From assembly GCF_010122465.1 (NCBI RefSeq), contig NZ_WLZY01000001.1:372001-436000 (forward strand): a stretch of 64,000 nt of DNA, given 5' to 3'. Made by a program: the position numbers and the translations under genes. Below the pieces are notes generated by a model, which made no database searches, was not told the DNA's origin, and saw only the letters and a program-made list of their open reading frames with translations. This stretch comes from Phytoactinopolyspora mesophila. GTDB lineage: Bacteria > Actinomycetota > Actinomycetes > Jiangellales > Jiangellaceae. Positions 1-64,000 of this stretch are shown piece by piece. Within the stretch, counting starts at the first letter, position 1; each line of letters begins with the position of its first letter.

Positions 1-256
1 CGGCTGCTGCCCCCACAAAGGGAGCGATCTGCTCGCGAGCTTGGGCAACGTACTCGCCGATCCGGGGAAACCAGCTCACCGGACTGCGGTCGGCCTTTTT
101 CCGCAACTGCTCGTGGTACTCCACCACCTGGGTGGGCACCGCGCCGAAGGAGCCGTGGTTGAGGTGGACGAGGTCAGGGTCGAGCGGCCATGCCTCACGC
201 GCACGCCCCGAGCTCGCCAGTCGCACGACCGACGGGATGAGGCCGGGGTGTTCCAT
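1..256 (-). CDS. Aminotransferase class V-fold PLP-dependent enzyme (N-terminus, partial)
   Basis: The reading frame opens at ATG 256 on the minus strand behind a strong AAGGAG Shine-Dalgarno box and runs off the left edge without a stop, giving 85 residues. The stretch LDPDLVHLNHGSFGAVP is the N-terminal signature of the isopenicillin-N-epimerase/cysteine-desulfurase-like class V aminotransferases, whose Asn-His-Gly-Ser-Phe segment lines the PLP site; the following WFPRIGEY region also fits. The PLP lysine lies outside the window, so the substrate cannot be told. It is divergent from a GntR/FadR regulator with an operator between the two genes, so it is a likely regulatory target. Confidence 0.85.
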   Translation of the reverse strand, partial: MEHPGLIPSVVRLASSGRAREAWPLDPDLVHLNHGSFGAVPTQVVEYHEQLRKKADRSPVSWFPRIGEYVAQAREQIAPFVGAAA

Positions 257-359
257 GGATCTCCTTGGGACCGGGCGGGGACGCATTCTCGGGTAGTCGT
301 TCGACAACAATGCCACGATGACGCGATAACGCCCCACATTCCATGAGAGAATGAGCAAG

Positions 360-370
360 TTGTCAAACAA
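360..370. promoter_or_regulatory. FadR/GntR-type operator
   Basis: TTGTCAAACAA matches the FadR-subfamily consensus TNGTNNNACNA exactly. It sits inside a longer perfect dyad of 7+7 bases around CAA (357-373). It lies between the divergent aminotransferase and GntR starts, 54 bases ahead of the regulator's ATG, as expected for autoregulation and control of the neighbour. Binding is inferred. Confidence 0.65.
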
Positions 371-423
371 CTTTGATGGCGTGGAAACATACCACGTACT
401 GTTGTGCCGCGAAAGGGGGCCTC

Positions 424-1110
424 ATGAGTGCGGTCGAGACGGCCCTGCACGGCCTGCGATCGATCATCGCCGACGGAACGCTCGGCCCTGGGGACAAGCT
501 GCCCAGCGAGGGTGAGCTGTGCGAGAAGCTGGGTGTGTCGCGGGGATCGCTGCGAGAGGCGATCCGGATGCTGTCCGCCCTGGGGGTTCTCGATACGCGG
601 CACGGGTCGGGAAGCTACGTGGGTGAGCTCAAGGCGGCGGACGTGATCCAGAGTCTGTCGCTGACCGTCGGCCTGTTGCCACTCGAAGCTGTTCTGGAGC
701 TGTATGAGCTGCGTCGCGCTCTCGAGGCGCACGCGGCGTCGATGGCTGCCGCACGGGTGGACAACGACACCATCGTCGAGCTGTCGGCCGTGCTGGATGA
801 GCTTGAGGCAACGACCGACGACGACGAGCAGTCGCGACTGGATCACGCGTTCCACATGCGCATCGTTGAGTTGGGTGGAAACCAGGCTTTCGCCGCCTTG
901 CTCTCCGTGCTCCGTTCGCGTTCACGCGCCTACCGGATTTTCCGCACGGCGGACGCCAGTGAGATCAAGCGGCTTTCCGACTCCGGGCATCGGGCCATCC
1001 TGCGTGCACTCGAGACTCGTGACCCGGCCGCGGCCGCGGCGGCGGCAGCCACACATGTGGCGCAGACGGAGGTTTGGCTGCGCAAACACCGCCCACCCGC
1101 GGAGGGGTGA
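424..1110 (+). CDS. GntR/FadR family transcriptional regulator
   Basis: A 228-residue regulator. Residues 1-70 form the GntR winged helix (LGPGDKLPSEGELCEKLGVSR then SLREAIRMLSALGVL) and residues about 85-220 an all-helical FCD ligand-binding domain with ELRRALEAHAA and a conserved DHAFHMRI segment that in this family supplies metal or ligand contacts. I chose ATG 424 because a GAAAGGGGG box precedes it and family members begin just before the winged helix; an upstream ATG at 373 would sit inside the operator dyad. The divergent class V aminotransferase and the intervening TNGTNNNACNA site suggest local control of amino-acid or amine metabolism; the effector is unknown. Confidence 0.9.
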   Translation: MSAVETALHGLRSIIADGTLGPGDKLPSEGELCEKLGVSRGSLREAIRMLSALGVLDTRHGSGSYVGELKAADVIQSLSLTVGLLPLEAVLELYELRRALEAHAASMAAARVDNDTIVELSAVLDELEATTDDDEQSRLDHAFHMRIVELGGNQAFAALLSVLRSRSRAYRIFRTADASEIKRLSDSGHRAILRALETRDPAAAAAAAATHVAQTEVWLRKHRPPAEG

Positions 1111-1126
1111 CCATGGCGGGGTGCGC

Positions 1127-2071
1127 TCAGAGGCGTAGTTCCCAGTACTGGCCCACCAGGTCGTGGCCGAAACTCCGGTGTGGTTCTTCCTCGACCAGCC
1201 GGAAACCGGTCTTGATGTAGAGATGCCGCGCCGCTGTGAGCACATCGTTGGTCCAAAGAACCAGAGACTTATACCTGGCCGAGCGGGCGAACCGGACACA
1301 CTCGTCCACGAGCCGGCCGCCGACGCCGTCGCCCCGCGCCCACGGCTCGACCAGCAGCAGCCGGAGTTGTGCGGTGTGGTCGTTCTTGCGAACACAAAAC
1401 ACGCAACCAGCCGGTTTGCCGTCGACCTCGGCGATCCAAGCTTGTTCGCGCGCCGGGTCGTGGTCCCGGCCGTAGTCGGCGACAATCTGAGCGACAAGCG
1501 CCTCGAACGCCTGACCCCAGCCGTACTCGTCGGCGTAGAGGCGGCCGTGTCGTTGGACGACCCAGCCGAGGTCGCCGGGGCGTAACCCACGGATCACGAT
1601 GGTTCGCGGCGCAGGCCGTGCGCTGAGGAGTCGCTCCGCGGTCTCGAATGCGTTCACCAGGTGCCGCTGATCGTCGTTGCTGAGCTGTTCGAGCAAGCGG
1701 GCCGCCTGCTGTTCGGAGCGGGCGTTGAGGGTGGCGAACGCGTCACGGCCGGTGGCGGTCAGAGACGCCACCTGCTTGCGGGCGTCGAGCTCGGAAACGC
1801 TGCGTTCCACCAACCCTTTCTTCTCCAGCCTGCCCAGAACGCGACTGAGGTGGCCGGGATCGATGTGCATCGCGGCGCGCACCGCGGTGATCTCGGCGAG
1901 GCCGTCATGTTGGGCCAGCTCGAAGATGACACGTGCCTCGGTGACGCTGAACCTGGACTGAAGTAGACCTTGGTCGAGCAGGCCCATGTGTGCGGTGAAG
2001 AAGCGATTGAATCGGCGCACCGCACTCACTCGTGTGCCGACGGTTCTTTGTTCGATGGCAGCACCGGTCAT
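1127..2071 (-). CDS. MarR-type HTH / GNAT N-acetyltransferase two-domain protein
   Basis: A 314-residue protein with two domains. Residues about 15-150 are a MarR winged helix (FSVTEARVIFELAQ, IDPGHLSRVLGRLEKKGLVER, DARKQVASLTATGRDAF). Residues about 155-314 are a GNAT acetyltransferase with the acetyl-CoA loop in LLLVEPWARGDGVGGRLVDECVRFA and a C-terminal beta-strand pair around LYIKTGFRLVEEE. This MarR-GNAT fusion is a recognised widespread family; the acetyl acceptor is not known. It converges on the GntR gene, 16 bases apart. Its ATG is preceded at the expected distances by TTGACG and GACGAT, so a promoter close to the start codon is likely. Confidence 0.9.
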   Translation of the reverse strand: MTGAAIEQRTVGTRVSAVRRFNRFFTAHMGLLDQGLLQSRFSVTEARVIFELAQHDGLAEITAVRAAMHIDPGHLSRVLGRLEKKGLVERSVSELDARKQVASLTATGRDAFATLNARSEQQAARLLEQLSNDDQRHLVNAFETAERLLSARPAPRTIVIRGLRPGDLGWVVQRHGRLYADEYGWGQAFEALVAQIVADYGRDHDPAREQAWIAEVDGKPAGCVFCVRKNDHTAQLRLLLVEPWARGDGVGGRLVDECVRFARSARYKSLVLWTNDVLTAARHLYIKTGFRLVEEEPHRSFGHDLVGQYWELRL

Positions 2072-2150
2072 GATGACATCGTCAAACTTTTCTTTGTCGC
2101 CGTCAAGGATTATCTGTCAACGTCCTGCGCTCGCGTGCCGAGGCGGCCGG

Positions 2151-2720
2151 TCAGGCGCTTGGTTCGTTGCCCGGGCGCCACTTGATCGAGCAGCCCATGG
2201 CCGGCCGGTGGGGGAGCGGCACTGGCTTGCCGGCGAGCACGAGGTCGAATGCCGCACGTAGCGATGCGCCGGTGACGGGTTTGTGGTTGCCAGGGGTGCT
2301 CTCGTCGAACGCGCCGTGATACGCGAGACGACGGTCCGCGTCGTACAGGAAGAGATCGGGGGTGCAAACCGCGCCGTAAGCTAGCCCAACACGCTGGTCG
2401 GCGTCGATCAAGTACGGGAACTGCCAGCCGGCCCGGTTGGCTTGCGCTTGCAGGTGCTCAGCGTCATCGTCGGGATAAGCATCGGCGTCGTTGGTGCAGA
2501 TCGCCACCGTGGCGAGTCCATGTTTGGCGTACTCGCCGGTGAGTGCGCCGAAGCTGGATTCGATGTGCTGGACGTACGGGCAGTGGTTGCAGACAAAGGC
2601 CACCAGCAGCGCCGACGCGCCGGAGAACGACGCGAGAGTGAACTCTTCGCCGTCGACCGAAGGCAAGGCGAAGTCTGGCGCTGGCGTTCCGACAGTGGTG
2701 TCGCGGGATTCGACGGCCAC
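2151..2720 (-). CDS. Thioredoxin-fold redox protein (AhpC/TSA-type)
   Basis: 189 residues starting at GTG 2720, which follows AAGGAGGC by the usual spacing; the longer frame upstream runs into the inverted-repeat element and is unlikely to be translated. The N-terminus TVGTPAPDFALPSVDGEEF is typical of AhpC/TSA redoxins. The redox motif is CNHCPYVQHIESSF, a CxxC followed by cis-proline-like context, seen in a thioredoxin-like family related to TlpA/ResA rather than true peroxiredoxins. No signal peptide or membrane anchor is visible, so it should be cytoplasmic. Partner and substrate are unknown. Confidence 0.87.
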   Translation of the reverse strand: MAVESRDTTVGTPAPDFALPSVDGEEFTLASFSGASALLVAFVCNHCPYVQHIESSFGALTGEYAKHGLATVAICTNDADAYPDDDAEHLQAQANRAGWQFPYLIDADQRVGLAYGAVCTPDLFLYDADRRLAYHGAFDESTPGNHKPVTGASLRAAFDLVLAGKPVPLPHRPAMGCSIKWRPGNEPSA

Positions 2721-2760
2721 GGGAGCCTCCTTGGGCGGATTTGAGTCAATTGATTGCCTT

Positions 2761-2936
2761 AGAGGCCGCGCAGAATGGGAGTCGCCTGGCTCGCGGGCCG
2801 GAGCATGCCAGCTGTCCGAGAATGGAAGGCGTTGATCGTCAGTCGTCGCACAAACCCAGTGCGACTCCTTCCTCCGCCTTGCCATCCAGGCGCTCGCCCC
2901 CGCTCGCTGTCAGGCGCCCCATTCTGCGCGGCCTCT
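2761..2936. repeat. MITE-like 176-bp inverted-repeat element
   Basis: A 19-base sequence at 2761-2779 (AGAGGCCGCGCAGAATGGG) recurs as its exact reverse complement at 2918-2936. Inside, 2845-2851 (GTCGCAC) pairs with 2859-2865, and further complementary blocks (AATGGAAGGCG with CGCCTTGCCAT, CGCCTGG with CCAGGCG) let the whole element fold as one long imperfect hairpin. It holds no credible gene and no clear target duplication was found. It fills the gap between the redoxin start and the MFS stop. A miniature transposable element or a structured transcript are both possible. Confidence 0.6.
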
Positions 2937-2971
2937 GAACCATTCTCCGCTCGTCCGCTCGCACATGTTGA

Positions 2972-4243
2972 TCAGGGGTGCGAAGTGACAGCTGCCGCTC
3001 GACCGGGACGGGGCCAGCGGGTCGCCACGGCCGCGAGGGCGGCGGCGCAGACGACGAAGAGCGTGCCGAGCGCGAGCCAGCCGGCCGTCGAGTTGGCCAG
3101 AACCCAGCCGAGGAGGAGTAGCGGGCCGACGGCTCGTCCCAGGGGAATGCCACTGAGGTACATGCCTTGCCATTGGCCAGGATGTTGGGGGTTGGCGAGG
3201 GCGAAGCCCACCTCCCACGAGCCGGAGGCGATGAGCGTTTCGCCAACGACGAGCACGACGACACCAGCCACCAGGACGAGTACGGCCAGCTGTGGTGATG
3301 ACAGGACGGACGAGCTGGCTAATACGGCGCAGGCCGCAGCCAATAGGATGCCACCGACCAGCACGGACCGGGCTGCGGTGCGCAGGCTCACCACGCGGCG
3401 CGCCACGCGTCGCTGAAGTAGGACGACGCCAATGGTGTTGGTGACGAACAGTAGGCCGATGGTCCACGAGGGTGCGGCGGTGCTTTCGCTGATCCAGACC
3501 GGGAGCAGCACGCTCAACAAGGGCATGTAGAGGTACAGCACGGCATTGAGCAAGGTGGCGGTGAGGTACCGCGTGTCTCGCAGGACGCTGCTGGCGCGGG
3601 GTCGTTGGGCGCTGGGCGCTCTGCGTGGCGAGCTGTGACGGGGGAGTCGGGGGAGTCGGGAGAGTATGTAGGCGGTCAGCACGAAGAGCCCGGCGTCGGC
3701 CAATAGCAAACTCACGAAGGCTGCTTCGGTGCCAAAGATCAAGGCGGTGGTGCCGAGCGCGGCACCGATGCCGAGCCCAGCATTGAGTAGCACCTGGAGG
3801 CGGGCGCGGGCGTTGACGCGGTCTCGAGCGTCGACCATCCCGACCAGGAGCGCTTGGCGAACGGCGGCGAGACCACTTTGCGCTGCCGCGTAGACGCACA
3901 CCGCCGCCAGGAAACCGGCCCAGCCGGGCGCGAACGCCAGCAGCACCAGGCCGACGGCCACCAGGCATGCGAGGGTGACGGCGCTGCGCCGCAGGCCGAC
4001 GCGGTCGGCCACGGTTCCGATCGGTGCCGACATGGCGAACCCCAGGCCCCAGGCGAGGCTGAGCCCGAGGCCGACCTGTGCCGGGGACAGGCCGACGACG
4101 AGCGTGAAGTAGAGCACCGACGCCACGTAGAAGGCGCCATCGCCCAGCGAGTTCACCAGTTGCGCGCGAGCCAGCACACGTAGTGCGGCATCGCTGAACT
4201 GAGATGAGGCGGCGGGCACGTCAGCCGCTGTAGTCGCTTCCAT
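2972..4243 (-). CDS. MFS transporter
   Basis: About 423 residues with 10-12 hydrophobic segments and an MFS loop 2-3 motif variant (GTVADRVGLRRSA). The protein resembles MFS exporters of the antibiotic-efflux or enterobactin-exporter type, which pump small molecules out using the proton gradient. Two start codons, ATG 4264 and ATG 4243, both lie in CTTCCATGGAAG palindromes; I prefer 4243 because a TTGACT/AATAAT promoter on this strand would start transcription right there. It is divergent from a MarR regulator, a common arrangement in which the regulator represses the pump until a toxic ligand binds. Substrate unknown. Confidence 0.88.
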   Translation of the reverse strand: MEATTAADVPAASSQFSDAALRVLARAQLVNSLGDGAFYVASVLYFTLVVGLSPAQVGLGLSLAWGLGFAMSAPIGTVADRVGLRRSAVTLACLVAVGLVLLAFAPGWAGFLAAVCVYAAAQSGLAAVRQALLVGMVDARDRVNARARLQVLLNAGLGIGAALGTTALIFGTEAAFVSLLLADAGLFVLTAYILSRLPRLPRHSSPRRAPSAQRPRASSVLRDTRYLTATLLNAVLYLYMPLLSVLLPVWISESTAAPSWTIGLLFVTNTIGVVLLQRRVARRVVSLRTAARSVLVGGILLAAACAVLASSSVLSSPQLAVLVLVAGVVVLVVGETLIASGSWEVGFALANPQHPGQWQGMYLSGIPLGRAVGPLLLLGWVLANSTAGWLALGTLFVVCAAALAAVATRWPRPGRAAAVTSHP

Positions 4244-4269
4244 GGAAGTAATTATTGCTTCCATGGAAG
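4237..4269. promoter_or_regulatory. Paired MarR operators (two identical 12-bp palindromes)
   Basis: CTTCCATGGAAG occurs at 4237-4248 and again at 4258-4269, 21 bases centre to centre, so both face the same side of the helix. They cover the start region of the MFS gene and the promoter of the divergent marR, whose TATAGT box (4272-4277) ends six bases before its ATG. This is an excellent candidate for the binding site of the adjacent MarR protein. Confidence 0.7.
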
Positions 4270-4283
4270 CGTATAGTCAAGTC

Positions 4284-4784
4284 ATGACCACTGATGCCGT
4301 CGCCAAGATCGTTGAACAATGGGAGCGCGAGATGCCGGAACTCGACCTGCGGCCCATGCTGGTAGTCGGCCGGATCCACCGGCTGGCGGAGATGATGGAT
4401 GTCGCCCTCCGGCCGCCTTTCCGGGACGCCGGTCTCGGCAACGGCGAGTTCGACATCCTGGCGGCATTGCGCCGGGCAGGTCAGCCGTACTCGCGTACCC
4501 CCCGTGACCTCGGATCCGCCTTGATGGTCACCAGCGGAGCGATCACCAAGCAGATCGACCGGCTCGAAGCGAAGGGGCTCGTCATCCGTGAAGCGGACCC
4601 TCGGGATGCCCGCTCGAGGATGATCACGCTCACCGACAAGGGCGCTGACCTCGTGGAGCGCCTGCTTCCAGAGCACCTGGCGAACGAACGTGCTTTGCTC
4701 ACGACGCTCTCCGCCGAGCAGCAGGAGCAGTTGGCGTCGCTGCTGCTCTCGCTCGCCGCGCGCCTGGAAGGGCGGGAAGGCTGA
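4284..4784 (+). CDS. MarR family transcriptional regulator
   Basis: 166 residues. The winged helix is clear: FDILAALRRAG, then DLGSALMVTSGAITKQIDRLEAKGLVIRE, then the wing DPRDARSRMITLTDKG, flanked by the N- and C-terminal dimerisation helices. ATG 4284 is chosen over the in-frame ATG 4242 because the latter lies inside the palindromic operator and because TATAGT ends six bases before 4284, consistent with a leaderless transcript. It most likely represses itself and the divergent MFS pump; the ligand is unknown. Confidence 0.9.
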   Translation: MTTDAVAKIVEQWEREMPELDLRPMLVVGRIHRLAEMMDVALRPPFRDAGLGNGEFDILAALRRAGQPYSRTPRDLGSALMVTSGAITKQIDRLEAKGLVIREADPRDARSRMITLTDKGADLVERLLPEHLANERALLTTLSAEQQEQLASLLLSLAARLEGREG

Positions 4785-4797
4785 CCCCGCGGGCGGT

Positions 4798-5529
4798 TCA
4801 GGCGGCGCGTTCGGTGACGAAGACGAACTCGCGGCCTGGGCGATCCGGGGCGTCCCGCACGTCGCGAACGCGGAAGCCACTAGCCGTCAGGGCCGATTCG
4901 ACCTCGTCGCGGTCGCGGAACCGGAGAGTGGAATCAGAGGTGAGTACAGTGCCGTCGGCGTGGAATCGGTAGGTGCAGCGGAAGGACACGAGGGGGAGGC
5001 TGACATCGGTGATCTCGAAGTGCTCCTCCACATCTCCTATCCCGGGAACGTCGACGGTGACGGGAGCGGATCGGTCGGTCGCCCACTTCTCCCATGCGCG
5101 GTATTCGGGGCGCCGGGTCTCGAACACGAAGAATCCGTGTGGGCGCAAGGCGGCGCTGATGCCGCGCAGCGTCGCCGACCAGTCGTCGTCAGTGAGAAAG
5201 ACTTGGGCGACATTGCCGGTCATCACGGCGAGGTCGGCGCCCAGGGCTGGTGCCGACGTTGCGTCGCCATGCAGCCAGGTGACCCGTTCGGCGCCCTTCT
5301 TCGACCTGGCGACATCGAGTGACGCGGCTGCCGGATCCACCCCGACGACGGTCCGGCCGGTGCCGGCCAGCAGTATCGCCAGCGATCCCGTGCCGCAGCC
5401 GACATCGAGTACCTGGCGGGCGTTCAGCTCTTCGGCGATGCCCAGGTAGGTCTCGAGATCGTCGCGCGGCCCGTCGAAGGCGTCGTAGATGGCCGCAAGG
5501 CGTGGGTGGGCGAATATTTCGTCCGGCAT
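4798..5529 (-). CDS. Class I SAM-dependent methyltransferase
   Basis: 243 residues. Motif I is VLDVGCGTGSLAILLA (about residues 40-55) followed by VVGVDPAAASLDVAR, which binds the adenosyl ribose, and HGDATSAPALGADLAVMTGNVAQV for motif II. The N-terminus (FAHPRLAAIYDAFDG) is typical of a small free-standing actinobacterial methyltransferase family acting on unknown small molecules. It converges on the marR gene, 13 bases apart, and is divergent from the DUF222/HNH gene. The acceptor cannot be deduced. Confidence 0.9.
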   Translation of the reverse strand: MPDEIFAHPRLAAIYDAFDGPRDDLETYLGIAEELNARQVLDVGCGTGSLAILLAGTGRTVVGVDPAAASLDVARSKKGAERVTWLHGDATSAPALGADLAVMTGNVAQVFLTDDDWSATLRGISAALRPHGFFVFETRRPEYRAWEKWATDRSAPVTVDVPGIGDVEEHFEITDVSLPLVSFRCTYRFHADGTVLTSDSTLRFRDRDEVESALTASGFRVRDVRDAPDRPGREFVFVTERAA

Positions 5530-5726
5530 CCGGCGACACTATCGACTTGGCGCTCGTGGTGCGACGGGTTTTCGTCTCCGCGTGGTCGTCGCCACGGCAC
5601 GCTGGCCGGCCTGCTCAACGGTCGGTGCAGCGGCGGCGCGGACTCCGGGCGCGCGGGACGACCTGATGCCGCGACGCGGGGATGCGCCAATTCGATCCGG
5701 AAGTTGCGGCAAAGCTGGTAAAACAA

Positions 5727-5761
5727 TTGAAGCGGAACTGACGTTCGATTATCTTGTAGGT
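5727..5761 (+). promoter_or_regulatory. Promoter of the DUF222/HNH gene (probably leaderless)
   Basis: TTGAAG (5727-5732) and TATCTT (5750-5755) are separated by exactly 17 bases. Transcription starting about seven bases after the -10 box would begin at the ATG at 5762, and no Shine-Dalgarno box precedes that ATG, so translation is probably leaderless. Confidence 0.6.
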
Positions 5762-7657
5762 ATGAGTGATTCGCATGGCAACCTCGCCGTCCCGGATGGG
5801 CCCGAGCCCGCGGGTGGTGTTGATGCGTGCGATGTCGACGCGGAATGGGTGCGGTTGGTAGCTGCCGAGCTGGCCCGGTCGGAGCCGATCGCTGGGTCGC
5901 TGGCTGACGTGGCCGATGGTGAGGACGTTTTCGGAGACCTTGGCTTCGATGTGCTTCACCCGGATGCCGGGCCGGATGGACTGGAGACCGATGATCCAGG
6001 CGCCGACGAATCAGGTCCCAATTGTCCAGGTCCCAATTGTTCAGGTCCCAATTGTTCAGGTCCCAACGTTTCAGATCCCAACGTTTCAGATCCCAATGGC
6101 CCAGGTCTCGATGATCCAGACACCTTGAATGAACTCGGTCGCCCGGGCGGGCCGGTTCCGGGAGTGGACCGGTCCGGAGTCGCGGGAATGGCGCCCGGCA
6201 CTCGCCTGGCGGCAATTCTCGATGCTGTCTCGCCCGGGGAACTCGGTGTGCGTGAGTTGGCTGATGTGGTGGCAGCGTGGGAGCGGATGATGGCCTGGTG
6301 TGCGGCGAAGCAAGCTGAGGCGGCCGCCGAATTGACTCACCGCCGCGAGTTGCGCCCGGATGACGGGGGCGGTCAGTTCGCGTCGTTGCATCCGGTCCCG
6401 GCTACTGCCGCGGCGCTGTGTGCCGTGCGGCCGTGGACCAAGCCGCAGGCTGAGAAGCTGGTGGACCAGTCGGTTGTACTGGTTGAGAAGTACCCCGCGG
6501 TGCACCAGGCGTTGTTCGAGGGACGGCTCGACGTGGCCAAGGCTCGTATCTTGACCCGCGCCCTGGCCAAGTGTGACTCCGAGGTAGCGGAGCTGATCGA
6601 GAAAGCTGTGTTGCCGTTTGTACATATCTGGACCGAGGTGAAGCTGTCCCGCGTGGTCAACGAGTTGTTGCATGAGCTTGACGCCGCGGGAGCCAAACGC
6701 CGCCGCCGCGAGGCTCGTGACCGCCGCGACGTGTGGCTTGAGCCTGGTGAGGATGGCATGGCCTGGCTGATTGCCTATCTGCCGGCGGAAGAAGCCACCG
6801 CGGTGATGGCCGCGATCAACGCCGCCGCTGAGTCCGAGGGCGCAGCCAGGGGCGCCGGCCAAGATTCGGCACGGCCTGCCGACGGTGCTACTTCCGACGG
6901 TGCTACTTCCGACGGTGCCGCTTCCGACGGTGCCACGGGTGGTTCGCGCACCCGGCAGGGCCCGGGCACCAAGGGGCAGCGGCGCGCGGATGCGCTCGCA
7001 TCACTCGGCTGGCTGTCGTTGGCTGCTGGACACCTCGGCGGCCGCGAATGCACGGCCTGTGGTGTGCCGGCGGGTACCCGGTTGTCCAAGGCTCATGGTC
7101 GCCCGGTCACGGTGAACGTCACGGTGCCCATGTCCACGCTGCTGGGCTTGGACGAGCATCCTGCTTATCTGGATGGGTATGGTCCTATCGACCCTGATGT
7201 GGCGCGGTGTCTGGCAGCCGCTGGTGTGTGGACGTGGGTCGGGACGGCTCCTGCTGGTGGCCACGCGATCGATTACGGCACCACTCGCTATGAGCCCCCG
7301 CAAGCTTTGGTGGACTTCGTGATTCTGCGTGATCGTGAATGTCTGATGCCAGGTTGCCACCGCCCAGCTCAGCGCTGCGAGATCGATCACCGTCGCCCCT
7401 GGCCGTACGGACCGACCTCAGCCTGCAACTGCTCGGCCTTGTGTAAGGCCTGTCATGTGCAAAAACATCGGGCCGGGTGGACGGTCGAGCATCTCGGTGA
7501 GGGGCGGCAGCGCTGGACAAGCCCCACCGGACACTCATCGGTGATCAGTTTTCCGCGCATCGCTCCAGACGCGTGGGAAGGAGCTACATCACGTCGCGAT
7601 CGAGGGTATGAGTCCGCGAAGGCGCCACCGGCCGGATCGGGCGACCCACCCTTCTGA
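5762..7657 (+). CDS. DUF222 / HNH endonuclease signature protein (13E12-like repeat family)
   Basis: 631 residues. The central part, about 150-400, is the actinobacterial DUF222 domain (13E12 family). The C-terminal HNH motif reads CLMPGCHRPAQRCEIDHRRP, then CNCSALCKACHVQKHR, holding the metal-binding cysteines and the catalytic His of the IDH triplet. Family members occur in many copies in actinomycete genomes; an activity in DNA cleavage is predicted but poorly proven. The N-terminal 80-120 residues carry six five-residue repeats rich in Pro and Asn, and a second low-complexity run of D-G-A-T/A-S units lies around residues 374-393; both come from 15-bp tandem repeats. Position 7655-7657, its stop, lies in the loop of a hairpin. 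Confidence 0.88.
   Translation: MSDSHGNLAVPDGPEPAGGVDACDVDAEWVRLVAAELARSEPIAGSLADVADGEDVFGDLGFDVLHPDAGPDGLETDDPGADESGPNCPGPNCSGPNCSGPNVSDPNVSDPNGPGLDDPDTLNELGRPGGPVPGVDRSGVAGMAPGTRLAAILDAVSPGELGVRELADVVAAWERMMAWCAAKQAEAAAELTHRRELRPDDGGGQFASLHPVPATAAALCAVRPWTKPQAEKLVDQSVVLVEKYPAVHQALFEGRLDVAKARILTRALAKCDSEVAELIEKAVLPFVHIWTEVKLSRVVNELLHELDAAGAKRRRREARDRRDVWLEPGEDGMAWLIAYLPAEEATAVMAAINAAAESEGAARGAGQDSARPADGATSDGATSDGAASDGATGGSRTRQGPGTKGQRRADALASLGWLSLAAGHLGGRECTACGVPAGTRLSKAHGRPVTVNVTVPMSTLLGLDEHPAYLDGYGPIDPDVARCLAAAGVWTWVGTAPAGGHAIDYGTTRYEPPQALVDFVILRDRECLMPGCHRPAQRCEIDHRRPWPYGPTSACNCSALCKACHVQKHRAGWTVEHLGEGRQRWTSPTGHSSVISFPRIAPDAWEGATSRRDRGYESAKAPPAGSGDPPF
6011..6100 (+). repeat. 15-bp tandem repeat inside the DUF222 gene (6 units)
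   Basis: Six consecutive 15-base units of the form TCAGGTCCCAATTGT, the last three drifting to AACGTT/AATGGC endings. They encode repeated Ser/Pro-Gly/Asp-Pro-Asn-X. The unit keeps the frame, so copy number can change without inactivating the gene. Confidence 0.85.
6881..6940 (+). repeat. Second 15-bp tandem repeat in the DUF222 gene (4 units)
   Basis: Four in-frame copies of GACGGTGCTACTTCC (the last two diverged), coding D-G-A-T/A-S and forming a probable flexible linker between the DUF222 region and the HNH domain. Confidence 0.8.
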
Positions 7658-7722
7658 GCGGGTCGCCTCCTACCTTCCAGCACACATGCGCGCGGTCCGC
7701 CGACCGGAAAGTAGGAGGCGCC
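7640..7722. terminator. Probable bidirectional terminator region
   Basis: Two inverted repeats lie between the convergent DUF222 and permease genes. GGCGACCC (7640-7647) pairs with 7660-7667, with the DUF222 stop in its loop. CGCCTCCTACCTTCC (7664-7678) pairs with 7706-7720 with one mismatch and a 27-base loop, ending 10 bases from the permease stop. No T-run follows, as is common in high-GC actinomycetes. Confidence 0.55.
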
Positions 7723-7729
7723 TCGGACG

Positions 7730-8989
7730 TTAGGCGTGTCCCGTGGCCGCCGCGCGTCGACGAGACAGCGCATCAACCGCCGCCGCCAGGAGCAGCACAA
7801 GTGCGGTGACGATGAACTGCACCGAGGAAGCCGACGTGATCAGTGGCAGCCCATTGGCGATGGTGGCGACGACCAAGCCGCCGAGCACCGCATCGCGCAC
7901 CTTGCCTTTGCCGCCGAACAACGACGCGCCACCGATGACGGCGGCCCCGACCGCGAGCAGGAGGGTGATCGAGCCACCAGTGGAGGGCGAGATGGAATTG
8001 TCGCGAGAGGCGAACAGGACGCCGGCACTGGCCGCCATCGTCGAACAGATGATGAAACAGATGACCTTGACGCGGCCCACGTTGATACCCGCCCGGCGGG
8101 CGGCCTCGACGCTGCCCCCGATGGCGTAGATATGCCGGCCGAACGCGGTCCGGGACAACACGAACGTCAGGCCGACCAGAATCACCGTGGTGATCGGCAC
8201 GATGTAAGGCATGCCCTTCAAGGACGTGAGCTCCGGGTTCACACTGCGTTCCTGGTTGAGCAAGTGGGTGCCGACGCCGGCCAGCACGGCGAACGCGCCG
8301 ATCTTGAATCCGAGGATCGACGGTGGTTGCACCGGAAGCCCGCGGCGTTTCCGCTTGCGCGCACCGCTGAGTGTCACAGCCGCGTAGCCGCTGACGACGA
8401 GGATGGTGAACACCCATCCCAACGCCGGCGCCACGTTGCTCTTCATGATTGACAAGATCGTGTCACTGCGCACCGGGATGGTTCCGCCCTCGCCGATCAC
8501 CCACAGCATCATCCCCTGGAGCCCGAGGAAGTAGGCCAAGGTGACGACGAATGACGGGACCCCGAGCCGGGAGACGATCAAGCCGATGGTGAGCCCGATC
8601 ACGGCTCCGGCCAGGAGGCAGGCAGCGAGAGCGAGCGGCCAGGCAACGCCGTGGTGGGTCATCAGGACGGCGAGGACCGCACCGGAGGCACCAGCGGCGA
8701 CCCCCGCGGACAGATCGATCTCCCCAAGGAGGAGAACGAAGACCAAGCCCATGGCGATGAAGATGATCGCCGCGCTCTGGTTGAGCAGATTGGCGAAGTT
8801 CAGCAAGGACGCGAAGCGATTGGGGTTCATCGCGGTGAAGAACACCATCAGCGACAAGAGCCCGAGAATCGCGGGCAGCGCACCGACCTCGCCGCCTCGC
8901 ACCCGGGAGAAGTAGCCACGCAGAGAGCTCCGGATCGAGGTCTGCTCGACAGGGACCTCGCTGGCCTCGAGAACCGATGTCTTGGTCAC
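7730..8989 (-). CDS. Sugar ABC transporter permease (xylose/ribose-type, CUT2/BPD_transp_2)
   Basis: 419 residues with about ten membrane helices. The diagnostic segments of the CUT2 permeases are present: GEIDLSAGVAAGASGAV, RLGVPSFVVTLA, the cytoplasmic coupling segment AIGGSVEAARRAGINV, and ATIANGLPL near the C-terminus. It starts with GTG at 8989, overlapping the ATPase stop by four bases, so the two are translationally coupled. With the ATPase and lipoprotein upstream it should form a type-I importer for a pentose-like sugar. Its closest visible relative in the window is the permease at 16879-18009. Confidence 0.92.
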   Translation of the reverse strand: MTKTSVLEASEVPVEQTSIRSSLRGYFSRVRGGEVGALPAILGLLSLMVFFTAMNPNRFASLLNFANLLNQSAAIIFIAMGLVFVLLLGEIDLSAGVAAGASGAVLAVLMTHHGVAWPLALAACLLAGAVIGLTIGLIVSRLGVPSFVVTLAYFLGLQGMMLWVIGEGGTIPVRSDTILSIMKSNVAPALGWVFTILVVSGYAAVTLSGARKRKRRGLPVQPPSILGFKIGAFAVLAGVGTHLLNQERSVNPELTSLKGMPYIVPITTVILVGLTFVLSRTAFGRHIYAIGGSVEAARRAGINVGRVKVICFIICSTMAASAGVLFASRDNSISPSTGGSITLLLAVGAAVIGGASLFGGKGKVRDAVLGGLVVATIANGLPLITSASSVQFIVTALVLLLAAAVDALSRRRAAATGHA

Positions 8990-9762
8990 GCCGCCACTTC
9001 CTTCGCCGGTAGGCCGAGGTTGCCACTGCGTCCCGCGGTGATGAGCTCGACGATTTGTGCATGCGTGACGTCAGCGGCGGGGATCTGGGCGGCCATCTGA
9101 CCGAGGTACAGAGTCGCGATCCGATCCGCGACTTCGAAGACGTCGATCATGTTGTGCGAGATGAAGATGACAGCCAGCCCGCGGGTCGCGAGCCCTCGGA
9201 CCAGGTTCAGCACCTGTTCGGTCTGTGCCACCCCCAGTGCGGCCGTGGGCTCGTCCAGAATGACGACCTTGCTGTTCCATAACACGGCGCGGGCGATCGC
9301 CACCGTCTGCCGCTGGCCACCTGACAAGCTGGCAACCGACATCCGCACCGACGGGAGCGTCCGCACCGACAGGCCGCGCAATGTCTCGACGGCCTTCTGC
9401 TCCATCGTGGTCTCGTCGAGCGCCACCCTGGAACGTAGCTCGCGACCGAGGAACATGTTGTGCACGACGTCGAGGTTGTCGCACAGCGCCAGGTCCTGGT
9501 AGACGACCTCGATGCCCAGCGCGTTCGCGTCCTTCGGGTTGTGGACGCTGACCTCGCGACCCTCGAAACTGTAGGAGCCGGTGTCGAAGGGCTGGCTTCC
9601 CGAGATCCCCTTGATCAGGGTCGACTTGCCGGCGCCGTTGTCTCCGACGAGCGCCAGCACCTCTCCCGCATAGACGTCGAGCTCCACATCCTTGAGGACA
9701 TGGACCGCTCCGAAACTCTTGTTGATGCCGCGCAGCGTCAGCACGGGCTGCTTCTCTGTCAT
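8986..9762 (-). CDS. Sugar ABC transporter ATP-binding protein
   Basis: 258 residues, a single ABC domain. Walker A GDNGAGKST is at residues 40-48, the Q-loop in VVYQDLALCDNLDVV, the signature LSGGQRQ around 146-152, Walker B VVILDEPTAALG and the switch His in VIFISHNM. Classical XylG/RbsA proteins carry two ABC domains in one chain; here a single domain must dimerise, as in FrcA-like systems. It follows the lipoprotein gene after a strong hairpin and overlaps the permease gene by four bases. Compare the ABC part of the kinase fusion at 12533, which has the same layout. Confidence 0.93.
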   Translation of the reverse strand: MTEKQPVLTLRGINKSFGAVHVLKDVELDVYAGEVLALVGDNGAGKSTLIKGISGSQPFDTGSYSFEGREVSVHNPKDANALGIEVVYQDLALCDNLDVVHNMFLGRELRSRVALDETTMEQKAVETLRGLSVRTLPSVRMSVASLSGGQRQTVAIARAVLWNSKVVILDEPTAALGVAQTEQVLNLVRGLATRGLAVIFISHNMIDVFEVADRIATLYLGQMAAQIPAADVTHAQIVELITAGRSGNLGLPAKEVAA

Positions 9763-9790
9763 TGCACCTCGTTCAGCTCGAATGTCGGCG

Positions 9791-9841
9791 TGATCATCGG
9801 CATTCTCCGCCCATGGGCGAGACGGAGAATGCCGATGATCA
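9791..9841. terminator. 19-bp perfect hairpin between binding-protein and ATPase genes
   Basis: TGATCATCGGCATTCTCCG (9791-9809) pairs perfectly with 9823-9841 around a 13-base loop containing CCCATGGG. It lies 20 bases after the lipoprotein stop and before the ATPase start. Such stem-loops in importer operons protect or terminate the upstream mRNA so that the binding protein is made in excess; that role is inferred here. Confidence 0.75.
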
Positions 9842-9860
9842 CAGAGGGAGCGCTCGGCTA

Positions 9861-10997
9861 CTACTCGACGCCGTACTCCTCACAGGCCGCCTGGAGCTCC
9901 TCGGTGGTGCAGAGCTTCTCCGCGGTCGTGAAGCCGTCGGCCACGACGTCCTTCACGGTGTCCGCGAAGATCGGCTGTGGGGTCAGCAGGACCGAGGCGA
10001 CGTCCTCGCCGGTCTCGGTGTCCTCCACGGTGGCATCGGCGAGGGCGTCGGCTGCCTCCCGATCACCGTGGGCGAGCGCTACCGCCAGCTCGACGGCCGC
10101 CTCGGCCTCGGCTTTGACCGCCTTGTAGACGGTCACGCACTGCGTTCCGAGCAGGACCCGCTGGAGGCCTTCGTCGGTGGCGTCCTGACCGGTCACCGGG
10201 ATCGATCCGGCCAGTCCGTTGCGGTCGAGCACGGAGATCACCGCTCCGCCCAGACCGTCGTTGGCAGCTGCGACTCCGACGAACTCGCCACCTGTTCCGG
10301 TGAAGATCTGCTCGAACATGGTGCCGGCTTCGGTGTTGTCCCAATCAGGTACCGACTGGTCGTCGGCGATGCCGTAGCCCGCGCCGGTGACCGCGGCTTC
10401 GTAACCCTCCTTGAACAAGGTCGCGTTGTTGTCCGTAGGAGACCCGTTGAGCAGAACCACGTCACCGTCGGTGACACCGTCCTCCTGCAGACAGGTCACC
10501 AGGCCTTCGCCGATCGCGGTGCCGACAGCGACGTTGTCGAACGACACGTAGTACTCCGCGCCACCACCGAGGGTGAGCCGGTCGTAGTCGATGACCGGGA
10601 TGCCGGCCGAAGCAGCGTTGCTGATGACCGCGCTGCCGGTCTCGCTGTCGAGGTTGACGATGAGCAGCACGTCGTAGCCGGCGCTGATCATTCCGTCGGC
10701 GATGGTCTGGAAGTTGCTGGTCTCGCCCTCGGCATTCTGAATGTCCGCCTCGACGCCGGCGGCGTCGAAGGCCTCTTGGAGCAGGGGCCGGTCGGCAGTC
10801 TCCCAGCGTGCAGACGAAGCCGAATCGGGAAGGATCACACCGACCGTGGCAGCTCCCTCTTCGGTCGTATCGTTGCTGGTCGACTCCGAGTCGTTCTCAG
10901 CGTTGCCATCGTCGGTGCCGCAGGCGGCCAAGGTCAGCCCGGCGGCGATGCTGGCCGCTAGCGCGGTGCGCGCGACGCGGCGAGACGAGATGTTCAC
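9861..10997 (-). CDS. Sugar ABC transporter substrate-binding lipoprotein (XylF/ChvE-type)
   Basis: 378 residues. The start is GTG 10997, six bases after GGGAGGA. A lipoprotein signal ends with LTLAAC, making Cys26 the lipidated residue, followed by an acidic Ser/Thr-rich linker. The rest is a two-lobed periplasmic-binding domain of the galactose/ribose/xylose class: VGVILPDSASSARWE, GYDVLLIVNLDSETG, GIPVIDYDRL, VLLNGSPTDNNATLF and VTGQDATDEGLQRVL. The YDR and GQDA segments match sugar-contact loops of XylF-like proteins, so a pentose is the best guess. First gene after the ROK repressor. Confidence 0.93.
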   Translation of the reverse strand: MNISSRRVARTALAASIAAGLTLAACGTDDGNAENDSESTSNDTTEEGAATVGVILPDSASSARWETADRPLLQEAFDAAGVEADIQNAEGETSNFQTIADGMISAGYDVLLIVNLDSETGSAVISNAASAGIPVIDYDRLTLGGGAEYYVSFDNVAVGTAIGEGLVTCLQEDGVTDGDVVLLNGSPTDNNATLFKEGYEAAVTGAGYGIADDQSVPDWDNTEAGTMFEQIFTGTGGEFVGVAAANDGLGGAVISVLDRNGLAGSIPVTGQDATDEGLQRVLLGTQCVTVYKAVKAEAEAAVELAVALAHGDREAADALADATVEDTETGEDVASVLLTPQPIFADTVKDVVADGFTTAEKLCTTEELQAACEEYGVE

Positions 10998-11130
10998 AAG
11001 TGTCCTCCCGGATCAGAGCTACGAGGTACCACGTCTGTTGCGTGGCCATGAGTCTGAGCGCGGGTCCGGTTGGCGTCAAGCCTCAAACGCAATGCCGTTT
11101 ACATCTTGTTAATGGATTCTTTTCATGCCA

Positions 11131-12291
11131 TCAATCTGGCGAGCGGGCGCCAATCAGGCCTGCGAGGAGCGCGCCTACCGCCACCGTGCGTTCTCCTAGC
11201 GGCGAGAGCATGAGGTGCGTCGTGCTGGCGACTCCGGGCAGGACCGCGCGGCGAAACCCTCGCCGGACGGGTTGGAGCCAGGCATCGCCGGCGGCCGTCA
11301 ACGGCCCGCCGAGGGCGATCTCGGCTGGGTTGAGGATCATCGCGAGCCAGCCGAGTGCGCGGCCGAGCGTCTCTCCAGCCTCCTCGAGAATATGCAAGGC
11401 AACGGGGTTGTCCGCGCTCAGAAGGTCGAGCACGTCCTGGAGGACGAGATCGCGCTCGAGCGCCGTGCCCAACGCGGACCGGATCGATTCAGCTGAACTG
11501 ACCGTCTCCACGCAGCCACGGCGTCCGCAGCGGCACACGATCGCCAGCCGAGGGTCAAGCGTGAGATGGCCGATCTCTCCCGCCGCCCCGGAGTGGCCGC
11601 GCAGGAGCTGGCCGTCCACCGCGACCCCAGCGCCGATTCCCTGCGCGACCTTGACGAACACCACTGCTCCCTGCCGCTCGGGGTGGCTGCCCAGAGCGAT
11701 CGCACCGAGGTTGGCGTCGTTCTCGACAACTACCGGACGGCCGAAGGTTCGATGGAGCTCATCCTGCAGGGGGACGTCCACCCACGCGGGGTGGATCGCC
11801 GCTTCCGTCACCGCTCCGGTTGAGGTGTCCACCGGCGCCGGGATTCCCATCGCGATACCCGAGATGTGGTGTTGCTCGATGCCCGTGTCCGCGCGGACGG
11901 CGTCGACCAGCGGGCCGATCGTGTCGAGCGCGGCCTGCGGGTTGTGCCATGCGGGCAGCTCAGTGGCTCGTTCGGCCAGGACGTCACCAGCGTCGGTTCC
12001 CACGACCACCCGCACGTGTGTCCGGCCGGCGTCGATGCCTATCCCGTACCGGCGACGCCGGGGTGAGCGTTTGACCATCCGGCTGCGCCGGCCGTTGGAG
12101 ACACCCTTGGTGACGACGAGTTCGCCTTCACTGCTCAGGGTGCGGACCAGCCCGGACACCGTGGCGGCCGACAAGCCAGTCATGCGGGCCAGTTCGGCCT
12201 GACTTATCTCGCCTCCGTCTTGGAGCGCCTCGAGTAGGCGCTGCCGGTTGGCAAGCCGCAACCCGGACAGCGATCCAGGGCCGGATTCCAC
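11131..12291 (-). CDS. ROK family transcriptional repressor
   Basis: 386 residues from a GTG start. Residues 14-60 form a MarR-like winged helix (EISQAELARMTGLSAATVSGLV). Residues 83-380 form the ROK sugar-kinase fold: YGIGIDAGRTHVRVVVG for the phosphate loop, END192 for the catalytic aspartate, GAAGEIGH with the sugar-binding Glu and His, and the zinc motif CRCGRRGCVE at 253-262. Retained sugar and zinc residues suggest it still senses a sugar, as XylR and NagC do. It precedes the importer genes on the same strand and is divergent from the ABC-kinase fusion, so it may control both. Confidence 0.92.
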   Translation of the reverse strand: MESGPGSLSGLRLANRQRLLEALQDGGEISQAELARMTGLSAATVSGLVRTLSSEGELVVTKGVSNGRRSRMVKRSPRRRRYGIGIDAGRTHVRVVVGTDAGDVLAERATELPAWHNPQAALDTIGPLVDAVRADTGIEQHHISGIAMGIPAPVDTSTGAVTEAAIHPAWVDVPLQDELHRTFGRPVVVENDANLGAIALGSHPERQGAVVFVKVAQGIGAGVAVDGQLLRGHSGAAGEIGHLTLDPRLAIVCRCGRRGCVETVSSAESIRSALGTALERDLVLQDVLDLLSADNPVALHILEEAGETLGRALGWLAMILNPAEIALGGPLTAAGDAWLQPVRRGFRRAVLPGVASTTHLMLSPLGERTVAVGALLAGLIGARSPD

Positions 12292-12382
12292 GTTACTTCC
12301 GCCTTGCCGGCGTGGGTATGTGTGTCAGCGAGGGCTTTGCCGTCATGATCTGAAGGCTACACTGCCACTCTAGACGCTTCGG

Positions 12383-12398
12383 ATTGGTGCGGACCAAT
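12383..12398. promoter_or_regulatory. Candidate ROK operator between the two transporter operons
   Basis: ATTGGT-GCGG-ACCAAT is a perfect 6+6 dyad in the 241-base divergent gap between the ROK gene and the ABC-kinase fusion. It is the best short dyad I see there, but it is weak on its own and no second copy was found before the lipoprotein gene. Confidence 0.3.
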
Positions 12399-12532
12399 TC
12401 TCGGGCGGGCATGGTTTCCGCGCCAGGACGGACTATCATCATGCGGCACGACCAGCCATCGCGGGCGGCTCCTCGGGCCCGGTGGCTTCGCAGGCCCGAT
12501 GTCAGTCTCTGTACCGATGCGATGGAGCACGC

Positions 12533-15079
12533 ATGAGGACCAGCCGAGCGCATCGCACGGCGCGAGCCGCGACTGCGCTGACGTCTGGCACCCATGACGT
12601 AGCCGGCCCCCGCTTGCCGGGGGATGATGCGGGCGTGGCCGGCGTCGGCGACCGTCCTCACCCTGAGGTCCGGCTCTCGATGAGAGAAGTGACCAAGTGG
12701 TACGGGCGGCTCCGGGCCCTTGATCAGATAACTCTGAGCGTCCACCACGGGGAGATCGTCGCCGTAGTCGGCGAGAACGGAGCCGGCAAATCAACCCTGG
12801 TCAGCTGCATCGCCGGGTACGCGCAGATCGACGGAGGCCGCATCGACATCCGGCCCGCCCGGGAGCGTGCCGGTACGGCGCCACCGCAGATCGCGGTGAC
12901 CTGGCAGGACCTGGGTCTGTGTGAAGACCTCGATGTGGTCGCCAACATCTTCCTGGGCCGGGAGCACACGCGCGGGCTGCTGGCCGAGAACCGGATGGCC
13001 ACCGATGCGCGCAACGCTCTCGACCGCTTCGGGTCACAGCTCAGCGATGTGCGGGCACGCGTCGACACGCTGTCCCGCGGCGAACGTCAAGAGGTCGCGC
13101 TCGCTCGTGCCATCGCGACCGAGGCGGAACTGCTCGTGCTCGACGAACCCACCGCGTCGCTGAGTGCCATGCGGCGCGCCGCCGTCGTGGAGTTGCTCCG
13201 GGAGCTTCGTGATGCCGGCCAGGCGATCCTTCTGGTCAGCCATGATCTCGAGGAGGTCTTCTTACTCGCCGACCGGATTCTGGTGTTGCGCCATGGCCGG
13301 ATCGTCGCGACCGTGTCGCCCGCTGAGGTCCACGTCGACGACGTCGCCGCACTGATGTCCGGCATCGAATCGGAGTCCACCGCGCGCCGTCAGCTCAACA
13401 GGCTCAAGAGCCTGGTCGAGCAGCTTTCGGCGGCCGACCCGGCCGCGTCACTCCCGCTCGTCGTCTCGGCGACAGCGGCCGCCCTCGACCAGGACATGTT
13501 GTGTGTGCATTTGCTCGAGCCGACCCCTGGCGGCACCGTGCTGCGGCGCACCGCAGCTATCGGCTTACCCGATCCACTGGTTGAGGTCACCCTCGAGGTG
13601 GCTCCAGGTAGCGCCGGAGGTTTGATCGGCACGGCGGCCGCCACGGGGCAGCTCGTCGTGGTGGATGACGCCAGCGACGACCCAGCCTGGTCCGGGTTCT
13701 TTCAGCTGGCAACGGCTGCCGGCGTCCGGAGTGGGTGGTCCACACCTATCATCGGGTCGACCGGTGTCCTTGGCACCATCACCGGTTTCAGCACCTCCGC
13801 GGGCCGTCTCGACCCGGACCGAGCCGAGCTGGTGTCCTTGTACGCCGGCCATGCCGCGACGGCGATCGAGCGCGAGCAACTGATCGATGAGGTGAGCCGG
13901 AGAAACGAGATACTCGAGTCCCTACGAGCCATGCTCGAGTCGCTCGCGGGACCGGACCGGGTTGACGGCGGATTGTCAGTTGCACTGCTGGCGCTGTGCC
14001 GGGGACTAGGGGCGTCGGCCGTGGGCGTCCTGGTCGCTGGTGTCCCAGAGGTTGGGGGAGCGGAGCCATCGTGGGTGGAGATCGACCTCGACGGCGCGTC
14101 CGCTGATCGCCTGCGCGAACTCGCGGAACAGGCCGCGAGTTCCGCTTCAGATGCGCAGCGCCTGAGCGATGGGCTGGCCGTCGCTGGGTTGCCGCTCCCC
14201 GAGGGGCAGGGCATCCTGATCAGCCAGTGGGCCGATCAGGCTGAGCCAGGTCGCGACCGACTCGAGCTGCTCGACGACGCCAGGCGGTCGCTCGCTCTGG
14301 CGCTGGAGCGCGAGGGCCTCGAGCGGGCGCGCCGCGAGGCCACGGCAGCGCGGCGGTCCCAACATCTCCAGCGCGAGCTGCTGCAACAGCTCAGCCACGA
14401 GCTGCGCACGCCGCTCACCGCGATCCGTGGATACGGTTCGACCCTCCTGCAGCCGGACCTCACCTGGGACGCCGCGTCCGTCGAGCGGTTCCTCACCGCG
14501 ATCACCACGGAGTCCGCGCGGATGGAGCGGCTGGTCGATGATCTACTCGACTCCTCCGCGATCGAATCCGGGGTGCTGAGTCTTCGTCGTGACTGGACCG
14601 ACTTGCGCCTCGTGCTGGAGGCCGCGCGGAGCTGCGTCCCGGACCGGGACCGGATCCGGATCCGGGCCGCGGATGACCTCGAACCCATCTGGGCCGATCA
14701 TGATCGCCTCGAGCAGGTCTTCGTCAACCTGCTGGAGAACGCCGTCCGCCACGGCGATCCCCACGGTGAGGTTCGTGTCACGGCGGCTCGAGGCGTCGCC
14801 AGCGCCACCATGGAGGTGTTGATCAGCGACGATGGTGACGGCGTTCCGCCGGACGTCGTCGACCGTCTCTTCGAGCCGCGGGTGCGGCACAAGGAGAGCA
14901 CCGGCGCCGGGCTCGGATTGTCCATCGCCCGTGGCATCACCGAGGCCCATGGCGGCAGTTGCGAGCTGCTACCCGGGTCGCCCACGACGTTCCGCGTCAC
15001 TGTGCCCATCGAGCCGGTCGACTTCGATCCTGTTGAACGTCCGTCCGCGGATGCCCCGGGAGTATCACGTCATGGATGA
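12533..15079 (+). CDS. ABC transporter ATPase fused to GAF domains and a histidine kinase
   Basis: 848 residues from ATG 12533, five bases after GGAG; a start 17 codons upstream lacks a box. Residues about 46-280 are a sugar-importer ABC domain: Walker A GENGAGKST (80-88), Q-loop WQDLGLCEDLDVV, a degenerate signature LSRGERQ (180-186), Walker B LLVLDEPTAS and switch His in LVSHDLEEV. Residues about 300-450 are a GAF domain, about 480-590 a second GAF-like region. HisKA follows with LSHELRTPLTAIRGYG (His622), then HATPase_c with N-box VNLLENAVRHG, G1 SDDGDG and G2 GAGLGLS. No membrane helix or signal peptide is seen. The response regulator gene overlaps by eight bases and binding protein and permease genes follow, so the protein probably powers the importer and signals at the same time. 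Confidence 0.93.
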   Translation: MRTSRAHRTARAATALTSGTHDVAGPRLPGDDAGVAGVGDRPHPEVRLSMREVTKWYGRLRALDQITLSVHHGEIVAVVGENGAGKSTLVSCIAGYAQIDGGRIDIRPARERAGTAPPQIAVTWQDLGLCEDLDVVANIFLGREHTRGLLAENRMATDARNALDRFGSQLSDVRARVDTLSRGERQEVALARAIATEAELLVLDEPTASLSAMRRAAVVELLRELRDAGQAILLVSHDLEEVFLLADRILVLRHGRIVATVSPAEVHVDDVAALMSGIESESTARRQLNRLKSLVEQLSAADPAASLPLVVSATAAALDQDMLCVHLLEPTPGGTVLRRTAAIGLPDPLVEVTLEVAPGSAGGLIGTAAATGQLVVVDDASDDPAWSGFFQLATAAGVRSGWSTPIIGSTGVLGTITGFSTSAGRLDPDRAELVSLYAGHAATAIEREQLIDEVSRRNEILESLRAMLESLAGPDRVDGGLSVALLALCRGLGASAVGVLVAGVPEVGGAEPSWVEIDLDGASADRLRELAEQAASSASDAQRLSDGLAVAGLPLPEGQGILISQWADQAEPGRDRLELLDDARRSLALALEREGLERARREATAARRSQHLQRELLQQLSHELRTPLTAIRGYGSTLLQPDLTWDAASVERFLTAITTESARMERLVDDLLDSSAIESGVLSLRRDWTDLRLVLEAARSCVPDRDRIRIRAADDLEPIWADHDRLEQVFVNLLENAVRHGDPHGEVRVTAARGVASATMEVLISDDGDGVPPDVVDRLFEPRVRHKESTGAGLGLSIARGITEAHGGSCELLPGSPTTFRVTVPIEPVDFDPVERPSADAPGVSRHG

Positions 15080-15773
15080 CCGGACCGGGATTCTCATCGT
15101 CGAGGACGACCGCAACATCGTGGATCTGCTGCGCTCGAATCTCCTCGCGCGCGGGCACCGCGTCATGGTCTCGCGCGACGGCGCCGATGTGATCACGCAG
15201 CTGGGGGAATCCGCGCCGGACCTCGTGCTGCTGGATCTCATGTTGCCCAAGCTGGATGGGTTCGAGCTGTGCCGGTCGATCCGCGAACGCTCCGACGTGG
15301 GGATCGTCGTGCTTTCGGCGCGTCGGGGCGAGACGGACAAGGTGCGTGCCCTCAATCTCGGCGCGGATGACTACTTGACGAAGCCCTTTGGCATCGATGA
15401 GCTGCTCGCCCGGATCCACGCGACGCTGCGCCGATCCCGGCCGGCGCCACGGGGCAGCTCGGCCATGTCCGTCATCGAAGTGGGTGATGTCCGGATCGAC
15501 TTCGACGCGCAGTCGGTCTCGAAGGCCGGCGAGCATGTGCATCTCACGCCCACGGAATACGCTCTGCTGCACGAGCTGGCGACCAACCAGGGACGGCTGC
15601 TGTCGCACGCGGAGCTGTTGCGTCGGGTGTGGGGGAGCGGCTACGAAACCCAGACCGAGTACACCCGGGTCTATATCGCCCGGCTGCGCGCCAAACTCGA
15701 GACAGCGGGCGGCCCAGACCTCATCGTGACCGAGCCACGGGCGGGTTATCGGTTTGCCGCGGTGCGGCAATGA
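15072..15773 (+). CDS. OmpR/PhoB-family response regulator
   Basis: 233 residues. The receiver domain (1-120) has the acidic pocket E11-D12-D13, the phospho-acceptor Asp55 in LVLLDLMLPKLDG, the Ser/Thr switch in VVLSARRGETDK and Lys104 in YLTKPFG. The C-terminal winged helix (about 135-230) contains LTPTEYALLHELATNQGRLLSHAELL and the recognition helix TRVYIARLRAKLE, ending with the typical GYRF wing. ATG 15072 lies inside the kinase gene's end, giving an eight-base overlap, and its stop overlaps the lipoprotein start. It is the evident partner of the fused kinase; its targets may include the two importer operons. Confidence 0.95.
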   Translation: MDDRTGILIVEDDRNIVDLLRSNLLARGHRVMVSRDGADVITQLGESAPDLVLLDLMLPKLDGFELCRSIRERSDVGIVVLSARRGETDKVRALNLGADDYLTKPFGIDELLARIHATLRRSRPAPRGSSAMSVIEVGDVRIDFDAQSVSKAGEHVHLTPTEYALLHELATNQGRLLSHAELLRRVWGSGYETQTEYTRVYIARLRAKLETAGGPDLIVTEPRAGYRFAAVRQ

Positions 15774-16882
15774 TCCGCGCCGGGGCCGTGATCATTGCCG
15801 CGATCGTGGCGCTGGGACTGGCCGGATGCGGCCTCGACGACGACGGCGGGGCCGCCGCGACGTACCGGATCGCGTTTCTGTTACCCGAGAGCAAGACCGC
15901 ACGGTACGAGTCGCACGATCACCCGGCGTTCGTCGAGCGGGTCCACGAACTCTGCCCCGAATGCGAGACCCTGGTCAGCAATGCCGGTCAGGACGCCGCG
16001 CGGCAACAAGCCCAAGCGGAGGCAGCCATAACCAACGGTGCCGACGTGCTGGTCCTCGACCCGGTCGACTCGGCTGCCGCCGCGGTCATCGCGCGCCATG
16101 CCGAGACAGCGGGGGTCCCGGTGATCTCCTACGACCGGCTCGTGCTCGACGCGCCGGTGGCGTTCCACGTGACCTTCGACAACGAGCAGGTTGGCGCATT
16201 GCAGGCGCAGGTCCTGGTTGATGCGGTGGCTGACCGCAGGGACGACGGGGTGCTGGTGGTGCTCAACGGCTCGCCCACCGACGACAACGCGGCGTTGTTC
16301 CGCAGCGGCGCCAGCCTCGTGCTCGACGGCAGTGACGTGAGGATCGGCGTAGAGACCGACGTCCTGGATTGGTCACCGGACAAAGCCCAAGAAGCGATGG
16401 AACGGGCACTCGCGACTCTCGGCCGCGACCGGGTCGCCGGTGTTTACGCGGCAAACGACGGGATGGCGGCCGGTGCGATCGCCGCGATGAAGGCTGCCGG
16501 CATTGATCCCCTGCCGCCGGTGACCGGGCAGGATGCCGAACTGGCGGCGGTACGGCGGGTGCTCACCGGTGAGCAGCACATGACGGTCTACAAAGCTGTG
16601 CGGACCCAGGCCAGAGTGGCAGCCGAACTCTCGATCGGCCTCGCCGAGACCGGTGAGATTCCGGCGGGCGTGCGTTCGGCGTGGGTTGACAGCGGGAACG
16701 GAATGGTCGCGGCCCTGCTGTTGGAACCGCAGGCGGTGACGCGCGAGACGATCGGATCGACGGTCGTCGCCGACGGGTTCTGGTCCATCGCAGAGATCTG
16801 CGGCGGTCTCGAGCGCGAATGCACTGAAGCCGGACTGATCGATTCACCGGCCGGGTATGACGTGAGAGTGCCGGCGCCATGA
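15770..16882 (+). CDS. Sugar-binding lipoprotein (XylF-type) of the kinase-linked importer
   Basis: 370 residues. The signal peptide ends in GLAGC, so Cys20 is lipidated. It is clearly paralogous to the lipoprotein at 9861-10997: FLLPESKTARYESHDHP matches VILPDSASSARWETADRP, and VLNGSPTDDNAALF, ISYDRL and VTGQDAELAAV match in turn. Two extra cysteines (LCPEC near residue 64) are unusual for the family and could form a disulfide. ATGA overlap with the response regulator gene and four-base overlap with the permease gene show tight coupling. In this operon it could deliver ligand for transport, for sensing, or both. Confidence 0.92.
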   Translation: MIRAGAVIIAAIVALGLAGCGLDDDGGAAATYRIAFLLPESKTARYESHDHPAFVERVHELCPECETLVSNAGQDAARQQAQAEAAITNGADVLVLDPVDSAAAAVIARHAETAGVPVISYDRLVLDAPVAFHVTFDNEQVGALQAQVLVDAVADRRDDGVLVVLNGSPTDDNAALFRSGASLVLDGSDVRIGVETDVLDWSPDKAQEAMERALATLGRDRVAGVYAANDGMAAGAIAAMKAAGIDPLPPVTGQDAELAAVRRVLTGEQHMTVYKAVRTQARVAAELSIGLAETGEIPAGVRSAWVDSGNGMVAALLLEPQAVTRETIGSTVVADGFWSIAEICGGLERECTEAGLIDSPAGYDVRVPAP

Positions 16883-18009
16883 TCCAGCTGACTCTGCTGC
16901 GCGCCGGTCGCTGGGCACCGTTCCTCGCGTTGGTCGCTGTCTGGGTGGTGATGAGCGCCCTTAATCCGCGTTTCCTGTCGGCGGTGAATCTGACCAACCT
17001 GATGCTGCAGATCGTGGCGGTCGGCACGATCGCCGTCGGTGTGGTGCTTGTCCTTCTGATCGGTGAGATCGACCTGTCAGTGGGAGCGGTGTCCGGGCTG
17101 GGCGCCGCCGTGACCGCGGTGCTTGCCATCAAGCAGGGGTGGCCCGCGCTGCTGGCCATCTGTATCGGGCTACTTGTGGGCGCTGTAGTGGGCTTGCTGC
17201 ACGGCTTGATGGTGACACGTGTCGGTGTGCCGTCGTTTGTGGTAACCCTCGCTGGGTTGCTGACGTGGCAGGGCGCTCTGCTGCTGGTCCTGGGCGACAC
17301 GGGGACGGTCAACCTCACCGACGACTCGCATCTACGAGCGATTGCCGGCACATTCCTGCCGCCTGCCTTTGGCTGGGTTCTGGCGTTCGGCGTGGCGGTG
17401 GCCGCCGTCGTGGTGGCCGGCACCCGGTCGAGGCAGGGGAGCACCGGGCGGATGTGGCTCGCCTGGCCGTGGGCCGCCGCAAGTGTGGGTGCCGTCGTTG
17501 CGGTCATGGTCTTCAACGCTGATCGCGGCGTGCCGCTCGCCGTCGTGCTGTTCCTCGTCTTGCTCGCCAGCGGAGACATAGTCATGCGGCGGACCCGGCT
17601 GGGCCGGCACGCGGTGGCGATCGGGAGCAACGCCAGCGCCGCGCGCCGTGCGGGCATCGCGGTGGACCGGGTTCGGATGGTGGTCTTCACGCTGGCATCC
17701 GTGCTGGCTGTCGCTGGTGGAATTCTTGCCGCGTCCCGGCTGCTCGCGGTCAATCAGTCGTCGGGCAGCACGGACGTGATGTTGATGGCCATCGCCGCGG
17801 CGGTGATCGGCGGCACGAGCCTGTTCGGGGGGCGCGGGTCGGTGTGGTCGGCCCTACTCGGCAGCTTGGTGGTGGGTTCGCTGGCCAACGGCCTGGATCT
17901 GCTGGGCGCCTCGCCCGCGGTCCGGCTGATAACGACGGGCCTGGTACTGGCCGTGGCCGTGGGACTGGACACTCTGATGCGCCGGGCCAAAGTGGTGCGG
18001 CCGGCGTGA
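16879..18009 (+). CDS. Sugar ABC transporter permease of the kinase-linked importer
   Basis: 376 residues with eight to ten membrane helices. CUT2 permease landmarks are present: LIGEIDLSVGAVSGLGAAV, RVGVPSFVVTLAGLL, the NBD-coupling segment AIGSNASAARRAGIAV and GSLANGLDLLG. It parallels the permease at 7730-8989 throughout, so transport is probably intact rather than lost. Since no separate ATPase gene accompanies it, its energising subunit should be the ABC part of the ABC-kinase fusion, which would also bring that otherwise soluble kinase to the membrane. Confidence 0.92.
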   Translation: MIQLTLLRAGRWAPFLALVAVWVVMSALNPRFLSAVNLTNLMLQIVAVGTIAVGVVLVLLIGEIDLSVGAVSGLGAAVTAVLAIKQGWPALLAICIGLLVGAVVGLLHGLMVTRVGVPSFVVTLAGLLTWQGALLLVLGDTGTVNLTDDSHLRAIAGTFLPPAFGWVLAFGVAVAAVVVAGTRSRQGSTGRMWLAWPWAAASVGAVVAVMVFNADRGVPLAVVLFLVLLASGDIVMRRTRLGRHAVAIGSNASAARRAGIAVDRVRMVVFTLASVLAVAGGILAASRLLAVNQSSGSTDVMLMAIAAAVIGGTSLFGGRGSVWSALLGSLVVGSLANGLDLLGASPAVRLITTGLVLAVAVGLDTLMRRAKVVRPA

Positions 18010-18705
18010 TCATGGATCAACCGGCTTGTGACGTCTAGTGCGAGCCACCAGCAGTCCGGCCACGCAGAGCGCGACGAGAGCGCCGACGGCGAGGATCAAC
18101 TGCCATGGTGCCAGCTGGGTGCCGTAGGCGCCGAGCACGACGTAGGTGACGGTGCCAGGCACGATGCCTACCGCGGTCGCCAGTAGGTACGCGGGAAACC
18201 GAACAGCGGTGACGCCGCAACCGTAGTTGACCGTGGAGAACGAGATCACCGGTATCAGTCGGACCACCAGGACGGACAGTACGCCGTGCCGCTCGACCAG
18301 TTGGTCGAGCCGCCGCAGGTGACGGCCGGTGAACCGTTCGACGCCGTCGCGCCCGAGGTACCGCCCTATCCAGAATGCCGTACCGGCTCCTGCCATCGCC
18401 GAAGCCCAGACCAGCAACGCGCCGCCGGGCATGCCGAACATCAGGCCAGCTGCGATGGAGAGGATGTTCTTCGGGAGCATCAGCAACGTGGCGACGACAT
18501 GTCCGGCGGCGAAAACCACCGGTGTCCACAGGCCGGAGTTCTCGAGCGCGGAAGAGATATCTTGCTGGGTTGGCCACCCGAATAGAAGCCACAAGAGCAG
18601 GCCGCCGCCCAGCAGAACACCGAGCGCGATGAGCCGCCACCAGACCGCGGGTGGGGTCTTGTGGGTGGCGTCTTCTCGGCCGCCATCGGTCACGTCGCGT
18701 TCCAT
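18010..18705 (-). CDS. TVP38/TMEM64 (DedA-like, SNARE-associated) membrane protein
   Basis: 231 residues. Five to six hydrophobic segments surround the conserved block LPKNILSIAAGLMFGMPGG and the RLIPVISFSTVNYGCG motif that define the TVP38/VTT family, now linked to lipid scrambling or lipid-carrier transport. The C-terminus is short and basic. The gene converges on the permease with no spacer: its stop begins at the base after the permease stop. It is probably unrelated to the sugar operon. Confidence 0.9.
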   Translation of the reverse strand: MERDVTDGGREDATHKTPPAVWWRLIALGVLLGGGLLLWLLFGWPTQQDISSALENSGLWTPVVFAAGHVVATLLMLPKNILSIAAGLMFGMPGGALLVWASAMAGAGTAFWIGRYLGRDGVERFTGRHLRRLDQLVERHGVLSVLVVRLIPVISFSTVNYGCGVTAVRFPAYLLATAVGIVPGTVTYVVLGAYGTQLAPWQLILAVGALVALCVAGLLVARTRRHKPVDP

Positions 18706-19048
18706 GTGCGTGTTGAAGTCCCTGCCCCTGTTGTTCCATCCTGCCTGGAAGGGAGCGTTTGGTGCTATCAGCCTTTCCGGAGCGCACTGTCTCGTTCCCG
18801 GAGCGAGCCCATCTGCGCCAAACGCGGCCGCCGGTGTCCGTGGCCAGTGCCGCCGTGGCCGGCCCTTCCCCGTTGATCATGGGCACCTGACACCTATTCG
18901 GCGTCGAGAAGGCGCCATCTGCCCATGATCAACGGGGGCGAGGATGGACATGCAGGAAGGCGCGCCGCGACGAGGCGAGAACGTCGTGTCAGTGGCCGTG
19001 ACAGGTCCGTGACGGGTCGGTGTCAGCCGGGCCGTCGATGGTGGTCAC
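18706..19048. other. Intergenic region, 343 bases
   Basis: Between the divergent TVP38 and DrrA-type genes. It holds the long hairpin at 18868-18937; no convincing reading frame is seen. Promoters for both neighbours should lie here but no strong -35/-10 pair stands out. Confidence 0.5.
18868..18937. repeat. 18-bp perfect inverted repeat
   Basis: CCCCGTTGATCATGGGCA (18868-18885) is repeated as its exact reverse complement at 18920-18937 around a 34-base loop. It is in a divergent intergenic region, where a terminator is not expected. Its TGATCAT core recalls the hairpins at 9791 and 63480, so it may belong to a dispersed palindromic repeat class. Confidence 0.7.
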
Positions 19049-19990
19049 ATGACGAACACAGCGATTGCGGCCACCGGGCTGCGAAAGGCATTCGGGGACA
19101 AGATCGTCCTCGATGGCATAGACCTAGAAGTCGGCACGGGGACGGTGTTTTCGTTGCTCGGCCCGAACGGGGCGGGCAAGACGACGGCGGTGAACGTGCT
19201 GACCACGTTGATGAAGGCCGACGGCGGGACCATCCGCATCGCCGGGCATGATGTCGAGTCCGAGGCCAAGTCGGTGCGCGCGGCGATTGGCGTCACCGGG
19301 CAGTTCGCGGCGGTCGACGAGCTCCTGACCGGGCAGGAGAACCTGCAGCTGATGGTGGATCTGAACCGGAGCATCTCCGGCAACGGGCGGCAGATCATCA
19401 CCGAGTTGCTCGAGCGGTTCGATCTAGTGGAATCGGCGCAGAAACCCGCGTCGACCTACTCCGGCGGTATGCGCCGGAAACTGGACCTGGCCATGACGCT
19501 CGTCGGCAGCCCCCGGATCATCTTCCTGGACGAGCCGACAACGGGACTGGACCCGCGCAGCCGTCGCACGATGTGGTCCATCATCCGTGACCTGGTGTCC
19601 GGCGGTGTGACGGTATTCCTCACCACCCAGTACCTCGAGGAGGCCGACCAGCTCGCCGACCACATCGCGGTCCTCGACCAGGGCCGGTTGGTTGCCCAGG
19701 GCACGCCCGACGAGCTCAAGCGCCAAATCCCCGGGACACATGTCCGTTTCCGGTTCGCGGACGTCGCCGAGCTCGACACGGCAGCGCGGCTGCTGAGCGG
19801 CGCGACCCGAGACGACGCGGAGTTGACGTTGCGGGTGCCCAGCGATGGCGGCACGAAATCAGTGCGGGCGATGCTGGATCGCCTCGACGAGCATGAGCTC
19901 GATGCCGAGGAGTTCTCCGTCCACACGCCGGACCTCGATGACGTCTTTCTCGCCCTGACGGGCCACTCCACGGAGGTGGACGCGAAATGA
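19049..19990 (+). CDS. ABC exporter ATP-binding protein (DrrA-type)
   Basis: 313 residues. Walker A GPNGAGKTTAVNVL, Q-loop in GVTGQFAAVDELLTGQENL, signature YSGGMRRKLDLAM, Walker B IIFLDEPTTGLDPRSRR and switch His replaced by Gln-containing TTQYLEEADQLAD, which is characteristic of the daunorubicin-resistance DrrA family. The C-terminal 90 residues are the regulatory extension ending LTGH. It works with the permease gene that overlaps it by four bases to export a drug or lipid. The native substrate is not known. Confidence 0.93.
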   Translation: MTNTAIAATGLRKAFGDKIVLDGIDLEVGTGTVFSLLGPNGAGKTTAVNVLTTLMKADGGTIRIAGHDVESEAKSVRAAIGVTGQFAAVDELLTGQENLQLMVDLNRSISGNGRQIITELLERFDLVESAQKPASTYSGGMRRKLDLAMTLVGSPRIIFLDEPTTGLDPRSRRTMWSIIRDLVSGGVTVFLTTQYLEEADQLADHIAVLDQGRLVAQGTPDELKRQIPGTHVRFRFADVAELDTAARLLSGATRDDAELTLRVPSDGGTKSVRAMLDRLDEHELDAEEFSVHTPDLDDVFLALTGHSTEVDAK

Positions 19991-20736
19991 GCAACAAGCC
20001 TCAGTCGGTGGTGATGCTGAATCGCAACTTCAAACACATCACTCGGAATCCGACCTCGGTCTTCAACGCGGTCGTGATGCCCATCGTGATCCTCTTGATG
20101 TTCGTGTACATGTTCGGAGACACCTTCGACGTGGGCATCGATTACATCGACTACGCGACGCCCGGGCTGATTCTGTTGGCCATCTGCTACGGGCTGGGGG
20201 GTACCGCGACGTCGGTGAATTCCGACATGACCAAAGGCATTATCAACCGGTTCAAGGTCATGGACGTCCCCCGCAGTGCGGTGCTGACTGGTCATGTCGC
20301 AGCGAGCACGCTGATCAACGTGGTCGCCATCACCGCTCTGGTCGGGGTGGCACTGCTGATGGGATTCCGCCCGGCGGCTGGATTCCTCGAGTGGCTCGGC
20401 GTGGCCGGCATCGTCGTGTTGCTCGGTGTCGCGGCCGGCTGGTTCACGGTCGCATTGGGGTTGGCGGCGAAGTCTCCTGAAACGGCCGGTATGTCGGCCG
20501 TGCCGCTGGTCATGCTGCCGTTCTTCAGCAGCGCGATCGTACCCGCCGAGAACATGGGCCCGGGCTTGCGGCAGTTTGCGGAGTATCAGCCGTTCACACC
20601 GATCATCGAAACGATGCGCGGGCTGCTGGCCGGCGCGCCGGACACCGGCGATGCGATCACGGCCGTCGCGTGGTGCGTCGGAATCGGTCTCGTCGGCTAC
20701 CTGTGGGCAAGTTCCACGTTCAAGAAGCGAGCGTGA
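19987..20736 (+). CDS. ABC-2 type exporter permease (DrrB-type)
   Basis: 249 residues with six membrane helices of the ABC-2 fold. The N-terminal amphipathic segment (VVMLNRNFKHITRNPTSVF) and GLGGTATSVNSDMTKGIINRFKVMDVPR, the coupling region of DrrB proteins, are typical. Translation is coupled to the ATPase by an ATGA overlap. The next gene, coding a DUF4097 protein, starts 86 bases further on the same strand and is probably co-transcribed. Confidence 0.92.
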   Translation: MSNKPQSVVMLNRNFKHITRNPTSVFNAVVMPIVILLMFVYMFGDTFDVGIDYIDYATPGLILLAICYGLGGTATSVNSDMTKGIINRFKVMDVPRSAVLTGHVAASTLINVVAITALVGVALLMGFRPAAGFLEWLGVAGIVVLLGVAAGWFTVALGLAAKSPETAGMSAVPLVMLPFFSSAIVPAENMGPGLRQFAEYQPFTPIIETMRGLLAGAPDTGDAITAVAWCVGIGLVGYLWASSTFKKRA

Positions 20737-20822
20737 CCCCAGCGTCGCGGACCGGTGGCGCGAGTGTCCGGTCCGCGACAACGACCGCCAGGCAACACAC
20801 ATCGAATACTCAGGAGATCGTC

Positions 20823-21659
20823 ATGCCCGCATTCGCCACGCCAGAACCGATCGCGGTGACGATCGAAGTTGCCGGGGCGCAGGTACAGGTCACCGCGAGC
20901 GACCGGACCGACACCGTGGTCCTGGTCGAGCCCATCAACAAGGCGAGCAGGAAAGACGTCAAGGTGGCAGAGAACACCAAGGTCGACTTCTCCGACGGGC
21001 GACTCTCGGTGAGAACGAAGACGGCCGGAAACAAAGGGGGCTCGGTCGCGATCACGATCGAGCTGCCGGCCGGGTCAAGTCTGGCCGTCTACTTGGCGCA
21101 CTCGGATGTTCACACCGCCGGGTCGTTGGGGGAGTGCGAGCTGCACATGGCATCCGGGCGGGTGCAGCTTGACGCCATTGACGCGCTACAGGCCAACATC
21201 GCCTCGGGTGACGTCGCGATCGGCCGGATCGCCGGGCGCACCGATGTCGACGGTGCGTCGTTCACCACAAGGATCGGCGAGGTCAAAGGCACGGTCGGCT
21301 TCATGAACTCCGGCGGTTCCATGTGGATCGGTCACGCCGCGGCCGATCTCGGCCTCCGGAGCAGCAGCTGTGACTTCAACATCGATCACGCCGACGGGCA
21401 CGTCACCGCCACGACCGGCAGGGGTGCCATCCGGATCGGCCGAATGAGCAACGGTCGGGCGAAGCTGACGAACGGCTCGGGAGACATCGAGGTGGGCATC
21501 AGTGAGGGCGCCGCCGCCTCGGTCGACGCCAACAGCGAGCGAGGGGCCGTGCACAACTTCGTTTCGTCGGAGGCAAAGCCTGGACCAGCAGGCGCCAAGG
21601 TCTCCGTCTACGCACGCACCCGGCACGGTGACATCACCGTTCAGCGTGCGGCCAGCTGA
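20823..21659 (+). CDS. DUF4097 family beta-strand repeat protein
   Basis: 278 residues starting at ATG 20823 after AGGAGA. The protein is a regular series of short beta strands (ASGRVQLDAID, ASGDVAIGRIAG, RGAIRIGRMSNG, GSGDIEVGISEG, RHGDITVQRA), the hallmark of DUF4097 right-handed beta-solenoids. No signal peptide or membrane anchor is present. Members often sit beside DrrAB-type exporters and their regulators, as here, but a biochemical role is not established. Confidence 0.85.
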   Translation: MPAFATPEPIAVTIEVAGAQVQVTASDRTDTVVLVEPINKASRKDVKVAENTKVDFSDGRLSVRTKTAGNKGGSVAITIELPAGSSLAVYLAHSDVHTAGSLGECELHMASGRVQLDAIDALQANIASGDVAIGRIAGRTDVDGASFTTRIGEVKGTVGFMNSGGSMWIGHAAADLGLRSSSCDFNIDHADGHVTATTGRGAIRIGRMSNGRAKLTNGSGDIEVGISEGAAASVDANSERGAVHNFVSSEAKPGPAGAKVSVYARTRHGDITVQRAAS

Positions 21660-21662
21660 CCG

Positions 21663-24600
21663 TCATGAAGCGAGCGTGATCTCGGCGAGCTCAGACCAGT
21701 CCGCCTGCGTACCTTCCCGCGTCACCTCGGCGAACCGTGCTTCGCCGAGGTGACGTCGCACGTCCTGCTCAATTCGGGTCGCATCCGGATCGGTACGATC
21801 CGGCAATCCGCGTACGCCGGCGCTCGCCGCGAGCAGCCGTGCTGCCTGTTCGTACTGGTCGAGGCGGACGGCCAGGTCCGCGACCCCGACGAGCTGCCGG
21901 GCGACGACGGACGGAGCTCCCGACTCCGACGCCGCCTGCCAAGCGGCTACCCGATGGGTACGGGACTCGCGGACATCGGTGGTCAGGTAGCCGAGCAGGT
22001 CGTGGATCTGTACGCGGATGTTCGGCTGCTCCGCCGCGTCGCCCAAGAGGGTGGACGCGAGGCCGATTTGCTGACGGGCCTCCCAGACGTCACCGCGCCA
22101 CCGCGCGAGCAAGGCCTTGGCGAGCGCCAAGGAGACTAGTGCGTATGGCCAGGTGACACCTTCGGCGATCTGCTCGGCCTCAGTGATGGCGGCCGCGCTG
22201 GCTTCCCGATCGCCGTTGAGCCAATACAACTGAGCCTGAAGGGTGCGCACCTCGATGACATCCTCGACGGCGCCGAGTTCAGTGAGGGCCGCGATCGCCC
22301 GCTCGTAGTACTCACAGGCACCGGCGAGTTCGCCCCGCATGGCAAGTTGTCCGGCCAGCTCGGACAGCGCCAACGACATCCCGAACCGTTCGCCCAGCGC
22401 CTGGAACTCCGCGAGCGCCAGCTCCAGCTGGGTCTGCGCATCCCCGCCGCTCTGGCCGAACATGGCTCGCATCTTGGCGACCTGCCACCGACCCATCGCG
22501 CGTACCCAGGGGTCGGCGCTTTCCAGCAACGACTCAAGGGCGGGTAATGCCTCGTCCGGGGCGTGTAACAGGCGCTCCAGCGGGATCGCGAATTCCAGCA
22601 GCGGGTTGTTGTTCTGAGATTGCTGGCTGAACCGATACCCCTTCTCGATCCACTCCGCGCCCACGTGTTCGTCGCCCTGCCCGGAGGTCACGAAGAGCAC
22701 CACGAGCCCGTACGTCAGCGCCCGGACGTCGTCGCTCGCCTCGCCCGGGAGGTTCGCGGCCGCGATGAGCAGTTCCAACCCTTCGGTTCGCCGTCCGCCG
22801 AGCCACCAGTACCACCCGGTGGCGGCCGCCAGCCGCATGGCCGCTTGTGCGTCACCGGCGGCGATCACGGCCCGCAGAGCGGCGCTGATGTTGTCGTGGT
22901 CGGCCTCGAGGGTGGCGAGCCACTCCAGTTGCTCGGCACGGCGCAGGTGGGGCTCCGCGGTTTCGGCGAGCTCGGTGAAATATTTCAGGTGAGCGCGCCG
23001 GGCCTCGTCTACTTCTCCCGCCTCGGACAGCCGATCCGCGGCGTACTCCTTGATCGTGGTGAGCATCCGATACCGCGGGACCTCATCGCCGGTGGTGACC
23101 AGTAGCGACTTTTCGGCCAGCGATGTGAGCAGTCCCAGTACCTGGTCTTGTTCGATCCTGTCCTGGTGCTCAGTGCCGGCGACGATGCAGATTTGCTCGG
23201 CCGCCTCCACGCTCGCCCCGCCCGAGAACACCGATAGCCGGCGCAGCACCGTCTGCTCGGTTTCGGTGAGCAACTCCCAGCTCCAGTCGACCACCGCACG
23301 CAGCGTCTTGTGTCGTGGCAATGCGGTGCGGCTTCCGCTGGTCAGGAGGCGGAAGCGGTCATCGAGCCGGTTGGCGAGCTGCTCGAGGGTCATCGTTCGC
23401 AGTCTGGCGGCAGCAAGTTCAATGGCCAGGGGGATCCCGTCCAGCGCCCGGCAGATCCGCACCATTGCCGACAAGGTGTGTTCGTCGGTTCCGAGGTCCT
23501 TGCGCACCGCGCCGACCCGGTCCTGCAGCAGTTGGACAGCCGGGGAGGATGCGATTTCGTGTGGATTGGCCTCGGATGGCACGGCCAGCGGCTCGACCTG
23601 CCACAGCGCCTCCCCGGTGATGCCGAGTGGCTCCCTGCTGGTTGCCAGGATCCGCAGCCGCCGGCATTCACCGAGAACCCGATCAGCGAACCTCGCGGCC
23701 GTTTCGATCACATGCTCACAGTTGTCCAAGATCAACAGCATTTCTCGGTCACGAATCGCGGTGACGATCCCGTCCACCGGGTCCGTGCTCGGCGAGGAAC
23801 CGAGCAGGGCATCGCGCAGCCCGAGTCCGGCGAGGGCGGCCTGGGCCACGTCGCTGTCGGCGCCGCTGGCGGCGAGCTCCACCAGCCAGACCCCGTCCGG
23901 GAGGTCGCCGAGCAGGGACCGCGCGGTTTCCGCAGCCAGCCGGGTCTTGCCGGCGCCACCCGGTCCGATCAGGGTGGTCAGCCGATGTTTGGAGATGAGT
24001 TCGCGGACCGCGGTGACGTCGGTGTCCCTGCCGACGAAGCTGGTCAGCTCGGCACGGACATTGGTCTTCCGGTTGTCCTCCGACCGTCCGAGCTCGCCCC
24101 GCAACAACGCGACGTGTAGGGCCGACAACTCCGGCGATGGGTCGACACCCAGCGTGTCTACGAGGGTCTCCCTCGTGCGCTCGTACAGGAGCAGCGCCTC
24201 GGAGTCCCGGCCGGCCGCAACGAGCGCGCGCATCAGCGCAGCTACCAGCCGCTCCCGCAGTGGATGCGCGGCCACCAGGTCGGTCAGCTCCGGGACGAAC
24301 TCACCACCGCGGCCGAGGCTGACTTCGGCCTCGAACCGGTCTTCCATCGCGGTCAAGCGCAGACCCTCGAGCCGGGACACTGCTGAGTCGAACGCTTCGC
24401 TGTCTTCCAATCCGACGTCTTGCATCGCCGCGCCGCGCCACAGCGCGAGGGCATCGCGCAGGAGACGTGCCCGCTCCAGCCCCTGCGTGCCGCGGGCTTC
24501 ACCGACGAGACGCTCGAACCGGAGGGCATCCACCGCCTCGCGTTCTATCGCCAGCCGGTACCCGCCCGTCAGCCCTTCGATCGATCCGTCCGGCAACGCC

Positions 24601-24815
24601 TTGCGCAGACGTGACACCAAGCGTTGCAAAGCGTTCGCCGCGTCGGACGGCGGGTGCTCACCCCAGATCCAGTCGACGAGTGTGGCCTTCGGGACGACGC
24701 GACCCGCGTCGAGCGCGAGCGCGATCACCAACGCGCGCAACCGGGCGCCCGGCACGTCGGCGACCAAACCGTCGTCCGTGCGCACCTCGAACGATCCAAG
24801 CATCCCGATCTTCAC
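21663..24815 (-). CDS. SARP/AfsR-type regulator: BTAD, NB-ARC ATPase and TPR
   Basis: 1050 residues from GTG 24815, which follows GGGAGA and sits exactly at the family's N-terminus (KIGMLGSFEVRTDDG). Residues 1-90 are an OmpR-like DNA-binding domain, 95-240 the bacterial transcriptional activation domain, then an NB-ARC module with Walker A GPGGAGKT (284-291), Walker B LLILDNCEHV and the ATSREPLGI sensor, and a long helical TPR-like C-terminus. Such proteins activate antibiotic or stress genes in actinomycetes. It converges on the DUF4097 gene with three bases between them, so it may control the DrrAB/DUF4097 set, but that is only positional. Confidence 0.92.
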   Translation of the reverse strand: MKIGMLGSFEVRTDDGLVADVPGARLRALVIALALDAGRVVPKATLVDWIWGEHPPSDAANALQRLVSRLRKALPDGSIEGLTGGYRLAIEREAVDALRFERLVGEARGTQGLERARLLRDALALWRGAAMQDVGLEDSEAFDSAVSRLEGLRLTAMEDRFEAEVSLGRGGEFVPELTDLVAAHPLRERLVAALMRALVAAGRDSEALLLYERTRETLVDTLGVDPSPELSALHVALLRGELGRSEDNRKTNVRAELTSFVGRDTDVTAVRELISKHRLTTLIGPGGAGKTRLAAETARSLLGDLPDGVWLVELAASGADSDVAQAALAGLGLRDALLGSSPSTDPVDGIVTAIRDREMLLILDNCEHVIETAARFADRVLGECRRLRILATSREPLGITGEALWQVEPLAVPSEANPHEIASSPAVQLLQDRVGAVRKDLGTDEHTLSAMVRICRALDGIPLAIELAAARLRTMTLEQLANRLDDRFRLLTSGSRTALPRHKTLRAVVDWSWELLTETEQTVLRRLSVFSGGASVEAAEQICIVAGTEHQDRIEQDQVLGLLTSLAEKSLLVTTGDEVPRYRMLTTIKEYAADRLSEAGEVDEARRAHLKYFTELAETAEPHLRRAEQLEWLATLEADHDNISAALRAVIAAGDAQAAMRLAAATGWYWWLGGRRTEGLELLIAAANLPGEASDDVRALTYGLVVLFVTSGQGDEHVGAEWIEKGYRFSQQSQNNNPLLEFAIPLERLLHAPDEALPALESLLESADPWVRAMGRWQVAKMRAMFGQSGGDAQTQLELALAEFQALGERFGMSLALSELAGQLAMRGELAGACEYYERAIAALTELGAVEDVIEVRTLQAQLYWLNGDREASAAAITEAEQIAEGVTWPYALVSLALAKALLARWRGDVWEARQQIGLASTLLGDAAEQPNIRVQIHDLLGYLTTDVRESRTHRVAAWQAASESGAPSVVARQLVGVADLAVRLDQYEQAARLLAASAGVRGLPDRTDPDATRIEQDVRRHLGEARFAEVTREGTQADWSELAEITLAS

Positions 24816-24855
24816 TAGCGGATTCTCCCACGGCCGCGGGACAGGTGGCCCATCA

Positions 24856-25359
24856 TCATTCGGGCGGCGGGTCCTCGCCGTCTGCTGCCTCGGCATGGGC
24901 GAGTTCGAGTTTGGTGAAGCCCGCCGAATGGACGAAGATCGCCACGAACCCGCAGGCCAGCACCGCTATCCCGGCGGCGGGCAGGATGTGCCAGAAGCCG
25001 GCCACCACCCCGACCGCGGCGCTTGCGACTGCTACCGACCTTGCGACCGTGACGAGCATGGATGTGGCCTCGCGCTGCCGGTAAGTCTCGTGCCGGTTGA
25101 GCATCAACAGCGCCGCCAGCAGAGGCACGGCGATGGAGAAAGCGATCACGCAGATCTTCGCGGACAGATCCATGACCTCGGTAGAGGCCGCCAGAAATGG
25201 CTGCACCATCACCACGCCGACCCCGATCAAACCCCCATACATCAGGTTGTTCTGCCGGATGGTCTCTTCCTTCATCCCCGCCACCCGCTGTTTCCACCAG
25301 GCATCCTGGGCAGCGGCCAACCTCTTCCACGACTCTTCGTCCGTCGGCTTCTCATTCAC
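24856..25359 (-). CDS. Small multi-pass membrane protein of unknown function
   Basis: 167 residues if the GTG at 25359 is the start (VNEKPTDEESWKRLAAAQ). A 45-residue polar, Trp-containing N-terminus is followed by four hydrophobic segments: GGLIGVGVVMVQPFLA, KICVIAFSIAVPLLAALLML, VAVASAAVGVVAGFW and GIAVLACGFVAIFV. The C-terminus is acidic (EAADGEDPPPE). No family is recognised. It lies 40 bases upstream of the SARP start on the same strand and could share its transcript. Confidence 0.7.
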   Translation of the reverse strand: MNEKPTDEESWKRLAAAQDAWWKQRVAGMKEETIRQNNLMYGGLIGVGVVMVQPFLAASTEVMDLSAKICVIAFSIAVPLLAALLMLNRHETYRQREATSMLVTVARSVAVASAAVGVVAGFWHILPAAGIAVLACGFVAIFVHSAGFTKLELAHAEAADGEDPPPE

Positions 25360-25542
25360 GAGCCCATGATGACAGTGGATGTGCGCAGCGAGCGCTCCGC
25401 CGACGGCATGTCGCGTGTGCCCAGTCAAGATACCGACATTGCGGTTGCCATCACCCCCGCGATGTCGGTACATCCATGACCGGCGGTCTCGCGTCGCTCT
25501 CGCACGCTCTGCTGGTGATTGCTCACCTCGGAAGCAAGAGTC

Positions 25543-25578
25543 TTGACTGATAAATGCGTAAGTAATAGCTTACGCATT
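25543..25578 (+). promoter_or_regulatory. arsR promoter with perfect operator dyad
   Basis: AATGCGTAAG (25553-25562) is mirrored by CTTACGCATT (25569-25578) around TAATAG. TTGACT (25543-25548) and TAGCTT (25566-25571) are 17 bases apart, and the GTG start follows the -10 by seven bases, so the transcript is probably leaderless and the operator covers its promoter. The adjacent ArsR-type protein is the likely ligand. Confidence 0.7.
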
Positions 25579-25896
25579 GTGCATACAGTAGACCCCTGGG
25601 TGGCCCTTGCTGATCCGACCAGGCGTGGCTTGCTGGCTCGTCTTGCCGCCGAGCCGAACTCGGTGACCGAACTCGCCAAAGACCTGCCGATGAGCCGGCC
25701 CGGAGTCTCCCAGCACCTGAAGATCCTGCTGGATGCCGGCCTGGTCGACGTACGTAAACACGGGCGGCAACGGATCTACATCGCGCGGCCCAATGAGCTG
25801 GCCGCCCTACGTGCTGAGCTGGACTCGCTCTGGAGTAAAGCGCTGTCGAACTTCAAGAACATCGCCGAGAACACCACCGACAAGGAGGAACCATGA
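25579..25896 (+). CDS. ArsR-family transcriptional regulator
   Basis: 105 residues from GTG 25579. Winged-helix hallmarks are VALADPTRRGLLARLAAEP, VTELAKDLPMSRPGVSQHLKILLDAGLV and the wing VRKHGRQRIYIARP. No cysteine or His metal site is apparent, so it belongs with the ArsR proteins that pair with SRPBCC/AHSA1 genes rather than with metal sensors. That partner gene begins four bases before its stop but is broken (next entry), so the regulator may have lost its main target. Confidence 0.9.
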   Translation: MHTVDPWVALADPTRRGLLARLAAEPNSVTELAKDLPMSRPGVSQHLKILLDAGLVDVRKHGRQRIYIARPNELAALRAELDSLWSKALSNFKNIAENTTDKEEP

Positions 25897-26073
25897 CCAC
25901 CACCGAAGAACTCACCACCGTGCGGCAGCAGATCACCGTGGACGTGCCCCAAGAGCGCGCGTTCCGGATCTTCACCGAACAGTTCGACGGCATCGTGGCA
26001 GGAGTTCCGCACCGGCGTCGAGGGTGGCTGGCTGGTGTTCCTCGAGAACTTCCGCACGCTCACCGGTGGGTGA
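25893..26073 (+). pseudogene. SRPBCC/AHSA1 domain gene with internal deletion and frameshift
   Basis: The ATG at 25893 overlaps the arsR stop and encodes a normal family N-terminus (TTVRQQITVDVPQERAFRIF and TEQFDG). From about 25996 the next frame encodes what looks like the C-terminus of the same fold (WQEFRTGVEGGWLVFLENF and RTLTGG, stop 26071-26073). The roughly 90-100 residues normally found between them are missing and the join is out of frame. Intact homologues paired with ArsR are about 150-160 residues. The most economical reading is a deletion after the operon formed. Confidence 0.75.
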
Positions 26074-27270
26074 TCAGCGGGCCAGGTCGTTGCGGACGGC
26101 GAGGGCGATCACTTGGGTCACCTGTGAGTCGTTGAAGTTGTCGTCGGAGACGAACACCAGGCTGTGTTCGCCGGTGGCGAAGTCAGGTCCCCAGCTCATG
26201 CCCTCGATGTTGTCCACACGGGAAAGGTCCAGGTCGGCGAAGTCCACGACGAGCTTTTTGTCGACCGGCTGGTAGCGACTGTCGGCCAGGCGGTGCCGGT
26301 TCAGGACGTCGGTCGCGTCACTGACGTCGATCTCGTATACGCGGATGTTGTTGCCGACGCCCACGGCGAAGGAGCGCTCGAGTACGAGGTAGCGGTGCTC
26401 GTCGATGGTCAGGATCTCGGTGACGCCGTTGTCGGCGAACGCATCGCTGGGCACGGGCGGCACGGGAATGGGGCCGATCTCGTAGGCGTGTTGCCGTACG
26501 GGCACTCCCGTGCGTTTGTTGTACCAGGTCAGGCGGCCGATTGCGCCCTCGTCGACGGTGGGGACGCCCCCGTCCTGGTACAGCGGCCCTTCCATCGCTG
26601 TGACCAGCTCACGGCCGTCAGCGGTGAGATCCAGGCCTTCGAACGTCAGGTTGTGCCGAGGGCCTTCCTGGTCCGGGCTCATCCGCAGTGTCTCGGGCTG
26701 ACTCGTCTGCCGGATGTGCCGTCCGGTCTGGCTCATCTGCCGCACCCACGGGTCGACCAGCTGAGGCTCGCCGCCGTCGCTGGGCACGACTCGTTTGCCT
26801 TCGCTGGCCCACCACAGCATCCCGTTGGCGGGATCGACCCGGATCGCCTCCGGGTCGGCAACCTCGGGATCATCGTCCGAGGCCGGCGGGAAGAGGGTGC
26901 CGTCGGTGCGGCGGATGTCGACCGATTCGACGAAGTCGACGCCGTGGACACCGTCCTGATCGATGTCGATGCGCGCCCGGTAGAACCTCGGCGGACCCTC
27001 GGTCGAGTCGTCGGCGATCAGGAACCAGTCCCCGGTACGGGTGTCGTAGTCGAGGCCCGAGAGTTCACCGACGGAGGAACCGTCGACAATGACGCCTTTC
27101 GGTACGACATATTCGCCGACGACGCGCAGATCCCAGTCGGCGCGCTCCGATGCCGCGGGAAGTCCTGCGACTCCCGGAGCGGCTGCGCTCACGAGTGCTA
27201 GGCCGGTCAGTCCACCGACGGTGACGAGCGAGCGGACGGTGTGCCGGAGGTGACCGTTGGGCGAGTTCAT
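26074..27270 (-). CDS. Secreted esterase-like phytase-family protein
   Basis: 398 residues. A Sec signal peptide (basic start, hydrophobic VTVGGLTGLALVSAAAPGVAG) precedes a propeller of the esterase-like phytase family: LSGLDYDTRTGDWFLIADD, DPEAIRVDPANGMLWWASEG, FEGLDLTADGRELVTAMEG, VTEILTIDEHRYLVLERSF and NIEGMSWGPDFATGEHSLVFVSDDNF. These repeated D-x-D/E-G loops bind metal in related proteins. It probably acts outside the cell on phosphate or organic esters; specificity is not known. Its stop abuts the SRPBCC pseudogene. Confidence 0.88.
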   Translation of the reverse strand: MNSPNGHLRHTVRSLVTVGGLTGLALVSAAAPGVAGLPAASERADWDLRVVGEYVVPKGVIVDGSSVGELSGLDYDTRTGDWFLIADDSTEGPPRFYRARIDIDQDGVHGVDFVESVDIRRTDGTLFPPASDDDPEVADPEAIRVDPANGMLWWASEGKRVVPSDGGEPQLVDPWVRQMSQTGRHIRQTSQPETLRMSPDQEGPRHNLTFEGLDLTADGRELVTAMEGPLYQDGGVPTVDEGAIGRLTWYNKRTGVPVRQHAYEIGPIPVPPVPSDAFADNGVTEILTIDEHRYLVLERSFAVGVGNNIRVYEIDVSDATDVLNRHRLADSRYQPVDKKLVVDFADLDLSRVDNIEGMSWGPDFATGEHSLVFVSDDNFNDSQVTQVIALAVRNDLAR

Positions 27271-27338
27271 GGCTCACGATCGTTCTTGATGATCGGTCGA
27301 ATCGCCAGAGGTCTTTCCCAACGTTCACCGAGCCGTCA

Positions 27339-27450
27339 TCACGGACTGAGCAGGAGCTTGATCGCGCGGCGCTCGTCCATCACCTGCTAGCCTCGGCCGA
27401 CTGGTCGAGCGGCAAGGTCAGATCGGAGACCTCACCGGATTGATCTGATC
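27339..27450 (-). pseudogene. C-terminal remnant of a zinc-type alcohol dehydrogenase/quinone oxidoreductase
   Basis: Read on the minus strand, one frame gives SDLTLPLDQSAEA and, one base out of phase, VMDERRAIKLLLSP and a stop. Together they match the end of MDR-family dehydrogenases (typically LPLxxAAEAHxxMDERRxxGKxxL). The frame break and absence of the upstream 300 residues mark it as a relic. The match is from memory of the family pattern, so confidence is moderate. Confidence 0.4.
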
Positions 27451-27633
27451 GCTCATGATGAGCTCCAAAAGCTCGGACAGGATCCGGCGAACCGGCGCGG
27501 GACCACTGCGCAGGTACACATCGTCCCGGCCCTCATCACCGATCTTCCGCGAGAGGTAGACATCGCCTACCGGTTGAACGAATTCCTGGAGGCCAGTCCC
27601 CGGTGAGCAACCGGCTGCGAGCCGCACGGGAAG

Positions 27634-27687
27634 GACGACCCGCTCACTTCCCGCTCCACGTCTGAGCGGGGAAGCGAGCGGGTCGTC
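27634..27687. terminator. Strong hairpin terminator
   Basis: GACGACCCGCTC followed by CTTCCCGCTC (27634-27656) pairs with 27664-27687 with one mismatch and one bulged base, leaving a seven-base loop. It begins 28 bases past the stop of the choice-of-anchor B gene on the minus strand and should end its transcript. Confidence 0.7.
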
Positions 27688-27714
27688 ACGCCTCGGATCA
27701 ACAGCGCGTCAGGC

Positions 27715-29256
27715 TCACCTGCTGCATCTGATTCCCTTACATGGCGCGTCGCTCAACCGCATGACGATGAGGCCGTTGTTGCGGTCGCTCGCGACAATGG
27801 TGCCGCTGTCGAAGAGCGGGAAGATGCCCCATTGCCCGAGGAACGCGGTGCCGAACTTGTCCTCCTGATTGAGGTTGAGGATGTTCTTCGGCAGCCGTGG
27901 TTCGGTGTCCATGTGGGCGAACTCGCTCAGGCTGACTGTGCCGGCCGCATCTCGCTCGATCTGGAGTACCCGCGTCCCGGACGTGTAGTTGGCCTGGTAG
28001 ATCTTGTCGTCCTTGACGATGAAGTTGTGGTCCAAGCTGGCCGTGCTGTGATTGAACCGCTCGACAAAGACCGGGTTGTCCAGCTCTCGGATGTCGACGA
28101 TGTAGGTACCGGTCGACGGCTTCTTGGTGGGGTCGTCGACGGGTTGGGCGAAGAACTCCGTGAATGCCCAGCCTGCGGCGACCAGTTCGTCGAGTTCATC
28201 GTTGATGAACAGGAAGTCCTGCTCTTCGGTCGTCCAGCCGGCGTGCGAGAACACCAGTTCCGGAACCCGGAAACGGGCGAGCACCTCGATGTTGTTCTTG
28301 TCGGTCGCGTCCCAGATCTCGGTGAAGCCACCGATGCGCTCGCCGACAGGTGGGATGCGGTCGCGGCCGTCGAAGACGAACACGATCTCGCGTCCCTGGA
28401 ACCGGGTGTCCGGCCCGTCGTAGACGACCGGGTAGAAGTCGTGTTCCCCGATGTCGGGCAGGCAGGCCGCTACGTCGGGATTCGTTGGATCGGTGTTCAG
28501 GTCGTAGATCAACGTGTTGAACCGCGGCGGCACGTCGAGGCCGCAGGCGTTGTTCGCGGCACCCGGCTCGAGGCGGACCCCGGCAACGTAGGCGAAGCCG
28601 GTGTCCTCGTTGACCTGAATGTTGTGGGCCGAGAGGTAGCCGCCGGTCGAGAACCGGAAGGTTGGTGCCGGCAACACCGTGTCGGGCGAGGAGGCCGGTG
28701 CCAGGCCGTCGAGAACCGACAAATCCACCACGTCGATCTCGGACCCGACGATCTCCGACGTGTAGTAGGCGAAGTTCTCGAAGACACCCACGTCCCCCCA
28801 GAGGTTGCCGATGTTGCCCGGCGCCTGGCTCTCGAGGCTGCCGAGGAACTCGGGATTGCCGGGATCGGTGACTCGGACAACTGCCATCCCGCCTGTGCTC
28901 CCCACCAGCGCGTACTCTTCGCCGGCTGGTGAAGTCCACCCCCAGATGTCGTTCAGAATGCCCTTGGCCGTCGTGTCGGCGAAGGCGCCCGGGATCGGGA
29001 GAGCGCCCATGGCCTCCGGGGCGACCTGCCCCAGGAAACGCATGTTCTCGGTGTCGGGGAACGGACCTTTGGCCACGGGCAGGGTCTCGATTCCGTCGCC
29101 TTGTGACTGCACGATCTCCAAGGCGAGGGCGTCTGGATCGACGTCGTGCCGATCATGCGCGAGCGCCATACCACTCATGGCAAACCCGGCCGTCACTCCC
29201 AGGGCGACGCCTACCGCACTCATCTGGCGCAACCTCGATGGGCGTTGTGTTCTCAT
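27715..29256 (-). CDS. Secreted choice-of-anchor B / LVIVD-repeat protein
   Basis: 513 residues from ATG 29256, which follows a GGGGGG box. A signal peptide (VGVALGVTAGFAMSGMALA) leads into a beta-propeller of LVIVD-like blades: EYALVGSTGGMAVVRVTDP, NFAYYTSEIVGSEIDVVDLS, GTYIVDIRELDNPVFVERF and TIVASDRNNGLIVMRL. GYLSAHNIQVNEDTGFAYV is the conserved H-N block of the choice-of-anchor B family. The end has a Cys pair (APCKGIRCSR) rather than a sorting signal. It is exported; ligand and partner are not known. Confidence 0.85.
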   Translation of the reverse strand: MRTQRPSRLRQMSAVGVALGVTAGFAMSGMALAHDRHDVDPDALALEIVQSQGDGIETLPVAKGPFPDTENMRFLGQVAPEAMGALPIPGAFADTTAKGILNDIWGWTSPAGEEYALVGSTGGMAVVRVTDPGNPEFLGSLESQAPGNIGNLWGDVGVFENFAYYTSEIVGSEIDVVDLSVLDGLAPASSPDTVLPAPTFRFSTGGYLSAHNIQVNEDTGFAYVAGVRLEPGAANNACGLDVPPRFNTLIYDLNTDPTNPDVAACLPDIGEHDFYPVVYDGPDTRFQGREIVFVFDGRDRIPPVGERIGGFTEIWDATDKNNIEVLARFRVPELVFSHAGWTTEEQDFLFINDELDELVAAGWAFTEFFAQPVDDPTKKPSTGTYIVDIRELDNPVFVERFNHSTASLDHNFIVKDDKIYQANYTSGTRVLQIERDAAGTVSLSEFAHMDTEPRLPKNILNLNQEDKFGTAFLGQWGIFPLFDSGTIVASDRNNGLIVMRLSDAPCKGIRCSR

Positions 29257-29673
29257 TGTGCCCCCCAATCACTAGCCCCACCATCGGATGCCAGCGAAGG
29301 GTACGCCCGACTCATGGCATGCGGAAGAGTCACTTCAGGACCGACGGTTCTCAAACCGGCGCTGGACCGTTCCGGCATTTCGTGCACCACTCCGCGGTCG
29401 GAAACCAGCAGGTCGGCGCGTTGCCGATCACGGAAGACAGGGGGAGGAGGCAGCGCGACTGGTCACTTGCCTGGTGCGTACCTGCCGCCCGTGAGGCCGA
29501 CGTTGCTGGGCCTGCCGCGGGTAAGTCCGCCGTGGGTGGCGACAGAAGGTGCGTCTTCGATACCGCCACCGACAGGTGGATCGTTTCAATCAGATCATTC
29601 GTGTCGCTCTTGGTATCGAAGCCATCAATCAACCCCAACCCGCCCAGGACGTGGAAGATCACAGGACGCGTGT
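29257..29673. other. Intergenic region without a recognised gene
   Basis: About 417 bases between the divergent secreted-protein and aldo/keto reductase genes, leading into a MerR-type promoter. Open frames exist on both strands but none has a start site, a family match or a codon pattern like its neighbours. The promoter of the secreted-protein gene must lie at its left end. Confidence 0.45.
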
Positions 29674-29704
29674 TTGACCTGGAGCGCACTCCAGGCTGCA
29701 GAGT
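29674..29704 (+). promoter_or_regulatory. MerR-type promoter of the aldo/keto reductase
   Basis: TTGACC (29674-29679) and CAGAGT (29699-29704) are 19 bases apart, longer than the usual 17, with the dyad CCTGGAG-CGCA-CTCCAGG (29678-29695) in the spacer. This over-long spacer with a central dyad is the signature of MerR-activated promoters. The ATG follows the -10 by seven bases, suggesting a leaderless mRNA. No merR gene lies nearby. Confidence 0.65.
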
Positions 29705-29711
29705 TGCGGAC

Positions 29712-30725
29712 ATGACTGCATTTACACGTACCTTGGGACGCGCCGGAATCGAGGTCAGTGCGCTCGGGATGGGCTGCTGGGCGATTGGAGGCCCCTTTTG
29801 GGCCGGAAGCCAGCCCTGTGGCTGGGGAGAGGTCGACGACGACGAATCCCGCCGGACGATACGCCGCGCGCTAGAACTCGGCGTCACGCTGTTCGATACC
29901 TCCGACGCCTACGGCACCGGGCACGGTGAACGGATCCTGGGAGAGGCCCTCAAGGCGGACCGCGACGACGTCGTGATCGCGACCAAGTGGGGGAACACGA
30001 TCGACGAGTCCACGCGGCAACTCACCGGCAGCGACCCTAGCCCCGGTTATCTGCGCACGGCACTCGAAGCCTCGCTCCGCAGGCTCGGCACCGATTACGT
30101 CGATCTCTACCAGCTGCATCTCAACGATCTGCCGATACCCCAGGCCGAAGAGCTGCTCGGCACGCTCGAAGAGCTGGTCGAGGCTGGGAAGATCCGTTGG
30201 TATGGCTGGAGCACGGATTATCCCGACCGGGCGACCGCGTGGGCACGCGACGGTGAGCATTGCGTCGGCATCCAGCACGCGTTCTCCGTGCTGCAAGATG
30301 CCGGCGAGATCCTCGCCGTGTGTGAGTCCTACGGTCTGGCCAGCCTGAACCGCTCCCCGTTGGCCATGGGCTTGTTGACCGGCAAGTTCACCGCGGCGTC
30401 GAGGCTGGGGCCAGATGACGTCCGCGGCGTTGCGCCGGAGTGGTTGAAGTACTTCGACGACGGCCGTCCGGTCCCGGTCTGGCTCGAGCGAGTCGCCGCC
30501 GTGCGGGACGTGTTGCGTAGCGGTGGACGCACTCTGGGCCAGGGCGCACTCGCCTGGATCTGGGCTCGAAGCGAGGCCACCATCCCGCTCCCGGGTTGCC
30601 GCACCGTAGCGCAGGTGGAAGAGAACGCCGGCGCCATGGAGTACGGCCCATTGGCCCCGGACGAGCTGGCCGAGGTGGAACGGCTGCTGGGCGACCTGCG
30701 CGCCGAACCCGTCGCGGCGATGTGA
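29712..30725 (+). CDS. Aldo/keto reductase
   Basis: 337 residues, an AKR (beta/alpha)8 barrel. Catalytic tetrad candidates are Asp in LFDTSDAYGTGHGERILGEAL, its Tyr, Lys in VVIATKWGNT and His in VDLYQLHLND. NADPH-binding residues appear near RSPLAMGLLTGKF and in the C-terminal IPLPGCRTVAQVEENAGAM. ATG 29712 fits the family N-terminus (TRTLGRAGIEVSALGMGCW) and the MerR-type promoter before it; longer frames upstream are not credible. It likely reduces reactive carbonyls under MerR-type control. Confidence 0.92.
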   Translation: MTAFTRTLGRAGIEVSALGMGCWAIGGPFWAGSQPCGWGEVDDDESRRTIRRALELGVTLFDTSDAYGTGHGERILGEALKADRDDVVIATKWGNTIDESTRQLTGSDPSPGYLRTALEASLRRLGTDYVDLYQLHLNDLPIPQAEELLGTLEELVEAGKIRWYGWSTDYPDRATAWARDGEHCVGIQHAFSVLQDAGEILAVCESYGLASLNRSPLAMGLLTGKFTAASRLGPDDVRGVAPEWLKYFDDGRPVPVWLERVAAVRDVLRSGGRTLGQGALAWIWARSEATIPLPGCRTVAQVEENAGAMEYGPLAPDELAEVERLLGDLRAEPVAAM

Positions 30726-30739
30726 CCGACACAGCTGAT

Positions 30740-30768
30740 GAGCTGGTGACCGTCACGGTGACCAGCTC
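30740..30768. terminator. Hairpin between convergent genes
   Basis: GAGCTGGT (30740-30747) pairs with ACCAGCTC (30761-30768), with a second stem ACCGT-C-ACGGT inside. It lies 14 bases after the aldo/keto reductase stop, facing the convergent Rpn gene, and can serve as a bidirectional terminator. Confidence 0.55.
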
Positions 30769-30857
30769 AGCCGGCCGTCGAGTCACAGGACAAGTGCCCG
30801 TGGATTCTGCCGCGCGCGGCGGTGGTGGCGGGCTGGCCCGAAGTGCTCGGGCTGGCT

Positions 30858-31880
30858 TCAGCGGAAAACGTCCTCGAGCGTGTCGGCGGTGAGGACACGA
30901 GCGGTCCAAGTTGCGAGCTGGTCGGTGGTGGCGGCGTGCACCATGTCCTCTGTGTTGTGGGGGAGTGGGCCGAACTTGAGGTTAAGCAACTGCACGAGTG
31001 CCTCCGCACGACCCTCAGCTTTGCCCTCAGCCTTGCCCTCCGCCTTGCCGCGGGCCTCGCCTTCGGCGCGGAGCATTTCTGCGGTGGTCACGTATGCCTC
31101 CTCTGCTTCGGGCCCGAGTTGAATGAACAGGTCATGTAGCTCGTCGGTGGGTGCTTCTCCGACGCTTTCAATGTACGTCACCAGGCTGAGAAAGTCGTCT
31201 TTGCCATTGGGCCGATTCAGGATAGCGCGCAGGTCGTCGGCCCAGCGTCGCAAGTCGTCGGCGAGGGAGGTATTGCCGGGCGCGGTCTTGAGTAAAAGCA
31301 GGGTCATCCGTGTCGGCGGGGTCAGTGGCCGTGCCCGCAGCGTTTGTTCGTCTACGCGCGCAAGGTCGTCCAGGAGGAACTGGAACTGCGGCAGGTAAGC
31401 CCGGGTGACTTCTGTGGTGTCAGGGCGCAGATTGATGAGGTCGATGACGTCGGTGGGGCCCGTCCAAGGGCGGCGGTTGTGGTTCACGACCAGAGGGATG
31501 ATGGCGGGGAGTCGGGTGGTGTCGGGGTGTTGTTTCAAGTAGCGGTCCCAGATCCGGACGATGTAGTGCAGCATCCGAAACGGCATGAGAGTGTCGGTGC
31601 TGCTTTGGTGTTCGACGAGGACATAGATGAACGAGTCGTGGCCATCCAGCGGTGCAGTGAAGAGCAGGTCGGAGTGTCGCCAGCGCAAGTTGGTGTCGAC
31701 GAAGCTGCCAGAGACTCGGGTTAGGTGGTCAAGATCGAGGCTGTCGGCCAAGTCGGGCGGCAGTACGGCGCGCAGCTGGGACGCCGCGTTTTCTGGTTCA
31801 CCAAGAATCCGTCGGAACACCGCATCGTGGGGGTCGAATGGTTCGACATGACAGGGAACGTTACAAGCGTGCACCGACAA
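30858..31880 (-). CDS. Rpn family recombination-promoting nuclease / putative transposase
   Basis: About 340 residues; the start is uncertain (TTG 31880 or the GTG two codons later). The N-terminal half has the PD-(D/E)XK features of the YhgA/Rpn family: DAVFRRILGEPENAA, RWRHSDLLFTAPL with the catalytic Asp, and FIYVLVEHQSSTD with the Glu-X-Gln. Rpn proteins are nucleases that stimulate RecA-independent recombination. The tail contains a G-K-A-E repeat (three copies, then G-R-A-E) coded by 12-bp DNA repeats, as is common in this family. It converges on the aldo/keto reductase gene. Such genes are often mobile. Confidence 0.85.
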   Translation of the reverse strand: MSVHACNVPCHVEPFDPHDAVFRRILGEPENAASQLRAVLPPDLADSLDLDHLTRVSGSFVDTNLRWRHSDLLFTAPLDGHDSFIYVLVEHQSSTDTLMPFRMLHYIVRIWDRYLKQHPDTTRLPAIIPLVVNHNRRPWTGPTDVIDLINLRPDTTEVTRAYLPQFQFLLDDLARVDEQTLRARPLTPPTRMTLLLLKTAPGNTSLADDLRRWADDLRAILNRPNGKDDFLSLVTYIESVGEAPTDELHDLFIQLGPEAEEAYVTTAEMLRAEGEARGKAEGKAEGKAEGRAEALVQLLNLKFGPLPHNTEDMVHAATTDQLATWTARVLTADTLEDVFR

Positions 31881-32110
31881 TATAGGCCCGGACTTTGGCT
31901 CAGAGCCCGTCGAGTCAGGGATGTGCTCCCGCGGCGCGTGATGGTCGAGTGCGGCTTCGTGGCCTGGCGTAACGGATGGGGGCGGATTCGCGCCCGGAAA
32001 CGTTACAAGAGGCCACGAGGCTCGGCCGGGCGCGGTGGTGGGGTGTTCTTGACCTCAACTTTAGTTCAGGTGGAAAGCTGAGCGGCAACTAACGAGAGTG
32101 AGGAGACTCG

Positions 32111-33019
32111 GTGAAGGTTGCCTACGTCAGTACCCCTGGAGGCCCAGAGGTGCTCGAAGTTCGCGAACTGTCGGACCCGCAGCCAGGGGCAGGCCAGGTA
32201 CGGGTCCGGGTGCGGGCAGCGGGCGTGCAGCCCTTTGATCTCGCGATCCGCTCCGGGTGGCGCCCGCAGTATGCCGAGGGTGAGCTGCCTCAGGTGCCGG
32301 GCAACGAGTTCGCGGGGGTGATCGATGCGGTCGGAGACGGGGTCAGTGAGTGGCGCGCGGGCACGGAGGTGCTCGGTTTCAACTTCCTCTCCTGTTACGC
32401 CGAATACGTCGTGGTCGATGCTGGGCAGATCGTCGAGAAGCCGTGGTCGATGCCGTGGGAAGTGGCCGGCGGGTTCACTGCCGGTGCGCAGACCGCGGAG
32501 ATCGCCTGGGAGGAAGTCAAGCCGGGGCCGGACGATGTGGTGTTGATCCATGGCGCGGCTGGGAACGTCGGCGGGTTCGCCGTGCAGTTGGCCCGGCTGC
32601 GTGGTGCGCGGGTGATCGGCACCGCCCGTTCCGAGCATCACGATTATCTGCGCGAACTTGGCGCCGAACCCATCGACTATAGGTTCGGCCTGGTGGAACA
32701 GGTGCGGGATCTCGCGCCCGCCGGTGTGGACGTCGTGCTCGACGGCGCAGGGCGAGAAGCTCTCGCGGCCACGCTGGAGCTGGCCAAGGATCTCACCCGG
32801 ACCCGCACGATCTACGAGCACGAAGCGGGACCGAAGGCGGGCATCGCCACCTTGTCCGGTGCCCGCTCCGCTTCCCGGCTCGCGAGCCTGGTCGACATGT
32901 ACGCCGAGGGCACGCTGACCGCGCTGATCCGCTCGACGTACCCACTCGAGCGCGCGGCCGATGCGCATCGTGAGCTTGAGACCGGACACGGACGGGGCAA
33001 AATCGTGCTGACGATGTGA
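32111..33019 (+). CDS. NADP-dependent oxidoreductase (quinone oxidoreductase-like MDR)
   Basis: 302 residues from GTG 32111 after GAGGAG. GroES-like N-domain: GPEVLEVRELSDPQPG, GVQPFDLAIRSG and PGNEFAGVIDAVGDGV. Rossmann domain: VLIHGAAGNVGGFAVQLARLRGA, the AxxGxxG-type fingerprint of zinc-independent quinone reductases, then VIGTARSEHHDYLRELGA. No zinc-ligand cysteines are present. It probably detoxifies quinones or enones. The adjacent genes do not form an obvious pathway with it. Confidence 0.9.
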   Translation: MKVAYVSTPGGPEVLEVRELSDPQPGAGQVRVRVRAAGVQPFDLAIRSGWRPQYAEGELPQVPGNEFAGVIDAVGDGVSEWRAGTEVLGFNFLSCYAEYVVVDAGQIVEKPWSMPWEVAGGFTAGAQTAEIAWEEVKPGPDDVVLIHGAAGNVGGFAVQLARLRGARVIGTARSEHHDYLRELGAEPIDYRFGLVEQVRDLAPAGVDVVLDGAGREALAATLELAKDLTRTRTIYEHEAGPKAGIATLSGARSASRLASLVDMYAEGTLTALIRSTYPLERAADAHRELETGHGRGKIVLTM

Positions 33020-33174
33020 ACCGGTGCTTGCTGCCGAGGAGGGGGCGGGTTGGGCTGCATCGGTGATTGCGAGGGCCGGTCCTCGATGGCTACCCGGTTC
33101 CCTTCCTCTACCGTTGCAGCTGGAGAGTGTCGGGTGAGCCCGGCTGCGCACACATCCGCCTGAGGAGGCGCCCC

Positions 33175-34035
33175 ATGACAGATCGATCCGCCCTATTGCT
33201 GCCGGCGTTCGAAGGCGCGACCCCGTGGGCGCAGCTCGATCGGTTGCCGGAACGGCCGGCAGAGTTCACCTTCGCCCTCCTGTCGGATCTGACGGGCGGG
33301 GAGCGGCCGGGCGTATTCGGCAGGGCGGTCGATGCGACGAACCTGATACGTCCTGACTTCGTCATCCAATTGGGCGACACGATCGAGGGCTACACCTGCG
33401 ATGCGGCGGAGATCGCTCGGCAGTCCACGGCATTCGACACGACGGTGGCCCGACTCGACGTGCCGATGTTCCGGGTTCCGGGAAACCACGACGTCAGTAA
33501 CGACACGATGCGGACCGAGTGGCTCAGTCGATACGGCGCGCTTCACTATCACTTCGTTTACCGGGATGTTCTGTTCGTCGCCCTGGACACGCAGGATTCG
33601 CCCCGGCCAGGTGACGGCGACGTCCATCTCGATATGTCCGTAGACGGGTGGGAGGGGACGATGCCGGCACGTTTCAGCGCCGAACAGCTGTCATGGGTGG
33701 AGCAGATTCTGGCCGAGTATCCAGACGTGCGCTGGACGATCCTGTGCATGCACATGCCCGCATGGCAGGGTGCCGGAGCGCCCGGCTTCGACCGCGTGCT
33801 GCGGGCGCTGGGTGAGCGTCCGTACACCGTCTTCGCTGGCCATGTGCACAATTATCGGCGGCGCCAACTGGCAGGGAGAGACTTCATCCGGCTTGGCACC
33901 ACGGGGGGATCCTGGGTTGTTCCCGGCGAAGCCGGAAACTTCGATCACCTCACGCTGGTCACGATGATGCCCACCGGGCCCCGGATCGCGAACATTCTGC
34001 TGGACGGTGTGCTCGGCCCGGACGGCGGGCGGTGA
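33175..34035 (+). CDS. Metallophosphoesterase (calcineurin-like)
   Basis: 286 residues from ATG 33175 after AGGAGG. The dinuclear-metal motifs are FALLSDL (with the usual first DxH degenerate to DLT), PDFVIQLGDTIEG, VPGNHDVSND, WTILCMHMPAW and GHVHNYRRRQ. Apart from the altered first motif the ligand set is complete. No signal peptide is visible, so it is probably cytoplasmic. Phosphodiester or phosphomonoester substrates cannot be told apart. Confidence 0.87.
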   Translation: MTDRSALLLPAFEGATPWAQLDRLPERPAEFTFALLSDLTGGERPGVFGRAVDATNLIRPDFVIQLGDTIEGYTCDAAEIARQSTAFDTTVARLDVPMFRVPGNHDVSNDTMRTEWLSRYGALHYHFVYRDVLFVALDTQDSPRPGDGDVHLDMSVDGWEGTMPARFSAEQLSWVEQILAEYPDVRWTILCMHMPAWQGAGAPGFDRVLRALGERPYTVFAGHVHNYRRRQLAGRDFIRLGTTGGSWVVPGEAGNFDHLTLVTMMPTGPRIANILLDGVLGPDGGR

Positions 34036-34067
34036 GCGATGCCACCTTGCGTCGCGCCGAGTGTCTT

Positions 34068-34115
34068 AGCACGCCCGATTCACGAAGATCGTGACGTGTC
34101 ATAATCGGGCGTGCT
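34068..34115. promoter_or_regulatory. Inverted repeat overlapping the NHL-gene start
   Basis: AGCACGCCCGATT (34068-34080) is the exact reverse complement of 34103-34115, with a smaller hairpin CACGA-AGA-TCGTG inside. The right arm contains the GTG start (34111) of the NHL gene and a CATAAT box. It is 33 bases after the phosphoesterase stop, so it may act as terminator of that gene, as start-site structure for the next, or both. Confidence 0.55.
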
Positions 34116-36450
34116 GCGAATCTCGCTTCTTCCGCTGTCGTTCTGTGCCGTCCTGTCTACGGGCGTCGCCGCTGCCGGCGCGAGCGCCGTCCCGGTAAGC
34201 GCTTCACCGATGGGCGGCGCGGTGGTCGAGCCAGGCCCGTTGGAGACGGTGGTGGGAACTGGCGAACTAGGCCACTCGGGTGACGGTGGGCCGGCCGTCG
34301 ACGCGAACCTCGGTGAAGTGCGTGACCTGGCGTTCGATGACGCAGGCAACCTCTATATCGCCACTCGCGTCGATGGTGCCGAGCGCGGCGCCTACATCCG
34401 CGAGGTCGCACCAGACGGGACGATCAGCACCGTGGCCGGCGGGTTGGTGGCGGAGTCCGATGACTCCGGCAGGCAGCGTATGACGCCTGACGGCTTGGCA
34501 GGCGTGACCAGCCTCGCCGCCGGGCCGGATGGCGAGCTGTACATTGCCGACAGCCTCGTCGGCCAGGTCATGCGTGTGGATCCTGGTGAGGAGCCCACCA
34601 TCGTGGCCGGCACCGGCGACTACGGACACGCCGGCGACGGCGGACCAGCCGCACAAGCCCAGCTGCGGTCCCCTGCCGGCGTGGCTGTCGGCCAGGACGG
34701 CGAGCTTTACATCGCCGACGCTGGTGGTTATATCCGCCGGATCGACACCGACGGCGTCATCACCACGATCGCCGGGACTGGCGACGCGGCGGAGGAGTCC
34801 AGCGGCGACGGTGGACCGGCTGCCGAGGCGTCGTTCACCCGGCCGTTCGACGTCGTGGTCGATTCCGCCGGCAACCTCTACGTGGCGGACGTGTTCCGGA
34901 TGAGGGCAAGCGATGACGACATCCCGAGTCAGCGGATCCGCAGGATCGACACTGAGGGTGTCATCACCACCATCGCCGGCGGTGAGGCATGCGGCTACAC
35001 CGGCGACGGCGGACCCGCCGAAGACGCCGAGCTGTGTTTCCCGCGAGAACTGACTGTCGGCCCGGACGGAACCGTCTATCTGGTGGACCCCAGGCATCAC
35101 CGGATTCGGATGATCACGCCGGATGGCACGATCCACAGCTTGCCCACCTATTTCAAGGATCCGTCCGCGCTGGCCATAGGGCCGGACGGCGCGCTCTACG
35201 TCGGCGACGGCGATCAGGGTCAGGTACACCGGATTCCACTCGATGGGGGTGGTGCTGAGTCCGAGGTGCCGGACACCGTGGTCGATGCCCCCGACCTGTG
35301 GGCGGAGGTGAACGCGCACGAGATCACCGTGGTGGCGGGTACCGGAGAGGCAGGGTATTCCGGCGACGACGGACCCGCGGGTGACGCCCAGCTGTCCGGC
35401 CCGGACGATCTCGCCGTCGGACCGGACGGCACGCTCTACGTGTTGGATTCCGGCAACGGCCTGGTACGTGCGATCCACCCGGACGGGACCATCACCACGG
35501 TTGCCGGAGGCGGCCCGGACTGGGCCGACTCGCTCAGACCGGGGCCCATGACGGGTGACGGCCGGTTGGCGACAGAGGTCGGCCTGCGTGGTGTCACCGG
35601 GATCGACGTGGCCGCCGACGGCACGCTTTTCCTGGCCGACCGGCAGAACAAGCGCGTTCGTCAGGTAAGCCCAGGCGGCGTGATCACGACGGTCGCGGGC
35701 ACCGGGGCACCTCCCGACGAGAGCAACGCTGCCGCGGCCGGCGGGGTGGCTACCCACGTGGCGTTCAACGCGCCGCATGACGTGGCCGCGGCTGCGGACG
35801 GAAGCCTGTATGTCACGGACTCGCAGGCTCACCAGATCCTGCACGTCGATCTTGACGGAACCGTGCGGGTGATCGCCGGGACCGGGGACGCGGGCTTCTC
35901 CGGCGACGGCGGGCCCGCGGTAGAAGCGGAGCTGGAGAGGCCGACCAGAATCGACGTCGGTCATGACGGCACGCTTTACGTCTCGGACAGCAACGACAGC
36001 CGAATCCGTGCCGTCGATGCGGATGGCGTGATCACCACGGTCGGGGGGAAGGAAGCACCTGAGTACGAGGATCCCACCGAGGGAGTGCCAGCCACCGAGG
36101 TATACCTGAGGGTTTACGATCTCGCGGCGGACGACGACGGCACGATCTATCTGAGCAGGTGGGGATCGATCCAGGCGATCGGCACCGACGGAATCATCAC
36201 GGTGCTGACCCCGGGGGACACCGGCGCCGCAGCTCTCGCGGTGGACGGCGCGGGCAGCGTGTACTTCTCCCAGGCGCGAAACCACCAGGTATCCGTGTTG
36301 CCCAAGGCAGGCGAGGACGCTACGGCGCTGGTTGCCGCGGAAGCCGACACATCCGGCACGCCGTGGTGGACGATGATCATCGGTGTCGCGGCTGTCGGGG
36401 TAGCTGTCGGCGGTTACCTGCTCTTCCGGCGGAGGCGTTCTTCGAGTTGA
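34111..36450 (+). CDS. Membrane-anchored NHL-repeat beta-propeller protein
   Basis: 779 residues. Signal peptide LLPLSFCAVLSTGVAAAGA, then about twelve NHL-type blades of the form VAGTGxxGxxGDGGPAxxAxL followed by VGPDGTLYVADSxNxxVRxI, enough for two six-bladed propellers. The C-terminus has a single helix (WWTMIIGVAAVGVAVGGYLL) and FRRRRSSS, so the propellers sit outside the cell, held to the membrane by a type I anchor. Many NHL proteins bind partners rather than catalyse; the ligand is not known. It converges on the DUF5937 gene with two bases between stops. Confidence 0.9.
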   Translation: MLRISLLPLSFCAVLSTGVAAAGASAVPVSASPMGGAVVEPGPLETVVGTGELGHSGDGGPAVDANLGEVRDLAFDDAGNLYIATRVDGAERGAYIREVAPDGTISTVAGGLVAESDDSGRQRMTPDGLAGVTSLAAGPDGELYIADSLVGQVMRVDPGEEPTIVAGTGDYGHAGDGGPAAQAQLRSPAGVAVGQDGELYIADAGGYIRRIDTDGVITTIAGTGDAAEESSGDGGPAAEASFTRPFDVVVDSAGNLYVADVFRMRASDDDIPSQRIRRIDTEGVITTIAGGEACGYTGDGGPAEDAELCFPRELTVGPDGTVYLVDPRHHRIRMITPDGTIHSLPTYFKDPSALAIGPDGALYVGDGDQGQVHRIPLDGGGAESEVPDTVVDAPDLWAEVNAHEITVVAGTGEAGYSGDDGPAGDAQLSGPDDLAVGPDGTLYVLDSGNGLVRAIHPDGTITTVAGGGPDWADSLRPGPMTGDGRLATEVGLRGVTGIDVAADGTLFLADRQNKRVRQVSPGGVITTVAGTGAPPDESNAAAAGGVATHVAFNAPHDVAAAADGSLYVTDSQAHQILHVDLDGTVRVIAGTGDAGFSGDGGPAVEAELERPTRIDVGHDGTLYVSDSNDSRIRAVDADGVITTVGGKEAPEYEDPTEGVPATEVYLRVYDLAADDDGTIYLSRWGSIQAIGTDGIITVLTPGDTGAAALAVDGAGSVYFSQARNHQVSVLPKAGEDATALVAAEADTSGTPWWTMIIGVAAVGVAVGGYLLFRRRRSSS

Positions 36451-36452
36451 AC

Positions 36453-37559
36453 TCAACGCACGATCGAGTTCACCAGTTCGGGGCCGAGCCGATAGATCCG
36501 GGCAAGCAACAGCCGGTGCCGGATGTAGCGGCCATCTCGGTCGGACAGCAACAATCCGACATCACGTAGTCGAGCGAGGTGCCGGGATACCTGCGGAGCT
36601 GGCATGCCGGTGCGCCGGGCCAGCTCGCTGGTGGTGCATTCCTCGTTGACAAGATGGCGGCACAGGGAAAGCCGGGCGGGATCGGTGAGCACCAGTAGGC
36701 GTTGCCGAAGGTGTTCCAGCGTGAAGCCGGTGGACATCTCCATGTCCATAACCGGGAACTGAATGACGACCGGCAGGTCGGTGACGTCGTTGGTGTAGGT
36801 CCGGTCGTGTTTCACCAGCAGATGCGGCTGGGTGAACAGCGACGGCACGAGCACATAGGCGCGTGAGTCCGCGCGCACGGTCTCGGTCTGGAGCTTGTCG
36901 TACACCACCCTGGCAGCCGCGGGATAGAGCTTGACGGTGGGGGTCAGCGAGGCGAAGACCAACGGCACGGACTGGTGGCGCAACTGTTGTTCGATCTCGC
37001 GTTTGGCCGGTGTCAGGCGGGGGCGCAGCTGTGCCCATTCGGCATCGAAGAACTCACGACCACACTGCTCCAGTGCGTGCACGAGACGTTGCTGGAGTTC
37101 GTTGGGGTCTTCGGCGAGACGCGCGGCCAGGAAGCCCCGGCGGTCGGACTTCTCCTGACAGCGTTCGACGAAGGTCTTCGCAAGCGCCGGGTCGTCGCGC
37201 AGGTGGCGGAACTCGGCCGATCGCACCCCGAGCAGCGCTTCTGAGGCCATCGCCGTGAAGGCGTCCACGGAAAGCCGGCCCAGCGTGGCCAGTTCGTCGT
37301 CGAGGGAGCCGTCGGGCCCGGCGCTCAGCGGCATCAGATGCCGGGAGCGGAATCTCGCCCAGAACGGAGACAGCTCGGCGAGCACGCGGCGAAGGTCTTC
37401 GGAAATCACGCTGCCAAGGTGTTTGACGAAGGACGTGCGGTCTGGATGATGCCCGGGCTCAGCGACGACATGCAAGATCGCCATGAGTTCGGCGATGGGG
37501 GACAACTGCACGCTGACATCGCTGGCGCGCACGCCCGACAACTCCACCGTTATGGCCAT
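36453..37559 (-). CDS. DUF5937/ArsR-type winged-helix regulator
   Basis: 368 residues. The large N-terminal part (about 1-270) is the DUF5937 region (SPIAELMAILHVVAEPGHHP, then LMPLSAGPDGSLDDEL). The C-terminal 80 residues are an ArsR winged helix: LTDPARLSLCRHLVNEECTT, SELARRTGMPAPQVSRHLA and LRDVGLLLSDRDGRYIRHRL. It is the last gene of the importer/hydrolase operon, four bases behind the hydrolase, and probably regulates the operon; the 22-bp palindrome upstream of the binding-protein gene is a candidate site. Confidence 0.87.
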   Translation of the reverse strand: MAITVELSGVRASDVSVQLSPIAELMAILHVVAEPGHHPDRTSFVKHLGSVISEDLRRVLAELSPFWARFRSRHLMPLSAGPDGSLDDELATLGRLSVDAFTAMASEALLGVRSAEFRHLRDDPALAKTFVERCQEKSDRRGFLAARLAEDPNELQQRLVHALEQCGREFFDAEWAQLRPRLTPAKREIEQQLRHQSVPLVFASLTPTVKLYPAAARVVYDKLQTETVRADSRAYVLVPSLFTQPHLLVKHDRTYTNDVTDLPVVIQFPVMDMEMSTGFTLEHLRQRLLVLTDPARLSLCRHLVNEECTTSELARRTGMPAPQVSRHLARLRDVGLLLSDRDGRYIRHRLLLARIYRLGPELVNSIVR

Positions 37560-37563
37560 CTGC

Positions 37564-38928
37564 TCACCAGCTCAGTCTCTCTGCCTGCTGCCGGATCTCT
37601 TCGGCGTCGATCGGATCGTAGAGACCATCATCGATCATGCGGGCGATCTCGTCGGCGACCCGGCGCCGGTAGACAGGGGCGGATCCGTACAGGGTGTCGA
37701 GAGTGGCGACGTCGAACGGGATCTCGTGTCCGTGGTACCAGGACGGCCGTCCAACCGGGGTAGCGGCCACCAGCGACGACACTGGCACCGTGACGTAGGG
37801 GGTCCGCAGCCCGCCCAGTGCGTTGCCGTGCTCGTCGCGCTGGATGTCATCGCCCGCACCGGCGGTCCGCAGCCACATGCTTGGCGGTGGGGCGCTCACC
37901 CCGCGTGCCCACCCGATCAGCTGGTCGAGTACCGCGGCGTAGACGTGTGAGTTGGGAAAGGTGCTCCAGATGGCTCGGGGCGGCAGCGGGCAATTCCGGA
38001 GGCGGTGGATGTCGGCGTCGGACATGAACCGGGTTTCGCGATGTGCCATTCCGGCCACCTCGTACAGGCGGAAGGAGTCGCTGTCGGCCCGGCGGTGGCT
38101 GACGCCGCGCACCTGGCCGGAAACACCACAGGGCAGGCGGACGGACTGGAACTCGCCCTCGCCAAGTAACTCGATGACCGGTACGTCCACGTCGGGCAAC
38201 GCGGCACCGCCGGATGCGGCGGGCAGGTAGCCGTCGAAGACCGGGCCGCCGTCGTCCAGCCGCTGGACCACGTGGTGCTCCTGGACGAATTTGCGCACCA
38301 CGCCGCCGGTCTGGGAGATGCCGGCCAGGTAAATCTCGCTGACGGCGCTGCTTCCCGGGAGCCCTCGCCGCAGCGCGGCGGCTACCTGCGCGATGATGTC
38401 GAACGACTGCGGGGTGGCCGCCCACCAGCGCGCCTTGAACTCGTCATAACGGCGAGCCAACTCGTCTTTGCTGGCGTCGGGGTCGAACGGGATGGTGCTC
38501 GCGAACTTCCTCGCTCCGGGGGCGTCAGCGAACGTCATCGAGGCATAGCGGTCAGGATCGGCCGCGGCGATGAGCTCGAGCGCGCTAGGAGCCTGCGAGT
38601 CGATCTCCACCCACATGTGCCCGGAGCGCATGAGATGCCGGTTGAGCGCACGCCAGACCGAGGTTCCGCCCCAGATGTGCGACACCTCGGCGACCGCCGC
38701 CCCGCTGAACCTGGCCGGGTCTCGCGGGCGGCGGACCAGGATCCGCGTCCGGTATGGCGCGCCGGCCGCCTCGCCGGAGACGAAGTACTCGTCCTCGACG
38801 TATCCGTAGGTGGCCATCCGCTCCCGGCCATAAGGTTCCAGGATCACTGGCTCGGAGGTGGGGGTGACCGGGACCGGGCCCGCTATCTGCGCGGGCCTGG
38901 TCATGCTCGACTCGACTGTGGTGTTCAC
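37564..38928 (-). CDS. Alpha/beta hydrolase domain-containing protein (Abhydrolase_10)
   Basis: 454 residues. The nucleophile elbow is GISQTGG, with FSGAAVAEVSHIWGG and EVAGMAHRETRF (probable catalytic His) also typical of the PF20091-type hydrolases found in actinomycetes. No signal peptide is present, so the substrate should be taken up first. It lies within the peptide-type importer operon, 34 bases behind the second ATPase and followed by the regulator, so the operon probably imports an ester- or amide-containing compound that this enzyme cleaves. Confidence 0.88.
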   Translation of the reverse strand: MNTTVESSMTRPAQIAGPVPVTPTSEPVILEPYGRERMATYGYVEDEYFVSGEAAGAPYRTRILVRRPRDPARFSGAAVAEVSHIWGGTSVWRALNRHLMRSGHMWVEIDSQAPSALELIAAADPDRYASMTFADAPGARKFASTIPFDPDASKDELARRYDEFKARWWAATPQSFDIIAQVAAALRRGLPGSSAVSEIYLAGISQTGGVVRKFVQEHHVVQRLDDGGPVFDGYLPAASGGAALPDVDVPVIELLGEGEFQSVRLPCGVSGQVRGVSHRRADSDSFRLYEVAGMAHRETRFMSDADIHRLRNCPLPPRAIWSTFPNSHVYAAVLDQLIGWARGVSAPPPSMWLRTAGAGDDIQRDEHGNALGGLRTPYVTVPVSSLVAATPVGRPSWYHGHEIPFDVATLDTLYGSAPVYRRRVADEIARMIDDGLYDPIDAEEIRQQAERLSW

Positions 38929-38962
38929 GTGTGTACCCCTGTGCGGTGCTGTGCCGGCTGTT

Positions 38963-39748
38963 TCAGAGCGACGGCGTGGAGGTGAGAAGGAGTTTGGTGT
39001 AGTCGTTGCGCGGCTTGGCGAAGACCTCCTGACAGGCGGCGTGCTCGACGATCCGGCCCTGGTAGATCACCGCGACGTCGTCGCTCATGAATTCGATGAC
39101 GGCCATGTCGTGGCTGATGAACAGCATCGACAGGTCCCGGGCTTCTTGAATGTCCTTCAGCAGGTTCAGGATCGCCGCCTGCACGGAGACGTCCAGCGCC
39201 GAGACAGGTTCGTCGGCGACGATCAACCCCGGGTCGAGTGCCAGCGCACGCGCGATGGAAATGCGTTGCCGCTGGCCGCCGGAGAACTCGTGGGGCATCC
39301 GTGGGAGGAATGCCTGGGCGAGTTGAACCTCGTCCGCGAGCTCGGAGGCCCGTCGTCGACGATCGGGCTCGGTGAGTAGCCCCTGGACTCGGAAGGGCTC
39401 CATCAGCAGGTCCTGCAATGTCATCCGCGGGTTGAGCGAACTGGACGAGTCCTGGAAGATCATCTGCATCTGGCGTCGTTTGCGGCGCAGGGCACCGGCA
39501 TCGAGGTTGTCGAGCCGCTCACCGGCCACGGTGACAGTGCCGGACGTCGGCGGAATCAGTCCCACCGCGATCCGTCCTAGGGTGGACTTGCCCGAGCCGC
39601 TTTCGCCGACGACGCCGAGGACGTGACACCGTTCGAGATGGAGATTGACGTCCACGACGGCGTGATGCACCGCGCGGCTGAACAGTGACCCGAAACGGAA
39701 ATCCTTGCTCACGTGCTCGAGTTGCAGGGCCGGTGCTGTGGGCGTCAT
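38963..39748 (-). CDS. Oligopeptide-type ABC transporter ATP-binding protein (DppF/OppF-type)
   Basis: 261 residues from ATG 39748, overlapping the preceding ATPase stop by four bases. Walker [18 protein letters not shown]-loop QMIFQDSSSSLNPRMTL, signature FSGGQRQRISIARAL, Walker B LIVADEPVSALDVSVQA and switch His MLFISHDMAVIEFMSDDV. The C-terminus lacks the long zinc-binding oligopeptide extension of full-length OppF (about 320 residues), ending soon after KLLLTSTPSL. It forms the ATPase pair with the next gene. Confidence 0.93.
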   Translation of the reverse strand: MTPTAPALQLEHVSKDFRFGSLFSRAVHHAVVDVNLHLERCHVLGVVGESGSGKSTLGRIAVGLIPPTSGTVTVAGERLDNLDAGALRRKRRQMQMIFQDSSSSLNPRMTLQDLLMEPFRVQGLLTEPDRRRRASELADEVQLAQAFLPRMPHEFSGGQRQRISIARALALDPGLIVADEPVSALDVSVQAAILNLLKDIQEARDLSMLFISHDMAVIEFMSDDVAVIYQGRIVEHAACQEVFAKPRNDYTKLLLTSTPSL

Positions 39749-40644
39749 CGAGCCTCCTTGTCGGCGAGAGCGCGCGTACTGAACTTCGCCCGGTCGATGG
39801 TGGGCAATCGGCGTGGGACGTGCCCGATCCTCGGTGCCGACTCGATCAGCCCACGCGTGTACGGATGTGTCGGATTCGCGACGACGTCCGCGGTTGGTCC
39901 CTGTTCCATGACGTCGCCGTCGAGCATCACCAGGACGTCGTCGGCGTACCGGGAGATCAGGCCCAGGTCGTGACTGATCAGGACGAGGCCGAGGCCCAGC
40001 TGGTCGCGTAGATCGAGCAGCAGTTCGAGGATCTGCTTCTGCACGGCGGCATCGAGTGCCGTCGTGGGCTCGTCGGCCAGCAGCAGAGCGGGCTGGCAAG
40101 AGATCGCCATCGCGATCATGACCCGTTGCCGCATACCTCCGGAGAGCTGATGGACGTAGGCCCCGAGGAGGCCCCTGGACTTGGGGATGCCGACCTGGTC
40201 CAGGAGCTCGGCGCTGCGTTCGCGGGCCTCTCTCTTCGACAGGCCGAGATGTATACGCATTGGCCTGATCATCTGGGCGCCGATGCTGAGCATTGGATGC
40301 AGAGCACTCATCGGCTCTTGGAAGATGTAGGCGAGCTCCGGGCCGGATATGGCGCGCCGGGCCTTGTCGTCCAGCGTGAGCAGGTCGGTTCCCTGGTAGA
40401 AAACCCGGCCCTGGGCCGTGGCGACCGGCGGGAGGATACCCATGATCGCCGCGGCGGTCATGGACTTGCCCGAGCCGCTTTCGCCGACGATGCCGATCGT
40501 CCGGCCGGCCGTGAGCTCCAGATTCACGTCGGAGACGACGGTGTTCCGTTCACCGTGTGAGTCGATACACACGCTGAGGTTCTCGGTGCGTAACAGGGGC
40601 GGCTGCGGGCCGGCCGCGGTGACGTCGGTAGCAGTTGTGACCAT
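39745..40644 (-). CDS. Oligopeptide-type ABC transporter ATP-binding protein (DppD/OppD-type)
   Basis: 299 residues. Walker [18 protein letters not shown]-loop [18 protein letters not shown], signature [16 protein letters not shown], Walker [19 protein letters not shown] and switch His [17 protein letters not shown]. The C-terminal region [20 protein letters not shown] is the family's regulatory tail. Five bases separate it from the upstream permease gene and it overlaps the downstream ATPase gene by four bases. Confidence 0.93.
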
Positions 40645-40649
40645 ATCGG

Positions 40650-41606
40650 TTATCCCTTCGCCGCGCCGAGCCGGATGCGTGGGTCGAGGAAGCCGTACAC
40701 CACGTCAACCAGGAGGTTGACCAGAACGAACACGATCGCGATGAAGAAGATCGTGCCCTCGATCAGCGGGTAGTCGCGTCGGGACACCGCGGTGAGCAGA
40801 AGCTGCCCGATGCCCGGAATGGAGAAGATGCTTTCGGTGACGACGGCGCCGCCCAGCAGGCCCGCGACGGTCAGCCCCAGGACTGTCACGACCGGAACCG
40901 TCGCCGCCCGGAAGATGTATCGCCGCGTGACGGTGCCCTCGGGAATCCCCTGAGCGCGCGCCGTGGTGACAAACGGCTGTGACCGCGCGTCCAGAACCCC
41001 GGAGCGGGTGTATCGGAAGAGAACCGCCGCCTCGAGCAGGCCGATCGAGATGGCCGGCAGCGCGAGGTAGCGCAGCGCCTCGACCGGATCGTCGAGCACG
41101 CTCACGTATCCGGCCACCGGCAACACACCGAGCTGGACACCGAAGACGGCGATCAGGATGATCGCCAGCCAGAACGTCGGCATCGCCACGCCGACCGCCG
41201 AGGCCACCACCAGCGTCTGGTCAACGCTCTTTCGGCGGCGGGTGGCCGCGAATGTGCCGAGTGCCGGGCCGACCAGCACAGCCACGAGTATCGCCAGTAG
41301 TGCCAGCTGCAGGGTCACGAACGCGCGCTCCGCGACCAAATCCATCACCGGCGCCCGGAGGAAGATCGAGTCGCCGAAGTCGAGCCTGGCGACGGACCCG
41401 AGCCATTCCACGAACTGCACGGGCAGCGGAGCGTTGAGCCCCATCTCTTCCCGAAGCGCCTCGATCTGCTCGACGGTGGCGTCCTCACCGAGGATGGAGG
41501 CGGCGGGGTCGCCAGGGGTCAGCCGGAGCAGAAGAAAGAGCAGCACCATAGGGACCGCCACAGTGGGCAGCAACGCGAGAAGACGTCGTGCGATATATGC
41601 AAGCAT
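40650..41606 (-). CDS. Peptide/nickel-type ABC permease (DppB-type)
   Basis: 318 residues with six membrane helices. MLAYIARRLLALLPTVAVP and FLLLRLTPGDPAASILG are the conserved N-terminus of DppB/NikB. The EAA-like coupling region is YIFRAATVPVVTVLGLTVAG preceded by TARAQGIPEGTVTRR. The end, SIPGIGQLLLTAVSRRDYPL followed by DPRIRLG, is standard. It pairs with the DppC-type permease three bases upstream. Confidence 0.93.
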   Translation of the reverse strand: MLAYIARRLLALLPTVAVPMVLLFLLLRLTPGDPAASILGEDATVEQIEALREEMGLNAPLPVQFVEWLGSVARLDFGDSIFLRAPVMDLVAERAFVTLQLALLAILVAVLVGPALGTFAATRRRKSVDQTLVVASAVGVAMPTFWLAIILIAVFGVQLGVLPVAGYVSVLDDPVEALRYLALPAISIGLLEAAVLFRYTRSGVLDARSQPFVTTARAQGIPEGTVTRRYIFRAATVPVVTVLGLTVAGLLGGAVVTESIFSIPGIGQLLLTAVSRRDYPLIEGTIFFIAIVFVLVNLLVDVVYGFLDPRIRLGAAKG

Positions 41607-41609
41607 CCG

Positions 41610-42455
41610 TCACACCACCGGGGCCTTGACGGTACTGGAGCGCGGGTCGAAGACGTCGCGCAAGCCGTCGCCGAGCAGGATCAGTCCGAGGACAGTGACC
41701 AGGATGGCCGCGCCGGGGAAGATGCCGATCCACCACGCCACGTTGAAGTACTGCTGCGCGGAGGAGAGGCTGGCACCCCAGCTCGGCACGTCTGGCGGAA
41801 GCCCGATGCCGAGGAACGACAGCGCCGCGATGGACAGTACTGTCATCGAGAACGCCATGGTGGCTTGCACGATCACCACTGAGATGGCTTCAGGCGCGAC
41901 GTACTTCGTGAGGATCCACCGGGTCCGGGCGCCCAATGACACGGCGGACTCGACCATCGGCAGCTCGCGGGCGGCGAGTGTGGCGCTGCGCACCACTCGT
42001 GCCATGGGTGGGACCAGGACCACGGTGAGGCCGAAGACCACGGCGCCGATGCCGTTGCCGATGACGCCGATCAGAGCCATCACCAGGATGATGTTGGGGA
42101 AGGACATCAGCCCGTCCATGATGCGCATGACGACGGCGTCCACGGCGGGAAAGTAGCCGGACAACACCCCGGCCAGGTAGCCGAGGATGATCGCCAGCAG
42201 GGTGCACACCCCCGCGATGCCGATGGAGGTTCGTGCCCCATATAGCAGGATGGTCCAGAGGTCGCGGCCCATCTCGTCGGTTCCCAGGAGGAACTCCGAC
42301 GATGGTGGACGCAACCGATTCGCGGGGTCGACCCGGGCGGGATCGCCGCCGAGCAGCGGTGCGAGCAAGCCGAGCGCGATGACCACGCTGATGATCAGCA
42401 CGCCCGCCATCGCCGAACGGTGTCCCAGCAGGTCGGGGAGACGTCGTCGGAGCAC
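41610..42455 (-). CDS. Peptide/nickel-type ABC permease (DppC-type)
   Basis: 281 residues with six membrane helices. Characteristic DppC/OppC features are the short cytoplasmic N-terminus with HRSAMAGVLIISVVIALGL, the block FLLGTDEMGRDLWTILLYGARTS (in part), LRDGLSFPN-like loop LMSFPNIILVMALIG and the C-terminal FDPRS. It follows the binding-protein gene by four bases and precedes its partner permease by three. Confidence 0.92.
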   Translation of the reverse strand: MLRRRLPDLLGHRSAMAGVLIISVVIALGLLAPLLGGDPARVDPANRLRPPSSEFLLGTDEMGRDLWTILLYGARTSIGIAGVCTLLAIILGYLAGVLSGYFPAVDAVVMRIMDGLMSFPNIILVMALIGVIGNGIGAVVFGLTVVLVPPMARVVRSATLAARELPMVESAVSLGARTRWILTKYVAPEAISVVIVQATMAFSMTVLSIAALSFLGIGLPPDVPSWGASLSSAQQYFNVAWWIGIFPGAAILVTVLGLILLGDGLRDVFDPRSSTVKAPVV

Positions 42456-42459
42456 CGGA

Positions 42460-44046
42460 TCAGCTTCCGTTCAGCCAGATGTTGTAGAAGCCCCGGACCG
42501 TGCCCTGCTGCGGCTCGAACCCGCCGACGTCAACGCTGGTGATCGCCATCCGAGGCTCGGAGCCGAGTTTGATGAACGGCAGCTCCTCCCAGATCAGCCC
42601 CTGGAGCTCGTCCCACGCCGGCTTGCGCTCGTCGAAGTCGGCGCCCTCGAGGATGGCGTTCATCAGCTCGGTCTTGCGGTCAGAGACCCACCAGCCCGGA
42701 AAGCTGTCGGCAAGGAACACGACCGTCAGTGGGTCGGAGTAGCTGGTGCCGCCGGCCAGGAACAGATCCCAGCTGTCCGGCTCGGTCCGCGTAGCCGTGA
42801 ATGTGGCGGCATCTACGGCCAGCGGTTCGACGACGAAACCCGCGTCCTCCAGTTGCTGCTGGAGCAGCGGACCGTAGGCGTCCTGGTCGGGCCGGTAGAG
42901 CATACGCACCGGGGTTCCGTCGTACCCGGCCTCGTCGAGCAAGGCTGCCGCCGACTCGGGGTTCGCCCGGTCGAGGTAAACGTCTTCACCCGCGGGGGAA
43001 TGCCAGGGGGAGTCTTCGGCGAACATGCTGGAGTTGTCCGAGAAGTAGTCCAGACCGCCGAGGTTCTGGATCGCGATCGCCTCTGGATCCACCGCCAGCT
43101 TCACCGCCTCGCGTAGACGGAGATCGGTGAACGGGCCTTCCTCGTGGTTGAACTGCAAGAGTTTGAACCCACCGTCAACCTGGACCACCGGCGCCAGTGC
43201 CGGGTCGGACTCGTAGCTGTCGAGCTGGTCGAGGCTGACAAATTGCGGGGCGACGTGCACAGCGTTGGTGCGGACCTGGTTCAAGGCATTGGCGCTGTTG
43301 AACGGGATGAACTCGATGGTGTCCACGTACGCGGTCTTCGCCCCGGCCGAGCCGTCGGGCTCTTCGTCTCGGGAGACGTAGCCGTCGAAGCGCGAGAGCT
43401 TCGCGTTCTGGTCGACTGTGAACGAGTCCAGTTGATAGGGGCCGGTGCAGGTGAGCTCTTCCAGCGCGTCATCGGGGCTGGCGCCATCGATGGCTGAAGC
43501 CGGCATGATGTACGCGGGGGAGTCCGGCGTGGCGAGCAGCGCGGGAATGGCGCCGCTGGGCTGGTTGAGCTCAATGGTGAACTCGGTGTCGGAATCGATG
43601 GTGTAACCGTCTACGAGTTCGCCGAACTGTTCCCCGGAGTCGCTGGCTCCATAACGTTCGAGTGACGCGACCGCGTCGTCGGCTGTGAGTGGGTCTCCGT
43701 TGTGGAAGACGACGTCGTCACGGAGCGCCATGCGGTACACCAACTCGTCGGTGTCGTACTCCCAGGCCGCGACCAGGCCGTCGTGCACTTGCTGATCGGC
43801 GCCGTTGGCGAAGAGCCCTTCACAGACGGTCGCGGCCACCATCCAGTTGGTCCGCGAGGTGGACGCGGCCGGATCGATGACCGTCGGCAGAGAGGCAACG
43901 ACGAGATCACCGCCAGTTACCGGATCACCGGCAGTTCCGGCATCGGTGTCGGCTTGGGTTCCGGGGTTGCCGCTACTGCAGGCGCCGAGCGCTACGACGA
44001 CGCCGGCAAAGCCGGCACCGACGGCGCGGGCTCGGAGATTACGCAT
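42460..44046 (-). CDS. Peptide/nickel-type ABC substrate-binding lipoprotein (SBP_bac_5)
   Basis: 528 residues from ATG 44046, after GAGAAGG. The signal ends in VALGAC, making the Cys about residue 22 the lipid anchor, followed by an acidic linker. The family core includes NWMVAATVCEGLFANG, YRMALRDDVVFHNGDPLTADDAVASLE and FTDLRLREAVKLAVDPEAI. SBP_bac_5 proteins bind peptides, nickel chelates, opines or aromatic/glycoside compounds; with an Abhydrolase_10 in the operon a non-peptide ester is plausible. First gene of the operon. Confidence 0.93.
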   Translation of the reverse strand: MRNLRARAVGAGFAGVVVALGACSSGNPGTQADTDAGTAGDPVTGGDLVVASLPTVIDPAASTSRTNWMVAATVCEGLFANGADQQVHDGLVAAWEYDTDELVYRMALRDDVVFHNGDPLTADDAVASLERYGASDSGEQFGELVDGYTIDSDTEFTIELNQPSGAIPALLATPDSPAYIMPASAIDGASPDDALEELTCTGPYQLDSFTVDQNAKLSRFDGYVSRDEEPDGSAGAKTAYVDTIEFIPFNSANALNQVRTNAVHVAPQFVSLDQLDSYESDPALAPVVQVDGGFKLLQFNHEEGPFTDLRLREAVKLAVDPEAIAIQNLGGLDYFSDNSSMFAEDSPWHSPAGEDVYLDRANPESAAALLDEAGYDGTPVRMLYRPDQDAYGPLLQQQLEDAGFVVEPLAVDAATFTATRTEPDSWDLFLAGGTSYSDPLTVVFLADSFPGWWVSDRKTELMNAILEGADFDERKPAWDELQGLIWEELPFIKLGSEPRMAITSVDVGGFEPQQGTVRGFYNIWLNGS

Positions 44047-44123
44047 GGTGAGACCTTCTCTCTGGCGTGATCGACAGGCAGCTGAGCACTGTCGAGGACC
44101 GTACACCGGGTCCGTCAGAGAGA

Positions 44124-44152
44124 GGTCAATAGTTAACGCGTACGCGTTAACT
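44124..44152 (-). promoter_or_regulatory. Operon promoter with perfect 22-bp palindrome
   Basis: AGTTAACGCGT (44131-44141) is followed directly by its reverse complement (44142-44152), a 22-base palindrome without spacer. On the minus strand a TTGACC -35 box (44124-44129) begins one base after it. The palindrome is thus at the upstream edge of the importer operon promoter. The operon's DUF5937/ArsR protein is one candidate binder; a LacI- or TetR-type protein from elsewhere is another. Confidence 0.7.
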
Positions 44153-44187
44153 GTGGTGAGTTGCTGAGCTCCGAGCCCGCTGATTCG

Positions 44188-44628
44188 TCAGGACGCGACG
44201 GCGCTGGGGCCAGGCTGGAGTCGTGGTGCGATGACGTGATCGAGGCCGAGACGCCCACTGCCGAGGCCGGCGAACACGAGACTCGCCGCGCCCAGCGCGA
44301 GTACTAGTTCGGCGCCGCCCTGATCGACGAACATGCCATTGCCTGCGTGTGCGAAGACGAAAGCCCCCGCCATGTTGGCAACCAGGAGCAATGCCGCGAC
44401 GGGAGTCGCCAGGCCGAGGACCAGCGCCGCGCCTCCGACCAGTTCGACCAGTGCCGCGAACCATGCCGCGGCGGTGGCAAACGGCACGCCCATTTGGTCG
44501 AAGCCCGCCGCGACTCCGTCGATGCCGAAATCGAACAGCTTCTGCCACCCGTGGGCAATGAATACGGATCCAATACCTATCCGCGCAAGCAGTAGAGCGA
44601 CATCACGAATGAGGGGCGAACGAAACAC
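44188..44628 (-). CDS. DoxX family membrane protein
   Basis: 146 residues with four membrane helices. LLLARIGIGSVFIAHGWQKLFDFG is the conserved DoxX N-terminus; PVAALLLVANMAGAFVFAH and the C-terminal helix complete the fold. DoxX proteins act in membrane-linked thiol/oxidative stress responses, in mycobacteria with SodA and a thiosulfate sulfurtransferase. It lies 45 bases behind the NmrA-like reductase gene and is probably in the same MarR-controlled transcript. Confidence 0.9.
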   Translation of the reverse strand: MFRSPLIRDVALLLARIGIGSVFIAHGWQKLFDFGIDGVAAGFDQMGVPFATAAAWFAALVELVGGAALVLGLATPVAALLLVANMAGAFVFAHAGNGMFVDQGGAELVLALGAASLVFAGLGSGRLGLDHVIAPRLQPGPSAVAS

Positions 44629-44673
44629 AAATACTCCTACGAACGAATTGATGGTTGATCTTGAAGTGCGGTG

Positions 44674-45531
44674 TCAGGCCCGAAGGGCTTCCGTGACGGC
44701 GTCGGTCAAGGGAGTAGTAGGCCGACCGATCAGGGTGGACAGGTCGCGGCTGTCGATGAACAGCTCGCCTCGGGCTACGGCGAGGTCGTTGTCGGCCAGC
44801 ATGTCGGCGACCGGTTCGGGAAGGCCCGCGGCAACGAGGGCCTTGGTGTAATCCACCGCAGACAGGTCCTGGTAGGTGACCTGTTTGCCGCTTTGCGCGG
44901 TGACGGTAGCGGCCAGTTCGGCCATCGTGAACGGGGTATCGCCGCCGAGCTCGTAGACCATGCCGGCGTGACCGTCGCTCGTCAGAACCGAGGCCGCTGC
45001 GGCGGCGAAGTCGGCCCGGGTGGCGCCGGAGATGCGCCCGCCCGAAGCGGCCCCGAGCAACGTGCCGAACTCGAGAGCCGGAGCGAGATTCTCTGTGTAG
45101 TTCTCCATGTACCACCCGTTGCGCAGGAACACATTCGGCAGACCTGAGTCCCGTATGACGGCCTCGGTGGCCTTGTGTTCCGCCGCGAGGCCGACGCCAG
45201 TGGTGTCGGCGTTGAGGATGCTCGTGTACGCGATCAGTGAGACCCCAGCCACCTGTGCGGCTTTGACGACATTCGTGTGCTGATCGAGGCGCTGGCCCAC
45301 TTCACTGGACGAGATGAGCAGGAGCTTGTCGGTGCCGGCGAAGGCGGAGGTCAAGGTCTCTGGTTTGGTGTAGTCCGCTTCCCGCACGTGGACACCTCGC
45401 TCGGCCAGATCGGCGGCCTTGCCTGGGTTACGTACGGCGGCCACGATCCGGTCGGCGGGAACGCCCCGATCGAGCAGGGCGTCGACGACGAGGCGGCCAA
45501 GCTGCCCGGTTGCTGCGGTGACAGTGATCAT
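44674..45531 (-). CDS. NmrA-like/SDR NAD(P)-dependent reductase (QorB-type)
   Basis: 285 residues. ITVTAATGQLGRLVVDALLDRG is the GxxGxxG nucleotide fold of atypical SDRs, followed by RIVAAVRNPGKAADLAERGV and the active-site region LIAYTSILNADTTGVG. QorB-type members reduce quinones with NADPH. ATG 45531 and the in-frame ATG just before it (45534) are both possible; GGAG lies seven bases before the former. It forms an operon with doxX, divergent from a marR gene, consistent with a quinone/electrophile response. Confidence 0.9.
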   Translation of the reverse strand: MITVTAATGQLGRLVVDALLDRGVPADRIVAAVRNPGKAADLAERGVHVREADYTKPETLTSAFAGTDKLLLISSSEVGQRLDQHTNVVKAAQVAGVSLIAYTSILNADTTGVGLAAEHKATEAVIRDSGLPNVFLRNGWYMENYTENLAPALEFGTLLGAASGGRISGATRADFAAAAASVLTSDGHAGMVYELGGDTPFTMAELAATVTAQSGKQVTYQDLSAVDYTKALVAAGLPEPVADMLADNDLAVARGELFIDSRDLSTLIGRPTTPLTDAVTEALRA

Positions 45532-45552
45532 CATGCTTCTCCATCCGATTAG

Positions 45553-45629
45553 TTGAAGCGTCAACCAAAAGTTAGACTGAATCACTTGAAGCTTCAAGTC
45601 AAGGTGATCAGCTTCACATGAAGCTTCAA
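45553..45629. promoter_or_regulatory. Three MarR operators at regular spacing
   Basis: TTGAAGCGTCAA (45553-45564), TTGAAGCTTCAA (45586-45597, inside the 16-bp palindrome ACTTGAAGCTTCAAGT) and ATGAAGCTTCAA (45618-45629) are centred 33 and 32 bases apart, about three helical turns each. They fill the gap between the divergent reductase and marR genes, so the MarR protein should control both. Confidence 0.75.
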
Positions 45630-45652
45630 CCAAACTGCGTACTCTTGACACT

Positions 45653-46159
45653 GTGAATGCGGATCAGACGGACATACCCTCGGCCGAGCCCCGGTGGCTG
45701 ACATCAGATGAGATGGACGCGTGGTTGCCGCTGGCCAGGATCCTGACCAAACTCCCGGCGGCTCTTGACGCACAGCTGCGTCGCGATGCCGGCATGAGTC
45801 ACTTCGAGTACTTTGTGATCGCTATGCTCTCCGAGGCTCCCGGCCGGGTGCTCCGGATGAGTGATCTCGCCGAGCGGACCAGTAGTTCGTTGTCTCGGCT
45901 TTCACATGTCGTGACGAGGCTGGAGCAGCGTGGTTGGGCGCGTCGCGAAGCCTGTCCCGACGACGGCCGCTACACCAATGCGTTACTCACCGATGCTGGC
46001 TGGAACAAGATCGTCGCCTCCGCGCCGGGCCACGTCGAGACCGTACGGCACCTCGTCATCGGTGTGCTCACCGCTGACGAACTCAAGAGTCTCCGTGACA
46101 TTGGCGAGAGCATCCTGGATCGGGTCAACTCGGAGCTGGCTGGCGGCACCCGTGAATAG
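45653..46159 (+). CDS. MarR family transcriptional regulator
   Basis: 168 residues from GTG 45653. Winged helix: FEYFVIAMLSEAPGRVLR, MSDLAERTSSSLSRLSHVVTRLEQRGWARRE and the wing CPDDGRYTNALLTDAGW. The single cysteine (ACPDDGR) next to the wing could be a redox or electrophile sensor, as in some OhrR/QorR-like proteins, but this is inference. Three operator-like palindromes lie directly upstream. It most likely represses the divergent reductase-doxX transcript. Confidence 0.92.
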   Translation: MNADQTDIPSAEPRWLTSDEMDAWLPLARILTKLPAALDAQLRRDAGMSHFEYFVIAMLSEAPGRVLRMSDLAERTSSSLSRLSHVVTRLEQRGWARREACPDDGRYTNALLTDAGWNKIVASAPGHVETVRHLVIGVLTADELKSLRDIGESILDRVNSELAGGTRE

Positions 46160-46364
46160 TGTCGAGTCCCGTGGATCGAGGCGTCCGCCGGACATGAGTC
46201 GTTCTTGACCATTTCTTGACTATGTGGTCCAAGCATGAAAGGCGGTTCAGCTCACGTTCCGGTGAGCGTGCACTCGCCTCTATCGAGACGAAGTGTGGGC
46301 CGTCGTTCGCGTACGTCATCGTTCGTCGCGGGGTAGAGACCCGCCACATGAAGGGGGGAACACG

Positions 46365-46691
46365 ATGAGGCGCATCTTCATGCTTTTGTTCGCTGGGGGA
46401 CTCCTGCTTGGTGCCACCGCCATGCCGGCCCAGTCGGAGGTACCTCCGCACCCGCACATGCTCGTGCTCGGGCTGCAACTCGATGCCGACGGCGAGCCCG
46501 TGGGTTTCAAGCGTTGCGTTGACCTGGCCGCGGGCAAACCGGTCCCGCTCAACGCTCACCACGCTCACGTCCACACCGGCACGGCCGGCGAGATGCTGCG
46601 CACCAAGGCCGGCCATGCGGTTGTTCCCGGCGCGCCGTTGACCCCGTGGAACAACTGCGCGGAGCTCATCGCCGACTTCTCCGGTAGCTGA
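46365..46691 (+). CDS. Small secreted protein of unknown function
   Basis: 108 residues from ATG 46365 after AAGGGGGG. Signal peptide IFMLLFAGGLLLGATAMPAQS, then a His-rich mature part (PHPHMLVLGLQLDADGEPVG, FKRCVDLAAGKPVPLNAHH, AHVHTGTAGEML). Two cysteines (about residues 51 and 98) could form a disulfide. The HH-A-H-V-H-T-G segment might bind a metal. I recognise no named family. It stands alone between marR and the TIGR04222-like gene. Confidence 0.72.
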   Translation: MRRIFMLLFAGGLLLGATAMPAQSEVPPHPHMLVLGLQLDADGEPVGFKRCVDLAAGKPVPLNAHHAHVHTGTAGEMLRTKAGHAVVPGAPLTPWNNCAELIADFSGS

Positions 46692-47111
46692 GCACCTCGT
46701 TCAGGCGTCACCGGATCCAGCAGTTCGCTCGAATTCTCGCCTGACCCGTACCCCTGGCGCGTCCCTCACCGTTGACCGGCGCAGGCGGCACTGGACCCGA
46801 GAAGATAGGCGTCGATGGCGGTGACATCTCCGATCGGGCGACCGACGGTGAGCCACGTGACGAACGCGACGCCGGGTCTGACAATGGCGCGGCGGGTGTC
46901 TCGGTCTCCCGGGGCACGCCGGGGACTTGCCGGCTTGCAGCGAACCTGGCGTGTCCCCATCGGTGGTTCGAACCTTTTGCCCGGTGTTCACTCGTCGTTG
47001 CCACCCGAAGTCGGCTCCCGTTCCCCCATCCGGCCAGGATGAACCTGTCCAGAAGATTCCTCGGGTGTACAGGGGTGTTGTGGCGCGAATTGTGTGGGCG
47101 CGGAGGCTCTG
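46692..47111. other. Intergenic region, 420 bases, nothing recognised
   Basis: No reading frame on either strand has a ribosome-binding site plus family-like sequence. A minus-strand frame around 46770-46960 has some protein-like hydrophobic residues but no support. No hairpin or promoter pair stands out. Confidence 0.45.
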
Positions 47112-48041
47112 GTGACCTTCTGGTGGATCGCCTACGGCCTAGTTCTGGCTCTTGGGTTCGGATCCGCCTGGGGATCCGTGCGTATGGACCGTCGTTCGCA
47201 CGGCGAGGAAGCCGCTCGGATAGTGGACCAGTCGCGGTTCGATCTCGCCTGGACCGGCATGCTGAGCGGGGGAGTGGCCCGGGCGATCGACGCCCACGTT
47301 GTGCGGCTGGCTGAGCTCGGTTTTGTGCGCGGAGACGCGGCCGGCCGATTGACCATCACGCCGGGCGCTGAGCAACTGCTGGCCGAGGCGTGGAAACACG
47401 CGTGCGGCTCCGGGGTCAGCGACGAGGACGTACGTATGCTCGAGCTGATCCGGGACGTCGGCCAAGATGGCCTCGATCACGTGCGACGGCTGGCGCCGAA
47501 GGACAGACTGAGGCACGCGCTGGCCGAATTCGTCCGCCATGATCTTGTGGTCAGTCCGGTGCGGCAGGCATGGGGGCCGACCAAGGTCGCGTTCCCTATG
47601 CTGGCAGGGCTTGCGGCCTGCCTGTTCGGAGCGTTGCGGTCAGTTGGATCATATGAGGATCTCCAGGACCTTCAGTCGTCGTGGACAGTTGGACTGGCCG
47701 GTGTTCTAGGCGTCGCGTCGTCTGTCGCCGCGGCGCACATCTATGCGAAGAAGCGTGGATACAGCGGAGTGGATCCGAAGACGGCGCTCGGCCGGGAGGT
47801 GCTGGAGCAGCTTCGCGTCCGGCTGCCGCGGGAGGCCAGCGAGGCGCACCGGGTAGCCGTCGGCGGGTTCAGTGCTATGCACGACGCCGGGCTGCGGCGG
47901 TCCATCCAGGGAACCACCCCGGACTCCAGGTGGAGCGCCCGATCTCGTCGTGGCCAGGGAAAGCACATCAACGGTGGCCAGGCGCTGTTGGTTGCCAGGC
48001 ACGGCCAGGAACACATCGATGCGGGCGAGGCCGGAGACTGA
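47112..48041 (+). CDS. TIGR04222-like membrane protein
   Basis: 309 residues from GTG 47112, five bases after GGAGG. One N-terminal helix (FWWIAYGLVLALGFGSAWG), a soluble region resembling the TIGR04222 domain in which a winged-helix-like stretch (VVRLAELGFVRGDAAGRLTI) recurs, a pair of helices (VAFPMLAGLAACLFGAL, WTVGLAGVLGVASSVAAAHIY) and a polar C-terminus. TIGR04222 proteins are actinobacterial and cyanobacterial membrane proteins of unknown function, often ending in a Gly-rich or Cys-rich tail that is absent here. Family assignment is tentative. Confidence 0.72.
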   Translation: MTFWWIAYGLVLALGFGSAWGSVRMDRRSHGEEAARIVDQSRFDLAWTGMLSGGVARAIDAHVVRLAELGFVRGDAAGRLTITPGAEQLLAEAWKHACGSGVSDEDVRMLELIRDVGQDGLDHVRRLAPKDRLRHALAEFVRHDLVVSPVRQAWGPTKVAFPMLAGLAACLFGALRSVGSYEDLQDLQSSWTVGLAGVLGVASSVAAAHIYAKKRGYSGVDPKTALGREVLEQLRVRLPREASEAHRVAVGGFSAMHDAGLRRSIQGTTPDSRWSARSRRGQGKHINGGQALLVARHGQEHIDAGEAGD

Positions 48042-48049
48042 CCGCCTCC

Positions 48050-48658
48050 TCAACCCGTGATGCTGCTGGGCCTGCGCCACATGCACCACAACGGCGGCCC
48101 GTCGGGCAACGTGACGACCTCGGTGACGTCGAACCCGTGCCGCCGGTACAGCTGCATGTTGCGTTCACTGGTCGCCTCGAGGTAAGCGGGCATGCCGTGC
48201 CGGTCGCAGCTGGCGAGCGCCGAACGCAGCAGGGCGGAGCCAAGCCCGCGTGACTGCCATTCCGGCTGGGTGCCGAACACGAACAGGTAGTCGTGGGGCT
48301 CGTGCGGATGGTGGGCGCCCATGAGCTCGAATAGCGTGAAACTCCGTTCTGCGTACTCCGCCGACAACCGGCCCAGCTCGGCTGCCATGGCGTCGTCGTC
48401 GACGTCGGCCTCGAACGGGATCCAGACCGCGCCGGCGACCTCGTCGGCGACGGTGTCGACACCGCCATGCGGCATCGCTGCGTCCACGATGACGCGAAAA
48501 CTGGCCGGCAGGATCGACGCCCGGCGAGCAAGGTCGGGATAACACCAGGACAGGACCGGATCGGTGAAGAACGCCGCTGCCAGCGTCTCGGCCAGCCGGC
48601 CCGCGTCCGCGGCGGTCGCCTTACGGACGGTTTCGGTCTCCGCGATCGTGTTGCTCAT
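48050..48658 (-). CDS. GNAT family N-acetyltransferase
   Basis: 202 residues. The acetyl-CoA loop is PEWQSRGLGSALLRSAL (Q/R-x-x-G-x-G/A), preceded by the strand DYLFVFGTQ and followed by MPAYLEATSERNMQLYRRHGF, a typical C-terminal GNAT signature. The N-terminus (VRKATAADAGRLAETLAAAF) matches a large family of actinobacterial acetyltransferases. It converges on the TIGR04222-like gene, eight bases apart. The acceptor is not known. Confidence 0.92.
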   Translation of the reverse strand: MSNTIAETETVRKATAADAGRLAETLAAAFFTDPVLSWCYPDLARRASILPASFRVIVDAAMPHGGVDTVADEVAGAVWIPFEADVDDDAMAAELGRLSAEYAERSFTLFELMGAHHPHEPHDYLFVFGTQPEWQSRGLGSALLRSALASCDRHGMPAYLEATSERNMQLYRRHGFDVTEVVTLPDGPPLWCMWRRPSSITG

Positions 48659-48804
48659 GGCTCCTCCTCAGAACAGAAGCGGTCGGTTGTCAGCCTTGCT
48701 GGTCGGCGGGACGGATCGCTTCGCAGGAGTGCGCCAACTCTCGTGACGGCGGGGATATGGCGTGTTCGCGCCATGGTGGCCCGCGGGGGTTGGGTGGGTC
48801 CGGG

Positions 48805-50460
48805 TCAGATCAGGCCCCGCCGCAACGCCTCGGCGACGGCCGCGGACCGCGAGCCGGTATCGAGTTTGGTGAGGACATTGGTGATGTGCCGGTTGACGGT
48901 GTGTTCGCTGAGCACCAGCAGGCCAGCGATGGTTCGGTTGGTCTCACCGGCGGCCACCAAACGCAGGATCTCGCGCTCCCGAGCGGTGAGCAGCGCAACG
49001 TGTTTGGCGGGTTCGAGCGTACGGATCAAGGCATCCGCGGATTCGGCCGCTTTCGCGGCACCGACGTCGTGCAGCAACTGCGCGGCAGCCTGGGCGTGGT
49101 GCAGTGCCTGTGGTGTACGTCCCGCCTGGTCGAGCTGGCGGCTGAGTGCCATCCGGGAGAGGGCCTCTTCGAAAGGCGCCCGGGCACGGTGGTAGTAGCG
49201 AACAGCGTCTTCGAAAGCGATGCGGGCGCGATCGCCTTCGCCCCGGGCTGATGCGACTGCGCCCCGGACATAGGCAACTGACGCTCGGACCGGATCAGTT
49301 GGTATCCGCTCGGCGATGGTGGACAGTTCCTGCAGTGCGGAGCCGGCGAGGTCCAGGTCACCACGGATGGCTGCGGCCCGCGCCAGCAGCTCCAGTCCCG
49401 CGACCCGGTAGGTGGCGGCGTCGGGCGATGCTTGCCGCAAGTATTCCTGGGCACGTTCGCAGGCTATGCCGGGTTCGTCGAGATCGAGGGACAGCTCGCC
49501 GGCACCGAGGATCGCCAGCGGATGCTCGCTGGCCTGTTCGAAGATTGCTGCGGCCTCGTTGTAGCGGCCCTGGCGACGCCGCAGTTCACCGAGCCGGACC
49601 GACGCGTCGAGCGCGGTGGGAGGCCGAAGCTGCGCAAGCAGGCTGATCGACTCGGCGAGTTCGGACTCGGCTTGCTGCCACGTTCCCCTCCAGATCAGGA
49701 CACCTGCGTAGTTGGCCCGGCATGCCCGGTTCAGCAACTGCAGGTTCAAACGTTGTGACCAGGCCTCCACTTTGCGGCACCATTGCGCCGCGCGATCGTA
49801 GTCGCGTACTTGCTCACAGGCGTAGATCATGTAGCAACAGCACCAGCCGGCGGACCACAGTTCGGTGAATTCGTCAGCGAGCGCGGCAGTTGTCGCCTCG
49901 CTGAGCCGGTCGAGGCCTTCGTCGACGTTGCCCTGGCGGACGAGGGCCAGACCTTGGGTGGCCAGCCCCATCATTTCCAGGTCAACGATTCCGAACGCCC
50001 GACCGTGAACAGCGGCCCGGGTGCCTAGTTCCCGAGCCTGTTCGCTGTGTCCGGCGAAGAGCAGCTTCTCGGCCTCGTGGACGTCGAGCCAGCCCAGCTC
50101 GGGGCTGGCGCCGTCTCCTTCGAGAAGTCCCCGCGCGCGGCGTAACCAGCCCTGGGCCACGGCGATCTCGCCGCGAAAGTCGACCGAGTCGGTTCCGAGC
50201 CAGGCGGCGACCCGTGCCGCGTCCCGATTGCGACCGGTTGCCCGGTACGCGCGGTAGGCACGCTCGCGGGCGTCGAAGAGTGTGTCGAGGTCCGCCCGCC
50301 ACCATGCCGCCCAGCTCAGGCCCTCGAGCGCTTCGGCGGTTTCGTGTTCTGCGACGGCCGCGGCGAAGCGGCGCCAGGCGGCGTCCCAATCCCGCCGCGC
50401 CAGCGCCGACCAGCCGGCCGCCTCGTTCTGCGTTTCGGCAGGCTCCGCGCGAGCCTTCAC
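48805..50460 (-). CDS. LuxR-type regulator with TPR-like N-terminus
   Basis: 551 residues. About 470 residues of helical repeats, TPR-like, with motif runs such as ALEGLSWAAWWRADLDT and ARRRQGRYNEAAAIFEQA-like helices, precede a C-terminal LuxR/GerE DNA-binding domain: LTAREREILRLVAAGETNRT, IAGLLVLSEHTVNRHITNVL, TKLDTGSRSAAVAEALRR. There is no receiver or AAA domain. It follows the MFS gene by eight bases on the same strand and may be co-transcribed with it. Confidence 0.9.
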   Translation of the reverse strand: MKARAEPAETQNEAAGWSALARRDWDAAWRRFAAAVAEHETAEALEGLSWAAWWRADLDTLFDARERAYRAYRATGRNRDAARVAAWLGTDSVDFRGEIAVAQGWLRRARGLLEGDGASPELGWLDVHEAEKLLFAGHSEQARELGTRAAVHGRAFGIVDLEMMGLATQGLALVRQGNVDEGLDRLSEATTAALADEFTELWSAGWCCCYMIYACEQVRDYDRAAQWCRKVEAWSQRLNLQLLNRACRANYAGVLIWRGTWQQAESELAESISLLAQLRPPTALDASVRLGELRRRQGRYNEAAAIFEQASEHPLAILGAGELSLDLDEPGIACERAQEYLRQASPDAATYRVAGLELLARAAAIRGDLDLAGSALQELSTIAERIPTDPVRASVAYVRGAVASARGEGDRARIAFEDAVRYYHRARAPFEEALSRMALSRQLDQAGRTPQALHHAQAAAQLLHDVGAAKAAESADALIRTLEPAKHVALLTAREREILRLVAAGETNRTIAGLLVLSEHTVNRHITNVLTKLDTGSRSAAVAEALRRGLI

Positions 50461-50468
50461 ATCTCACA

Positions 50469-51647
50469 TCATCCACCTCGCGAGGCAAAATGTCTCCCTT
50501 GAGGTCTTGCGCCGAGAAGGAGTGCGATGACGACATAGGCTGCGGCCCAGCCGGCGAAGATCGCGGAGTGGTCAGCCGCCGTGGACGCAGCAGCGTAGAT
50601 GGCGTAGACACCGATTCCCGCGACGTCTGTCCCCAAGCCGGCCGCTGATGTCACGGTCGACCGCGCCGGACCGGTGATGGCGTCCTGAAGCCGGGTGTTC
50701 GCGACGATTTCCGCCATCTGGAACACGCAGAACGCCAGCCCGATCAGCATGAACCCTGGCGGGTTGCCGGCCAGAGCACCGGCAGCGAGGGCGGCCGCTG
50801 CGAGAACGAGCAAGACGGCCAGCGTGCGACGGCTCAGCCGGCGGCCTACACCACCAAGCAGCCCACCGATGGCGATGCCGAGGTACACCGCGAGGATGAG
50901 CATGGGCACCTCAGCGGTTTCCACGCCGGTATCAGCGGCAAGCAGGCCGACGTACTCCTCGAGCGAGCCCCAGATCGCGCTGATCGCGATCAGGAACAGT
51001 ACTGCTGAACGCACCGGCCGCTGTGTCCTGATTTCATTGACGCCGAGCCCCAGAGTCGCGGTATAGGAGCGGAATCCAGTGTCGGGGTCCGGAATCTTAT
51101 TGTCGCGGTGTTCGGGGAACGTCGCCCCGATGGCGGCGGACGCCGCGCACGCCAGGATGCTCGCCACTCCAACGAGCCAGTAGCCGCCGGCGTCGAAGGC
51201 CGGGCCGGCCGCGACTATACCCATGGCGACCGCCACTGTGCTCGCGGCCGCCGATCGGCCGATGAGACGGGCGTAGCGCGACGCTTCGCCGTGCCGGTCG
51301 AGCTCTTCGTAGACGAGCGCCTCTCGTGCTCCGGACTGGAACGCGCTCCCCGCACCCCACAAGACGAAGCCCAGGGCGAATGCTGGATACGAGGGGAGGG
51401 CGATCCATAGTGCGAACCCCGCACCGGTCAACAACGGTCCCAGGACCAGCAGCAGCCGACGTGAGACGACGTCAGCCAACACGCCGGACGGTATCTCGAT
51501 CGTGAGACTCGCGACAGACCAGATGACGAACAACGACGAGATCTGCGCGGTGGTCAGGCCCGTTTCAGCGAACAGCAACGCATAAAGCGGATACAGCAGA
51601 ATCAGATCCTGGCAGAAGGCATAGGCATAGAGCCTGCCTGCCAGCAT
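50469..51647 (-). CDS. MFS transporter
   Basis: 392 residues with 10-12 membrane helices. N-terminal FCQDLILLYPLYALLFAETGL and SLTIEIPSGVLADVVSRRLLL, the loop 2-3 motif (G-V-L-A-D-V-x-S-R-R), identify an MFS permease of the drug-efflux or sugar-exporter type. GAGSAFQSGAREALVYEEL matches a subgroup of actinobacterial transporters without known substrates. No clear ribosome-binding site precedes the ATG. Possible operon with the LuxR-type gene. Confidence 0.88.
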   Translation of the reverse strand: MLAGRLYAYAFCQDLILLYPLYALLFAETGLTTAQISSLFVIWSVASLTIEIPSGVLADVVSRRLLLVLGPLLTGAGFALWIALPSYPAFALGFVLWGAGSAFQSGAREALVYEELDRHGEASRYARLIGRSAAASTVAVAMGIVAAGPAFDAGGYWLVGVASILACAASAAIGATFPEHRDNKIPDPDTGFRSYTATLGLGVNEIRTQRPVRSAVLFLIAISAIWGSLEEYVGLLAADTGVETAEVPMLILAVYLGIAIGGLLGGVGRRLSRRTLAVLLVLAAAALAAGALAGNPPGFMLIGLAFCVFQMAEIVANTRLQDAITGPARSTVTSAAGLGTDVAGIGVYAIYAAASTAADHSAIFAGWAAAYVVIALLLGARPQGRHFASRGG

Positions 51648-51714
51648 GGCCGCTGGAGCGCGGCGAGAGGTTCGTCGAGAGCGAGGTGAAGATCAATGTC
51701 GCCAGGTCATGCAG

Positions 51715-52554
51715 TCATCGTACAACCTTCCGTGCAGTGAACAGCAGGTACTCCCAAGCCATCTGCATCCGTTCGGTTCCCTGGTCGAATCGCCTGGCGA
51801 GTTCGGAAAGATCATGATCGAGGGCGGTCACTTGATCGGTATCGCTGGAGATACCCCGATAAATCGCCACTGTGGGCCCGTAACCGGCTTTGAAGTACTC
51901 GCGGAACTGGTCAGGATCGTCGAAGGCATCGACCACGAGAGACTGACGGCGTACGGTCACTTCGTCGACCCGATCGCCGAACAGAACTCTCACATGGTCC
52001 TCGTGACCCCACAGTGGTGGCGGCTGGGCGCCTGGGGGTGGTGGGGGAGCGTAGGGTTTCATTGTCGCGAACATCTGTCCGATGAACCCTTCCGGCGTCC
52101 AGTTGATCAAGCCAATCGTTCCGCCTGGCCGGCATACCCTGATCAACTCGTCCGCGCTGGCTTGGTGGTGGGGTGCGAACATGACCCCAACACAGGACAA
52201 GACGGCATCGAACGTATCGTCGGCGTAGGGTAGGTTCTCGGCGTCTGCCTCGTCCCAGGTGATGTCGACACCCTGTTGTGCTGCCGCAGCGCGGCCCGCC
52301 GTGAGCAACTCGGGTGTGAGGTCGCTCGCGACGACGTCCGCCCCGGCCCGGGCGGCCGGAATAGCGACGTTGCCGGCGCCGGCAGCGACGTCCAGAACAC
52401 GCTGGCCAGGTCCGACGCCGGCCGCTTCGACCAGGATTTCGCCCAGTTCGGGAATGAGGTCGGCGGCGATTGTCGGATAGTCGCCCAACGCCCACATAGC
52501 ACGATGGCGCACTTTCAGCTCTTGGTCGGACGAGGTCTTGTTGGGTTTGGCCAC
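51715..52554 (-). CDS. Class I SAM-dependent methyltransferase
   Basis: 279 residues from GTG 52554, seven bases after GGGGGG. Motif I: QRVLDVAAGAGNVAIPAARAG; then VVASDLTPELLTAG, DITWDEADAENLPYADDTFD (motif II) and RPGGTIGLINWTPEG (motif post-II). A proline run (six prolines around APPPPPGAQPPP) is located in the substrate-side loop. It resembles UbiE/Coq5-like small-molecule methyltransferases. Divergent from the HD-GYP/LuxR gene, with 191 bases between them. Confidence 0.9.
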   Translation of the reverse strand: MAKPNKTSSDQELKVRHRAMWALGDYPTIAADLIPELGEILVEAAGVGPGQRVLDVAAGAGNVAIPAARAGADVVASDLTPELLTAGRAAAAQQGVDITWDEADAENLPYADDTFDAVLSCVGVMFAPHHQASADELIRVCRPGGTIGLINWTPEGFIGQMFATMKPYAPPPPPGAQPPPLWGHEDHVRVLFGDRVDEVTVRRQSLVVDAFDDPDQFREYFKAGYGPTVAIYRGISSDTDQVTALDHDLSELARRFDQGTERMQMAWEYLLFTARKVVR

Positions 52555-52745
52555 GGTGCATCCCCCCTGCACGATGGTGTCGGCCCTGACGGCCGTGATG
52601 ACGATCTCGTCGTCTCGAAAGTACGCCTCGACCCGGTGGACGACAAGTGCGGCGCCGTACCACTCGGCCGGCGGGGCCTTGCGTGGGCTTGACGTCGGAA
52701 GGGGATGTTCTGGCGCATCCGGCCCCGAAGGGCCACTATGTAAAG

Positions 52746-54281
52746 GTGTTCCGCCTGCTCGGGCTGCTCGGAGGGCTGGCAGCCGTGACGGATCTGGGCA
52801 CCGGCGCCGCGCCCGATGAGTCGCTGCGGCGCTGCGTGCTTGCCGCACGGCTGGCCAGAGTCGCGGGCTGTGACGACGAGGCGGTGCGCGAGGTCGTCTA
52901 CGTGTCTTTGCTCCAGCACCTCGGCTGCACGGCCTACGCGCATGAACTGGCCCGAATCTGGGGTGACGACGTCGCCACCAACCGGTTCGCGTTCCTGATG
53001 AACGAAGCCGATCCGCGAGACATCTGGCGGGTCTGGGCGCCCGGGATGGCCGAGGCGACTGGCCGGTCGCGCATGCGCGTGCTCGCCTCGACCCTACGAT
53101 CGGTGCGCGAGGTCAATGCCAACGCCCCGGCTGCCACCTGTGATGTAGCGCGCGAGGCAGCCCGCAGATTCGGCCTGCCGGAGTCGGTTCAGAACTGCCT
53201 TGGCCACACCGTGTCGATGTGGAACGGGAAAGGCTATCCCAAGGTTTCCGGCCCGGGTATCCCGTTGAGCACGAGGCTCATGCACGTCTCGTCCGTCGCT
53301 GTGTTGTTTCTCTTACATGCCGGGACGGACGCGGCGCTGGCGGAGGTGCGGCGCCGTAGCGGTAGCTATCTGGAACCAGAGCTGGCCGACCTGTTCCTGG
53401 CACATGGCGAAGAGCTGCTGTCCGATGTGGAGACCATGGATGCCTATCCAACCGTCCTGGACAGCGAGCCCGATCCGGTCTTCATGGTCAGCGAGCCGGA
53501 ACTCGAGGCCGTGGCGAGAACATTCGGTGATCTCGCGGACTTGAAGAGCCCTCGGCTACGGGGGCATTCCTCCGCCGTAGGGGAGCTGGCCGCAGCCGCC
53601 ACCAGCGTGCTCGGTCTCCACGACGACATCGACGATGTTCGGGTCGCCGGCTATCTGCACGACATCGGCCGGGTAGCGATCTCGAGCCGGATCTGGGACA
53701 AGACCGAACCGCTGAGCGCGACCGAACTCGACCAGACGCGGCTCCATCCGTACCACAGTGAGCGGGTGCTCGCGCGTGTTCCGATGTTCGCGGGTGTCGC
53801 GGCGCTGGCCGGACAGCATCATGAACGATGCGACGGCAGCGGGTACCATCGCGGCCTGACGGGTGACCGGATGCCCATGGCCGCGCGTGTCCTGGCCGTC
53901 GCCGACGCGTACCGGACGTCGATGGAAGAACGTCCGGGGAGACCCGCGGCAACGGCGGCGGTTGCGGCACAGCAACTCAACGACGAGGCGCGGGCTGGGT
54001 GTTTGGATGGCGACGCCGTACAGGCGGTGCTCGAGGCCGCGGGCCATGAGCACCGTGCCCGCCGCGTCCGCCCGGCCGGGCTGACCGAGCGCCAGGTCGA
54101 GGTATTACGGCTGGTGGCACACGGATTGTCGAATCGCGAAATCGCAGACCGGCTGGTGATCTCGCGACGAACGGCCGAGAATCACGTGCAGGACCTGTAC
54201 ACGAAGATCGGTGTGTCGACCCGCGCGGCGGCCGCGATGTTCGCGATGGAACACGGCTTGGCCGGGGCAGAAGTTAGGTAG
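52746..54281 (+). CDS. HD-GYP phosphohydrolase with LuxR-type DNA-binding domain
   Basis: About 511 residues (start GTG 52746 is uncertain; an upstream GTG at 52647 is in frame). The C-terminal half holds an HD-GYP module: RGHSSAVGELAAA, AGYLHDIGRVAISSRIWDK (HD pair near residue 305), LHPYHSERVLARVPMF and GQHHERCDGSGYHRGL. The N-terminal half shows a worn copy (LLQHLGCTAYAHELA, MWNGKGYPKVSGPGIPL). The last 65 residues are a LuxR helix-turn-helix (LTERQVEVLRLVAHGLSN, REIADRLVISRRTAENHV). It could couple cyclic-dinucleotide hydrolysis or binding to transcription. Confidence 0.88.
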   Translation: MFRLLGLLGGLAAVTDLGTGAAPDESLRRCVLAARLARVAGCDDEAVREVVYVSLLQHLGCTAYAHELARIWGDDVATNRFAFLMNEADPRDIWRVWAPGMAEATGRSRMRVLASTLRSVREVNANAPAATCDVAREAARRFGLPESVQNCLGHTVSMWNGKGYPKVSGPGIPLSTRLMHVSSVAVLFLLHAGTDAALAEVRRRSGSYLEPELADLFLAHGEELLSDVETMDAYPTVLDSEPDPVFMVSEPELEAVARTFGDLADLKSPRLRGHSSAVGELAAAATSVLGLHDDIDDVRVAGYLHDIGRVAISSRIWDKTEPLSATELDQTRLHPYHSERVLARVPMFAGVAALAGQHHERCDGSGYHRGLTGDRMPMAARVLAVADAYRTSMEERPGRPAATAAVAAQQLNDEARAGCLDGDAVQAVLEAAGHEHRARRVRPAGLTERQVEVLRLVAHGLSNREIADRLVISRRTAENHVQDLYTKIGVSTRAAAAMFAMEHGLAGAEVR

Positions 54282-54324
54282 GTCTACTCATGCCGAGGCG
54301 CCTCCGCGGGCCAAGACTGACGGC

Positions 54325-55518
54325 ATGTCCACATCCACCGCATCTTCCAAGCCGAGGTCGGACCAGGTCCCGGAGCGGTTGTTCACCCCGGCGTTCATCG
54401 GGTTGACCGTCGCCGACCTCGCGTACTTCACCGCCGTTGGCATGTCCTTGCTGGTCCTGCCGCTATACGTCACCGGCCCAGTGGGGTCCGGCACCGCAGG
54501 TGCCGGCATCGCGTTCGGAGCGTTCGCCGTTTCCGCGCTGGCGCTCCGTCCGCTGGCCGGCCGCCTGACCGATACACTCGGGCGCCGCCCACTGCTGATC
54601 ACCGGTGCTCTGCTCTGTGCGGCTTGCATGGCCGCCACCGCACACGTCGACGGACTCGTCCTCGTCGTCGTGATCCGGCTCTTGCTCGGCGTGGCGGAGG
54701 CCGCGTTCTTCGTGGCGTCGTTCGCCGCGCTCGCCGATCTGGCACCGCCGAGCCGGATCGGTGAAGCGCTGAGTTACAACTCGCTGGGTCTCTACGTCGG
54801 CATCGCGGGTGGTCCCTTGCTGGGCGAGTTCCTCGTCAGCCGGTGGGGATTCACCGTCGCGTGGTACGGGGCGGCGGCACTGGCCGTCTTCGCCGTGCTG
54901 GCCGTCGTCTACATCGGGGAGACCCAGGTCAATCGGACGGTCCCGGAGCAGCGGCCGCCTTTGATCCATGTCAGGGCGCTTGCACCGGCTCTGGGCTTCT
55001 TCGCCTCGGTTGTTGCGATGGGTGCATTCCTTGCCTTCGTCGCTCTGCATGCCGGGGAGGTGGGGATGGCTCGCGCGGGCATCCCGCTGGTCGTCTATGG
55101 CGGCGTGGTTGTCGTCGGCCGCATCGCCTTCGCGCGGATTCACGACCGCTTTCCACCGTTGATCCTGGGTGCCGCCGCGTTGGCCATGATCGCCTCCGGG
55201 CTGGCCGTGGTGGCGTTGTGGACGTCCCCGGCGGGCATCATCCTGGGAACGGTCATGATGGCACTCGGCGTCACGTTCAGCACACCGGCGTTCTTCGCGG
55301 CCATCTTCGCGACGGCCCGGCCGTCCGAGCGTGGTGCGGCCTCGGGCACGGCCAGCATTTTCCTTGACCTTGGTCTCGGCGGCGGGCCGATCCTGCTGGG
55401 CATGGTGGCTGCCGCCATGGGGATCCCCTGGGCCTTCGGCGTCGCCGCGGCGGTGGCGCTGGCCGGGGGCGCGTGGACCATGTCCTTGTGGTCGCAGCGA
55501 CGCCGGGCCCGCGTATAG
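54325..55518 (+). CDS. MFS transporter
   Basis: 397 residues from ATG 54325, 43 bases after the HD-GYP/LuxR gene on the same strand. Twelve hydrophobic segments; loop 2-3 motif GRLTDTLGRRPLL, motif C-like NSLGLYVGIAGGPLLGEFL and GRIAFARIHDRFPP between the halves. The N-terminal LTVADLAYFTAVGMSLLVLPLYV is typical of actinobacterial multidrug MFS pumps. Possibly controlled by the upstream regulator. Converges on the deacetylase, two bases apart. Confidence 0.9.
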   Translation: MSTSTASSKPRSDQVPERLFTPAFIGLTVADLAYFTAVGMSLLVLPLYVTGPVGSGTAGAGIAFGAFAVSALALRPLAGRLTDTLGRRPLLITGALLCAACMAATAHVDGLVLVVVIRLLLGVAEAAFFVASFAALADLAPPSRIGEALSYNSLGLYVGIAGGPLLGEFLVSRWGFTVAWYGAAALAVFAVLAVVYIGETQVNRTVPEQRPPLIHVRALAPALGFFASVVAMGAFLAFVALHAGEVGMARAGIPLVVYGGVVVVGRIAFARIHDRFPPLILGAAALAMIASGLAVVALWTSPAGIILGTVMMALGVTFSTPAFFAAIFATARPSERGAASGTASIFLDLGLGGGPILLGMVAAAMGIPWAFGVAAAVALAGGAWTMSLWSQRRRARV

Positions 55519-55520
55519 GG

Positions 55521-56393
55521 CTATTCCCGGGACATGCGTTGAAAGTGCCCGGCGATCTCGTCGCTGGTGGTCAGCCACACGTCGGGTTGGGCCACCAGGT
55601 ACGCCAGCGCCTGGTCGAGGTACTTGTGCCGGAATGGCTGGCCGATCACGAAAGGGTGCAGCGCCAAGGCCATCACCCGGCCACTGTGTTCGGCGTCAGT
55701 GTGTAGTTGCTCGTATTGGTCTTTGACGATCTGGACGAACTCCGGCCCGGTGGTGCCGTTGCCGAACAGGAGCAGGTCGTTGAGTTCCACCGTGTACGGG
55801 ACGCTGATCATGCCAGGCACATTGAGCCGGTAAGGCTGGTCGTCGTTGGTCCAGTCCAGGACGTAGTCCAGGCCGAGTTCCGCGAGCAGCGACGGGGTGT
55901 TGAACGTCTCGGTCAGGCCCGGCCCCATCCAGCCGCGTGGCTGGCGGCCGGTAGCGGCGGCAATGGTGCCCACGACGTCTGCGAGATAACGGCGTTCCTC
56001 TTCGCGGGTCATCCCGGCCTGGAGGATGGAGTTGGTCCGCCCGTGGGCGAGCCAGGCCCAGTTTCGTTCGAGACCGGCGCTGATGATCTGCGGGTAATGG
56101 TCGGCGACCGCGGAGTTCAGCAGCACGCTTGCCTGGATGCCGTGCCGGTCGAGGCTCTCGATCGTGCGCCAGATACCGACGCGGGGTCCGTAGTCGCGCC
56201 AGCCGTAGTTGAGGGCGTCGGGGACAAGATCGGCGGTGCCGGGCCAGATGCTGGTGGATGGCCGGTCGATGAGGAAATGCTCGATGTTGAGGCCGACATA
56301 GACGGCGACGCGGGCGCCGTCCGGCCATCTGATCGGCTGCCGGTCGGTTATCGGGCTGTAGTCGAAGAGGTCGTTCTGCCTTGTGCTCGTCAT
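55521..56393 (-). CDS. Polysaccharide deacetylase family protein
   Basis: 290 residues from ATG 56393. NodB-like (beta/alpha)7 fold with RWPDGARVAVYVGLNIEHFL, HGIQASVLLNSAVADHYP (the region of the metal site, with the usual Asp-Asp pair replaced), WAWLAHGRTNSIL with the metal-binding His and LALHPFVIGQPF as the last motif. It belongs to the branch of this fold annotated as allantoinase/PuuE- or chitooligosaccharide-deacetylase-like enzymes without a secretion signal, so a cytoplasmic amide substrate is likelier than cell wall. Upstream lie TTGAC/GTCAA dyads (56408-56433). Confidence 0.87.
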   Translation of the reverse strand: MTSTRQNDLFDYSPITDRQPIRWPDGARVAVYVGLNIEHFLIDRPSTSIWPGTADLVPDALNYGWRDYGPRVGIWRTIESLDRHGIQASVLLNSAVADHYPQIISAGLERNWAWLAHGRTNSILQAGMTREEERRYLADVVGTIAAATGRQPRGWMGPGLTETFNTPSLLAELGLDYVLDWTNDDQPYRLNVPGMISVPYTVELNDLLLFGNGTTGPEFVQIVKDQYEQLHTDAEHSGRVMALALHPFVIGQPFRHKYLDQALAYLVAQPDVWLTTSDEIAGHFQRMSRE

Positions 56394-56448
56394 GGCCGCA
56401 TCGTAGAAGTTGACGTTGATGTCAAGTTCAACTTCTCCGGGCTGCTGG

Positions 56449-57162
56449 TTACACGCGCGCGAGATACACCGTGTTGGTGGCGTCGTGATCCTGCAATGGA
56501 TTGTCGAACCTGACGACCTCCGCGCGCACGTCGCGGAAGACCGTCGCGAGCACCTCGATGAACTCGTCGTCGGGAGGGTCGTTCGACCACAAGGAGAAGA
56601 TGCCCCCTTCATGGAGACAGGCGGCGAGGCGGCCCAATCCCGCGGACGTATAGAAATCAGCGTGGCTGGGATGGAGAACATGACGCGGCGAGTGGTCGAT
56701 GTCGACGACGACGGCATGGAACCGCCGAGCGGAGTCAGCCGGATCGAGTCCTCCGCCGTCGCGAAGCAACGCGAAAAAGTCGCCGTGAACGAGGCGACAT
56801 CGGTCGTCGGATGTCAAGGTGGCGCCGGCCGGAATCAAACCGCTCTGATGCCACTCCACCACCTCGCCGACCGCCTCGATCACGGCCAGCGAGCGAACCT
56901 GCGAGTACTCCAGAACGGTCTGTGCCGTATAGCCGAGGCCGAGCCCGCCGACAACCACGTCGATCTCGCGCTCGCCGGTGTCCGCGAGAGCCAATCGGAC
57001 CATCTCGATCTCGGCCGCGGTGAACATGCTCGACATCAGGAAGTCGTCGTCGAGCTTGATCTCATAGACCTCAGCGTCGAAGACCGGGTCCCAGCGACGG
57101 CGCAAGCTGATCTCGCCCCACGGGGTGGACCGCCAGTCCAGTTCCTCGAGCCGTGCACTCAT
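56449..57162 (-). CDS. Spermidine synthase-like methyltransferase-fold protein
   Basis: 237 residues from ATG 57162. EISLRRRWDPVFDAEVYEI and the Rossmann core DVVVGGLGLGYTAQTVLEY, SLAVIEAVGEVVEWHQ, DDRCRLVHGDFFALLRDGG and VVVDIDHSPRHVLHPSHADFY follow the polyamine-synthase layout, but the first glycine motif is GGLGLG and some decarboxylated-SAM residues are not evident. It may be a spermidine-synthase-like protein of unknown activity. It precedes the deacetylase on the same strand by 55 bases; a polyamine link between the two is possible but unproven. Confidence 0.82.
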   Translation of the reverse strand: MSARLEELDWRSTPWGEISLRRRWDPVFDAEVYEIKLDDDFLMSSMFTAAEIEMVRLALADTGEREIDVVVGGLGLGYTAQTVLEYSQVRSLAVIEAVGEVVEWHQSGLIPAGATLTSDDRCRLVHGDFFALLRDGGGLDPADSARRFHAVVVDIDHSPRHVLHPSHADFYTSAGLGRLAACLHEGGIFSLWSNDPPDDEFIEVLATVFRDVRAEVVRFDNPLQDHDATNTVYLARV

Positions 57163-57223
57163 CGGGCTCCCAATCGACGACGCTTCCCCGCACCCGGGCC
57201 GGCCGCCCCAGTGTCTCACCCGG

Positions 57224-58765
57224 TCAATGGGCGTCCGTGAGCTGGCCGGTGGTGCGTTCGTGGAGTTCCGCGCTGTGCTCGTTGAGGCCGATGAGTTCGG
57301 CCGTGACACCACGTGCGGCGTATTTCGCCACGACGGTGTCCAAGGTCGCGACGGCAGACGTGTCCCAGACGTGGGCGTCGGTCAGGTCGATCACGACACG
57401 TGGTGTGGGGTCGGCATAGTCGAAGGAGTGGACGAGTTCGTTCGTGGAGGCGAAGAAGAGCTCGCCGGTGATCGCGTAGACCCGGATGCCGCCGTCGGGA
57501 TCCAGCACGCTGGACACGTCCACGAGGTGGGCGACGCGGCGGGCGAAGAAGATCGCGGCCAGGAGTACCCCGGCGATGACACCGTAGGCGAGATTGTGGG
57601 TGACGACGACGATCGCCACGGTCGTCACCATCACCGCGGTCTCGCTCAGTGGGGTTCGTTTGAGCGTGCTCGGGCGGATGCTCGACCAGTCGAAGGTGGA
57701 GATCGAGACCATCACCATGACCGCGACCAGCGCGCCCATCGGAATGATCGCCACCAGATCACCCAGCACCAGGATCATGATGAGCAGCGCGACGCCGGAT
57801 GTGAGTGTGGACAGCCGGGTACGGCCGCCGGACTTCATGTTGATGACCGACTGGCCGATCATCGCGCATCCCGCCATCCCGCCGAAGAACCCGGTGGCGA
57901 CGTTGGCGATGCCCTGCCCGCGTGCTTCGCGGTCCTTGTTGGAGTTGGTGTCGGTGAAGTCGTCGACGATCTGCGCGGTCAGCAACGATTCCAATAGGCC
58001 GACGAAGGCCAGGGTGACGACGAACGGCGCCACGATGACCAGTGTCTCGAAGTTCATCGGCACCATCGGCACACCGATGACGGGCAAGGCGTTGGGCAGC
58101 TCGCCCATGTCGCCCACGGTCGGCACGTTGATGCTGAACGTCGTGGCGGCGACACCGAGTGCGACGATCGCCACGAGGGGCGAGGGAACCGCCTTGGTGA
58201 GCCGGGGCAGCAGGTAGATGATCGCCAGGCCGGCGCCGACGAGGACGTAGACCTGCCACGCCTCACCGACGACGTGCGGCACCTGCGCCAGAAAGATGAG
58301 GATGGCCAGGGCGTTGACGAACCCGACCATCACCGTCCGGGGAACGAAGCGCATCAGCCGTCCGACGCCGAGGGCGCCGAGCAGCACTTGAAGCGCCCCC
58401 GCCAGGATCGTGGCGGCGAACAAGTACTCGACACCGTGTTCACGGACCAGCGGAACCATGATCAGGGCCATCGCCCCGGTCGCCGCGGAGATCATTCCGG
58501 GACGGCCGCCGGCGATGGAGATGATGATCGCGATCGAGAACGACGCGTACAGGCCCACCTTGGGGTCCACGCCAGCGATGATCGAGAAGGCGATCGCCTC
58601 GGGAATCAGCGCCAGCGCCACGACGATGCCGGCGAGGATGTCGGCGCGGGGGTTGGACAGCCATGCCTGGCGGAACCGCGCCCACCTGGATGACGGGCGA
58701 GTCTTGCGGTCGGACGTGCGGGGCTTCTTGGGCAGGGCAGGGTCAGGCGTTGTCGGCAATGTCAT
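57224..58765 (-). CDS. SulP family inorganic anion transporter with STAS domain
   Basis: 513 residues. After a basic N-terminus come about 14 membrane segments: [20 protein letters not shown] is the SulP signature start, [20 protein letters not shown] and [18 protein letters not shown] follow. The C-terminal 110 residues are a STAS domain ([39 protein letters not shown]). SulP proteins carry sulfate, bicarbonate or related anions. The gene follows the spermidine-synthase-like gene's start region at 61 bases and has its own 287-base upstream gap. Confidence 0.93.
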
Positions 58766-59052
58766 CCTTGGTATCGCGAGCGATTCGCGGAGCTATCGGG
58801 CCCCTGCGAGTGAAGTGGTCAGCAGCTCGCACGGCGACTTCAGCGGCGCGTGTGGACGCCGGGTCGAAACCGGCGCCGCAACGTGGAGCGGTGGTGCGGC
58901 CAGCGCTCGGGCGCTGGGTCTTGCTTACGAATGTGGGCGCGGGGCATTCACGCGCAATTGGATCCTACGCTGATGTCCGGCCGGTTACGTGCCAGTAGCG
59001 CGCTGTTGGCCAGATTGCCTGTGTGTCCTTGCTCACTGCGCAGTGCTGTTGT

Positions 59053-59994
59053 CTACCCGGAGCGGACGCAGCGGAAGCCGATGTTGCCTGCTGAGCTGTC
59101 CGGAGTGTTCGAGCTTCGTGCGTCGACGCGATAGCGGTAGCAGTAGCTGGCGTGGCATAGGTGGGATCCCCCGCGCATGGACTTGCGGCCGGTGCGGGCT
59201 GGGCCGGCCGGATCGACGCTGGGGCCGGTCAGGTGCCAGGTGGGGTCGAACCAGTCGGAGCACCATTCCCAGACGTTGCCGGTCATGTTGTACAGGCCGT
59301 AGCCGTTGGGTTCGTAGGCATCGACGGGGGCGGTGCCGGTGTGGCCGTCAGCGGCGGTGTTCTTCGTTGGGAAGGTGCCTTGCCAGACGTTCATGCGGTG
59401 CTGGCCGCCGGGTTCGCGCTCGTTGCCCCACGGGTAGCGGTTCTGCACCAGGCCACCGCGGGCCGCGTACTCCCACTCGGCCTCGGTGGGCAGGCGTTTG
59501 CCCGCCCATTTGGCGTAGGCGCGGGCGTCGCGCCAGGTGATGTGGACCACTGGGTGGTTCATGCGGTCGTCGATCGTGGAGTCCGGGCCCTCGGGGTGGC
59601 GCCAGTCCGCGCCGTGTACCTCGCGCCACCAGGGAGCCTCGGCGATGCCGCGGGTAGGTGGGAAGTTGTCGGGCAGGAAGCCGGCGAAGACGAAAGAGGT
59701 TCCGAGCCGTTCGGCGACGGTGATCCAGCGGGTGGCTTCGGTGAACACGGAGAAGTCAGCGTTGCTGACGGTGGTGGTGTCGATCCAGAACGGGCTCAGC
59801 GTGACTTCTCGTGCTGGCCCTTCGCCGTCGGCGGGATAGCCGTCCTGGGCGTCGGTACCCATGAGGAACGTGCCTCCGGGCAGGTGTGTCATGCCGGCGG
59901 TGGCGTCGCCGGTGCCGGAAGGCTGCGGGAGGGCGTCGATGGCCACCGTCTGACCTTCAGGCCGGCTGGCTGAACAACAGGGTTGGTCGGTCAT
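59053..59994 (-). CDS. Formylglycine-generating enzyme (FGE, sulfatase-modifying)
   Basis: 313 residues from ATG 59994. SUMF1 fold: MTHLPGGTFLMGTDAQDGYP, PVVHITWRDARAYAKWAGKR, LPTEAEWEYAARGG, YPWGNEREPGGQHRMNVWQG and NMTGNVWEWCSDWF. The active-site cysteines are present in GGSHLCHASYCYRYR (Cys280 and Cys285), with the same spacing as in characterised actinomycete FGE, distinguishing it from EgtB/PvdO relatives that lack them. FGE converts the Cys of C-x-P-x-R in sulfatases to formylglycine using copper and oxygen. No sulfatase gene is in the window. Confidence 0.93.
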   Translation of the reverse strand: MTDQPCCSASRPEGQTVAIDALPQPSGTGDATAGMTHLPGGTFLMGTDAQDGYPADGEGPAREVTLSPFWIDTTTVSNADFSVFTEATRWITVAERLGTSFVFAGFLPDNFPPTRGIAEAPWWREVHGADWRHPEGPDSTIDDRMNHPVVHITWRDARAYAKWAGKRLPTEAEWEYAARGGLVQNRYPWGNEREPGGQHRMNVWQGTFPTKNTAADGHTGTAPVDAYEPNGYGLYNMTGNVWEWCSDWFDPTWHLTGPSVDPAGPARTGRKSMRGGSHLCHASYCYRYRVDARSSNTPDSSAGNIGFRCVRSG

Positions 59995-60280
59995 GGCTCT
60001 CCCTTCCCGGGCTTCGCTCGCGGCGCCGAGCCACAGCTGTGCGCCGGGGTCTGCCTCGTCCGTCATCAGCATCGCAGATCGAGGCCAACGTGCGGCGCGG
60101 TGCCCGGGGGAACGCGCGGGCGAAAGATAAGTCCCGTATTAGGACCAATCTGATATGTGGCGGCCGCTGGAGAGGATCGGTAAAAAGGAAAGGCAATTTA
60201 CAGTACGCGACGGCAAGCGGACGAAGGGAGGGCAAGCGAGCGGGGGCTAGTGAACGGGGATAACAGGAGGAGGCTGGAAC

Positions 60281-61123
60281 ATGACAACCACGCTGATCCG
60301 AACCGGGTTTGCCACATTCACCGGCGCCGCCATGGTGGTCGCCCTGGGGCTCGTCGGCGCTCCCGCCGCCGCTGCGCACGGCTATACCGACAGCCCTGTC
60401 AGCAGGCAGTTGCATTGCGCGCAAGGCACGGTCGACAACTGTGGCCCGATCCAATGGGAGCCGCAGAGCGTTGAGGGTCCGGACGGCTTCCCGGACGCGG
60501 GCCCGCCCGACGGCCAGATTTGCGCGGGGGGCAATCAGTCATTCGCTCCGCTGGATAACCCACGTGGCGGCAACTGGCCTACCGAGACCCTGGTGGCGGG
60601 CGCTGACCACGAGTTCCGCTGGCAGTTCACCGCCCCGCACAGCACGTCGAAGTTCGAGTATTTCGTCACCAACGACAGCTATAACCCACTTGATCCGCTG
60701 ACCCGGGACATGCTCGAGCCGGAGCCGTTCGCCACCGTCCCGTTCCAGGGACAGCCGCCTTTCGAGTATTCACACGTCTCGCAGCTGCCCGCTGACAAGC
60801 AGGGCCGGCACCTCATCCTGGCCGTATGGACCGTGGCGGACACGCCCAATGCTTTCTATGCCTGTCACGACGTGGTGTTCAACGGCAACGGCGGCGGCCC
60901 CGGCGACCCTGACCCCGAGCCACCGGAGTGCGAAGCGCCCGCCTGGAGTGCGAGCGCGGTTTACCTGGGCGGCGACACGGTGAGCCATGAGGGTGTCGAG
61001 TATCGGGCCCGGTGGTGGACGCAGGGCGAAGAGCCGGCGGCGGGTGGCGCCTGGGATGTGTGGGAAGCGATCGGGGATTGTGTGGCGGCTGTCCCTGTGG
61101 AGGCGAGCTTGACCGCCCTCTAA
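60281..61123 (+). CDS. AA10 lytic polysaccharide monooxygenase with chitin-binding module
   Basis: 280 residues. The signal peptide is expected to be cut before His33 (AAA|HGYTDSPVSR), leaving the His that with its amino group and His120 (TAPHSTSKFEYF) forms the copper histidine brace; FYACHDVVF supplies the axial aromatic. Residues about 210-216 are a Pro/Asp/Gly linker, and 217-267 a CBM5/12 module (APAWSASAVYLGGDTVSHEG, VEYRARWWTQGEEP) framed by two Cys. It oxidatively cleaves crystalline chitin or cellulose outside the cell; CBM5/12 points to chitin. ATG 60281 follows AGGAGG. Confidence 0.94.
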   Translation: MTTTLIRTGFATFTGAAMVVALGLVGAPAAAAHGYTDSPVSRQLHCAQGTVDNCGPIQWEPQSVEGPDGFPDAGPPDGQICAGGNQSFAPLDNPRGGNWPTETLVAGADHEFRWQFTAPHSTSKFEYFVTNDSYNPLDPLTRDMLEPEPFATVPFQGQPPFEYSHVSQLPADKQGRHLILAVWTVADTPNAFYACHDVVFNGNGGGPGDPDPEPPECEAPAWSASAVYLGGDTVSHEGVEYRARWWTQGEEPAAGGAWDVWEAIGDCVAAVPVEASLTAL

Positions 61124-61155
61124 CGCGGCGGACCTTCTGCGGTCCCGCACTGGAA

Positions 61156-61183
61156 CGCTGGCCGGCGGCGTCGCCGGCCAGCG
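61156..61183 (+). terminator. Hairpin terminator after the LPMO gene
   Basis: CGCTGGCCGGCG (61156-61167) pairs perfectly with 61172-61183 around a four-base loop, 33 bases past the LPMO stop. A 12-bp GC-rich stem with no T-run is usual for actinomycete terminators. Confidence 0.75.
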
Positions 61184-61226
61184 GCTTCGGTGCGCCCGAT
61201 TCTGTTGTGCGCCTGCACGTTATATG

Positions 61227-61247
61227 AACACATGCTAATGTGTTTGC
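61227..61247 (+). promoter_or_regulatory. ArsR/SmtB operator and -10 box
   Basis: AACACAT-GCTA-ATGTGTT (61227-61244) is a perfect 7+7 dyad resembling SmtB/CzrA-type sites. TAATGT (61236-61241) lies within it and is followed by six bases and the GTG at 61248, so a leaderless promoter is covered by the operator. Confidence 0.65.
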
Positions 61248-61616
61248 GTGATGCATAGGTCAGAGTTGGAGCTGGTGGCGGAGCTATTCAAGGCTCTGAC
61301 CTCACCTGCACGGCTGGCCATCATCCGCCGCCTGGCCGAGCATGAGGCGTGTGTCCACGAGCTGGTCGAGGTGACCGGCCTGTCGCAATCACTTGTGTCG
61401 CAGCACCTGCGGGTGTTGCGCGGTGCGCGTCTCGTGCATGGGGAGCGCGACGGCAAAGAGGTTCGTTACAGCTTGATGGACGAACACGTCGCGCACGTCG
61501 TCGATGACGCGATCTCGCACGTGAGTGAGCCTCTGCGGGGCGGTGAACCCGGCGACGTCGAGCAGCCGGGTGATGAGCACGAGGAATCCGTTAGCCACCA
61601 CAAGAAGGGCGCATGA
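61248..61616 (+). CDS. ArsR/SmtB-type metalloregulator
   Basis: 122 residues (GTG 61248; ATG 61251 also possible). Winged helix: LFKALTSPARLAIIRRLAEH, ACVHELVEVTGLSQSLVSQHLRVLRGARLV and HGERDGKEVRYSLMDEHVAHVV. The C-terminal helix carries D-E-H-V-A-H-V-V-D-D, a spacing that fits the alpha-5 zinc site of SmtB-like sensors, and the His-rich tail HEESVSHHKK adds possible ligands. It overlaps the histidine-rich protein gene by four bases and is probably a zinc or nickel/cobalt derepressor. Confidence 0.9.
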   Translation: MMHRSELELVAELFKALTSPARLAIIRRLAEHEACVHELVEVTGLSQSLVSQHLRVLRGARLVHGERDGKEVRYSLMDEHVAHVVDDAISHVSEPLRGGEPGDVEQPGDEHEESVSHHKKGA

Positions 61617-61912
61617 TGAGCACTACACACGTCACCCATGACGGCCACACCCACACGCACGCACCTGACTGTGGGCACGTCGCTGTCGAGCACGAAGGCC
61701 ATGTCGACTATCTGCATGACGGCCACCTGCACCACGCGCATGAAGACCATGTCGACGAGCATGACGTCGAAGTCCACGTCGTCGACGGTTCGCATGATCA
61801 CGAGCATGGTCCCGGATGCGGGCACGCCACGGTCGAACATGGTGACCACGTCGACTATGTCCACGGAGCCCACCGTCATGCCGCGCACGACGGCCACTAC
61901 GACGAGCACTAG
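61613..61912 (+). CDS. Histidine-rich metal-binding protein with internal duplication
   Basis: 99 residues, 28 of them histidine. It consists of two related units of about 32 residues: DCGHVAVEHEGHVDYLHDGH (continuing LHHAHEDHVDEH) and GCGHATVEHGDHVDYVHGAH (continuing RHAAHDGHYDEH), joined by a His/Asp linker. Each unit has one Cys. No signal peptide or membrane helix is present, so it is probably a cytoplasmic zinc or nickel store or chaperone. The ATGA overlap with the ArsR gene indicates coupled translation and metal-responsive expression. Confidence 0.8.
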   Translation: MMSTTHVTHDGHTHTHAPDCGHVAVEHEGHVDYLHDGHLHHAHEDHVDEHDVEVHVVDGSHDHEHGPGCGHATVEHGDHVDYVHGAHRHAAHDGHYDEH

Positions 61913-61920
61913 TGCCGTCC

Positions 61921-61937
61921 GCCGGGATCTCCCCGGC
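61921..61937. terminator. Short hairpin between convergent genes
   Basis: GCCGGG (61921-61926) pairs with CCCGGC (61932-61937) around five bases, nine bases after the histidine-rich gene's stop and before argG's stop on the other strand. Weak but well placed. Confidence 0.35.
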
Positions 61938-61979
61938 AATGGTGTCTCGCGGGTTGGGTGATCCCGAGTTCGCCTAGTG

Positions 61980-63528
<1,549 letters not shown>

Positions 63529-63531
<3 letters not shown>

Positions 63532-64000
63532 TGAGGGAATGTACGCGGCCGTGACGACGATGCCGTCGGACGCCGCGCCCGATACCTCGATCTCGCCGGG
63601 AAAATCCCGGACCGGCGTCTGCAACCGAAGCCGGATCGTGCCGCCCGCGCCGTCCCAGTGAAAGCGCACGATGTGGGCGTGGTGGAAGCCCAGCCAGCGT
63701 CCAGTGACCGCGGACCACAGCTTGTAGAGCGACTCCTTGGCGGAGAAGGCAACCCTGCAGGCAAAGCTGACATGTGCTGCGGTGTCAGCGAGCAATTCGA
63801 TCTCGGAGGCGGACAGCACCTCCCCGCACAGCTCGGCCGGTAGCGGGAGTTGAGGCTCGGCGTCGATGCCGACCGCTCGGATCCGCGTCGTGCTCGCCGC
63901 GACGGCCGCACGGTAGCCGGCGCAATGGGTGATGGAACCGCAGAAGCCCACTGGCCAGACTGGCGCGCGATGACGGGTGCCGATGGCCGATACCGATGCT
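63529..64000 (-). CDS. 4'-phosphopantetheinyl transferase (EntD/Sfp type), N-terminus missing
   Basis: 157 residues to the stop; the frame continues past the right edge, beginning RHRAPVWPVGFCGSITHCAG. The Sfp/EntD motifs are WP-x-GFCGSITHC (P1), RAVGIDAEPQ (the Mg-binding Asp-x-Glu, P2) and FSAKESLYKLW (WSAKEA-like P3). These enzymes transfer phosphopantetheine from CoA to acyl- or peptidyl-carrier proteins, so it implies polyketide or nonribosomal peptide synthesis elsewhere in the genome. An ATG at 63951 is internal to the conserved P1 region and not the true start. Confidence 0.92.

What the first reader, a model, noticed from the sequence alone, without database searches (positions are those of the whole stretch)
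12533..15079. An ABC importer ATPase covalently fused to GAF domains and a histidine kinase
Seen in sequence: one uninterrupted frame holds a sugar-type ABC domain with Walker A, Walker B, Q- and H-loops, then GAF-like regions, HisKA with LSHELRTP and HATPase_c with N, G1 and G2 boxes. There is no membrane helix. Established: transporters and kinases can work together as separate proteins (BceAB with BceS) and a solute carrier is fused to a kinase in CbrA. Inference: here the transport motor itself is the kinase input. ABC domains dimerise on ATP binding, so substrate-driven closure could align the two kinase halves and report transport flux or ligand occupancy.
Basis: partly seen in the sequence, partly recalled or inferred. 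Interest (0 to 1): 0.93.

Follow-up and report, generated by a model that had tools for sequence, protein, structure and literature searches.

The report
ABC importer ATPase fused to kinase
In some soil actinobacteria the protein that normally powers a sugar importer is built into the same chain as a sensor kinase, so the cell probably reads a sugar signal from the importer itself; the fusion is ancient, conserved and apparently undescribed.

Summary
The fusion is real. One open frame (likely GTG start 12635, 814 aa) holds a CUT2 (XylG/RbsA-type) ABC ATPase, two GAF domains, HisKA and HATPase_c. It is co-translated, through overlapping start/stop codons, with an OmpR-type response regulator, a XylF-like lipoprotein and a CUT2 permease.

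Full-length homologues lie in at least three classes of Actinomycetota. All fused ATPase domains form one clade, so the fusion arose once. All 34 readable loci carry regulator, CUT2 permease and, with one weak match (L029), binding protein next door. Two layouts exist. Type A (the window and 13 others) has no ATPase gene in the operon. Type B (20 loci) keeps a separate ATPase beside the fused one.

The fused domain keeps its permease-docking face. Two kinases lack both GAF domains but keep the ABC domain, which points to the ABC domain as input. However, a transport-motor role cannot be general: most loci have another ATPase, and three fused domains have lost catalytic residues, one of them type A.

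Best reading: a kinase docked on its permease through its NBD, reading permease/NBD state; in the window it is probably also the motor. A receptor-only role remains open. I found no published description.

The parts
12635..15079 (+). fused gene: CUT2-type NBD + tandem GAF + HisKA/HATPase_c histidine kinase (814 aa; frame open from 12482)
12674..13363 (+). ABC ATPase (NBD): Walker A K52, Q-loop Q91, LSRGE, Walker B E171, H-loop H203 (814-aa numbering)
13379..13792 (+). GAF domain 1 (Pfam GAF_2)
13964..14227 (+). GAF domain 2 (no Pfam hit; seen by structure)
14369..14572 (+). HisKA (DHp), phospho-acceptor His588, fed by a long signalling helix from about 14252
14696..15013 (+). HATPase_c catalytic domain with N, G1 and G2 boxes
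15072..15773 (+). OmpR/PhoB-family response regulator; start overlaps the kinase stop by 8 nt
15770..16882 (+). SBP2: XylF/ChvE-type sugar-binding lipoprotein (lipobox LAGC); ATGA overlap with the regulator
16879..18009 (+). PERM2: CUT2 permease (BPD_transp_2, GguB/XylH-like) with EAA-like coupling loop; ATGA overlap with SBP2
11131..12291 (-). divergent ROK-family repressor heading a second, complete CUT2 operon
9861..10997 (-). SBP1, XylF-like binding protein of the second operon
8986..9762 (-). NBD1, stand-alone single-NBD CUT2 ATPase of the second operon
7730..8989 (-). PERM1, CUT2 permease of the second operon; groups with type B permeases

Best explanation
The gene makes a cytoplasmic histidine kinase whose sensor is a CUT2 importer ATPase domain (NBD). 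Two copies dimerise through the DHp domain. Their two NBDs sit as a pair on the two coupling loops of the PERM2 homodimer, fed from outside by the sugar-binding lipoprotein SBP2. The open/closed (nucleotide- and substrate-dependent) state of the NBD pair passes through a conserved NBD C-terminal linker helix and a tandem-GAF rod into the DHp and sets kinase versus phosphatase activity towards the co-translated OmpR-type regulator. The GAFs may add a cytoplasmic ligand signal. In the window the fused NBD has all catalytic residues and its operon has no other ATPase, so it is most likely also the motor of PERM2. In type B relatives a separate ATPase can power transport and the fused NBD may only read the permease. 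Shown: the fusion, its single origin, operon structure, conserved docking face, dispensability of GAF, intact catalytic residues in the window. Inferred: docking, homodimer geometry, direction of signalling, transport by this complex, identity of the sugar and of the regulated genes.
For: 1) All 34 loci with readable flanks have the regulator directly downstream and then a CUT2 permease. 2) Fused NBDs form one clade against stand-alone and tandem CUT2 NBDs, SH-aLRT 99. 3) Similarity between fused and stand-alone NBDs peaks at the Q-loop and the helix after it (0.63-0.64 against a mean of 0.385; 0.38-0.44 against tandem NBDs), the face that meets the permease in ABC importers; the signature region (0.68) and Walker A (0.64-0.66) are as high. 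The C-terminal linker is conserved among fused NBDs only (0.63-0.70 against 0.44-0.50). 4) The EAA-like coupling loop is present in all type A permeases. 5) Two kinases (L037, L038) lack the GAFs and join the NBD nearly straight to the DHp. 6) In type A the ATPase gene that lies between binding protein and permease in kindred operons is absent, and type A permeases are one clade, SH-aLRT 99. 7) Four-gene translational coupling in the window. 8) Precedent: PstB locked by E179Q or Q160K gives opposite PhoR outputs (PMC5775613).
Against: 20 of 34 operons carry a separate ATPase, so motor function is not what keeps the fusion. L178, a type A operon, has lost both Q- and H-loop residues. No complex could be modelled, so docking is inferred from conservation. 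The GAFs could carry the main signal in the window. The AlphaFold model has low overall pTM (0.37), so domain arrangement is unknown. The window also has NBD1 next door, which could power PERM2.
Confidence: 0.6

Rival explanations
1. Receptor only: SBP2, PERM2 and the fused kinase are a transporter turned receptor. The permease carries little or no sugar; ligand-bound SBP2 shifts PERM2 and the ATP-loaded NBDs, and the kinase switches on another importer (for example the divergent ROK-SBP1-NBD1-PERM1 operon).
For: L178 keeps the cassette and coupling loop although its NBD lost Q- and H-loop residues. GAF-less L037 and L038 also lost the H-loop His. In the window and in Jiangella a complete CUT2 operon lies beside the cassette.
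Against: 13 of 14 type A NBDs keep every catalytic residue. In L162, L163, L159 and L178 no other CUT2 operon lies in the region read, so there is no obvious partner.
Confidence: 0.25
2. Shared motor: PERM2 is driven by a stand-alone NBD such as NBD1, and the fused NBD docks only at times, or pairs with one stand-alone NBD, to report occupancy.
For: Type B operons hold both kinds of NBD. NBD1-type ATPases exist elsewhere in same-genus genomes. MsiK-type ATPase sharing is known in Streptomyces (own knowledge).
Against: The closest stand-alone NBDs each sit in their own SBP-NBD-permease set. In G759 (64% complete) the fused NBD is the only one found at E<=1e-40.
Confidence: 0.1
3. Intracellular sensor: the GAF pair senses a cytoplasmic ligand; the NBD is only a tether to the membrane complex, or controls transport in response to the kinase.
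For: Two GAF domains, first GAF conserved.
Against: L037 and L038 lack the GAF domains but keep NBD, kinase, regulator and importer.
Confidence: 0.12
4. Artefact: frameshift, missed stop or mis-assembly joining two genes.
For: None found.
Against: Same full-length chain in many independent genomes and three classes.
Confidence: 0.01

Closest known systems
PstSCAB-PhoU-PhoR/PhoB (phosphate)
   Same: Importer NBD conformation controls an OmpR-type two-component pair; NBD mutants lock the output (PMC5775613).
   Different: There the NBD (PstB), the link (PhoU) and the kinase (PhoR, membrane-bound) are separate proteins. Here NBD and kinase are one soluble chain, no PhoU-like gene was seen in the operon, and the importer is of the sugar CUT2 type.
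BceAB-BceS/BceR antimicrobial-peptide modules
   Same: ABC transporter and kinase form one sensory unit, encoded together (PMC6978683).
   Different: BceS is a separate intramembrane kinase and BceAB an unrelated exporter-like family. No fusion and no binding protein.
CUT2 sugar importers (XylFGH, RbsABC, GguAB-ChvE)
   Same: Binding protein, permease and NBD belong to these families.
   Different: The NBD is single, not tandem, and carries GAF-GAF-HisKA-HATPase_c at its C-terminus.
MalK / MetN type NBDs with C-terminal regulatory domains
   Same: A regulatory module hangs from the NBD C-terminus, away from the permease (own knowledge; MalK and MetNI are among the structural matches).
   Different: No importer NBD with a kinase as its regulatory domain was found in the papers searched.
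CbrA-type solute-carrier kinases
   Different: There a secondary-carrier membrane domain is fused. Here the soluble ATPase subunit of a primary pump is.
Bacteriophytochrome kinases (PAS-GAF-PHY-HK)
   Same: Tandem-GAF rod leading into HisKA/HATPase_c.
   Different: An NBD takes the place of the N-terminal PAS; no PAS or PHY family match.

Membership tests
CUT2-type ABC importer ATPase (XylG/RbsA/AraG) | NBD matches the family with Walker A, Q-loop, signature, Walker B, H-loop | tested here: met
   best NCBIfam matches YtfR, AraG, XylG N-terminal halves
CUT2-type ABC importer ATPase (XylG/RbsA/AraG) | tandem NBDs of about 500 aa, over the equivalog cut-off | tested here: not met
   single NBD, far below cut-offs; single-NBD CUT2 ATPases exist and are its nearest kin by similarity at the Q-loop
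CUT2-type ABC importer ATPase (XylG/RbsA/AraG) | encoded with CUT2 permease and Peripla_BP_4 binding protein | tested here: met
CUT2-type ABC importer ATPase (XylG/RbsA/AraG) | hydrolyses ATP to drive transport | not testable with these tools
   residues intact in the window, lost in L037, L038, L178
HisKA-type sensor histidine kinase with OmpR-family regulator | H-box, N/G1/G2 boxes, cognate regulator adjacent | tested here: met
HisKA-type sensor histidine kinase with OmpR-family regulator | autophosphorylation and phosphotransfer | not testable with these tools
   no assay
PstB-PhoU-PhoR signalling module | separate PstB, PhoU and membrane-bound PhoR | tested here: not met
   one soluble fused chain; no PhoU-like gene among the operon genes
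PstB-PhoU-PhoR signalling module | kinase output set by NBD conformation | not testable with these tools
   proposed by analogy
BceS/BceAB module | intramembrane-sensing kinase plus BceB-type permease with large external domain | tested here: not met
   no membrane helix in the kinase; permease is BPD_transp_2
Bacteriophytochrome | PAS-GAF-PHY photosensory core | tested here: not met
   no PAS or PHY Pfam match; only the tandem-GAF fold is shared

The most novel reading that the evidence does not exclude
A 'motor-kinase': the only ATPase of a sugar importer is itself a histidine kinase, so the power stroke of the transporter, or its stalling, sets kinase output in the same polypeptide with no adaptor, and the cell reads import from inside the pump.
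Probability: 0.4. Interest if true: 0.87.

Novelty: new variant of a known kind. Interest (0 to 1): 0.74.

Why it matters
Transporters that signal to kinases (Pst-PhoR, BceAB-BceS) are hard to study because the link between pump state and kinase runs through weak complexes of several proteins. Here evolution has tied pump ATPase and kinase covalently, so the question 'which state of the ABC cycle does the kinase read?' could be asked with point mutants of one soluble protein. The two operon layouts, and the natural variants without GAF domains or without catalytic residues, are a ready-made series for separating transport from signalling.

Tried and rejected
Sequencing error or mis-assembly: rejected, many independent full-length homologues.
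General motor role: rejected as a rule because of type B operons and catalytic losses.
Transmembrane kinase: rejected.
Phytochrome kinship: only the tandem-GAF fold is shared.
Substrate from neighbouring catabolic genes: led nowhere; flanks are unrelated (FtsY, SMC, Na/H exchanger, riboflavin, molybdopterin, helicase genes).
Regulator-binding repeats between the two operons: none found, and upstream DNA is not conserved.
Plasmid copies: none full-length.
Solved relative of PERM2: none by sequence.
Structure-aligner list was filled by the NBD, so the GAF part was folded and searched alone.
Literature: nine searches for a described ABC-kinase fusion gave none; the library is open-access only and searched by words, so absence is weak evidence.

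Full report
WHAT IS THERE. The reported frame is real: open from 12482 to 15079 with one domain series, ABC_tran - GAF_2 - HisKA - HATPase_c, each over the Pfam cut-off. The conserved start in relatives aligns with GTG 12635, giving 814 aa. The NBD is closest to N-terminal halves of YtfR, AraG and XylG, that is, the CUT2 sugar-importer class. It has GENGAGKST (K52), WQDL (Q91), LSRGERQ, LLVLDEP (E171) and SHD (H203); the kinase has LSHELRTP (H588) and its N and G boxes. An AlphaFold model from 18 relatives (mean pLDDT 77, pTM 0.37) gives NBD 1-230, GAF 236-373, helix 381-425, a second alpha/beta domain 431-518, then a long helix into DHp and CA, numbered from base 12674. The GAF region folded alone matches tandem GAF structures (PDE5A GAF-A/B, phytochrome GAF-PHY), so there are two GAFs. 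No membrane helix is credible.

THE OPERON. The kinase stop overlaps the regulator start by 8 nt; regulator/SBP2 and SBP2/PERM2 each overlap as ATGA. SBP2 is a lipoprotein of the XylF/ChvE family. PERM2 is a BPD_transp_2 permease. No ATPase gene lies in this operon. On the other strand a ROK regulator heads an ordinary CUT2 set, SBP1-NBD1-PERM1.

HOW WIDESPREAD. Twelve of 22 genomes of the host family (which includes Jiangella) have the full-length chain at about 70% identity. Others at 42-55% identity occur in Streptomyces spongiae, Conexibacter sp. DBS9H8 and many actinobacterial MAGs, and in two further classes of the phylum. The distribution is patchy: in a class-wide sample of 394 genomes, only four genomes outside the host family carried a full-length match.

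TWO LAYOUTS. Of 34 distinct loci with readable flanks, all have the regulator directly downstream and a CUT2 permease within the next few kilobases. Fourteen (type A: window, 11 others of its family, L159, L178) run kinase-regulator-SBP-permease with no ATPase gene in that set. Twenty (type B) also have a separate ATPase, usually kinase-regulator-SBP-NBD-permease. In L162, L163, L159 and L178 no second CUT2 set lies within the stretch read; in Jiangella a ROK-SBP-NBD-permease set follows. The closest stand-alone NBDs elsewhere in these genomes each sit with their own permease, so an SBP-permease pair without its NBD is the exception, and it goes with the fused NBD.

HISTORY. In a tree of 102 NBDs all fused domains fall on one side of a branch with SH-aLRT 99. 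One row inside not labelled as fused, L040, is a frame cut by a contig end. Stand-alone and tandem NBDs lie on the other side. The fusion thus most simply arose once. Type A permeases form one clade (99), most type B permeases another (99); PERM1 of the window falls in the latter. These are quick trees without bootstraps; some long branches are unsure.

IS THE NBD THE INPUT? Three points. (i) Apart from the catalytic motifs shared by all ABC ATPases, the similarity of fused to stand-alone NBDs is highest at the Q-loop and following helix (0.63-0.64 against a mean of 0.385, and 0.38-0.44 against tandem NBDs), the face that contacts permeases in ABC importers, while the NBD C-terminal linker is conserved only among fused NBDs. 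(ii) L037 and L038 lack the GAF domains; the NBD runs nearly straight into the DHp. (iii) The permease coupling loop (GxNxxAARRAGIxV or close to it) is present in type A permeases, L178 included. The established precedent is PstB: E179Q and Q160K, predicted to lock the NBD closed or open, drive PhoR to opposite outputs without transport (PMC5775613).

IS THE NBD THE MOTOR? Not as a rule. Type B operons have another ATPase. Of 38 distinct fused NBDs, 35 keep Walker K, Q-loop Q, catalytic E and H-loop H; L037 and L038 lost H, and L178, a type A case in an incomplete genome, lost Q and H. In the window and all its family the residues are intact and there is no other ATPase in the operon, so a motor role is likely but unproved; a receptor that only binds or cycles ATP is the main rival.

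MECHANISM PROPOSED. The kinase dimer carries two NBDs that sit on a PERM2 dimer. Both dimers have a twofold axis, and NBD C-termini point away from the membrane (general ABC-importer knowledge). Sugar-loaded SBP2 changes PERM2 and the NBD pair, and the change runs down linker, GAF rod and signalling helix to the DHp. The regulator probably controls its own operon and perhaps the neighbouring CUT2 operon. Everything after docking is inference.

KNOWN OR NEW. The idea of a transporter that informs a kinase is known (PMC6978683; PMC5775613). The covalent union of importer ATPase and kinase was not found in nine word searches of 5.39 million open-access papers, and no NCBIfam model reaches its cut-off on it. 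It is best called a new variant of a known kind.

LIMITS. No complex prediction, expression data or assays were possible. The ligand is unknown.

Noticed in passing
L037:28-1896 and L038:8001-9458 (Conexibacter sp. DBS9H8): GAF-less ABC-HisKA kinases whose ABC domain lost the H-loop His (GRD/TRD) and, in L038, most of the signature (LNLGE) and the Walker B proline: natural 'sensor-only' NBDs beside intact importers.
   Followed up: partly
L178 (G759), fused gene on minus strand 8152-11532: Type A cassette whose fused NBD lost Q-loop Gln (VWGDL) and H-loop His (TRD) while Walker A/B and the permease coupling loop remain; the only CUT2-type NBD found in that 64% complete genome at E<=1e-40.
   Followed up: partly
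L027:12699-14710 and L031:10578-12604: Between regulator and SBP lies a second, divergent permease plus NBD (signature MSGGEQQ, H-loop IMHN) on very long branches: perhaps two importers read by one kinase.
   Followed up: no
L029 (Streptomyces spongiae): The only fused-kinase locus followed by a tandem-NBD (RbsA-like, 550 aa) ATPase and a weakly similar binding protein: the kinase can be paired with another CUT2 subtype.
   Followed up: no
L026:15192-17332: Riboflavin genes (lumazine-binding protein, then DHBP synthase/GTP cyclohydrolase II) follow the cassette directly; could be chance or hint at an unusual ligand.
   Followed up: no
window 5489-7657: 722-aa frame with a DUF222 domain between the CUT2 operon and an MFS/methyltransferase group.
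   Followed up: no
window 19049-20736: ABC exporter ATPase and membrane-protein pair (DrrAB-like by reading) next to the cassette, apparently unrelated to it.
   Followed up: no
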